A stretch of 37,145 nt of DNA, from the NCBI GenBank assembly GCA_020249045.1, contig JADCGK010000036.1, forward strand, positions 1 to 37,145, in the 5' to 3' direction. Below the pieces are notes generated by a model. The model made no database searches. It was not told the DNA's origin and saw only the letters and a list, made by a program, of their open reading frames with translations. The DNA is from Azospirillum sp. Its GTDB lineage: Bacteria; Pseudomonadota; Alphaproteobacteria; CACIAM-22H2. The position numbers and the translations under genes are program-made. Below are positions 1 to 37,145 of this stretch, piece after piece. Every line of letters starts with the position of its first letter. Within the stretch, counting starts at the first letter, position 1.

Positions 1-1031
1 CCCGCCACGTTGAGCTGCGAAGCCGCGCCTTGCGTGGCGTTCGGTGCGCCGAATTCGAGGTTGATCGACTGCGCGGCCGGCGTCGTCAGGTTGGGCGCGC
101 CGTAGCTGAGCACGACGCGGCCGGTGGTCGCGCTGGTCGTGGCGCTCCACTCGTTGGCCGTCCCCGTCGAGCCCACGTAGGTGATGGCCGAAAGCAGACC
201 CGCCGTCGTGGTCGTGGTGCCGAAGGTGAAATCGAGCGCCATGGATTCGTTGCCGTTGCCCGAGCTCGTGGGCACCGTCAGGATCGCGCGCCATTGGCTG
301 CCGGCCGTCGCCGCCGCGTTGATGTTGGCGATGTTCGCGGCCGTACCGATCGACGTGCTGGCCGCGATGGTCGGATAGGCGCCGCCCGCCGCCGTGCGGT
401 TGTACCAGGTCACGGACACGGGCTGCGCGGCGCCGTTGGAGTCGGTCAGCGTGATCGTGCCGCCGTTGAACGTGGTGCCGAAGGCCGCGTTGGAGGGAAC
501 GTTGGCCGCATAGGCCGCGTTCGACGTCGCCAGAGCCGGCAGCTGGGAGGTGTTCATCTGCACGGGCACCAGCGCGCCCTGGTTGGGTTGCGGGTTCGGC
601 GTGGCCGTCGTCGGGCGCGGCACCGAGCGGGCGAACAGATACTTGCCCGCGCCGTTCACCATGTAGCTGTTCTGGTCGAGCGTGAAATCGCCGCGGCGGG
701 TGAACTGGCGGACGTTGTTGCCCGTGAAGCCGGACGCCGAGGTGGCGCCGTCTTCGACGGGCAGCCAGCCCGCGCCGGCGACCGCGATCGAGGTCGGCGA
801 GGCGTCCTGGATGATCGTGCCCTGCAGCGAGTTAACGAAATCCGGGCGGTTGGTGGCGCCGCCGGGATTGAAGAAGCGCTGCGACGACGCCGAGACGTAG
901 CTCGAGAAATTCGAGTCGATGCGCTTGAAGCCGATCGTCTGCGAATTGGCGACGTTGTCGGAAATATAGTTGATCGCGGTCTGGAAGGCGTTCAGACCGC
1001 TGATCGCGGAATTCATCGCTACGGTTGCCAT
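1..1031 (-). CDS. flgE: Flagellar hook protein FlgE (partial, C-terminus off the left edge)
   Basis: FlgE is the structural subunit of the flagellar hook. The reading frame opens at ATG 1031 behind an AGGAG ribosome site and stays open to base 1, giving about 343 residues with the C-terminus missing. The N-terminus (MATVAMNSAISGLNAFQTAI, then an ISDNVANSQTIGFKR stretch) is the rod/hook-family D0 segment with the ANxxTxGFK-type motif. A Thr/Ala/Asn-rich region follows, as expected for surface domains of alphaproteobacterial hook proteins. It sits 21 bases downstream of flgL and probably shares the flgK-flgL transcript. The product is exported by the flagellar type III system, so no Sec signal is expected. 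FlgE is favoured over FlgF/FlgG because of the length and the flgK-flgL context. Confidence 0.88.
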   Translation of the reverse strand, partial: MATVAMNSAISGLNAFQTAINYISDNVANSQTIGFKRIDSNFSSYVSASSQRFFNPGGATNRPDFVNSLQGTIIQDASPTSIAVAGAGWLPVEDGATSASGFTGNNVRQFTRRGDFTLDQNSYMVNGAGKYLFARSVPRPTTATPNPQPNQGALVPVQMNTSQLPALATSNAAYAANVPSNAAFGTTFNGGTITLTDSNGAAQPVSVTWYNRTAAGGAYPTIAASTSIGTAANIANINAAATAGSQWRAILTVPTSSGNGNESMALDFTFGTTTTTAGLLSAITYVGSTGTANEWSATTSATTGRVVLSYGAPNLTTPAAQSINLEFGAPNATQGAASQLNVA

Positions 1032-1052
1032 GTTTCGGTCTCCTATTCCGGA

Positions 1053-2213
1053 TTATCGAAGGAATTTCGCGAGATTGAGGTTCAACAGATCTCGGGTCGT
1101 GATGTAGCTGGCCTCGAGCGAGGCCTGCACGCCTTTGATGCTCGTGCCGACCTTGCCGATATCGACGGCGACGATCTTGTCGGCCGAGGCGACCGCGGTG
1201 TCCGAGATCGTCTCGTGATTGACGCGGACGCTGGCGAGCAGTGCCTGGTTGGCGCCGTTCGCGCCCGACAGGCTGGCCAAATCGCGGACCGCCTGCTGGA
1301 GCTGCGCCTGGGCCTGGGCGTAGTACTGCTGCGCGTTGTTGGTGGGATCGTTCTGCAGATAGGTGTTGGGCGTATTCTGCGCCCACCGCAGCGCCATCTT
1401 GAAGTTGCGCAGCCCGTTGATCAGGTTCTGGAAGGCGCCGTGCGAGGCGTTGATGCCGAACCGCAGGTTCAAGCTGTCGTCGATCGACAGGCCGACCTCA
1501 GAATAGATCCACTCGCCGCTGGCGGCGGCGGGCGCCGCTTGGTCCAGGGCGGGGTCGATGTAACCGGGCACGTTCGTGTTGCCGTCGCCGGCGAACTGCG
1601 CGGTGTTGACCGGCGCCGTGAACGGGATCGTTTGGATCGCGTTGGCGTAGGTGGCGTTGCGCGGCGGGGAGTTGTTGGCTGCGGCGAACCCGTTGGTGCC
1701 CGCGGCCAGCGCCGCGTTGTCGAGCCCGGACAGGGTCCTGACCGGCTTCGTCGCGTAGGCGCTGCCCGCGAAGATGAAGCGCTGGCCGTCGGTCGTGTTC
1801 AGGATCGATTCGACGCGCGACAGCGCGCCGTTCACCAGACCCTGCTGCACGGAATAGACGCTTGGCTGCGTGGACTGGGCCTTCAGCAGCTCGGAGTTCA
1901 TGTCGTTGACGATCGACTGCAGGGACAGCAGCGACTTGTTGTAGAGCTCCGTCCGGTATTGCGTGGCGTCGATCGAACGCAGATAGATGTTCGACTGCAC
2001 CGACGTCTGCCGGTACTGCTGGGCGCGGATCGTGTCCGACCCCAAGCCCTGGTTCTGCAGGCTTTCCATCGCAACGCCGATCAACCCGTCGCGCTTGCGA
2101 CCGGTGGAGAGTTCGCGTTGCAGGAAGTTCAGTTCGATCTGCTGGCGCGAAAGCGAGCGCTGCGTATCGAGGAGCTGGGCGTAGTTGGCGACGCCGGAAA
2201 AACCGCCGGTCAT
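1053..2213 (-). CDS. flgL: Flagellar hook-filament junction protein FlgL (HAP3)
   Basis: This 386-residue protein is the HAP3 junction protein that joins the hook-cap side (FlgK) to the first flagellin. The N-terminus has flagellin/FlgL-type helices (QRSLSRQQIELNFLQRELST followed by a G-R pair), an early IRAQQYRQT segment and a central FIFAGS motif typical of FlgL. The C-terminal 80 residues again form a helix ending in LNLNLAKFLR, the D0 counterpart found in flagellin-like proteins. The middle (about residues 160-250) is Asn/Ala/Thr-rich and variable. The ATG lies 3 bases beyond the flgK stop, so the two genes are probably translationally coupled. A flagellin is less likely because of the FlgK partner upstream and the FAGS motif. 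Confidence 0.88.
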   Translation of the reverse strand: MTGGFSGVANYAQLLDTQRSLSRQQIELNFLQRELSTGRKRDGLIGVAMESLQNQGLGSDTIRAQQYRQTSVQSNIYLRSIDATQYRTELYNKSLLSLQSIVNDMNSELLKAQSTQPSVYSVQQGLVNGALSRVESILNTTDGQRFIFAGSAYATKPVRTLSGLDNAALAAGTNGFAAANNSPPRNATYANAIQTIPFTAPVNTAQFAGDGNTNVPGYIDPALDQAAPAAASGEWIYSEVGLSIDDSLNLRFGINASHGAFQNLINGLRNFKMALRWAQNTPNTYLQNDPTNNAQQYYAQAQAQLQQAVRDLASLSGANGANQALLASVRVNHETISDTAVASADKIVAVDIGKVGTSIKGVQASLEASYITTRDLLNLNLAKFLR

Positions 2214-2216
2214 GGC

Positions 2217-4217
2217 TTAGTTCCTCCCGAGATTGATGAGCGTGTCGAGCATCGTGCGCACGGTCTGTAGGACCTGCGCCGACGCCTGGTAGGCGTTCTG
2301 CAGGACCACCAGATCGGCCATCTCCTTGTCGACCGAGACGCCGACCGTGTTGCGGAAGGATTGATCGGTCTGGTGGCGCAACGTTTCGCTGTCGGTCGCG
2401 TTCTTGCGCGTCGTAGCGATCGACTGCGCGGTGCTGGAGACCGCCGCCGCGATCGCGTTGGCGATCGTCAGCGGGCCGGAAACGATGCCGGTGTTGCCCA
2501 AGGCCGCCTGCCCGGTGGGGATCGGGCTGGGGTCGAAGGTCGTCGCCGTGTTCAGATTGAGCGCCTGGCTGACGTCCACCGTGGCGCCCTTCTTGATCGA
2601 GGCGCTGCCGTTCGCGAGCGTCGGGTTGACCTGCAGCATCGAGGCGGGCGACGGATTGCTGCCGTAGGCCGGCTCGATCACGTAAACGCTGCCCGCGCCC
2701 GGCGCCGTCGAAAAGGCCGGATTGACCGTCAGAACGTTGGCGGTGTTCGACTGGATCGTCGCCACCTGCCCCGCCCCGGTGCCCGAGATGATGCGGACCT
2801 GATACGAAACGCCCGTGCCCGTCGGCTGGAACTGGTTGACCGCCCAGGTGTTGGTCGTGTCGGTCAGGGTCGTGGTCGTCGCCGCCGTCGCCGAATTGGA
2901 CAGCAGCGGGCCGGTCACCTGCTGGATGGAGTAGCGCGACGTCGCGTCGGTCGCCGCGAGGCCGGGCGCCGTGATCGACGTCGCGGTGTTGGCCGTGATG
3001 ATCGCCGACGACCCCTGGCCGAGGCCGCTGGTGATCGTCACGCGGAAGTAGTGGGTCGCCGTCGGCGTCAGCGCGCCGAAGGCCGCACCCGCGTCGGTCA
3101 AACCGTTGGCGCCGGTCGTGGCGGTCGCCGTGCCGGTGTTCGTCGTCGTCGCGGTGGTCGCCGTGGCGGGCACCGTCAACGTCGAGAAGGTGAAGAAGTT
3201 GGCCGCGAGTTCGGTACCGAAGGAGATGCTGCGGTTGTAGGCCGAGTTGACGATGTGCGCGACCTGATTGGCGATCGCGTCGATCTGGTTCACGTACTTG
3301 CGCAGCGCGCCGTCGCCGGGCGTGTTGGACGCCATGACCGACTGCGAGAACGCCGAGGTCGACGCGTTGACCTCGTAGCCCGCGCGCAAGCGGATCAGCG
3401 CGTCGATCTGCCCGCCCTGGAACGCCGTGCTCTGCACGGGCTGGGTCACGCCGTTGACGGTGGCCTCGATCCGGTTGGAATTCGGGTTGAAGCTGAAGGT
3501 GGGCGGCGACGCGGCGCTGACCAGGGTTTGGCCGCCGGTCGTCAGGATCTGCAAGGCGTTCGTGCCGGTGCCGAGGGTCTGAACCTGGACGATCTTGGAC
3601 ATCTGCCGGACCGTCGCGTCGAGTTGATCCTGCAGTTCGCCGATCGGTTGGCCGGACGAACTCTGGTTCACGAGCTGGGCGTTCAGGCTGTACGCGGTTT
3701 GGACGAGCTGGTTGAGCTGCGTCACGTTCGAGGCGATGTCGCTTTGCAACAGCGAGTCGATTTGGGCGGGCCGGGCGGAGAGCCTGTTGATCTCGCTCGC
3801 CATCAGCGTGCCCTGGATGACGATGTTCTGGCCCAGCGTCGCGTTGCTGGGATTGGCCTCGAAATCCTTCCACGATTGCTGGAACGCTTGGAAGCGCGTG
3901 GTGATCGTCGGCGATCCGTCCTCGACGTTCAGGAACTCGCCGATCCGTTCGAGATACTGGCGGCGCACGTCGTCGGCTGCGGCGGTGGCCGTCCGGGAAA
4001 CGAGGTCCGCTTGCAAGGAAGTGGCGACCGTGCGCGTAACCGAAGCGACCTGGACGCCGGTCGGTAGGCCTTCGATCACCGGGGTCGTAAGGTTGACCTT
4101 CTTGCGCGTGTAATCCTGCTGCTGGGCGTTGGCGACGTTGGCCGAAGACACGCGCGTTTGCTGCTGCACGGTCAGCAGCGAGCTCAGCGAGGAATTCAAG
4201 GCGGCGGACAACGACAT
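2217..4217 (-). CDS. flgK: Flagellar hook-associated protein FlgK (HAP1) with a beta-rich tandem insertion
   Basis: FlgK is the first hook-filament junction protein. I place the start at ATG 4217 (MSLSAALNSSLSSLLTVQQQ), behind a GGAG site about 8 bases away and downstream of a sigma-54 promoter; this gives 666 residues. Residues 1-60 carry the FlgK/rod-family N-terminus (SSANVANAQQQDYTRKKV). The C-terminus (VVLQNAYQASAQVLQTVRTM then LDTLINL) is the diagnostic HAP1/hook D0 helix. Between about residues 345 and 515 there is a Thr/Ala-rich linker and two tandem beta-rich units of roughly 65 residues, each with a central SG-x-GQ turn and an NTAxxxT strand. These are absent from short FlgK proteins and probably form a surface-exposed domain. 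Confidence 0.92.
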   Translation of the reverse strand: MSLSAALNSSLSSLLTVQQQTRVSSANVANAQQQDYTRKKVNLTTPVIEGLPTGVQVASVTRTVATSLQADLVSRTATAAADDVRRQYLERIGEFLNVEDGSPTITTRFQAFQQSWKDFEANPSNATLGQNIVIQGTLMASEINRLSARPAQIDSLLQSDIASNVTQLNQLVQTAYSLNAQLVNQSSSGQPIGELQDQLDATVRQMSKIVQVQTLGTGTNALQILTTGGQTLVSAASPPTFSFNPNSNRIEATVNGVTQPVQSTAFQGGQIDALIRLRAGYEVNASTSAFSQSVMASNTPGDGALRKYVNQIDAIANQVAHIVNSAYNRSISFGTELAANFFTFSTLTVPATATTATTTNTGTATATTGANGLTDAGAAFGALTPTATHYFRVTITSGLGQGSSAIITANTATSITAPGLAATDATSRYSIQQVTGPLLSNSATAATTTTLTDTTNTWAVNQFQPTGTGVSYQVRIISGTGAGQVATIQSNTANVLTVNPAFSTAPGAGSVYVIEPAYGSNPSPASMLQVNPTLANGSASIKKGATVDVSQALNLNTATTFDPSPIPTGQAALGNTGIVSGPLTIANAIAAAVSSTAQSIATTRKNATDSETLRHQTDQSFRNTVGVSVDKEMADLVVLQNAYQASAQVLQTVRTMLDTLINLGRN

Positions 4218-4231
4218 TTCGGTTCTCCAAC

Positions 4232-4248
4232 ACCCCCATCGCGGGGGT
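4232..4248 (-). other. Stem-loop at the predicted 5' end of the flgK mRNA
   Basis: ACCCCC and GGGGGT form a perfect 6-bp stem around a 5-base loop. It lies between the expected sigma-54 transcription start (about 12 bases past the promoter GC element, near 4250) and the flgK ribosome site at 4224-4227. It would be the very 5' end of the flgK-flgL-flgE message and could stabilise it or tune translation. The stem is seen; the role is inferred. Confidence 0.5.
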
Positions 4249-4260
4249 CCGACATCGTTT

Positions 4261-4276
4261 CGCAACCGCCGTGCCA
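4261..4276 (-). promoter_or_regulatory. Sigma-54 (-24/-12) promoter of flgK-flgL-flgE
   Basis: On the minus strand the sequence reads TGGCACG-GCGG-TTGCG, which matches the sigma-54 consensus TGGCACG-N4-TTGCW except at the final weak position, with the invariant GG and GC ten bases apart. It lies 44 bases upstream of the flgK start. The sigma-54 activator FlbD encoded at 13815-15182 is the obvious partner. This makes flgK-flgL-flgE a late-class operon separate from flaF. Confidence 0.85.
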
Positions 4277-4424
4277 GTCGTTTTTGTCGCTCAACACATT
4301 GAAAACAAAAGATTCCGGGACACCCCCTTGAGTCCCCCTCTCGCCTTGGCGGCAGGTTCGACCCGGCAGGTTTTGCCGGTGGGCGGCAACGACTGCGCAC
4401 GTCCCCGCCCGTCGGCCAAAAGAA

Positions 4425-4452
4425 AAACCGCCGGGCGTGAGCCCGGCGGTTT
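4425..4452 (-). terminator. Rho-independent terminator after flaF
   Basis: A 9-bp GC stem (CCGCCGGGC / GCCCGGCGG) with a 4-base GTGA loop lies at 4428-4449 and is flanked by complementary A and T runs. Read on the minus strand it is followed by TTTTTCTTTT, a good intrinsic terminator about 30 bases past the flaF stop. It separates flaF from the sigma-54 flgK operon. Confidence 0.85.
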
Positions 4453-4480
4453 GTTCGGTGCGAGGATTTTCGCGCGCGGC

Positions 4481-4915
4481 TTAGGCGCGCACGGACCCCA
4501 TGCCCGCAACCGGACGGCCCGCAGGCGCCGCGGCCGAAGCCGGCGCGCTCGTGCCCGTTTGGCCGGGTTGAGGCGCCAAGCCTTCCATGATGGTCTTGTT
4601 CACGTTGATCAGCGCGTCGATGTCGCCGGTGCCATCCAGGACCTGGATGGTCTCCCGGCCGACCCACAGGCCGATCCCGATGATTTGGGCGCGCAATTCC
4701 TTGGGCAGGCGATTGCCCTCGCTGGACAAGTCGACGATGAAGGCGTCCCACACCTTCTTGTTCCACAGCATCGCGTCGACGAATTCCGCCGTGCCGCGCT
4801 GGCCGTCGCGCGCTTTGGCAAGCGCTGCGGTCACCTGACCGAGCAGGCGATACTCCAACGAGCGCGGATTCTCGGTGGCGTTCTGAACTCGGCCATAGGC
4901 CTGGTAGCCGCTCAT
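4481..4915 (-). CDS. flaF: Flagellar biosynthesis regulator FlaF
   Basis: FlaF is a small alphaproteobacterial protein needed for flagellin translation and secretion, acting against FlbT in Caulobacter. The 144-residue product begins MSGYQAYGRVQNATENPRSL and has the family core: a YRLLGQVTAAL helix, an LWNKKVWDAF segment, an LP-x-ELRAQ motif and an IGLWVGRET segment. The last 30 residues are a low-complexity Ala/Pro/Gly tail not required by the family. ATG 4915 has an AAGAGG ribosome site 6 bases upstream, inside a small hairpin. Unlike flgK it has no visible sigma-54 box, and it ends at its own terminator. No flagellin gene is adjacent in this window, which is unusual for flaF. Confidence 0.9.
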   Translation of the reverse strand: MSGYQAYGRVQNATENPRSLEYRLLGQVTAALAKARDGQRGTAEFVDAMLWNKKVWDAFIVDLSSEGNRLPKELRAQIIGIGLWVGRETIQVLDGTGDIDALINVNKTIMEGLAPQPGQTGTSAPASAAAPAGRPVAGMGSVRA

Positions 4916-4921
4916 AATGAA

Positions 4922-4936
4922 CCTCTTTCCAAGAGG
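4922..4936 (-). promoter_or_regulatory. Hairpin sequestering the flaF ribosome-binding site
   Basis: On the minus strand CCTCTT-GGA-AAGAGG forms a 6-bp stem with a 3-base loop. Its 3' arm is the flaF Shine-Dalgarno sequence itself (AAGAGG, then six bases, then ATG). Such a stem could limit flaF translation or be a site for a regulator. The stem is seen; control is inferred. Confidence 0.5.
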
Positions 4937-4983
4937 GGGAACCCGCCCCCCGACTCGAGCGAAATGTTAGCTTGCCCGATGAA

Positions 4984-5001
4984 GTTAACGAATACCTTAA
5001 G
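4984..5001. promoter_or_regulatory. GTTAAC / CTTAAG pair between flaF and the glycosyltransferase gene
   Basis: GTTAAC (4984-4989) and CTTAAG (4996-5001) place two TTAA cores 12 bases apart in an otherwise GC-rich divergent region. The CtrA box is TTAA-N7-TTAA; here the spacing is N8, so it is only a near match. On the minus strand a TTGACA sequence lies just upstream. It could serve flaF, the plus-strand gene or both. Confidence 0.3.
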
Positions 5002-5016
5002 CCAAGGTGTCAAATT

Positions 5017-7173
5017 TTGCACTCGTCCAATACGCCTTCGACGGCCGAAACACTCCTCGCCCAAGCGATGGACCGTCATCGCGCGGGCGATTTCGGGGCC
5101 GCGCACGCGCTTTACGAAAGCGCCGAGCGCCTGTCCCCGGACGATCCGGCGATACCCCATTTGCGCGGGGTTTTGCTGCATCAGACGGGACGCGGTATCG
5201 AAGGACTGGCCGCGATCGACCGTGCGATCGCGATGGCGCCCTTAATCGCCCCCTACCATTTCAACCGCGCGAACGTGCTGATCGGGCTCGGGCGGGCCGA
5301 CGCGGCGCGCGCGGCGGCCGAACATGCGCTCGCGCTCGATCCAACGTTGCGGCCGGCGGCGGCGTTCTTGCTGAGCGAGGCGCTCGCCCGCGGCGCCTAC
5401 GAAGACGCGCGCGCGCGTGCGGCGGCGATGATCCAAGCGCCGGACGCGGACGCGCAAGCCTGGCTGGGCTATGCGCTCGCCGGGCACGCGCTGGGCGACG
5501 CGCACGCGGCCATCCCGGCCTATCGCCAGGCGCTGGCCCTCGCCCCCGGCGACACCGCCGCGATCAACGGCCTGGGTGCGGCCCTGCTCGATACTGGTGC
5601 GGCCCAGGCCGCGCGCGCGCTTTTGGAAAGCGCGGGCGATCGCGCTTGGGGCCCGTTGCAGGCCAATCTCGGCAACGCGCGGCGGGCGACCGGCGATCTC
5701 GAGGGGGCGATTTTGGCGCTTCGGCGCGCGGCCGAACTCGAACCCGCCAACGCGGCCACGCAAGCCAATCTCGGCGCCGCGCTGAGCGAGGCGGGCCGGC
5801 TCGGCGAGGCGATCGCCGCGTGCCGCGCCGCCCTCGCCGCCGATCCCGCGCACGCGCCGGCGCGTTCGAACCTGGCAGCCGCGTTGTTCGATACCGGCGC
5901 GGTCGCGCAAGCGCGTGCGGAATGGGACGCACTGCCCGACGATCCCGTCGCCGGCTCCAACGCGCTTTACGCCCGACTGTTCGAACCCGCGATCGATGGG
6001 CCGACGGCGCTGGCCGCCGCCCGCGCATGGGCCGCGCGCCATTGCCCCGCCCCAACCGGGGTGCCCGCGCCGCGCGGCACGGGCGGGCGCTTGCGCGTCG
6101 GCTTCGTATCGCCCGATTTGCGCTCGCACTCGGTCGCTTGGTTTCTGCTGCCTTACCTCGCCGCGCGCGCGCGCGACGGGATCGAGCTTTTCGCCTACGC
6201 AGAGCTCGCCGCCGAAGACGCGGTCACCGCCCGGCTCAAACCCGGGTTCGACGCATGGTTCGAAACGACGGGACGGTCTGCCGACGAGATCGCGCGGCGG
6301 ATCGCCCAGGACCGGATCGACGTGCTCGTCGATCTTGCGGGCCATACGGCGGGCAATCGTTTGGACGTGTTCGCGCGCCGCCCGGCCGCGGTCCAAGCGA
6401 GTTGGCTGGGTTATCCCGATCCCACGGGCCTCGCCACCATCGATTGGCGTCTGACCGACGCGTTGGCGGAGCCCGAGGAGGGGCCCGCGAAGGGCCCGGA
6501 AGCGCCGTGGCGTCTGGCCGACGGGATCCATTGTTTTGCCCTCCCGCCCGGCGCGCCCGAGCCGGTCGCAAGGCTGGATCGCACCGAGGGCGTCGTATTC
6601 GGCTCGTTCAACAACTGGCCGAAGCATTCCGGGCCATGCCTCGATTTGTGGGCGGAAATCCTGCGCGCGGTCCCGGGGTCGCGTCTGGTCCTCAAAAGCC
6701 GGGCCTTCGCCGACGCGGCCGTGCGCGATGGGGCACTGGCGCGATTCGAACGCGCCGGGGTTGCGGGCACACGTTTGGAACTGCGCGCCCGGCTCGACGA
6801 CCCACGCGCGCACCTCGCCGCCTATGCCGGAATCGACGTGGCGCTGGATCCCTTCCCCTATAACGGCGTGACGACGACATGCGAGGCGCTGGCGATGGGT
6901 GTGCCGGTGGTCACTTTGGCCGGAGTCCGGCCGGCGGGGCGTATGGGCGTGGCGTTGCTGACCCGCGCAGGCCATCCGGAATGGATCGCGCGCGATCGGG
7001 CAGACTATATCCGCATCGCGGTCGCCCTCGCGGGCGACGCCGCCGGGCGCGATACGCTGCGTATGCGCTTGCGATCGGCGTTGCTGGCCTCGCCGGTGGG
7101 CGATGCGAAGCGTTTCGCGGCGGCGTTGGACGGCGCGTTCGCGGCGATGACGGCGGCAAAAACTGCCGGGTGA
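5017..7173 (+). CDS. TPR-containing GT41 (O-GlcNAc transferase/SPINDLY-like) glycosyltransferase, candidate flagellin glycosyltransferase
   Basis: The N-terminal 330 residues are tandem TPR repeats (for example AANLG and AAALFDTGAV-type helices). The C-terminal half, from about residue 356, is a GT41 catalytic domain: RLRVGFVSPDLRSHSVAWF, a DLAGHTAGNRLDVFARRPA block, QASWLGYPDPTGL, FGSFNNWPKHS and a DPFPYNGVTTTCEALAMG donor-site block followed by PVVTLAG. GT41 enzymes move a sugar from a nucleotide donor to Ser/Thr. Next to flaF, and given Caulobacter FlmG (a TPR protein that glycosylates flagellin), flagellin is the likely acceptor. The start is uncertain. ATG 5068 lacks a ribosome site and cuts the first TPR helix, so I prefer TTG 5017 with AAGG upstream, giving 718 residues. 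Confidence 0.85.
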   Translation: MHSSNTPSTAETLLAQAMDRHRAGDFGAAHALYESAERLSPDDPAIPHLRGVLLHQTGRGIEGLAAIDRAIAMAPLIAPYHFNRANVLIGLGRADAARAAAEHALALDPTLRPAAAFLLSEALARGAYEDARARAAAMIQAPDADAQAWLGYALAGHALGDAHAAIPAYRQALALAPGDTAAINGLGAALLDTGAAQAARALLESAGDRAWGPLQANLGNARRATGDLEGAILALRRAAELEPANAATQANLGAALSEAGRLGEAIAACRAALAADPAHAPARSNLAAALFDTGAVAQARAEWDALPDDPVAGSNALYARLFEPAIDGPTALAAARAWAARHCPAPTGVPAPRGTGGRLRVGFVSPDLRSHSVAWFLLPYLAARARDGIELFAYAELAAEDAVTARLKPGFDAWFETTGRSADEIARRIAQDRIDVLVDLAGHTAGNRLDVFARRPAAVQASWLGYPDPTGLATIDWRLTDALAEPEEGPAKGPEAPWRLADGIHCFALPPGAPEPVARLDRTEGVVFGSFNNWPKHSGPCLDLWAEILRAVPGSRLVLKSRAFADAAVRDGALARFERAGVAGTRLELRARLDDPRAHLAAYAGIDVALDPFPYNGVTTTCEALAMGVPVVTLAGVRPAGRMGVALLTRAGHPEWIARDRADYIRIAVALAGDAAGRDTLRMRLRSALLASPVGDAKRFAAALDGAFAAMTAAKTAG

Positions 7174-7244
7174 ATTTTTCCGCCGGACCTTTTTCGTCAC
7201 CTCAGCGAACGTTGAAAACACACGATTTACAAGGATTTGGCGAC

Positions 7245-7260
7245 TGGCCCCGGGCTTGCT
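7245..7260 (+). promoter_or_regulatory. Sigma-54 (-24/-12) promoter of fliK
   Basis: TGGCCCC-GGGC-TTGCT matches the sigma-54 consensus TGGCAC-N5-TTGCW, with GG and GC ten bases apart. It lies 40 bases before the fliK ATG at 7300, nearly the same geometry as the flgK promoter. It also argues that coding does not begin upstream of 7300. FlbD is the likely activator, and flgD is probably co-transcribed. Confidence 0.8.
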
Positions 7261-7299
7261 GAGATCTCCGCGACCCAACCCAGGACGCGAGTTCGCCCC

Positions 7300-8814
7300 A
7301 TGGACGTTTCCGCTCTCGACTCCCTGCTTCGCGCCGACGCCTCGTCTTCCAATCAGCCGCGCCGCTTCGGCGACGCTTCGGGCGAGCGCTTCGCGCGATT
7401 GCTCGACCGTTCGGAACAACGTCCCGCGCGCAACGACAAGCCCGAGCGCGCGGCGAAGGCCGAACGTCCGGAACGTCCCGAACGGCCCGAGCGTCCCGAA
7501 CGCGCCGCAAAGAACGATCGCCCGGAACGCCCAGAGCGGCCCGAACGCCCGGATCGCCCCGAACGGGCCGAGCGGGCCGAGCGGGCCGAACGTCCGGCGC
7601 ATGCCGCGCGCGCGGAAAAGCCGACGAACGGCAAAGCCGCGGACGACGCTCCCTCCGAAGACGCGCCCGTCGAGCGGACCGCCGAAACGCCGGTCGAGGC
7701 CGTCGCCGCCGACGCGCCGGCGCGCGACGAGACCGCACCCGATTCCCAACCGACCGAAGCGACGACATCGCCCGAACTCGTGAAGATGTCGGCGCTCGCC
7801 CTCGCCCATCACGTCGGCCTGCTGCTTGCCCAAGCCCATGCCGGATCGGACGCCGACGGCGCCGATGCGGACGCGATCCCGGGCGCCGCCGGAAAGGGCG
7901 AGCGGGCAGTTGCGCCGCTGCCGTTGCCCGCCCAAGCGGGCGCGCAAAACGGAACCGATGCGGCGGCCGCCGAGACCTTCGCAGACTTCGTGTTGCGCAC
8001 CGCCGCGACACCCGCCGCCCTCGCGGCCACCGCGGCCGCGTCGGCCGAGGACGCCGGCGCCGAAGCCGACGCCAAAGCGGACGCCAAAGCCGAGGCGAAG
8101 GGCCAGCTTATTGTCACCGTCGCCCAACCGATGGCCGTGGCCGCCCCCGTGGCCCCGGTGGCCGCGATCGCGGTTCAAGCGAGCGCGCAAAAGGCCGCGA
8201 GCGCGACCGAGCTTGCGGTCGGTGCCGACGGCGCCGCGACCAAGGACGACACGATCAAACAGACCGCCAAGCCGAGCGAGAACGCCCCGCTCTTCGCCCA
8301 AACCATGGAGCGCGCGCAGAATGCGCAAGCGGCGGCTCCGGCCGCCGAGGCCAAGGCCCGACCGATCGTCGTTCCGCCGCACGAGCAAGTCGCCGTGCAC
8401 GTGAAGAAGGCGGTCGCCGAGGGTCAGGATCAGATCGTCATCCGCCTCAACCCGGTCGAACTCGGCCGCATCGAGATCAAGCTCGACGTCGGCCAGGACG
8501 GCACGCTGCGCGCGTCGTTCGCCGCCGAGCGCGCGCAAACGCTCGAAGCGCTCAAGAACGACTCGCGCCAACTCGAACGCGCGCTGCAGGAAGCCGGTCT
8601 CAAGCCCGATGCGGGCGGATTGAACTTCTCCATGCGCGGCGACAATCGCGAAAACGCGCAAGCCTTCGCCGATCTCGGCGGCGAATTCCGCGGCCGCCGC
8701 GGCGGCGACGCCGAGGACGGCGCACCCGGCACCCGCGACACCGCCCTCGCCGCTCCGCCTGCCGCATATCGCGGCGCCCGCCGGTCCGCCGGCGGTCTCG
8801 ATCTCGCCGTCTGA
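7300..8814 (+). CDS. fliK: Flagellar hook-length control protein FliK
   Basis: FliK measures hook length during export and triggers the switch to filament substrates. The 504-residue product starts MDVSALDSLLRADASSSNQP. Residues about 45-105 are a Pro-Glu-Arg tandem repeat; 120-360 are Ala-rich and disordered. The C-terminal domain, from about residue 365, is the conserved Flg_hook fold: QIVIRLNPVELGRIEIKLDV, GTLRASFAAERAQTLEAL, LERALQEAGL. The long low-complexity N-terminal part fits the FliK ruler. It is followed after 18 bases by flgD, a standard hook-assembly pairing. ATG 7300 is chosen because it follows the sigma-54 promoter; no strong ribosome site is visible. Confidence 0.88.
   Translation: MDVSALDSLLRADASSSNQPRRFGDASGERFARLLDRSEQRPARNDKPERAAKAERPERPERPERPERAAKNDRPERPERPERPDRPERAERAERAERPAHAARAEKPTNGKAADDAPSEDAPVERTAETPVEAVAADAPARDETAPDSQPTEATTSPELVKMSALALAHHVGLLLAQAHAGSDADGADADAIPGAAGKGERAVAPLPLPAQAGAQNGTDAAAAETFADFVLRTAATPAALAATAAASAEDAGAEADAKADAKAEAKGQLIVTVAQPMAVAAPVAPVAAIAVQASAQKAASATELAVGADGAATKDDTIKQTAKPSENAPLFAQTMERAQNAQAAAPAAEAKARPIVVPPHEQVAVHVKKAVAEGQDQIVIRLNPVELGRIEIKLDVGQDGTLRASFAAERAQTLEALKNDSRQLERALQEAGLKPDAGGLNFSMRGDNRENAQAFADLGGEFRGRRGGDAEDGAPGTRDTALAAPPAAYRGARRSAGGLDLAV
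7441..7605 (+). repeat. Tandem Pro-Glu-Arg codon repeat within fliK
   Basis: About a dozen 9-base units of the form CCC/CCG-GAA/GAG-CGN encode RPERPERPERPER runs, interrupted by AAKN and drifting into AERAERAER. Synonymous codons vary between units, so the repeat is not a fresh slippage product. It probably forms an extended charged segment of the FliK ruler. Confidence 0.85.
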
Positions 8815-8832
8815 CCCTTCGGAGAAACGACC

Positions 8833-9525
8833 ATGACATCGTCCATCTCTTCCGCCGCCTCCGGCGGCAACACGACGGCCACCTCCGGCGCGAAGGGTTC
8901 GGCCAACGCCGCCGCCGCGACGTTCGGCAAGAACTTCGACACGTTCCTCAAGCTGCTGACCACGCAGCTGCAGAACCAGAATCCGCTTTCGCCGATGGAC
9001 TCGACGCAGTTCACCCAACAGCTCGTCCAGTACTCGTCGGTCGAGCAGGCGATCCGCCAGAACCAGAATCTCGAAACGCTGATCGCGTTCCAGCAGAACT
9101 CCCAATCGGCAAGCGCTGTCGGGTATATCGGCAAGACCGTCGAAATGTCGGGCGATAAGGTCGGCGTCGTCGGCGGCGAGGGCACAATTACCTACAGCCT
9201 GCCTGAAGCAGCCAACCGAACGGTCATCAACATTTACAACGCCGACGGCAAGCTCGTTAAGAAAATGGAAGGCACGAACAAGAGCGGCCAAAACTCGGTC
9301 GCTTGGAACGGCCGCTCCGACACGGGCGCACAACTCCCCGATGGCGATTACAAGGTCGAGGTCGTGGCTTCCAACTCCGCCGGCCAAGCGATCAAAGCGA
9401 ATACGATGCTCACAGGCGTCGTCACCGACGTGCGCTTCGTCAGCGGCGCAACCCTGCTTACCATCGGCGGGGTCAGCCTTCCGCTCAGCCAGCTCACCGC
9501 CGTGCGCGATACGAAGACGACTTGA
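8833..9525 (+). CDS. flgD: Flagellar hook-capping (scaffold) protein FlgD
   Basis: FlgD caps the growing hook and is needed for FlgE assembly. The 230-residue protein has the signature N-terminal block FDTFLKLLTTQLQNQNPLSP followed by MDSTQFTQQLVQYSSVEQ and QNLETLI. The C-terminal half contains the FlgD Ig-like/tudor region (VINIYNADGKLV, SVAWNGRSDTGAQLPDGDY, V-TDVRF) ending in a short beta segment. It begins at ATG 8833 with GGAG 8 bases upstream, directly after fliK, so both are probably made from the fliK promoter. Length and motifs are ordinary for the family. Confidence 0.93.
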   Translation: MTSSISSAASGGNTTATSGAKGSANAAAATFGKNFDTFLKLLTTQLQNQNPLSPMDSTQFTQQLVQYSSVEQAIRQNQNLETLIAFQQNSQSASAVGYIGKTVEMSGDKVGVVGGEGTITYSLPEAANRTVINIYNADGKLVKKMEGTNKSGQNSVAWNGRSDTGAQLPDGDYKVEVVASNSAGQAIKANTMLTGVVTDVRFVSGATLLTIGGVSLPLSQLTAVRDTKTT

Positions 9526-9545
9526 GCGCGTGCGCGCAGGTGGCC

Positions 9546-10190
9546 ATGGCGGGATGGATATCGCAGACGGCGCCCCCCTCGGCCCTCGCCCACCCGTCGC
9601 GCGCGGAAGACGCACATACGACCGCTGCGCGCGCGTTCGCGGGTTTGCTCGACGCCGCGAGCGGCCGATGGCACGAACCCGACGACGCGCGCGAAACGCC
9701 GATCGGTTTATGGCGAGTGGATGGGACCTATCGCATCCATCTGCCCCGCCACATCGACGCGCACGCGCTCGTCTGGCGCGCGCAAGCGGCCGCCAAACCG
9801 ATGGTGGCCACGCCCGTCGCCTTGCGGCACGTCGCCGGGGCGTGGGCGGAAATCCTGCCGGCCGTCGAACCGCGCGGGCCCGAACCGGTTGGCACCGGTC
9901 TTGCGGTCTTCGATTCCGATGGCCTGCGCGCCGAATACGCTTTCGCGTGGCGGTTATGGGCCGGCCAAGGCTGGCGGCCCGATCCCGCCCACGAACCCGA
10001 TGCCGTCGCCCGCTGCCGTGCCGCGCCTTGGGCGGCGATGGGCGCGCTCGATCCGGTTCGTCCGCGCGGGCATGCCGGCTTCGCGGAAAACTGCGGGCGG
10101 TGCCAGCGGCACGCGCTGGGCCGCAATGATTTCGCACTGCCGCTTTTCTTCTGTCGTTTCGAATGTCTCAAACCGGGGACTTGGCCATGA
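9546..10190 (+). CDS. Unknown protein with a C-terminal CxxC motif, between flgD and sciP
   Basis: I do not recognise this 214-residue protein. Codon use (G/C third positions) matches neighbouring genes and supports this frame over the overlapping ones. It starts at ATG 9546 (GTG 9540 is possible), 20 bases after flgD, with an AGG about 8 bases upstream. It has no signal peptide or membrane segment. It is rich in Trp, Arg and Ala (for example GLWRVDGTYRIHLPRH, FAWRLWAGQGW) and ends with NCGRCQRHALGRNDF, where Cys183 and Cys186 form a CxxC that could bind metal or be redox-active. The position in the fliK-flgD unit suggests a flagellar or cell-cycle role, but that is inference from location only. 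Confidence 0.6.
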   Translation: MAGWISQTAPPSALAHPSRAEDAHTTAARAFAGLLDAASGRWHEPDDARETPIGLWRVDGTYRIHLPRHIDAHALVWRAQAAAKPMVATPVALRHVAGAWAEILPAVEPRGPEPVGTGLAVFDSDGLRAEYAFAWRLWAGQGWRPDPAHEPDAVARCRAAPWAAMGALDPVRPRGHAGFAENCGRCQRHALGRNDFALPLFFCRFECLKPGTWP

Positions 10191-10231
10191 TCCCGTTCGC
10201 GCACGTCAACCAAAGCTTAAGCCGGCCGCGG

Positions 10232-10239
10232 CTAGAGTC
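10232..10239 (+). promoter_or_regulatory. CTAGAGTC element upstream of sciP
   Basis: CTAGAGTC lies 7 bases before the sciP ATG and contains a GANTC (CcrM methylation) site at 10235-10239. The same 8-mer recurs as an inverted pair directly after sciP. CTAG is usually rare in bacterial genomes, so a shared regulatory function is plausible but unproven. Confidence 0.4.
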
Positions 10240-10246
10240 CGGCGCT

Positions 10247-10564
10247 ATGGACGACACCGCATTCACGGCACCGACGGCACCGGCCGAACGGCCCCGCGAT
10301 CCGCGCGCCGCAGCGCGGTCGGCGCGCAAAATCCCGCTGCCCGCCCCCGGCACCCAGCGCTGGGTGGTCCGGCGCAAAGCCGCCGTCGTCGAAGCCGTGA
10401 AGACCGGCCAATTGGCGTTGGAGGACGCGTGTCGCGTGTACGGGATTACCGCCGAGGAGCTGCAAGGCTGGCAGCGCCTGCTCGAAAACCACGGGACCCG
10501 AGGGTTGCGGGTTACCCGTTTGAAGGATTATCGAGCCCAAAACTTGAGTCAAATCAAAGGTTAA
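10247..10564 (+). CDS. sciP: SciP-family CtrA inhibitor (DUF1153)
   Basis: SciP binds CtrA and blocks its recruitment of RNA polymerase in Caulobacter, where it is made late in the cell cycle. The 105-residue product has a Pro/Ala/Arg-rich leader of about 35 residues. The conserved DUF1153 block follows: IPLPAPGTQRWVVRRKAAVV, EAVKTGQLALEDACRVYGI, LQGWQRLLENHGTRGLRVTR and LKDYR, including a helix-turn-helix. ATG 10247 gives a length close to the family. An in-frame extension upstream overlaps the preceding gene and lacks family similarity. As in Caulobacter, it sits by flagellar genes, here together with ctrA and chpT about 12-16 kb away. GANTC sites flank it, fitting cell-cycle-dependent expression. 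Confidence 0.88.
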   Translation: MDDTAFTAPTAPAERPRDPRAAARSARKIPLPAPGTQRWVVRRKAAVVEAVKTGQLALEDACRVYGITAEELQGWQRLLENHGTRGLRVTRLKDYRAQNLSQIKG

Positions 10565-10609
10565 CCCTCTGATCCGACTCTAGAAAGAGACGCTAGAGTC
10601 TTGTGAATC
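10546..10609. promoter_or_regulatory. Cluster of four GANTC sites and a CTAG-centred inverted repeat
   Basis: GANTC occurs at 10546, 10576, 10596 and 10605. The middle two are the outer ends of a perfect inverted repeat, GACTCTAG (10576-10583) and CTAGAGTC (10593-10600), separated by 9 bases. This could be a methylation-sensitive operator between sciP and fliF. It could also be a weak terminator for sciP, but only TTGT follows the stem. Confidence 0.5.
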
Positions 10610-10689
10610 GGCAAAAATTTCCCAGAAAGTGGGAAAATTCTGCCGGGTCTTAACCTTCTGTTCACGCCTCTTCCCTACGATACTTATCA

Positions 10690-10737
10690 AAGTTTGGATA
10701 AAATTGTGCCAATTGCGGCACCCGATTATCCAAACTT
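10690..10737. promoter_or_regulatory. Nested palindrome upstream of fliF
   Basis: Perfect 12-base arms AAGTTTGGATAA (10690-10701) and TTATCCAAACTT (10726-10737) enclose a second inverted repeat, GTGCC (10706-10710) and GGCAC (10717-10721), around AATTGC. It lies in the AT-rich fliF leader, about 70 bases before the preferred start. On the plus strand a GG-N10-GC pair (TGGATAA-AATT-GTGCC) overlaps it, a poor sigma-54 match. It could be an operator for a dimeric regulator or an RNA hairpin; there is no T-run to make it a terminator. Confidence 0.65.
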
Positions 10738-10809
10738 CGGATGGTTTTTCAGGCCTCGCGCATCGGTCCGGCCGGACCGAACGAGGGGCCCCAAGGGAAG
10801 AGGTTTCAC

Positions 10810-12471
10810 GTGGGCGGTTTCGCCGAGACACTGCGGCAATTGGGGCCGATGCGGCTGTCGCTTCTGGGCGCGGTCGCGGTGGGTTTGTTGGGGTTTTTCT
10901 TCTTCTTTTCGATGCGGCTTTCCCAGCCGCCGATGGGGCTGCTCTATAGCGAACTTTCGACCCAGGACGCGGCCGCGATCACCGCGCGGCTCGAACAGCA
11001 GCAAATCCCCTTCGATCTGCGCAACAACGGCAACACGATCTTCGTCCCCGAAGACCGCGTCTTGCGCCTGCGTTTGAGCTTCGCCGAGGCCGGCATCCCG
11101 CGCGGCGGTTCGATCGGCTACGAGATCTTCGACAAGGGCGAAGCGCTCGGCCAGACCAATTTCATGCAGCAGCTCAACCACGTGCGCGCGCTCGAAGGCG
11201 AACTCGCGCGCACGATCAGCGCGCTGCAGCCCGTGCAGAGCGCACGCGTGCACCTTGTCATTCCGCGCCGCGATCTGTTCAACCGGGAGCGCCAGGAACC
11301 GACCGCCTCGGTCATCGTGCGCATGCGCGATCCGTCGAACCGCCTGCCCCGCCAGCAAGTCCAAGCCGTGCAGTCGCTCGTCGCCGCCGCCGTGCCGGGC
11401 ATGCGCCCGGTCCGCGTGTCGGTCGTCGACGACCGCGGCAATCTGCTCGCCCGCGGCCAGGCCGAGGGCGACGAGCCGAGCGCCATCAACAATTCGGTCG
11501 AGGAATTGCGCCGCGGCTACGAACAACGCCTGTCGCGCACCATCGAAACCGTGCTCGAGCGCGTCGTCGGGCCGGGCAAGGCGCGCGCGGAAGTGGCCGT
11601 GGATCTGGATTTCGACCGCATCGTCACCAACAAGGAGGATTTCGATCCCGACCGGCAGGTGGTGCGCTCGACCCAGACGGTGACCGAGCAGAACGAATCC
11701 TCCGAAAGCGCCGCGCAAGTGTCGGTGCAGAACAATCTGCCCGACAGCGGTCAGGAAGCCGGCGGTCCGCGCACCACGAGCCGCGGCAACCGGACCGAGG
11801 AAACGACCAATTTCGAGATCGCCAAGACGATCACCCAGCACGTGCGCGAACAAGGCGTCATCCGGCGCATGACCGTGGCGGTGCTGGTCGACGGCAACAC
11901 GACCGGCGCGGGCGCCGAGCGCCAATGGCAACCGCGTTCGGAGGAGGAGTTGCAGCGCCTCACCGCCCTCGTGCGCAACGCGATCGGGTTCGACCAGCGC
12001 CGGGGCGACACGATCGAAGTCGCCAATCTGCGCTTCTACGCGCCCGAAGAACTGCCCGTCGACACGACCGAGCCGGGGCTGTTCGACTTCTCCAAGCAAG
12101 ACATCATGCGCATCGCCGAGGTCTTCGTGATGGCGATCGTCGCGCTGCTGGTGATCCTGCTGGTGGCCCGCCCGATCATCAACCACGTCCTCAAGACCGC
12201 AACCGAGAAGCGCGAAGCCGAACGCGCGGCCGCCGAGGCCGCCGCCGAGCAGGCCCAAATGCTGCCCGGTGCCGGCGGCCCGGGGGCGCTTCCCGGCATG
12301 GGCCCCGCCCCGGGCATGGAAGGCCCCAGCGAAATCGAACAGATGATCGACATCGCCCAGGTCGAAGGCCGCGTCCGCGCCTCCTCGATCAAGAAGATCG
12401 GCGAGATCGTCGAGAAGCATCCGGAGGAGGCCGTCGCCATCCTCCGCACCTGGATGTATCAGGAAACCTAA
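10810..12471 (+). CDS. fliF: Flagellar MS-ring protein FliF
   Basis: FliF forms the membrane MS ring on which the rotor and export apparatus assemble. The preferred start is GTG 10810, which has AAGAGG 6 bases upstream and gives 553 residues; ATG 10741 would add 23 poorly conserved residues. The first membrane segment is near residues 16-34 (LSLLGAVAVGLLGFFFF) and the second near 435-455 (EVFVMAIVALLVILLVA). Between them are ring-building motifs (IPRGGSIGYEIFD, ALEGELARTISALQPVQSAR, RLPRQQVQAVQSLV) and a Glu/Ser-rich region. The C-terminus (IKKIGEIVEKHPEEAVAILR then TWM) is the FliG-binding tail, retained even though the adjacent FliG-like gene is truncated. Confidence 0.95.
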   Translation: MGGFAETLRQLGPMRLSLLGAVAVGLLGFFFFFSMRLSQPPMGLLYSELSTQDAAAITARLEQQQIPFDLRNNGNTIFVPEDRVLRLRLSFAEAGIPRGGSIGYEIFDKGEALGQTNFMQQLNHVRALEGELARTISALQPVQSARVHLVIPRRDLFNRERQEPTASVIVRMRDPSNRLPRQQVQAVQSLVAAAVPGMRPVRVSVVDDRGNLLARGQAEGDEPSAINNSVEELRRGYEQRLSRTIETVLERVVGPGKARAEVAVDLDFDRIVTNKEDFDPDRQVVRSTQTVTEQNESSESAAQVSVQNNLPDSGQEAGGPRTTSRGNRTEETTNFEIAKTITQHVREQGVIRRMTVAVLVDGNTTGAGAERQWQPRSEEELQRLTALVRNAIGFDQRRGDTIEVANLRFYAPEELPVDTTEPGLFDFSKQDIMRIAEVFVMAIVALLVILLVARPIINHVLKTATEKREAERAAAEAAAEQAQMLPGAGGPGALPGMGPAPGMEGPSEIEQMIDIAQVEGRVRASSIKKIGEIVEKHPEEAVAILRTWMYQET

Positions 12472-12474
12472 GCG

Positions 12475-12747
12475 ATGGAGCCCGTCATCATGGACATCGA
12501 GCCTCGTCGCGAAGCGGTAGCGCCCTTGAACAGTCGCGCCGCTTTGGCCGGCGCGAAGCGTGCGGCGGCCTTGCTGCTCGCGCTCGACGAAACGGCGGCG
12601 GGCAAGCTGACCGCCGGCCTCGACGTGAGCGAACTCGCCGCCATCGCCCGCGCGATGGAGGAACTCGAGCCCCTCGCCGCACCCGAACTCGAAGCGCTGA
12701 TGGAGCGCTTCGCGACCGAAACCTCGGCCGCGCGCCGGGCAGCCTGA
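12475..12747 (+). CDS. Short FliG N-terminal-domain-only protein
   Basis: This 90-residue protein occupies the place of fliG between fliF and fliH but is about a quarter of the usual 330-340 residues. Residues 24-85 resemble FliG_N: GAKRAAALLLALDETAAGKL, LDVSELAAIARAMEELEPL and LEALMERFATE match the KAAxLLLALG / ELxxISxAMAxL pattern that docks on the FliF tail. The middle and torque-generating C-terminal domains are absent, and only 10 bases separate its stop from fliH, so no remnant lies downstream. ATG 12475 follows the fliF stop by 3 bases; ATG 12490 with GGAG 8 bases upstream is an alternative. It may be a FliF-tail adaptor, with full FliG elsewhere, or a decayed fliG. Confidence 0.65.
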   Translation: MEPVIMDIEPRREAVAPLNSRAALAGAKRAAALLLALDETAAGKLTAGLDVSELAAIARAMEELEPLAAPELEALMERFATETSAARRAA

Positions 12748-12757
12748 GACGAACCCC

Positions 12758-13414
12758 ATGCCCGCCATCAGCAAATTCCTGTTCGACGAGGAGTTCGTCC
12801 GTCCCGAGGACGGCCAACCCTCGGCGCCGCTCGTCCGCCGCAAGCCGAAAAGCTTCTCGGAGGCCGAAGTCGAGCTGTTCAAGAAGAACGCGTTCGAAGA
12901 AGGCAAGCTGACGGGCTACGAACAGGGCAAGGCCGAGGCGTTGGCCGACGCAGCCACGCTGACGGCCGCCGCGCTCGCAAACATCGACGCGAGCCTGCCC
13001 GCCGCACTCGAATCCGTGCATCGCGCGCGCGAGGAGGCGATCGCCGCCGCCGTCACGGCAATGGGCGCCATTGCGCGCAAGCTGCTGCCCGCCATGGCCG
13101 AAGCGCGCGCGATCGACGAGATCGAAGCCTTGGCCCGCGATTGCCTCGCGCGCCTGGCCGAGGAACCGCGCATCGTGGTCAAGACCGCCCCCGACATGGC
13201 CGACGCCGTCCGCGCCAAGCTCGAAACGCTGGGCGTGCAGTATGGCTTCGCGGGACGCCTCGTGGTCATGCCCGACCCGGCCCTGCCGGTCACCGACACG
13301 CGAATCGAGTGGGCCGACGGCGGGGCCGAACGCAACGTCGCCGACACCTGGAAGGAAATCGAGGACGCGATCGAACGCTTTCTGGCGATGAAGCCGGGCG
13401 GCGGCGCGTCCTGA
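12758..13414 (+). CDS. fliH: Flagellar export ATPase regulator FliH (FlbE)
   Basis: FliH is the peripheral stator of the FliI ATPase and links it to the export gate and the C-ring through FliN. The 218-residue protein begins MPAISKFLFDEEFV and has the FliH pattern: an N-terminal anchor, then a helical region with the small-residue segment AFEEGKLTGYEQGKAEALAD. A C-terminal domain follows (ALARDCLARLAEEPRIVVKT, RLVVMPDPALPVTDTRIEWA and DGGAERN), which is typical of alphaproteobacterial FlbE/FliH. It precedes fliN by 22 bases. The order fliF-(fliG)-fliH-fliN-flbD is that of the Caulobacter fliF operon. Its partners FliI and FliJ are encoded at 20621-22438 on the other strand. Confidence 0.88.
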   Translation: MPAISKFLFDEEFVRPEDGQPSAPLVRRKPKSFSEAEVELFKKNAFEEGKLTGYEQGKAEALADAATLTAAALANIDASLPAALESVHRAREEAIAAAVTAMGAIARKLLPAMAEARAIDEIEALARDCLARLAEEPRIVVKTAPDMADAVRAKLETLGVQYGFAGRLVVMPDPALPVTDTRIEWADGGAERNVADTWKEIEDAIERFLAMKPGGGAS

Positions 13415-13436
13415 ACCCCAACGAGAGGAGAGAATC

Positions 13437-13793
13437 ATGGCCGACGAAAAAGTGAACCTCGACGAACTCGACATGGCCAAGGCCATGGCGGGCGAACCCA
13501 GCCTCGGCGGCGGCGGCAACGCCGGCGCCGAACGTCAGGCGCGGACGGCGAAGGAACTCGAAGCCGTCTACGACATTCCGGTCACGGTTTCGGCCGTGCT
13601 CGGCAAGGCGACGATGCAGGTCAACCAGCTGCTGAAGCTGGGCCGCGGCGCGGTCGTGGAACTCGACCGCAAGGTCGGCGAAGCGATCGACATCTACGTC
13701 AACAACCGTCTCGTCGCACGCGGCGAAGTCGTGGTCGTGGACGAACGCTTGGGCGTGACCATGACCGAAATCGTGAAGGTCGACCGCTCGTAA
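13437..13793 (+). CDS. fliN: Flagellar motor switch protein FliN
   Basis: FliN forms the base of the C-ring, binds FliH and takes part in directional switching. The 118-residue product has an N-terminal acidic/Gly-rich lead of about 38 residues. The SpoA domain follows: LEAVYDIPVTVSAVLGKATM, NQLLKLGRGAVVELDRKVGE, IDIYVNNRLVARGEVVVVDE and LGVTMTEIV, matching FliN closely. GAGAGGAGAG lies just before ATG 13437. FliM is not encoded in this window. The normal FliN next to a truncated FliG-like protein shows that the cluster still encodes C-ring parts. Confidence 0.95.
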   Translation: MADEKVNLDELDMAKAMAGEPSLGGGGNAGAERQARTAKELEAVYDIPVTVSAVLGKATMQVNQLLKLGRGAVVELDRKVGEAIDIYVNNRLVARGEVVVVDERLGVTMTEIVKVDRS

Positions 13794-13814
13794 GCCGCAA
13801 AGGGCACCGTTGAC

Positions 13815-15182
<1,368 letters not shown>

Positions 15183-15193
15183 ACGGATAGTCG

Positions 15194-17323
15194 ATGGCCG
15201 ATCCCGCCGCCACCGAAGCCCCGCCCGCCGCCGAAGCGGGCGCGCAAGGACCCGGACTCCTCGACAGACTGCGCCAGCTCGGGCGGCAGAGCGACGTCAT
15301 GCTCGCGCTGGGCGTCTTCGGGATTCTCGTCGTCCTTCTGATCCCGCTGCCCACCTGGCTGCTGGACATCCTCCTCGCGCTGTCGATCACCTTTTCGGTG
15401 CTGATCCTGCTGGTGTCGCTGTTCATCCAGCGGCCGTTGGATTTCAGCTCCTTCCCCACCGTGCTGCTGATCGCCACGCTGATGCGCTTGGCGCTGAACC
15501 TCGCGACCACACGCCTCATCCTCAGCCACGGCCACGAAGGGCCGGCGGCGGCCGGCGCGGTCATTCAGGCCTTCGGCGGCCTGCTGATGGGCGGCAGCTT
15601 CATCATCGGCGTGATCGTGTTCGCGATCCTGGTGATCGTGAACTTCGTCGTGATCACCAAGGGTTCGGGCCGCATCGCGGAAGTGTCCGCGCGCTTTTCG
15701 TTGGACGCCATGCCCGGCAAGCAGATGGCGATCGACGCCGATCTTTCGGCCGGCCTGATCGACGAGGCCACGGCGCGCAAGCGTCGCCAGGAATTGGAGG
15801 ACGAGAGCCAGTTCTACGGCTCGATGGACGGCGCCGCCAAATTCGTGCGCGGCGATGCGGTGGCGGGCTTGCTCATCACCGCGATCAACATCGTCGCGGG
15901 CCTCATCATCGGCACGACCATGCACGGCCTGACCTTCGCCCAAGCCGCGCAGTACTACACGCTGCTGACCGTCGGCGACGGTCTGGTCAGCCAGGTCCCC
16001 GCCCTCATCACCTCGATCGCCTCGGGTCTGCTCGTCACGAAGTCGGGCGTGCGCGGCTCGGCCGACAAGGCGCTGATCGGCCAGCTCGGCGGCTATCCCA
16101 AGGCGCTGGTGCTGTGCTCGTTCCTGACCGGCGCGCTCGCGCTCATCCCGGGCTTGCCCTTTTTGCCCTTCGCGATCCTCGCGGCGGGTTCGGGCTATGC
16201 CGGCTATCTGATGTTCGAACAGGAGAAGAAGAACGCCGAGGAGGCCGCGGTCCGCAAGAAGATCGAGGAGACGCCGCCCCCGCCGCCCGAGGAGCCGATC
16301 CAGGCGAGCCTGCACATCGATCTCATCCGTCTCGAGCTCGGCTATGGCCTGCTGCCGCTCATCAACGCCGACAAGGGCCAGAAGCTCACCGACCAGATCA
16401 AGGCGCTGCGTCGCCAGCTCGCCGCCGATCAGGGCTTCGTCATGCCGTCGGTCCGCATCCAGGACAACATGCAGCTCCCGTCGACCGAGTACTGCATCCG
16501 GGTCAAGGAGATCGCCGCCGGACGCGGCGACCTGCGCCCGGGCCAGCTGCTGGTCATGGATCCGCGCGGCGAAGCCATTCCGATGGCCGGCGAACCGACG
16601 AAGGAACCGACCTTCGGCCTGCCCGCGATGTGGATCGACGAATCCTTGCGCGAGGAGGCGATGTTCAAGGGCCTCACGGTCGTCGATCCGCAGACCGTGA
16701 TCACCACGCACCTGACCGAGATCGTCAAGGACCACATGGCCGATCTGCTCAGCCACGCCGAGACGCAAAAGCTGCTCGACGATCTGGGCAAGGAGCACAA
16801 GAAGCTGGTCGAGGAACTCATCCCCTCGCAGATCACCGTGGGCGGCTTGCAGCGCGTCCTCGGCAACCTGCTCGCCGAGCGCGTGTCGATCCGCGATCTT
16901 CCCGCCATCCTCGAAGCCGTTTCGGAAAGCGCCGGCCACACCCGCAACATCACCGCGATCACCGAACACGTGCGCGCGCGTCTGGCCCGCCAACTTTGCG
17001 AACAGCATTCGGCCGACGGCCAATTCATCCCGCTGGTCACGCTGGGGCCGGAATGGGAACAGGCGTTCGCCGAGTCCATCGTCGGCCAGGGCGACGAACG
17101 CCAACTGTCGATGCCGCCCTCGCGCCTGCAGGACTTCATCCAGTCGGTGCGCACCGTCTTCGAACGCCACGCGCTGATGGGCGAAAGTCCGGTGCTGCTG
17201 ACCAGTCCGCTCGCGCGGCCCTTCGTGCGCTCGATCATCGACCGTTTCCGTCCGGCGACCGTCGTCATGTCGCAGAACGAGATCCATCCGCGCGCGCGGA
17301 TCAAGACGGTCGGAACCATCTAG
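15194..17323 (+). CDS. flhA: Flagellar type III export gate protein FlhA
   Basis: FlhA is the large export-gate subunit that couples proton flow to secretion and docks substrates and chaperones in its cytosolic ring. The 709-residue product has about eight membrane helices in the first 345 residues and the conserved FHIPEP-family loop (FPTVLLIATLMRLALNLATT, FVVITKGSGRIAEVSARFSL, DAMPGKQMAIDADL). A linker with PPPPPEEP leads into the cytosolic domain (RVKEIAAGRGDLRPGQLLVM, LPAMWIDESLREEAMFKGLT, VGGLQRVLGNLLAERVSIRD). It starts 12 bases after the flbD stop, with flhF 12 bases downstream. Length and motifs are typical; no defect is seen. Confidence 0.96.
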   Translation: MADPAATEAPPAAEAGAQGPGLLDRLRQLGRQSDVMLALGVFGILVVLLIPLPTWLLDILLALSITFSVLILLVSLFIQRPLDFSSFPTVLLIATLMRLALNLATTRLILSHGHEGPAAAGAVIQAFGGLLMGGSFIIGVIVFAILVIVNFVVITKGSGRIAEVSARFSLDAMPGKQMAIDADLSAGLIDEATARKRRQELEDESQFYGSMDGAAKFVRGDAVAGLLITAINIVAGLIIGTTMHGLTFAQAAQYYTLLTVGDGLVSQVPALITSIASGLLVTKSGVRGSADKALIGQLGGYPKALVLCSFLTGALALIPGLPFLPFAILAAGSGYAGYLMFEQEKKNAEEAAVRKKIEETPPPPPEEPIQASLHIDLIRLELGYGLLPLINADKGQKLTDQIKALRRQLAADQGFVMPSVRIQDNMQLPSTEYCIRVKEIAAGRGDLRPGQLLVMDPRGEAIPMAGEPTKEPTFGLPAMWIDESLREEAMFKGLTVVDPQTVITTHLTEIVKDHMADLLSHAETQKLLDDLGKEHKKLVEELIPSQITVGGLQRVLGNLLAERVSIRDLPAILEAVSESAGHTRNITAITEHVRARLARQLCEQHSADGQFIPLVTLGPEWEQAFAESIVGQGDERQLSMPPSRLQDFIQSVRTVFERHALMGESPVLLTSPLARPFVRSIIDRFRPATVVMSQNEIHPRARIKTVGTI

Positions 17324-17334
17324 GGGGATAGGCG

Positions 17335-18375
17335 ATGCGTCTGAAGACCTACACCGCCGCCTCCGCCGAAGACGCGATCGCGCGCATCCGCGCCGAACTC
17401 GGCGACGACGCATTGGTCGTGTCGACCGAAGCGCACGGCGACATGGTGCGGGTCGTCGCCGCGATGGAGAGCGGCCCGGACGCGCCCGAACCGGCCTTCG
17501 AGCCCGCCCCGGTCGAGGAGTTGGAGGAGATCGTCCGCCGCGATGCGCCCGCCTTCGGCGCCGCGCGCCCGCGGCCGCCCGAAACCGACCCCATCGAACG
17601 CATCCTCGCCTATCACAACGTGCCGCCCATGCTGCGCCGGCGCGTGACCGACGGGCCGTCGATCGGCCGGCGCTCGGCATCCTCGAGCGTGGGGGCGGCG
17701 CTCGCCAAGCGTCTCGCCGGGCTCTACCGCTTTGCCCCCATCGCGCGGCCGGACAACGACGTCCCCGTGGTCGTCGTCGGCCCGCCGGCCGCCGGCAAAA
17801 CCTTGGTCGTCGCCAAGCTCGCCGCGCAAGCCGCCCTCGAAGGCCGGCGCGTGCGGCTGGTCAGCTCCGACCGGGATTCCGCCGGCGGCGTGCCCGCCCT
17901 TGCCGCCTTCGCGGGCATTCTCGACGTCCCGTTCGACGTCGCCGAAACCGCCGAGGATCTCGCTCGCTTCGCCGCCGCCGCCGGACGCGAAACGCTGCTC
18001 GTCGTCGACACGGCCGCGGCCAATCCGTTTTCGAAGAGCGAGATAACGGCGGCGGCGCGCATGGTCGTCGCCGCGCGCGGACGCACGGTCTTGGCGCTGC
18101 CCGCCGGACTCGATCCCATCGAAAGCGTCGAGGTCGCCGAGGCCTTCGCCAAAGCCGGTGCGACGACCATCGTACCCACGCGCCTCGACTGCTCGCGGCG
18201 CATGGGCGGCCTGCTGGCCGCCGCCGCCGCGGGTACCTACGCGTTCGCCGAGGCGTCGTTCTCGCCCTCGCCCGCCGACTCCCTGGAGCCGCTCGACGCC
18301 GAGCGCTTCGCCCGCATCCTCGTCGCTTCCGCCGAAGCCATCCGGCGGGAGTCCCAAACGGAGGCCGTATCGTGA
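17335..18375 (+). CDS. flhF: FlhF-like SRP-family GTPase, G motifs partly degenerate
   Basis: FlhF marks the site and number of polar flagella. The 346-residue protein has the FlhF B-domain start (MRLKTYTAASAEDAIARIRA, then ELGDDALVVST) and an SRP-type NG domain. The P-loop GPPAAGKTLVVAKLAAQAAL is intact. The G2-like motif, usually DTxRxGAxEQL, is SDRDSAGGVPAL; G3, usually DTAGR, is DTAAA; G4 is TRLD instead of TKLD. The C-terminal region (RRMGGLLAAAAAGTYAFAEA) is family-like. GTP binding may persist, but hydrolysis may be impaired (inference). The stop overlaps the GTG of flhG. Confidence 0.88.
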   Translation: MRLKTYTAASAEDAIARIRAELGDDALVVSTEAHGDMVRVVAAMESGPDAPEPAFEPAPVEELEEIVRRDAPAFGAARPRPPETDPIERILAYHNVPPMLRRRVTDGPSIGRRSASSSVGAALAKRLAGLYRFAPIARPDNDVPVVVVGPPAAGKTLVVAKLAAQAALEGRRVRLVSSDRDSAGGVPALAAFAGILDVPFDVAETAEDLARFAAAAGRETLLVVDTAAANPFSKSEITAAARMVVAARGRTVLALPAGLDPIESVEVAEAFAKAGATTIVPTRLDCSRRMGGLLAAAAAGTYAFAEASFSPSPADSLEPLDAERFARILVASAEAIRRESQTEAVS

Positions 18376-19184
18376 GCACCGTCCACGCCTTGAATTTCGC
18401 GCCGCGCGACAACCTCGCGGCCGCCCCCGCCCCCAGCCGGGGCCTTGGCATCATCGCGGTCGCCTCGGGCAAAGGCGGGGTCGGCAAGACTTGGTTTTCG
18501 ATCACCCTGGCCGCCTCGCTCGCGCGCAAGGGCTTGCGCGTGCTGCTGTTCGACGGCGATCTCGGCCTTGCCAACGTGGACATCCAACTGGGCCTTTTTC
18601 CCCAACGCGACCTCGGCCACTACTTCGCCGGCGCCCATCCGTTACGCGAATGCGTGACGCCCTACGCCGCGGGCGGCTTCGACATCCTTGCCGGCCGCTC
18701 GGGTTCGGGAAATCTCGCCTCGTTGCCCCAGCCGCGTTTCGCCCAGCTCGTCCGCGATCTCTACGAATTGTCGGCCGACTACGATGCGACGATCGTCGAT
18801 CTGGGCGCGGGCATCGAAACGCACACGCGCGGGCTCGCCGCGTTGTCGCGCACATGCGTGATCGTGACCAACGACGAGCCCACGTCGCTGACCGACGCCT
18901 ATGCCTTCATCAAGGTGCTGACGGTCAACCGCCAGCGCACCGATTTGCGCGTGGTCGTCAACTGCACGGCCAATCCCACGCAAGGCACGCGCATCCATGA
19001 AACCCTGGCCAAAGCCTGCCGCGAGTTCCTGAAGTTCGAACCCGCCTTGCTCGGCACCGTCCGCCGGGACGGGCGCGTGCGCGACGCCATCCACGCCCAA
19101 ACGCCGCTGCCGGTGCGCCACCCCGGCGCCAACGCGGCCGTGGACGTCGAAGGCATCGCGCAGCGCCTGATCGACGGGATTTGA
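18372..19184 (+). CDS. flhG: FlhG/FleN-like MinD-family ATPase
   Basis: FlhG (FleN, YlxH) is a MinD-like ATPase that restricts flagellar number together with FlhF. The 270-residue product has the deviant Walker A ASGKGGVGKTWFS, the switch FDGDLGLANVDIQLG and the DLGAG motif of the family. It starts with GTG 18372, which overlaps the flhF stop (GTGA), showing tight coupling. The N-terminus before the P-loop is about 25 residues and lacks the DQAxxLR motif that in other FlhG proteins stimulates FlhF GTP hydrolysis; this parallels the altered FlhF. A ParA/MinD protein of other function is less likely given the position. Confidence 0.88.
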   Translation: MSTVHALNFAPRDNLAAAPAPSRGLGIIAVASGKGGVGKTWFSITLAASLARKGLRVLLFDGDLGLANVDIQLGLFPQRDLGHYFAGAHPLRECVTPYAAGGFDILAGRSGSGNLASLPQPRFAQLVRDLYELSADYDATIVDLGAGIETHTRGLAALSRTCVIVTNDEPTSLTDAYAFIKVLTVNRQRTDLRVVVNCTANPTQGTRIHETLAKACREFLKFEPALLGTVRRDGRVRDAIHAQTPLPVRHPGANAAVDVEGIAQRLIDGI

Positions 19185-20617
19185 GCGGCTCCATCACGCC
19201 TTCCGCCGGCGGCGGCCTGCCCGGGCAGGCCGCGCAGGAGTTCGCGCGCGTCGTCGCCCAGGTAACGCAACTTCCCGCCGAATTGCGCAATCAGATCATG
19301 GCGGCGGCGCAGCAGACCACGCTCGCCAACGTCCTCGCCCAGATGCCGACCGTCAAAGGTCAGGTGATGGGTCAGGACCAAAGCGGCGCCACGCTGATCA
19401 AAACCCCGCAGGGCGAGGTCGCCGTCAAGCTGCCGCAACCGCCGCCGCAAGGGGCCACCGTCACGCTGGCCCTCGGCGGCACTCCGCAAGCGCCCCAAGC
19501 CCAACTCCAGCAAGTCCAAATGCCGGCACCGCAAGGTGCGGCACCGGCGCAACCGCCCCCGCCCGCCACACGCATCGCCGCAAGCGCGACCCAAGCCCAG
19601 CCCGCGATCGACGCGAAAGCGACGCTGGTCGCGGCCCCCGCCCCGGGCGCCACGCCCGCGCAAGCCGTTCAAGTCGGCCAAAGCGTAAGTGTCCGCGTGC
19701 TCGCCGAACCGCCGAAACCCGCGACCGTCGCCGCGCCGGCGCCGGCAGCCGTGCCGCCGACATCGAATTTCGGTCAGACCGTCCAAGCTCGCGTGGTCGC
19801 CCACACGGCGGCCGGCCAAACCATGCTCGACACGCCGATCGGCAAGTTCGCCGTGCCCTGGCCGGCGGGTGTGCCGCGGCCGGCCGAAGGCGCGCGCTTG
19901 ACCTTGGAACTCGCGCTTCCGAGCGCGCCCAAAATCGCCGCCGGCGCGGAACCGCCGTTGAAGTCGGGCGCGGCTTTGTCGCGCGACTGGCCCTCGCTGA
20001 AGGACGCCATCAAGGTGCTGGGCGAACACGACCCCGGACTCGCCAAGCGCGTGCTCGACGAGGGATTCCCGCGCCCGGGTCCACGCCTGGCCACGCAAGT
20101 CCTGTCCTTCCTTGCCGGCGAACGGACCGACGCGCGCGCGCTGCTGGGCGAGCAGATCGCCGGTGCGCTGGATCGCGCGGGGCGGACGGACGTGCTCCAG
20201 CGTCTCGACGCCGACCTCAAGGAAATGCAGCGCCAAGCCAACGCGCCGGGCGATTGGCGCGCGGCGTACGTGCCGGTATGGGACGGGCAGAACCTCTCGC
20301 AGATGCGGCTGTTCTCGCGCCGCGAGACGAAAAAGGACGCCAAAGGCCGCAAGACAGAGCGGTTCGTCGTCGAGATGGACTACAGCGAGTTCGGCGCCGT
20401 TCAGGTCGACGGCCTGATGCGCAAACCGAAACTCGAGCTCATCTTGCGCACCCATACGGCCATCCCGGCCGACATGCGCGACGAAATCGAGGTCGTCTTC
20501 CTCGAAGGCTGCACCCTTGCGGGTCTCGCGGGCGCGATTTGGTTCCAGTCGATGAAGAAATTCCCGGTCAACCCGGTCGAGGAAATCGCCAAACGAGACC
20601 GCGGCATGACCGCGTGA
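19181..20617 (+). CDS. Second FliK-like protein with C-terminal hook-length-control-type domain
   Basis: The 478-residue protein has a long Pro/Ala/Gln-rich low-complexity first half with three OB-like segments (GQVMGQDQSGATLIKTPQGE, QVGQSVSVRVL, QARVVAHTAAGQTMLDTPIG), each followed by disordered linkers. The C-terminal 200 residues end with a Flg_hook-like block: FVVEMDYSEFGAVQVDGLMR, LELILRTHTAIPADMRDEIE, FLEG. This is the pattern of FliK C-termini, yet a normal fliK lies at 7300. The likely start is TTG 19181, overlapping the flhG stop, with GGGA just upstream. It is probably a co-expressed paralogue with an export-related role, but the function is unproven. Confidence 0.65.
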   Translation: MSGSITPSAGGGLPGQAAQEFARVVAQVTQLPAELRNQIMAAAQQTTLANVLAQMPTVKGQVMGQDQSGATLIKTPQGEVAVKLPQPPPQGATVTLALGGTPQAPQAQLQQVQMPAPQGAAPAQPPPPATRIAASATQAQPAIDAKATLVAAPAPGATPAQAVQVGQSVSVRVLAEPPKPATVAAPAPAAVPPTSNFGQTVQARVVAHTAAGQTMLDTPIGKFAVPWPAGVPRPAEGARLTLELALPSAPKIAAGAEPPLKSGAALSRDWPSLKDAIKVLGEHDPGLAKRVLDEGFPRPGPRLATQVLSFLAGERTDARALLGEQIAGALDRAGRTDVLQRLDADLKEMQRQANAPGDWRAAYVPVWDGQNLSQMRLFSRRETKKDAKGRKTERFVVEMDYSEFGAVQVDGLMRKPKLELILRTHTAIPADMRDEIEVVFLEGCTLAGLAGAIWFQSMKKFPVNPVEEIAKRDRGMTA

Positions 20618-20620
20618 GCG

Positions 20621-21064
20621 CTATTCGGCCGCGGCGGCGGCCTGACGGCGGCGGTGCATGTTGAGGCTGATTTCGTCGAGCGCTTCGGTCGCCTTGCGGT
20701 CCGCTTCGGCCTTGTCGGCCTTCTTGCGCAGATCGAGCGCGATTTCGTAGCGCTTCAGTTCCTGGAAGGCTTGCGCGAGCGCGTCGCGCGCCTCCTCCAG
20801 CAGAGGCTGCAATTGCTCGAGTTGGCGTTCGAGCGCCTTGCGCCGTTCGATCGTTCCGCGCGCGTAGCCGGAATAGGCGTAGGCGCCCGCCTCCAGTTCG
20901 CGCGACAACGCCTGCTCGCGGCGTTTCTCCGCCTCCAACTCGTCCAGCAGCCGCTTGATCTCGTCCTCGCGCGCCTCGATTTGGTTGAGTTCGCGCCGGC
21001 GCTCGTTGAGCGCCGCGTCCGACAGCCGGATCAGCGATTCGAGACCTTTGTGCTTGCCGGCCAT
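20621..21064 (-). CDS. fliJ: Flagellar export chaperone/stalk protein FliJ
   Basis: FliJ is the central coiled-coil stalk of the FliI hexamer and helps engage FlhA. The 147-residue product is almost entirely alpha-helical coiled coil, with heptad-like leucines and many charged residues (LDELEAEKRREQALSRELEA, RRKALERQLEQLQPLLEEAR). Sequence conservation in this family is low, so the call rests on size, coiled-coil character and position 6 bases after fliI. The gene is convergent with the FliK-like gene and ends 3 bases from it, leaving no room for a separate terminator. Confidence 0.82.
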   Translation of the reverse strand: MAGKHKGLESLIRLSDAALNERRRELNQIEAREDEIKRLLDELEAEKRREQALSRELEAGAYAYSGYARGTIERRKALERQLEQLQPLLEEARDALAQAFQELKRYEIALDLRKKADKAEADRKATEALDEISLNMHRRRQAAAAAE

Positions 21065-21070
21065 GGCGGG

Positions 21071-22438
21071 TTAGCGGACCAACGCCGGTTCTTCGGCGTC
21101 GCCGCCGGCCGTCGTCGGATCCTCCATGCCCAGGATCTCGGCGAGTTGACGGTAACCGTCGATCAGTTCCGAGCGTTCGCGCTTGCTTTGCTTCAGGAAC
21201 GCTTCGATCGCGGGATTGAAATGGATCGCCTCGTCGACCAGCGGGTCGGACCCGCGGCGATAGGCGCCGAGCCGGATCATTTCGGCCATGTCTTCGTACT
21301 GGCTCATCAACTGGCGCGCGCGCTGGACGACCGCGTTCTCGGGCGGCGTGTTGCAGCCGGGCATGGTGCGCGAGACCGAGCGCAGCACATTGATGGCCGG
21401 ATAGCGGCCGCGCTCGCCGATCGCCCGCTCGAGCACGATGTGCCCGTCCACGATCCCGCGCACCGCGTCGGAGATCGGCTCGTTGGTGTCGTCGCCTTCC
21501 ACGAGCACGGTGAACAACCCGGTGATCGACCCGTGGCCGATGCCGGGTCCCGCGCGTTCGAGCAAGCGCGGCAACTCGGCGAAGACCGAAGGCGTGTAGC
21601 CCTTGGAGGCCGGCGGCTCGCCGGCGGAAAGGCCGATTTCGCGCTGGGCCATGGCGAAGCGCGTGACCGAGTCCATCAAGCACAGCACGTCGCGGTCGTG
21701 GTCGCGCAGGTACTCGGCGATGGTCAGGGTCAGATAGGCCGCCTGCCGGCGCATGAGCGGGGATTCGTCGCCCGTGGCGACGACGACGACCGAGCGCGCC
21801 AAGCCTTCTGGCCCGAGATCGTCCTGGATGAATTCCTGTACTTCGCGGCCGCGCTCGCCGATCAGGCCGATCACGACGGTGTCCGCGGCGGTGAAGCGCG
21901 TCATCATCGACATCACCGAGGATTTGCCCACGCCCGAGCCCGCGAAAATGCCCATGCGCTGGCCTCGGCAGCAGGTCAAGAAGGTGTTGATCGCGCGTAT
22001 ACCCAGATCGATCTTGCCGCGCACGCGCTGGCGCTTGTGCGCGGGCGGCGGCGAGGCCTTGATCGGATACGGCGCCGGCCCCATCGGCAATGGCCCCTTG
22101 CCGTCCACCGGCTCGCCCAGCGCATTGACCACGCGCCCCAACCAGCCCGCATGCGGATAGACGACCGGATCGCCGTCGACGATTTCCGCACGGCTGCCGA
22201 CGCCGATGCCGTCGACCGAACCGAACGCCATCAACAGCGCTTTGCCCTGCCGGAAGCCGACCACCTCGCACGGCACACGCCGCCGGTCGCGCGCGGCGAT
22301 CACGCAGCGCGACCCGACGGCAAGCATGTCCTCGACGCCGCCGATCTCCACGAGCATGCCCTGCACGGCCGTGACGCAGCCGTAATAGCGGTAATCGGGA
22401 ATCTTCCCGACCGATGCGATGAGTTCCGACGCCGGCAT
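21071..22438 (-). CDS. fliI: Flagellum-specific export ATPase FliI
   Basis: FliI is the hexameric ATPase of flagellar type III export. The 455-residue protein has the F1-beta-like core: [17 protein letters not shown] (Walker A near 166-173), [17 protein letters not shown], the [20 protein letters not shown] Walker B segment and a [20 protein letters not shown] block. These match FliI rather than ATP synthase or Rho. It starts at ATG 22438. The leader contains several TTAA cores and lies opposite ctrA. FliJ follows, while FliH is encoded in the fliF operon, so the ATPase complex is split between two strands. Confidence 0.95.
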
Positions 22439-22534
22439 TTGGTTAATCCGAATTTGGCTAGAATTCGAGCTTAATCCCGGATGATTAACGAACCCCTAAA
22501 TCCACACTAAGTATATGATTTCATTTCATCGGCA

Positions 22535-22539
22535 GAATC
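22535..22539. promoter_or_regulatory. GANTC site in the fliI-ctrA divergent region
   Basis: GAATC is a CcrM-type methylation site located about 105 bases before the ctrA start. In Caulobacter a GANTC site in the ctrA P1 promoter ties transcription to the passage of the replication fork; the same logic may hold here. Confidence 0.35.
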
Positions 22540-22549
22540 GCCCTGCGAC

Positions 22550-22573
22550 AAAAAAACCCCGCGCGCGTCGCGG
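22550..22573 (-). terminator. Possible intrinsic terminator between ctrA and fliI, facing fliI
   Basis: On the minus strand a short GC stem (CCGCG-ACGCG-CGCGG) is followed by GG and seven T residues. It would stop transcription coming leftward from the ctrA side before it enters fliI. Stem length is marginal (5 bp). Confidence 0.4.
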
Positions 22574-22576
22574 TTC

Positions 22577-22615
22577 GTTAACTATTTCTGTTAACCATTA
22601 GGGCAGGATGTTAAC
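22577..22615 (+). promoter_or_regulatory. Three GTTAAC boxes upstream of ctrA (candidate CtrA autoregulation sites)
   Basis: GTTAAC occurs at 22577, 22590 and 22610. The middle copy extends to TTAACCAT, the known CtrA half-site. The spacing between TTAA cores is 13 and 20 bases, not the canonical 11. The boxes end 27 bases before the ctrA ATG, where they could mediate autoregulation and SciP-sensitive control. Confidence 0.55.
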
Positions 22616-22641
22616 GTAAACGAACTTCAAGGGAGGCCCTC

Positions 22642-23343
<702 letters not shown>

Positions 23344-23356
23344 CGCCGCCGCGCCG

Positions 23357-24181
23357 TCACGCTGGCTTGGCGGCGGTCAGCTGGTAGATGCCCCGCTGGT
23401 TGGGCATCGGCTGGAATTTCTCGGTGACGCCGAGCACCGTCTCGGCGCCGCCGAGATAAAGCAATCCGTCGGCGGGCATCAGCTTGGCGATCCGGTCGAG
23501 GATCGAGCCTTTGGTCTTCTGATCGAAATAGATCAGCACGTTGCGGCAGAACACGACATCGAATCCGCCCAGCGCGCCGAAATCGTGCAGCAGATTGTAG
23601 TTCTTGTATTGCACCATCGCGCGGATTTCGGGCGCGATCTGCCACTTGTCGCCCTGCTGCTTGAAATACTTCACCAGCAGTTGGATCGGCAGGCCGCGTT
23701 GCACCTCGAACTGCGTGTAGACGCCGTTCTTCGCGCGGTCGAGCGCCTCGGTGCTGAGATCGGTCCCCACGATCTCGTGGCGCCAGCCCGCGAGCAAGTG
23801 GGCCGACTCTTTGAGGATCATCGCGATCGTGTAGGGCTCCTGCCCCGTCGACGCGGCCGCGCACCAGATGCGGAAGCTTTTCTTGGCCGCCCGGTTGGCG
23901 AGCAATTGCGGCAGCACCACGGCCTTGAACTGGTCGAAGGGCTTGCCGTCGCGGAAGAAGAAGGACTCGTTGGTCGTCATCGCATCGACAACGTCGCGAT
24001 GCAGATTGGGATCCTTGGCCCCGCGCAACTGCCCCACCAGCGCGTCGATGGAGGAAAGGTTGAACTTGCGCGCCACCGGGGCCAGGCGGCTTTCGATCAG
24101 ATACATCTTGTCCGTGCCCAGAACGATGCCGCTCTGGTCGTAGATGAACTTGGTGAAATAGGCGAAATCGTCGGGTCTCAT
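23357..24181 (-). CDS. cheR: Chemotaxis protein methyltransferase CheR
   Basis: CheR methylates glutamates of chemoreceptors using S-adenosylmethionine, setting adaptation. The 274-residue product starts MRPDDFAYFTKFIYDQSGIV, the usual N-terminal CheR helix region. It has the SAM-binding domain motifs SFRIWCAAASTGQEPYTIAM, EIVGTDLSTEALDRAKNGVY, FDVVFCRNVLIYFD and DGLLYLGGAETVLGV. ATG 24181 shares a base with the cheB stop (TGATG), which fixes the start and indicates coupling. A longer in-frame extension lies wholly within cheB and is rejected. No C-terminal pentapeptide-binding or TPR extension is present. Confidence 0.95.
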   Translation of the reverse strand: MRPDDFAYFTKFIYDQSGIVLGTDKMYLIESRLAPVARKFNLSSIDALVGQLRGAKDPNLHRDVVDAMTTNESFFFRDGKPFDQFKAVVLPQLLANRAAKKSFRIWCAAASTGQEPYTIAMILKESAHLLAGWRHEIVGTDLSTEALDRAKNGVYTQFEVQRGLPIQLLVKYFKQQGDKWQIAPEIRAMVQYKNYNLLHDFGALGGFDVVFCRNVLIYFDQKTKGSILDRIAKLMPADGLLYLGGAETVLGVTEKFQPMPNQRGIYQLTAAKPA

Positions 24182-25344
24182 CAGCGCACCCCGGCGACGC
24201 GCGCGATTTCCGCGGCGATCTTGTCGATCGGAAGGACCGCGGAACAAATGCCCGCCTGCGCGGCGGCACCCGGCATGCCCCAGACGACCGAACTGGCCTC
24301 GTCCTGGGCGATCACGCTGCCCCCGGCCTCGACCAGAACCTTGCCCCCTTTTGCGCCGTCCGCGCCCATGCCCGTCAGCACGACGCCGAGCACGGCCGCG
24401 CCATAGGCGGCGGCGAGGCTGCGGAACATCGGATCGACCGCCGGGCGGCAGAAATTCTCGGGCGGGTTCTTGTTCAGTCGAAGGATCTTGCGGCCCCCTT
24501 CGACGGCGACGACCATGTGGTTGTCGCCGGGGGCGAGATAGATGCGTCCCGGTTCGAGCGATTCGCCGTCCTTGCCTTCGGCCGTCGGCCGCTTCGCCGT
24601 GCGTCCGATATGCTCGGCCAAAATGGTCGTGAATGTCGCGGGCATATGCTGGGTGATGACGATCGGCAGACGCATCGCCGTCGGCAACGCGCCCAGCACC
24701 GTGAACAAAGCCTGCGGACCGCCGGTGGACGAACCGATGCCCACGATCTGCGGCGCCGTGCGACCGAACGGCCGCAGTTGAAGGGGGGTCGCGGGCGACA
24801 GCAACGATTGGCGTGCCGGCGCGCCGACGACCGCGCGCGTCGGGGCCGGCGATTTGACGTCGCCCGCGCCCTTGTTGCGGTCGCGCCTGTCGCGCCGCGC
24901 GCGGCCCAGCGCCTTCACCTTTTCGAGCAGATCGCGCTTGAACTCCGCCGAGCCGTGGATTTCGCCCGTCGAACTCGGCTTGGGAATGTAGTCGGAGGCG
25001 CCTTTTTCCAGCGCCTCGATGCTGATCTGGGCGTTGCGCTGGGTCAGCGTCGAGGCCATCACGATCTTGACGTCGGGTGCCGCCTTCAGCAGCAGCGGCA
25101 ACGCCGTGATGCCGTCCATTACCGGCATTTCGATGTCGAGGACGATCACATCGACGTCCGTGCGCGCCAACTGCGACACCGCGATCTGCCCGTTGCCGAC
25201 CGTCGCCACAACCTGCACGCCCGCGTCGGTTTCCAGCGCACGCGTGATGAGCCCGCGGATCACGGCGGAATCGTCGACCACCATCACCCGAACAGCCGTC
25301 GGGCCGGCCGTCGCCGGGGAGTTCACGTCGCCGCCGCTCGTCAT
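24181..25344 (-). CDS. cheB: Chemotaxis protein-glutamate methylesterase/deamidase CheB
   Basis: CheB demethylates and deamidates chemoreceptors when phosphorylated. The 387-residue protein has a receiver (about 18-135) with Asp70 in DVIVLDIEMPVMDG and the pair in VMVVDDS, then a charged linker rich in Arg and Pro. The esterase domain follows, with the catalytic residues in GSSTGGPQ (Ser206), TQHMP (His233) and GMGADG (Asp329). It starts directly after the cheY TAA (TAAATG). All key residues are present, so it should be active. Confidence 0.95.
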   Translation of the reverse strand: MTSGGDVNSPATAGPTAVRVMVVDDSAVIRGLITRALETDAGVQVVATVGNGQIAVSQLARTDVDVIVLDIEMPVMDGITALPLLLKAAPDVKIVMASTLTQRNAQISIEALEKGASDYIPKPSSTGEIHGSAEFKRDLLEKVKALGRARRDRRDRNKGAGDVKSPAPTRAVVGAPARQSLLSPATPLQLRPFGRTAPQIVGIGSSTGGPQALFTVLGALPTAMRLPIVITQHMPATFTTILAEHIGRTAKRPTAEGKDGESLEPGRIYLAPGDNHMVVAVEGGRKILRLNKNPPENFCRPAVDPMFRSLAAAYGAAVLGVVLTGMGADGAKGGKVLVEAGGSVIAQDEASSVVWGMPGAAAQAGICSAVLPIDKIAAEIARVAGVR

Positions 25345-25710
25345 TTACAGCAAGCCTACCTGGGAAAGTTTGGACTCGACGATCTCGCTGTCGAACGGCT
25401 TCATGATGTATTCGTTTGCGCCCGCTTCGATGGCGGTTTGGATCTTCGTCAGTTCCGTCTCGGTCGTGCAGAATAGCACGATCGGCGCATCGCCGCCCGG
25501 CAATGCGCGCAAAGCGCGAAGGAACTGTATTCCATCCATCACGGGCATGTTCCAGTCCAGCAGGATGGCGTCCGGCAGGCCGCGCAAGCAGGCGTCGAGC
25601 GCCTGCTGGCCGTCGGCCGCTTCGTCGACCTTGAAATTCAGCGCTTCGAGGATGCGCCGCGCCACGTTGCGAATGACGCGCGAATCGTCCACGACCAGAA
25701 AAGTCTTCAT
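25345..25710 (-). CDS. cheY: Chemotaxis response regulator CheY
   Basis: This is a 121-residue single-domain receiver. Motifs are FLVVDDSRVIR (acidic pair), ILLDWNMPVMDGIQFL (phosphoacceptor Asp52), the FCTTE beta4 segment with Thr, and YIMKPFD with the conserved Lys. It starts at ATG 25710 with GGAG upstream; an in-frame N-terminal extension of 24 residues has no receiver similarity. It leads cheY-cheB-cheR. Because the operon lacks cheA and cheW, its kinase must be encoded elsewhere. It could act on the motor switch or as a phosphate sink. Confidence 0.9.
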   Translation of the reverse strand: MKTFLVVDDSRVIRNVARRILEALNFKVDEAADGQQALDACLRGLPDAILLDWNMPVMDGIQFLRALRALPGGDAPIVLFCTTETELTKIQTAIEAGANEYIMKPFDSEIVESKLSQVGLL

Positions 25711-25752
25711 CCGCCCAACTCCGGCCCCGGCAATCCGCCGGAGCTCTGTTCG

Positions 25753-25782
25753 ACTATACACATGGCCCGCACTCAGCGCCAA
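25753..25782 (-). promoter_or_regulatory. Possible sigma-70-type promoter of cheY-cheB-cheR
   Basis: On the minus strand TTGGCG is separated by 18 bases from TATAGT, about 43 bases before the cheY start and between cheY and chpT. The match is moderate. A GANTC site (GAGTC, 25813-25817) lies just upstream. Confidence 0.45.
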
Positions 25783-25830
25783 ACGCGGAGCTTCACAATC
25801 GCGCGCGAGACTGAGTCGGGACTTAAGCGG

Positions 25831-26481
25831 TCATCCCCCCAAAATCGAGGGTAGAATCGCCCTGGCGAGGGGACCGTCTTGGCCCACCGCGACGTCGATC
25901 CCGCCGCCTGCCGCCCGCGCCAGCCGCCGCGACAACTCCCACGGCGCGGTTTTGGGGTTCAATTGGGCGGGTGCCGTCCGTCCGGCGAATGCGGCAACCG
26001 CTTCCTCCGCAAATTTGGCGCCCTGTCCGATCGCCGCCGCCTCCAACGTCACACGCGATCCGACGATGCCGCCGGTCGCCCGGACGGTCCCGCCGCGCGG
26101 CAGGGCCTCGATGCACGCCAGCGCCAACAACAATGCGATGCGTGCGCCTGTCCGCCCCGCCGCCGTCTCGCACGCCGGTTCGATGCGCCACTCCAGCGCC
26201 GCCTTTTCGCCCTCGAGCATGCCCGCCAATAACTGCCCCGCCTGGACGAACGGCGCGCCGCCCGACAAAGCGCCCGGCGTGCCGTAGATCACCCGGAAAA
26301 CCTGCAACCGCCGGCTCGCTTGGCGCGCGGATTGGCCGATCAAACGCACCACCTCGACGTCCGCCGCCTCGCCTTCGGCCAGCAGTTCCGCGCCGTTGAC
26401 CGCGGCGCCGACCGGTCCGACGAGGTCATGGCACATGCGCGCGGCGATCAATTCGAGAAGCCTGAGATCGGTGTCTTCCAT
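25831..26481 (-). CDS. chpT: Histidine phosphotransferase ChpT
   Basis: ChpT passes phosphate from the hybrid kinase CckA to CtrA (and CpdR in Caulobacter). The 216-residue protein has the ChpT dimerisation/HPt helix with the phosphorylated His18 in LIAARMCHDLVGPVGAAVNG, followed by AELLAEG. A C-terminal degenerate ATPase-like domain follows (IALLLALACIEALPRGGTV, PWELSRRLARAAGGGIDV) that lacks ATP-binding motifs, as in the family. It lies upstream of and in the same direction as cheY-cheB-cheR, 120 bases away, with ctrA just beyond. The linkage supports a motility-centred CtrA phosphorelay. Confidence 0.9.
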   Translation of the reverse strand: MEDTDLRLLELIAARMCHDLVGPVGAAVNGAELLAEGEAADVEVVRLIGQSARQASRRLQVFRVIYGTPGALSGGAPFVQAGQLLAGMLEGEKAALEWRIEPACETAAGRTGARIALLLALACIEALPRGGTVRATGGIVGSRVTLEAAAIGQGAKFAEEAVAAFAGRTAPAQLNPKTAPWELSRRLARAAGGGIDVAVGQDGPLARAILPSILGG

Positions 26482-26492
26482 GAGGGGCAGCC

Positions 26493-26517
26493 TAGCAACC
26501 TCGCCCGCGCGAGGCTA
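26493..26517. other. Inverted repeat between divergent chpT and the DUF3553 gene
   Basis: CCTCGC-CCGC-GCGAGG forms a 6-bp stem with a 4-base loop. It is flanked by TAG (then CAA) on the left and CTA on the right, so the stem can extend around a small bulge. It fills most of the 47-base gap and may be an operator shared by both genes or a leader hairpin. Confidence 0.4.
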
Positions 26518-26528
26518 TGTTCCCGGTC

Positions 26529-26711
26529 ATGACGCGCCACGCGCCCGGCAGTTACGTCCGCCATCCCGACAAGCCCGAATGGGGCTTGGGCCAAGTCCAA
26601 TCGGCGATCGGCGCGCGTGTGACGGTCAATTTCGAGAATGCCGGCAAATTGCTGATCGATGCGGCGGCGGTGGAATTGCACCCCGTCGATCCGGATTCCG
26701 AAACGCCATGA
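26529..26711 (+). CDS. DUF3553-family small protein
   Basis: The product has 60 residues from ATG 26529 (64 from ATG 26517, which is less likely because it falls in the hairpin). It starts MTRHAPGSYVRHPDKPEWGL and contains GLGQVQSAIGARVTVNFENA and GKLLID. This is the DUF3553 pattern, a small beta-rich fold like the CarD/UvrD-tail type that binds proteins or nucleic acid. Its function is unknown. Its stop overlaps the start of the ankyrin gene (ATGA), implying one operon. Confidence 0.75.
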   Translation: MTRHAPGSYVRHPDKPEWGLGQVQSAIGARVTVNFENAGKLLIDAAAVELHPVDPDSETP

Positions 26712-27889
26712 AGCGCTTCGCTGCGGCCGTCTTCGCCGCTTGGTTTGCGGCGTGCCCGGCCCTGGCCCAACCGGCGCCCGTCGAGGCGTTGAACCGCGCG
26801 CTCGTGGAGGCCGCGCGCGCGGGCGAACTCGATCTCGTGCGGCGCGCGCTCGATCTGGGCGCCGACGTCGAAGCGCGCGAGCCGGTCCAGGACAATACCG
26901 CCCTGATGGCCGCCGCCCGCGAAGGCCATGCGGCCGTGCTCGATCTGTTGCTCGCGCGCGGCGCGCGTATCGACGCGACGACGCGCGACGGCTGGACGGC
27001 GCTGCTCTACGCCGCCTGGGCGGCCAATCATGTCGTCGCCAATATTTTGGTGGATCGCGGGGCCGATCCGAACGCGACGGATCGGGACAACGCGTTCTCG
27101 CCGCTGACCCTCGCCGCCCGGCGCGGCTCGGTCGCGCTCGCCGCGCGGCTGTTGGGCAAGGGCGCCAGGATCGAGCATATCGAACGCCGTTCGGGCCTGG
27201 ATGCATTGGCGCTGGCCGCGGGCGCGGGCTCGGCCGAACTCGTCGCCGAATTGCTGACGCGCGGCGCGCGGCCGATCGTCGCCGGCCGCGACGGGGAAAC
27301 GGCGCTCACCCTGGCCGCCCGGCGCGGCGAAACGGCGACGATCGACCTGCTGCTGCAGGCCGGGGCCGACCCCAACCTCGCGCGCGCCGATGGGGCGACG
27401 CCTGCGTTGATCGCGGCCGCCGCCGGGCGGGCGGCGGCGCTGCGCCGGCTGGCGGCGGCGGGCGCCAAGCTCGATGCGCGCGCGCGCGACGGGGCGGGCG
27501 TTCTGGGCCGCGCGGTGCGCAGCTTGGATGCCGAAACGATCCGCGCGGCGATCGAAGCCGGCGCGCAAGTCGACCAGCCCGACCGCGACGGCGAAACGGC
27601 GTTGATGACGGCGGCGCGCCTCGGCGAAGTCTCGATGATCGAGCTGTTCTTGCGCCTCGGCGCCGACCCCAACCGCCGGGCCGATCCGCCGGGTGTGACG
27701 GCGCTTATGCTCGCGGCCAATAACGGCCACCGCGACGCGGTCGAACGTTTGCTTGCCGCCGGGGCGGATCCATCGCTGAAGGCCGACGACGGCTGGGACG
27801 CGGTCAAAGCGGCCGAGGATATCGGCGAGGACGAAATCGCCGCCGTCCTGCGCACGGCCCTCTTGCGCGCGAGCCCGCGCGGCCGGTAA
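26708..27889 (+). CDS. Secreted/periplasmic ankyrin-repeat protein
   Basis: The 393-residue product starts at ATG 26708, overlapping the DUF3553 stop. It has a clear Sec signal peptide (MKRFAAAVFAAWFAACPALA, cleavage before QPAP) and then ten or so ankyrin repeats filling the rest. Repeats keep the TALMAAAREGH, LLLARGARIDA, GADPNA and DGETALMTAA patterns with helix pairs of about 33 residues. No enzymatic domain is visible, so it is probably a protein-binding scaffold in the periplasm. The partner is unknown. It is followed 12 bases later by the cytochrome gene. An in-frame N-terminal extension of about 100 residues covers the chpT start and the DUF3553 gene and is not real. Confidence 0.88.
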   Translation: MKRFAAAVFAAWFAACPALAQPAPVEALNRALVEAARAGELDLVRRALDLGADVEAREPVQDNTALMAAAREGHAAVLDLLLARGARIDATTRDGWTALLYAAWAANHVVANILVDRGADPNATDRDNAFSPLTLAARRGSVALAARLLGKGARIEHIERRSGLDALALAAGAGSAELVAELLTRGARPIVAGRDGETALTLAARRGETATIDLLLQAGADPNLARADGATPALIAAAAGRAAALRRLAAAGAKLDARARDGAGVLGRAVRSLDAETIRAAIEAGAQVDQPDRDGETALMTAARLGEVSMIELFLRLGADPNRRADPPGVTALMLAANNGHRDAVERLLAAGADPSLKADDGWDAVKAAEDIGEDEIAAVLRTALLRASPRGR

Positions 27890-27900
27890 ATCCGCCCCCC

Positions 27901-28278
27901 ATGCGCGTTCTCGCCCCCCTGTCGCTCGCCCTTGTCCTCGCCCTCTCCCCCGCCGCGCCGGCCCGCGCCGACGGCGATCCCGTGCGCGGGGCCGAGGTTT
28001 TCCGCAAATGCGTGGCCTGCCATACGGTCGAGTCGGGGGGACGGAACCGGGTCGGTCCGCGCCTTCATGGGCTGTTCGGCCGCCGGGCGGGCGCGGTGGA
28101 GGGTTTCCGGTACTCCGACGCCCTCAAGGCCTCCGGCCTCGTTTGGGACGAAACCACGCTGGACGCCTATTTGAAGGATTCCGAGGGGTTTGTGCCGGGC
28201 ACACGCATGTATGGTGGGCTGACCCTCGACCAGGACCGGGCGGATGTCATCGCCTACCTGCGCCAAGCCACGCGATAA
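27901..28278 (+). CDS. Periplasmic class I c-type cytochrome
   Basis: The 125-residue product has a signal peptide (MRVLAPLSLALVLALSPAAP, cut after ARA) and a mature part of about 102 residues. The heme-binding motif is CVACH (Cys37, Cys40, His41). GPRLHGLFGR, the FRYSDAL segment, WDETTLDAYLKDSEGFVPGT and Met103 in GTRMYGG as probable axial ligand all match mitochondrial/bacterial cytochrome c2. A C-terminal YLRQ helix closes the fold. It probably carries electrons between bc1 and an oxidase in the periplasm. It starts 12 bases after the ankyrin gene. Confidence 0.9.
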   Translation: MRVLAPLSLALVLALSPAAPARADGDPVRGAEVFRKCVACHTVESGGRNRVGPRLHGLFGRRAGAVEGFRYSDALKASGLVWDETTLDAYLKDSEGFVPGTRMYGGLTLDQDRADVIAYLRQATR

Positions 28279-28346
28279 ACCTTGATATTCCCGGGGCTTC
28301 GGCTAATCTCCGACCCCAAGAAAACACCCGGTCGGGAGAGCCCCCC

Positions 28347-28472
28347 ATGAAAGCCATGTTCCTCGGTTTTGCGGTCGCTGTCGTGATGGCCATCGGCGCC
28401 CATTTCGTGCTCGGCGCGTTCCAACAGTCGACGTCCGACCGTTACGCCGTGCAGACGAACGTGCGCCTGTAA
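28347..28472 (+). CDS. Small single-span membrane protein (41 residues)
   Basis: ATG 28347 follows a GGGAG ribosome site by 6 bases. The protein reads MKAMFLGFAVAVVMAIGAHF and then a short polar tail ending in YAVQTNVRL. One membrane helix is evident. Similar small proteins with Ser/Arg-Tyr-Ala tails occur in alphaproteobacteria without known function. It is followed by a terminator. The ribosome site and independent position support it as a real gene. Confidence 0.65.
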   Translation: MKAMFLGFAVAVVMAIGAHFVLGAFQQSTSDRYAVQTNVRL

Positions 28473-28499
28473 GCGCCGCTTTCCGCTACCCGGTTACGC

Positions 28500-28523
28500 A
28501 ACGGCCCGCACGCGCGGGCCGTT
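28500..28523. terminator. Rho-independent terminator between the small membrane gene and era
   Basis: A perfect 10-bp stem (AACGGCCCGC / GCGGGCCGTT) encloses a 4-base loop. It lies 28 bases after the small gene and 14 bases from the era stop, so it can serve both convergent transcripts. T-runs are short, so strength is uncertain. Confidence 0.65.
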
Positions 28524-28536
28524 CGCGTTTGGGGGA

Positions 28537-29445
28537 TCATTTCGGATCGAATTCCAATCCCCAGGCGGAGAAGAAATCCCGCCGCTCGTCCCATTTGGGA
28601 TCGACCTTCACGTGCAAGAACAGGTGCACCGGCCGGTCGAGCAGCTTGGCGAGTTCGATCCGCGCGCTTTGGCCGATCGATTTGAGCATCGCCCCTTTGG
28701 CGCCGATCACGATCTTGCGCTGGCCTTCGCGCGCGACGTGGATCGTCTGCTCGACGCGCGCCGAACCGTCCTCGCGTTCCTCGAACTTCACGGTCTCGAC
28801 GGAGGACGCGTAGGGCAATTCCTTGTGCAGCTTGCGGAACACCTGCTCGCGCGTGACCTCGGCGGCCAGCAGCCGGGCCGGCATGTCGGAGACTTCGTCC
28901 TCCGGATACAGGAACGGGCCTTCCGGCAACGCGGCCAGCAATTTTCTTTTCAGCGCGTCGCAACCGCTGCCGGTGGCCGCCGAGATCATGAACACTTCGC
29001 CGATCCGGCCCGTGTCGGCGTAGCGTTTGGCGAGCGCCAACAGTTCGTGCGGCGAAACAAGGTCGATTTTGTTGAGCGCCACATGCGCGGTGAGGCCGCG
29101 CTTGGCGAGACCTTCCAGGACGATCCGCTCCTCCTCGTCCTCGGCGCCGCGCTTCAACGCGCGGGGCGCATCGACCACCATCAGCACCGCGTCGGCCTCC
29201 TCGACGCCGCGCCAGGCGGTATCGACCATCGCGCGATCCAGCCGGCGCTTGGGCGCGAACACGCCGGGCAAATCGACGAACACCGCTTGCGCCCCGTCCT
29301 CGACCAGAATGCCCGTCACGCGCGCGCGCGTGGTCTGCACCTTGGGCGAAACGATGGCGACCTTCGCCCCCACCAGCCGGTTGACCAAGGTCGACTTGCC
29401 CGCGTTGGGCACGCCCAGCAAAGCGACGAAACCGCACCGCGTCAT
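28537..29445 (-). CDS. era: Ribosome-assembly GTPase Era
   Basis: Era binds the 3' end of 16S rRNA in 30S maturation. The 302-residue protein has G1 GVPNAGKST (11-19), a Thr-rich switch (KVQTTRARVTGIL), G3 DLPG, G4 NKID and a SAATGSG G5. The C-terminal KH domain contains VIGAKGAMLKSIGQ and HLFLHVKVDPKW. ATG 29445 overlaps the rnc stop (ATGA); an extension upstream is the shadow of rnc. The pairing lepB-rnc-era is very common in proteobacteria. Confidence 0.96.
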   Translation of the reverse strand: MTRCGFVALLGVPNAGKSTLVNRLVGAKVAIVSPKVQTTRARVTGILVEDGAQAVFVDLPGVFAPKRRLDRAMVDTAWRGVEEADAVLMVVDAPRALKRGAEDEEERIVLEGLAKRGLTAHVALNKIDLVSPHELLALAKRYADTGRIGEVFMISAATGSGCDALKRKLLAALPEGPFLYPEDEVSDMPARLLAAEVTREQVFRKLHKELPYASSVETVKFEEREDGSARVEQTIHVAREGQRKIVIGAKGAMLKSIGQSARIELAKLLDRPVHLFLHVKVDPKWDERRDFFSAWGLEFDPK

Positions 29446-30137
29446 GTCTTTCCTCCGGCCACGCGCGCGAGAAGCCGGCCGGCCGCCGCGCGCTCGGCGT
29501 CGCGCTTGTTGGATCCTTCGGCCGTCTCGGGCGCGGCGCCCTCCACGCTCACACGCACGGTGAAGACCGGCGCATGGCTGGCGCCGCTCTGCGCGACCAA
29601 TTCGTAATGCGGCAGGCCCAAGCCGCGGGCTTGCGCCCATTCCTGCAGCGCGCTTTTGGGATCGTGGGGTGGCGTCAGACTCGCGTCGAGCAAAGGTTCA
29701 AACAGCCGCGCCACCACGGCGTAGGCGCGCTCGAACCCGGCGTCGCGATAGATCGCGCCCGCGCACGCCTCGAAGGCGTCGGCCAGCACGCCTGCCGCCT
29801 CCCGCCCGCCGCCGCGTTCCTCGGAGGGCGAAAGCTCCAACGCGGCCCCCACGCCGAGGGATTTGGCGAGTGCCGCGAGCGTGTCGCGGCGCACGAGTTG
29901 CCCCAAGCGTTTGGTTAGATCCCCCTCCTGCTCGCCCGCGAAGCGGCGCGTCAGCAGATCGGCCGCGACCAACCCGACGACGCGGTCGCCGAGGAACTCC
30001 AGCCGCTCGAAGCCGACGCCCGAGCGCTTGATGTCGCCTTTGCGGCCCAGCGAGGAATGCGCGAGGGCGGCGGTCAGCAGATCCGGATCGGCGAAACGGT
30101 GGCCGAGCGCTTGTTCGAGGGCTTCGCGCGCGCTCAC
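29442..30137 (-). CDS. rnc: Ribonuclease III
   Basis: RNase III cleaves double-stranded RNA in rRNA and mRNA processing. GTG 30137 overlaps the lepB stop (GTGA) and gives 231 residues starting VSAREALEQALGHRF; a longer start lies in lepB. The catalytic signature RLEFLGDRVVGL and the second metal-binding region DAFEACAGAIYRDAGFE are intact. A C-terminal double-stranded-RNA-binding domain follows (DPKSALQEWAQARGLGLPHY, GSNKRDAERAAAGRLL). No defect is seen. Confidence 0.95.
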   Translation of the reverse strand: MSAREALEQALGHRFADPDLLTAALAHSSLGRKGDIKRSGVGFERLEFLGDRVVGLVAADLLTRRFAGEQEGDLTKRLGQLVRRDTLAALAKSLGVGAALELSPSEERGGGREAAGVLADAFEACAGAIYRDAGFERAYAVVARLFEPLLDASLTPPHDPKSALQEWAQARGLGLPHYELVAQSGASHAPVFTVRVSVEGAAPETAEGSNKRDAERAAAGRLLARVAGGKT

Positions 30138-30865
30138 CGGACCGCGTCCAGCAAGCGCGAATAGCGCGCGGCCGTGAACCACGTCCACGGCAGGAGAAGA
30201 TTGGCCGAACCGTCGGTCGAGAAGAACAGGATCTGCGCGCGGCCGACGATGTTTTCGAACGGCACGAAGCCGACCGCCTGCAGATCGCGGCTGTCCTGCG
30301 AATTGTCGCGATGGTCGCCCATCGCGAAGAAATGGCCGGCCGGCACAACGTACTCCTGGGTGTTGTTGTAGGCACCCTCGTTGGTCATCTTCAGGATCCG
30401 GTGTTCGCGGCCGCCGGGCAGCGTCTCGACGAATTGCGCGTAGCGCAGCGCGAAGCCGCGGTCGTCGTCGACGAAATCCGGCAGACGGCGCAGACCGGCG
30501 GCCTCGCCGTTGATGTGCAGGACGCCTCCTGTCACGCGGATGCGGTCCCCGGGCAGGCCGACGACGCGCTTGATGTAGTCGGTCTTGTCGTCGCGCGGCA
30601 GTTTGAAGACCACGACGTCCCCGCGCTCGGGCGCCGAACCCGCGATCCGTCCGTCGAACAGCTTCAGCCCGTAGGGCAGCGATGCGAAGGAATACCCGTA
30701 GGTGAACTTCGAGACGAACAGGTAATCGCCGATCAGCAGCGTCGGCACCATCGAGGCGGACGGGATGTTGAACGGTTCGAACAGGAACGTCCGGATGCCC
30801 AGCGCGATGGCGACCGCGTAGACGAGCGTTTTGACCGTTTCGAGGAGGCCGGAGCGGGATTGCAT
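30134..30865 (-). CDS. lepB: Signal peptidase I (LepB)
   Basis: LepB removes Sec and Tat signal peptides at the periplasmic face. The 243-residue product has one N-terminal membrane segment (LVYAVAIALGIRTFLFEPFN). The catalytic Ser38 lies in IPSASMVPTL, and the general-base Lys99 is in DYIKRVVGLPGD. The GHFFAMGDHRDNSQDSR box completes the S26 family signature. ATG 30865 is chosen because the membrane segment and Ser/Lys spacing fit; extensions upstream run into acpS. It is likely transcribed with rpoZ-rsh-acpS and is coupled to rnc. Confidence 0.95.
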   Translation of the reverse strand: MQSRSGLLETVKTLVYAVAIALGIRTFLFEPFNIPSASMVPTLLIGDYLFVSKFTYGYSFASLPYGLKLFDGRIAGSAPERGDVVVFKLPRDDKTDYIKRVVGLPGDRIRVTGGVLHINGEAAGLRRLPDFVDDDRGFALRYAQFVETLPGGREHRILKMTNEGAYNNTQEYVVPAGHFFAMGDHRDNSQDSRDLQAVGFVPFENIVGRAQILFFSTDGSANLLLPWTWFTAARYSRLLDAVR

Positions 30866-30918
30866 GGCGGGACGGGAAAAGTTGGGGTGGGCGATATGGA
30901 CCCGGGCGGCGCGATCCG

Positions 30919-31320
30919 TCAAGTCGAGGGCACGGCCGTGATGATGACGATGGCGCTGGCGATGGGCGGATCGTCGGTCAGGCTCACGTCGATCTGCGCG
31001 CGCATGCCCGGCGGAACCATCTCGGCAAGCCGCGCCGCCGCGCCGTTGGTCAGGCGCATCGTCGGCTTGCCCCCGGGCAGGTTCACGACCTCCATATCCC
31101 GCCAATAGACCGACCGCCGGAAGCCGGTGCCCAGGGCCTTCGAACACGCCTCCTTGGCCGCGAAACGCCGCGCGTAGGACGCCGCCCGCGCCGCACGGCG
31201 ATCGGACTTGGCGCGCTCGCCCGGGGTGAATATCCGTTCGGTGAAACGCGTTCCGAAGCGCGCGAGGGTCTTCTCCACGCGCCGGATGTCGACCAGATCG
31301 GAACCGAGCCCCAGGATCAT
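30919..31320 (-). CDS. acpS: Holo-[acyl-carrier-protein] synthase
   Basis: AcpS transfers 4'-phosphopantetheine from CoA to the serine of apo-ACP. The 133-residue protein has the family signatures [16 protein letters not shown] (Mg-binding Asp), FTPGERA and [16 protein letters not shown], with a normal C-terminus. ATG 31320 overlaps the rsh stop (ATGA). In many alphaproteobacteria pdxJ lies between the RelA/SpoT gene and acpS; here it is absent. Confidence 0.95.
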
Positions 31321-33569
31321 CCGCGCGCGCGCTCGGCCGAATTGATCACGGGCGTCGCGCGCAAGGCCGCGATCACGTTGGTCAGGTGCTTCACGTCGCG
31401 CACTTCGACGTCGATGATCATCTCCCAGAACTCGGTCGTCCGATTGACGATCTTGAGATTCGTGATGTTGCCGCCGTTCTTGGCGATGACGGTGGACAGC
31501 GTGCCCAGACTGCCCGCCTCGTTGCGCACCACCATCGCGATGCGCCCGGCGAAGGCCGCGCCGTCCTCGCCCTCCACGTCCCAGCCCACATCGATCCAGC
31601 GCGCGGGCTGGTCGGCGAATTGTTCGAGGGTGTCGCAATCGATCGTATGGATCGTGACGCCGCGCCCCGTTGTCACGATGCCCACGATCCGGTCGCCGGG
31701 CAGCGGGTGGCAGCATCCCGCGTAATGGATCGCCATGCCCGGGATCAGGCCCTTGATCGGAATGCGGTTGCGCGGGACGTCGGCCGCCTTGCTTTTGCGG
31801 ATCGGAACGACGTTCGCGGGCTTGGCTTGCGGACGGCTTTCGGGGAACAGGATGTTCAGGATTTCGCGGTCCGAAAACTGCCCGGCCCCCACGCCCGCGA
31901 TCAAGTCTTCGACGCCTTCGGCCTTCAGGGGCTTGACGGCGCCTTCCAGGGATTTGTCGGCGTAGTCGTAGCCTTCGGCCTTGAACGCCTTCATCAGGAT
32001 CGAGCGGCCGAGTTCGACGAATTGCTGGCGCTGTTGGGAGCGGATGAACCGCCGGATGCGCGCGCGCGCTTTGCCGGTGACGACGAATCTCTCCCAAGTC
32101 GGCGACGGGACCTGCGCCTTCGAGGTGACGATTTCGACCTGGTCGCCGTTCGACAAGGCGGTGCGCAGCGGCATCATCCGGCCGTTGATCTTGGCCCCGA
32201 CGCAATGGTCGCCGACCGCCGAGTGGACGGCGTAGGCGAAATCCACCGGCGTCGCGCCGCGCGGCAACGCGATCAGATCGCCCTTGGGCGTGAAGCAGAA
32301 GACCTGATCCTGATACATCTCGAGCTTGGTGTGCTCGAGGAATTCCTCGGGGTTGGACGTGTGTTCAAGGATGTCGAGCAGCTCGCGCATCCAGCGGTAT
32401 TGCACGCCGTCCTTGACCGCCGGCCCTTCCGCGCGCAACGGGCGGCCTTCCTTGTAGGACCAATGCGCGGCGACGCCGAACTCGGCGATTTCGTGCATGT
32501 CGCGCGTGCGGATTTGGATTTCGATGCGCTGGCCTTCGGGACCGAAGATACCCGTGTGCAGGGATTTGTAGCCGTTGGGCTTCGAGACGGAGATGTAGTC
32601 CTTGAAGCGGCCCGGCACGACGCGCCAATGCGAGTGCATGATGCCGAGCGCGCGGTAGCAATCGGTCGCGTCGGCGACCAGCACGCGGAAGGCCATGATG
32701 TCGGAAAGCTGTTCGAACGCGACGTTCTTGCGCTGGGTCTTGCGCCAGATCGAATAGGGCGATTTCTCGCGGCCGGAAACCTGCGCCTCCACGCCGTCCG
32801 CGCGCAGCGTGTCCGAAATCCGCTGGGCCACGCGCGCCACCACGTCCGCGCCGCGCGCGCGCAGATGCTGCAGACGCGTGACGATCGACGCGCGCGCATC
32901 GGGGTTCAATTGGCCGAAGGCGATGTCCTCCAGCTCCTCCTGGATGCGCCGCATGCCGATGCGCTCGGCGAGCGGGGCGTAGATGTCCATCGTCTCGCGC
33001 GCGATGCGCTGGCGCTTCTCGACCTTGGGGATGTAGTCGATCGTGCGCATGTTGTGCAGCCGGTCGGCGAGCTTGACCAGCAGCACGCGGATGTCCTCGG
33101 ACATCGCGAGCAGCAGCTTGCGGAAATTCTCGGCCTGCTTGGCGCGGTCGGACTGCGCTTGCAGCTCCAGGCGCGAAAGCTTGGTGACACCGTCGACCAG
33201 GCGGCCGATCTCGGGCCCGAACAACCGCTCGATCTCATCGACGGAGGCGAGCGTGTCCTCGACGGTGTCGTGCAGCAGCGCCGTGACGATCGTGGCGGTG
33301 TCGAGCCGGTACTGGGTGAGGATGCCCGCGACTTCGAGCGGATGGGAAAAATACGGATCGCCCGAGGCGCGCGTCTGCGCGCCGTGAACCTTCAACGAGT
33401 AGACGTAGGCGCGGTTGATGAGGTCTTCGTCGGCGTCCGGATCGTAGGCTTTGACGCGCTCGACGAGTTCGAAGGCCCGCATCATCTGCCGCACGCGCTT
33501 GGGCGCGGGCGCGGGCGAGGCGCCCGCCGCGGGCGCGATCTCGGGATCGGAGGTGCCGTCGGCGCTCAA
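31317..33569 (-). CDS. rsh: Bifunctional (p)ppGpp synthetase/hydrolase (Rsh, RelA/SpoT family)
   Basis: This is the long RelA/SpoT homologue of alphaproteobacteria, 750 residues. The HD hydrolase domain (about 50-200) has the active LLHDTVED motif (His100, Asp101) and [11 protein letters not shown]. The synthetase domain has [20 protein letters not shown], the RxKD type found in bifunctional enzymes. TGS ([20 protein letters not shown]), zinc-finger-type ([12 protein letters not shown]) and C-terminal ACT domains follow. Both activities should be present. It lies 16 bases after rpoZ, the classic rpoZ-spoT pairing. Confidence 0.95.
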
Positions 33570-33585
33570 GGCACCCCCGGCCCGG

Positions 33586-33981
33586 TCACTCTTCGCCGGC
33601 GTCGTCCGCGGGTGCCGCCTTGGCGGCTTCGGTGTCCGCGTCCTCGACGTCCATCTCGTCCTCGATGCCGTCCAGGGTCGCCTCTTCGGGCACGCCGGCG
33701 ATGTCGCGATCCTGCGCGAGCAATTCCATCGCGTCGTCCTGCGGCTCCTCGCTCTCGACCTGACGCTGCAGGCCCTGGATCAGCGATTGGCGCAGATTGT
33801 CGAGCACGAGGGAGTCGTCGGCGATCTCGCGCAGCGCGATGACCGGGTTCTTGTCGTTGTCCTTCTCGACGGTCAACGGCGAACCCGACGAGATCTCGCG
33901 CGCGCGCTGGGCGGCGAGCATCACGAGCTCGAAACGGTTGGGAACCTTGATCACGCAGTCTTCGACGGTTACGCGGGCCAT
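33586..33981 (-). CDS. rpoZ: RNA polymerase omega subunit
   Basis: Omega stabilises the beta-prime subunit and forms a ppGpp site with it in some bacteria. ATG 33981 gives 131 residues starting [20 protein letters not shown], the family start; an in-frame upstream Met adds 8 residues. The core ([31 protein letters not shown]) is conserved, followed by a long acidic C-terminal extension ([20 protein letters not shown]), common in alphaproteobacteria. It leads the rpoZ-rsh-acpS-lepB-rnc-era unit. Confidence 0.95.
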
Positions 33982-34019
33982 GCGGCACTCCGAAAATTCG
34001 TCCAAATCGGGAGGCGTGG

Positions 34020-34048
34020 AATATATAGACCGCCGCGCCGCAACACAA
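34020..34048 (-). promoter_or_regulatory. Sigma-70-type promoter of rpoZ-rsh-acpS-lepB-rnc-era
   Basis: On the minus strand TTGTGT and TATATT are separated by 17 bases, starting 67 bases before the rpoZ ATG. The AT-rich -10 stands out in a GC-rich region and fits a housekeeping promoter. Confidence 0.6.
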
Positions 34049-34078
34049 TGCTTGCCGCACGGAAAATTCGACGGAGAC

Positions 34079-34576
34079 TCAAGCCCTTGGCGGTAACGGG
34101 CGGCAAATCTCGCCGGTCGGGAGCGCCGCGATCAGCGCGGCCAGCGTCCGCCCGTCGAGCGGATGGCGCCATTCCGGCGCCACATCGCGCAACGGCAGCA
34201 ACACGAACGCCCGCGTCGCCAGCCGCGGATGCGGCAACGTCGGATCGCCGTCGCGCACGCGTCCCTCGTAATCGAGCAGGTCGAGATCGAGCGTGCGCGC
34301 GGCGTTGCGCGAGCCGCGCACCCGGCCGAACTCGCGCTCGATCGCGTGCAGATGGGCGAGCAGCGCTTCGGGATCGAACGCGGTCTCGAGCCGCACGACC
34401 GCATTGACGTACCAAGGCTGGTCCGACGGTTGCGGCCAGGGCGGGCTTTCGTAAAGGCGCGATCGCGCGCGAACGCGCGTCGCACCGCGATCCAGGGCCG
34501 CGATCGCCGCGTCGATCGTTTGGGCCGGCGTTTCCGCCGCGCGCGGCAGATTGGCGCCGAGGGCGACCAGGATCAT
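34079..34576 (-). CDS. folK: 2-amino-4-hydroxy-6-hydroxymethyldihydropteridine pyrophosphokinase
   Basis: FolK (HPPK) transfers pyrophosphate from ATP to 6-hydroxymethyl-dihydropterin in folate synthesis. The 165-residue product begins [11 protein letters not shown] and contains SRLYESPPW, the substrate-loop NAVVRLET, and the signature [20 protein letters not shown] with the metal-binding Asp pair, followed by [16 protein letters not shown]. All key motifs are present. It is separated from rpoZ by a 97-base gap with a promoter, and divergent from the NYN gene. Confidence 0.95.
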
Positions 34577-34590
34577 GTCTGTCCTCCGGC

Positions 34591-34619
34591 TTGTCGCGCG
34601 CGCGACCCCACGCTACATA
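34591..34619 (+). promoter_or_regulatory. Possible sigma-70-type promoter of the NYN-domain gene
   Basis: TTGTCG and TACATA are separated by 17 bases, about 55 bases before the start of the NYN gene and within the divergent folK-NYN interval. The match is moderate. Confidence 0.45.
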
Positions 34620-34674
34620 GGGCGCATTCCAGACCCGAAATTTTTTGGCGTCGGTACATTGGAGGATTGACGAT

Positions 34675-35268
34675 ATGGCGTTCTATCCGCAGGAGCGTTT
34701 GGCGTTGTTCATCGACGGCCCCAACCTCTACAACGCCGCCAAGGCCCTCGGCTTCGACATCGACTACAAGCGCCTGCTGCAGCTTTTCCAAGGCAAAGGC
34801 CGTCTGATCCGCGCTTTGTACTACACCGCCCTGGCCGAAGATCAGGATTATTCGCCGATCCGCCCGTTGGTGGATTGGCTCGACTACAACGGCTTCACGA
34901 TGGTCACGAAGCCGATGAAGGAATACACCGACAATATGGGCCGCCGGCGCTTCCGCGGCTCGATGGACATCGAACTGGCCGTCGACATGCTCGAACTCGC
35001 CCCGCATCTCGACCATGTCGTGCTGTTTTCGGGCGACGGGGATTTCCGGCGTCTCGTGGAATCCGTGCAACGCCGGGGCGTGCGCGTGTCGGTAGTGTCG
35101 ACGATCCGCACCCAGCCGCCGATGATTTCGGACGAGCTGCGCCGCCAAGCCGACACGTTCGTCGAGTTGCAGGAACTTGCGGCGCATATCGCCCGTCAGG
35201 GCGTCGAGCGCCGCGAGCCGCAAGGCGCCCCGCCGATGCCGACGCCCGCCGAACCCGACCGCGCGTGA
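34675..35268 (+). CDS. NYN-domain (LabA/DUF88-like) putative ribonuclease
   Basis: The 197-residue protein carries the PIN-like NYN fold: LALFIDGPNLYNAAKALGFD with Asp14, a GSMDIELAVDML segment, and VVLFSGDGDFRRLVESVQRR with the conserved Asp pair, the usual metal-binding acids. NYN proteins are thought to cleave or process RNA. The start is ATG 34675 with GGAGG upstream; the C-terminal tail is Pro-rich. The stop overlaps the GTG of the uracil-DNA glycosylase gene, so an operon is likely. Confidence 0.88.
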   Translation: MAFYPQERLALFIDGPNLYNAAKALGFDIDYKRLLQLFQGKGRLIRALYYTALAEDQDYSPIRPLVDWLDYNGFTMVTKPMKEYTDNMGRRRFRGSMDIELAVDMLELAPHLDHVVLFSGDGDFRRLVESVQRRGVRVSVVSTIRTQPPMISDELRRQADTFVELQELAAHIARQGVERREPQGAPPMPTPAEPDRA

Positions 35269-35921
35269 CCTTCGCCGAGCCGTCGCGCGAGTGCCCGCAC
35301 TGCCCGCGCCTTGCGGCGCTGCGCGAGCGGCTGCGCGCCGAACATCCGGCCTGGGCCAACGCCCCCGTACCGAGCTTCGGGCCGATCGGCGCGCGCTTGC
35401 TGATCGTGGGGCTGGCGCCCGGCCTGAAAGGGGCGAACCGCACCGGCCGGCCGTTCACAGGCGACTACGCCGGCGATTTGCTTTACGCAACGTTGCCGAA
35501 ATTCGGCTGGGCCACGGGCGAATATCGCGCCGGGCGCGAGGATGCGGCGTGGACGCCGGACACGCTGGCCCTGACCGGTGCGCGCATCGCCAATGCCGTC
35601 CGGTGCCTGCCGCCGGCCAACAAACCCACGCCCGCCGAGGCCGCCGCGTGTCGCCCGTTCCTCGCCGCCGAAATCGCCGCGATGCCCGACCTGCGCGCGA
35701 TCCTGGCGTTGGGCCGGTTGGCGCACGATCAGGTTTTGATCGCGCTGGGCCGCAAAGCGTCGGCCGCCAAGTTCGCCCATGGGGCGATGCACGATTTTGG
35801 CGGCGGCGCACCGCTGCTCGCGGACAGCTACCATTGCTCGCGCTACAACACGAATACCGGCCGCCTGACGCCCGCGATGTTCGAGGCGGTGTTCGCGCGC
35901 CTTGCGGAGCGTATCGGATGA
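35265..35921 (+). CDS. Uracil-DNA glycosylase, family 5 (UDGb type)
   Basis: The 218-residue protein removes uracil (and possibly other deaminated bases) from DNA. The N-terminal CPHCPRLAALRERL fits the iron-sulfur-cluster Cys pattern. Motif A reads GLAPGLKGANRTGRPFTGDY, the family 5 form lacking the polar catalytic residue of families 1 and 4. The C-terminal motif DSYHCSRYNTNTGRLTP replaces the HPSP loop. GTG 35265 overlaps the NYN stop and is the only good start. The next gene overlaps it by ATGA. Confidence 0.88.
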   Translation: MTFAEPSRECPHCPRLAALRERLRAEHPAWANAPVPSFGPIGARLLIVGLAPGLKGANRTGRPFTGDYAGDLLYATLPKFGWATGEYRAGREDAAWTPDTLALTGARIANAVRCLPPANKPTPAEAAACRPFLAAEIAAMPDLRAILALGRLAHDQVLIALGRKASAAKFAHGAMHDFGGGAPLLADSYHCSRYNTNTGRLTPAMFEAVFARLAERIG

Positions 35922-36640
35922 AGACCCTCGTCGCGGCCCTCGCCTTCGCGCAATTCGTCGTCCCGTTCGGGCCGCGTCTGCTCGGCTGGGGTCAGGACAT
36001 CGGCCGGCGCGCGTCGGAAAACGGCCTGCCCTCGCCCGAAACGCCGGCCGGCTACGCGTTTTCGATCTGGTTCCCGATCTTCGTGCTGGGGATCGTCTAT
36101 GCGATCCGGCTGTGGCGCGCGCCCGCCGATACGCGCTTGGCGCCACTGGCCCCGTTCGCCGCGGTGATGTTCGCTGCCGGAACGGCGTGGATGCTGTGGA
36201 CGCAGCTGGTCGGGTCGTCCGTCGTACAGCTTGCGACGATCTACGCCATGTATGCGGCAACGATGCTCGGGGCCGCGCGCGTCGCGTCCGGCGACCGGCC
36301 GTCGGCGGCGTTGTTCGGCCTGCAGGGCGGATGGCTGACGGCCGCGATTTGCTTGAACACAACGAGTTATCTGCGCGAACTCGCCGGAGCGACCCCCTTC
36401 GGCCTCGCGCCGGAAACCTACGCGCTGTTCACCCTCGTGCCCGCCACACTGCTCGCACTCGCCACGATCCTCGCGCGCCGCGCCAACGCTTGGTTCGCGG
36501 GCGCCTTCGCCTGGGCGCTGATCGGCGTGGCGGCCGCCAACCTCGCGGGCGAGAACGATCTGCGCGATCTGGCCCTGGGCGCCCTGCTCGCGGTCCTCGC
36601 CGCCCATTTCGCCGCACGCGGAAAGGAGCGCACGCCATGA
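35918..36640 (+). CDS. Polytopic membrane protein, distantly TspO/MBR-like
   Basis: The 240-residue protein has seven or eight membrane helices and no soluble domain. The ETPAGYAFSIWFPIFVLGIV segment resembles the PAxxFxxxWxxIY motif of TspO/MBR and related tryptophan-containing membrane proteins, but the protein is longer than TspO (about 160). It starts at ATG 35918, overlapping the glycosylase stop, and ends overlapping the RidA-family gene. I infer a transport or sensory role only weakly. Confidence 0.6.
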   Translation: MKTLVAALAFAQFVVPFGPRLLGWGQDIGRRASENGLPSPETPAGYAFSIWFPIFVLGIVYAIRLWRAPADTRLAPLAPFAAVMFAAGTAWMLWTQLVGSSVVQLATIYAMYAATMLGAARVASGDRPSAALFGLQGGWLTAAICLNTTSYLRELAGATPFGLAPETYALFTLVPATLLALATILARRANAWFAGAFAWALIGVAAANLAGENDLRDLALGALLAVLAAHFAARGKERTP

Positions 36641-37029
36641 CTTTGCGCCACCACATGATCGGTGCGGGGCCGCGGCCCGTGGCGCCGTTCTCCCATGCCG
36701 TCGAAGCGGACGGGTGGGTATTCGTGACCGGGCAGATGCCGACCGATCCGGCCGCCCCGGACGCGCCGTTGGCGCCGGGCATCGAAGCGCAAACCCGCCG
36801 CGTGATGGACAATCTGGCGATCGTGCTCGACGGACTGGGCCTTACGCTCGCCGATACGGTGATGGCACGGGTCTATCTGACCGAGTTCGTCCGCGACTAC
36901 GCGGCGATGAACGCGGTCTACGCCGGCTATTTCGCGCCCGGCAAACTGCCCGCACGGACTTGCGTCGGCGTCACGGCGCTGGCCGTCGGCGCGCTCGTCG
37001 AAATCGACCTCGTCGTCAAACGCCCGTAG
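36637..37029 (+). CDS. RidA/YjgF/YER057c-family protein
   Basis: The 130-residue product has RidA-type features: PVAPFSHAVEADGWVFVTGQ, GIEAQTRRVMDNLAIVLDGL, DTVMARVYLTEFVRDYAAMN, and LPARTCVGVTALAVGALVEI. The conserved Arg in the PARTCV segment, which binds substrate carboxylate in RidA proteins, is present. Members hydrolyse reactive enamines/imines or have unknown roles. It starts at ATG 36637, overlapping the membrane-protein stop, and its 3' end overlaps the minus-strand DUF2061 gene by 14 bases. Confidence 0.9.
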   Translation: MTLRHHMIGAGPRPVAPFSHAVEADGWVFVTGQMPTDPAAPDAPLAPGIEAQTRRVMDNLAIVLDGLGLTLADTVMARVYLTEFVRDYAAMNAVYAGYFAPGKLPARTCVGVTALAVGALVEIDLVVKRP

Positions 37030-37145
37030 CCAAACGCCGCTCGGGCTCGACGGCGGCCGGTGCGCGCGGTGCGGCACCCCACCGCGCCCAGGCCTTCTCG
37101 TGGAAATGATAGGCGACGGTGTTGGCGATCGGCTCGATCAGCGCC
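37016..37145 (-). CDS. DUF2061 membrane protein (C-terminal fragment, 5' end off the right edge)
   Basis: Reading leftward from the edge, the frame gives ALIEPIANTVAYHFHEKAW and ends at a TGA at 37016-37018. The EPIANTVAYHFHEKAW stretch is the conserved C-terminal signature of DUF2061 proteins, small membrane proteins of unknown function. About 42 residues are visible, followed by an Ala/Arg-rich tail. The gene converges with the RidA-family gene, with a 14-base overlap. Confidence 0.8.
   Translation of the reverse strand, partial: ALIEPIANTVAYHFHEKAWARWGAAPRAPAAVEPERRLATGV

Follow-up and report, generated by a model that had tools for sequence, protein, structure and literature searches.

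The nested palindrome at 10690-10737 of the 37,145-nt stretch of Azospirillum sp. DNA analysed here (the window) is kept in 11 species as an RNA pairing with a diverged 3' strand, always in the leader of fliF. We consider it moderately probable that it is a two-tier stem-loop at the 5' end of the fliF-flbD transcript, predicted to set the lifetime or the translation of that message. The pairing is maintained through compensatory and G-U changes, which, as read from the alignment, is the signature of an RNA structure and not of a DNA operator. RNA is preferred over DNA mainly because G-U pairs preserve an RNA stem but spoil a DNA operator.

Results

A single-copy nested palindrome in the fliF leader

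The 48-base nested palindrome was described exactly in an earlier note on this DNA. Perfect 12-base outer arms, AAGTTTGGATAA (10690-10701) and TTATCCAAACTT (10726-10737), are complementary without mismatch and surround a 5-base inner repeat, GTGCC (10706-10710) and GGCAC (10717-10721), with a 6-nt loop, AATTGC (10711-10716). As an extended RNA stem, this hairpin (H1) spans approximately 10684-10744, and the palindrome lies about 70-72 nt upstream of the fliF start codon (GTG, 10810). Folding of the fliF leader gave z = -3.5. The genome (3.87 Mb) has a single copy of the full palindrome, and this rules out a dispersed repeat (REP or MITE-like).

Two perfect inverted repeats with arms of at least 12 bases are found in the window (at 10690 and 4425), against 0.77 expected from whole-window shuffles. 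Within the intergenic stretch 10565-10809 (245 bases), such a repeat arose in 17 of 20,000 dinucleotide shuffles. By length alone the palindrome is unremarkable window-wide and rare within its intergenic stretch; it is the relatives that carry the weight of the case. The window's other perfect 12-base repeat is AAACCGCCGGGC (4425-4452).

Downstream, the genes follow an early flagellar operon order, fliF-fliG(N)-fliH-fliN-flbD-flhA, with an FlhF-like SRP54 GTPase and a MinD/FlhG-like ATPase encoded 3' of the FlhA gene. The FlbD match (NF050807) scores 750 bits at a cut-off of 750, and the sciP-like gene reaches 92.8 bits against the NCBIfam SciP model, slightly below its cut-off of 100. The gene next after fliF (12475-12747) encodes a 90-aa protein with the FliG N-terminal domain only (PF14842); other genera of the family carry a full fliG at that place, and genomes of this genus have 2 to 6 FliG_C matches elsewhere, some partial. 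Near the flagellar cluster lies a gene for a 233-aa response regulator with a winged-helix output domain that appears CtrA-like (22642-23343), and 26396-27889 encodes a 497-aa ankyrin-repeat protein.

Table 1 Features of the fliF promoter, leader and neighbouring genes (positions in the window).
Feature	Position	Strand	Basis
sciP-like gene (DUF1153), 5' of promoter	10163..10564	+	Pfam PF06627 4.5e-26
Upstream copy of GGCA-type (ftr/FlbD-like) element, GGCAAAAATTTCCC	10610..10623	.	Inverted pair conserved in 11/11 genus members
GGAAAATTCTGCC, likely FlbD/ftr-type site (binding presumed)	10632..10644	.	89 non-redundant leaders
CtrA box TTAACCTTCTGTTCA (TTAA-N7-TTCA)	10650..10664	+	Sequence; class-wide alignment; PMC4287350 motif
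-10-like element CTACGATAC	10675..10683	+	26 bp after CtrA box start
Hairpin H1	10690..10737	+	Sequence, folding, covariation in 11 species
U-tract TTTTT after H1	10745..10749	+	Present in clades 1 and 3; degraded in clade 2
Hairpin H2, core CGGTCCGGCCGGACCG (10764-10779)	10753..10789	+	Folding; weakly supported in several relatives
Shine-Dalgarno sequence GGGAAGAGG	10795..10803	+	Conserved in genus alignment
fliF, GTG start	10810..12471	+	Pfam YscJ_FliF, YscJ_FliF_C; start aligned in 11/11 genus members
flbD, same operon as fliF	13815..15182	+	NCBIfam NF050807 FlbD, 8.8e-226

The hairpin is probably 5'-terminal on the transcript

The CtrA box pattern is conserved across the class as TTAAC-N7-TTCA, and in many other leaders of the class a CTA-type -10 follows the box at a distance of about 26 bases. 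At the -10-like element, TACGATAC is unchanged among the 11 species. In Caulobacter, full CtrA sites sit near -35 (PMC4287350), and Rhodobacter fla2 promoters under CtrA, including that of fliF2, start at a purine (PMC6180460). From the spacing of the CtrA box and the -10 we infer a transcription start at about 10685-10690, so that the hairpin would form the 5' end of the mRNA.

Upstream of the box, GGAAAATTCTGCC is the counterpart of a class-wide inverted repeat, GGCAAAwTTTgCC, located 18 to 6 bp 5' of the CtrA box. We take this GGCA-type repeat to be a likely ftr-type element, also in view of its conservation. The likely FlbD-type site is 10610-10644, 5' of the palindrome.

The second hairpin, H2, sits just 5' of the ribosome-binding site, and most relatives have one of differing sequence. 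It folds better than shuffled sequences in only some of the genomes (z is -3.0 in the window but approaches 0 in G007-G009), and we therefore treat it as no more than a possible part of the element. Just 5' of the -10, CCTCTTCCC (10667-10675) is a perfect complement of the Shine-Dalgarno sequence GGGAAGAGG (10795-10803). It precedes the predicted start and is absent in G010, so the match is probably due to chance.

Pairing is conserved while the right strand diverges

The comparison set comprised 11 Tagaea-like genomes with a fliF leader, Tagaea sp. CACIAM 22H2 being among the relatives. Each species has one copy of the hairpin, always in the fliF leader, and folding gave a long two-tier hairpin at the same region in 11/11 genus members. 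A covariance model found a single match per genome of the genus, at fliF only; genome-wide searches with the left strand or this model gave nothing outside fliF except the palindrome's antisense. Two covariance or left-strand matches in distant genomes of the class were at chance level (E about 0.8), and the hairpin sequence was not found beyond the genus.

In the alignment, the CtrA box, the -10-like TACGATAC and the palindrome's left half belong to one conserved block, after which the right half has diverged. Conservation of the left strand (TCAArkTTTGGATAAAATTryGCmAATT) is close to that of the promoter core and extends to bases predicted to be unpaired. The right arm reads TCCAAACTT(T) in the window and three near relatives, TCrAArC in G002-G005, and TCTGAAAC, TCCGAGAC and CCCAAAAC in G007-G009; in all three clades, right and left arms from the same clade pair with each other.

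RNAalifold predicted 12 pairs, four of which have changed on both sides with pairing kept: 9-55 (G-C/A-U), 10-54 (G-C/U-A), 24-39 (G-C/G-U/A-U) and 25-38 (C-G/U-A/U-G). A 20-pair structure was then evaluated on a sequence-only MAFFT alignment with 500 shuffles. Paired cells amounted to 81.5% against 76.5% in the shuffles, both-sided changes to 13 cells against 4.6, and the covariation score to 0.238 against 0.162 (0/500 shuffles in each case). When the partner strand was shifted by one to three columns, pairing fell from 81.5% to 29-51%, a control that favours the structure, which was drawn from the fold of the window and its nearest relatives. The both-sided counts are the stronger evidence, although kinship alone can inflate them, as the tool itself warns. 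On the tree, most of the changes happened only once, so independent compensations are few, approximately four pairs among the three clades, two of them with a visible G-U intermediate. Outside clade 1, the hairpin contains 2-6 G-U pairs per species.

With the 5' half fixed and the 3' half shuffled, the native energy was matched in 0-6 of 1000 shuffles in every species. Swapping the halves of clade 1 with those of clades 2 and 3 mostly destroyed the fold: most energies rose from about -18 to -25 kcal/mol to about -9 to -16 kcal/mol, a few combinations still reaching about -20 kcal/mol. Swaps between clades 2 and 3 were tolerated.

Folding in fliF leaders across the class

We aligned 89 non-redundant alphaproteobacterial leaders on the CtrA box, each required to have a GGCA-like word within the 42 bases before the box; the presence of the word is thus partly selected, and the fixed place of the GGCA-type repeat (GGCAAAwTTTgCC at -18 to -6) is unselected. 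In sliding windows, folding energy dips at the upstream inverted repeats and again in the first ~55 nt past the predicted start. At +30, counted from the CtrA box, z averages -0.96 over the 89 leaders, with a standard error of 0.16, and 17% of leaders are below -2. The comparison is with upstream windows of these fliF leaders at -190 to -100 (Mann-Whitney p = 4e-5), and windows around -110 have a similar mean z of -0.92. Strong unrelated hairpins occur at this position in L012 (z -7.1), L235, L247 and L252, and other leaders have none. With upstream windows of fliF leaders as the sole control and similar values near -110, these data are only suggestive of a modest position-specific folding tendency in other families, weaker than in Tagaea-like genomes and unrelated in sequence.

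Some leaders share sequence elements of their own. Six Dongia-type leaders (L119, L129, L145, L159, L223, L245) have in common an almost invariant AT-rich palindrome, AATTCGTCGAAAATTTTAGTATATAAAATTTTAGwCGAATT, 3' of the CtrA promoter of fliF. The fliF leaders L105, L114, L138 and L238, from other families, contain TTTTGTATAAAATTTTA, which matches TTTTGGATAAAATT of Tagaea clades 2 and 3 at 13/14 bases (the window has GTTTGGATAAAATT) and sits at another distance from the GGCA-type repeat than its Tagaea counterpart. A TTTTGkATAAAATT motif is shared in leaders of other families.

Discussion

The proposed 5'-terminal stem-loop of the fliF-flbD mRNA would act as follows. CtrA on 10650-10664 would bring polymerase to the -10 at 10675-10683. 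The transcript would start at about 10685-10690, and its initial 50-60 nt would form the hairpin in cells. The paired 5' end would most likely shield the message from 5'-end-dependent decay and hold the leader accessible to the ribosome, which binds 70 nt further on. In this way the stem-loop would set the yield of FliF and FlbD per pulse of CtrA activity. Stabilisation of mRNA by a 5'-terminal stem-loop is an established mechanism according to the passage of PMC7509114 that cites Emory et al. 1992. A passive stem, though, needs no near-invariant left strand, least of all in its internal-loop and apical-loop bases, so an additional sequence-specific contact is likely, and this conservation leaves room for a bound factor.

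The main rival is accordingly a recognised RNA element, since the stem-loop alone does not explain the near-invariant left strand. A protein, small RNA or ligand would read the left strand and the loops and tune translation or decay, for example coupling the fliF message to flagellar assembly. We regard this as possible but not the likelier course. The left strand is about as conserved as the promoter core, unpaired bases included, a second and less supported hairpin directly precedes the Shine-Dalgarno sequence, and there is an alphaproteobacterial precedent in FlbT, which acts post-transcriptionally on the flagellin 5' leader (PMC4347634). Nevertheless, Rfam covariance models gave no match to the leader at E up to 5, no copy is found on other genes, neither an alternative fold nor a trans-acting partner was identified, and promoter-proximal sequence demands could instead conserve the left strand. 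We judge the hairpin to be a genuine, conserved RNA structure that lacks an Rfam match and is of a general kind already known. The earlier suggestion of an RNA switch is supported as to the RNA, a hairpin that covaries in 11 species and probably stands at the transcript's 5' end, but not as to the switch, since neither a ligand nor an alternative fold nor an Rfam match turned up. More speculatively, and somewhat less probably, a flagellar or cell-cycle factor may read the invariant left strand and so add a post-transcriptional tier of feedback to the CtrA-driven fliF-flbD operon; analogous 5' hairpins of unrelated sequence would then stand at this position in other alphaproteobacterial families.

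A DNA operator, at which FlbD, CtrA or another dimeric regulator would bind over or just after the transcription start, seems to us unlikely. The palindrome of the window is perfectly symmetric, the sequence of one arm is highly conserved, and in Caulobacter FlbD represses fliF at ftr4 (PMC3930126), flbD being part of the present operon. The other half-site, however, is kept as a pairing partner and not as a sequence, with up to 6 G-U pairs, and a GGCA-type inverted repeat suited to FlbD stands upstream with the CtrA box at a spacing fixed across the class. A genome search for the half-site, which the earlier note had proposed to look for near other flagellar promoters, gave 34 matches with at most two mismatches against 43 for the pattern read backwards, a chance level that speaks against a half-site regulon. 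The FlbD dimer site envisaged there is not supported, in view of the diverged second half-site, the replacement of Watson-Crick by G-U pairs and the better ftr-type candidate upstream. Two further candidates were rejected: a CtrA operator inside the palindrome, as 10690-10737 contains no TTAA-N7-TTAA and the box lies at 10650-10664, and a sigma-54 promoter, as GG-N10-GC (-24/-12) is incomplete in the window and its right half is not conserved in relatives. Least probable of all is an attenuator, in which the stem and UUUUU (10745-10749) would end part of the transcripts. In the window and in clade 1 the extended stem runs directly into U5, in clade 3 into U4-U5; this reading is weakened by clade 2, which has a broken U-tract (UAUUCC) yet retains the hairpin. 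The base of the stem, rich in A-U and G-U pairs with internal loops, is also not terminator-like. A terminator scan found none on the + strand here. The lack of a T-run stated in the earlier note was mistaken, since TTTTT immediately follows the outer extension of the stem.

The proposed 5'-terminal stem-loop resembles the stabilising stem-loops of the E. coli ompA type in its long stem, predicted to lie at or near the 5' end, far upstream of the ribosome-binding site, and in a fold that is kept while the sequence of one side drifts. It differs in that one strand is near-invariant, in belonging to an early flagellar operon with a CtrA promoter, and in that its role in decay is here a prediction. 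With the Caulobacter ftr4 site for FlbD it shares an inverted repeat at the fliF promoter of an operon encoding flbD; unlike ftr4, the palindrome is 3' of where transcription is predicted to start and is conserved as pairing in the RNA, and the ftr-like repeat is separate (10610-10644). The FlbT-dependent flagellin leader of Caulobacter is likewise the leader of a flagellar mRNA in an alphaproteobacterium, and a post-transcriptional role has been proposed for it, but it belongs to another gene class, and binding of FlbT is not indicated for the fliF leader.

Control of fliF in alphaproteobacteria has been described as transcriptional, with CtrA as activator and FlbD as repressor. The present data also outline a class-wide fliF promoter, with a GGCA-type inverted repeat, a CtrA box and a -10 at fixed spacing, an arrangement that is directly testable. 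The predicted covarying 5' hairpin would give the fliF-flbD operon, which encodes its own repressor, a control point at the level of RNA.
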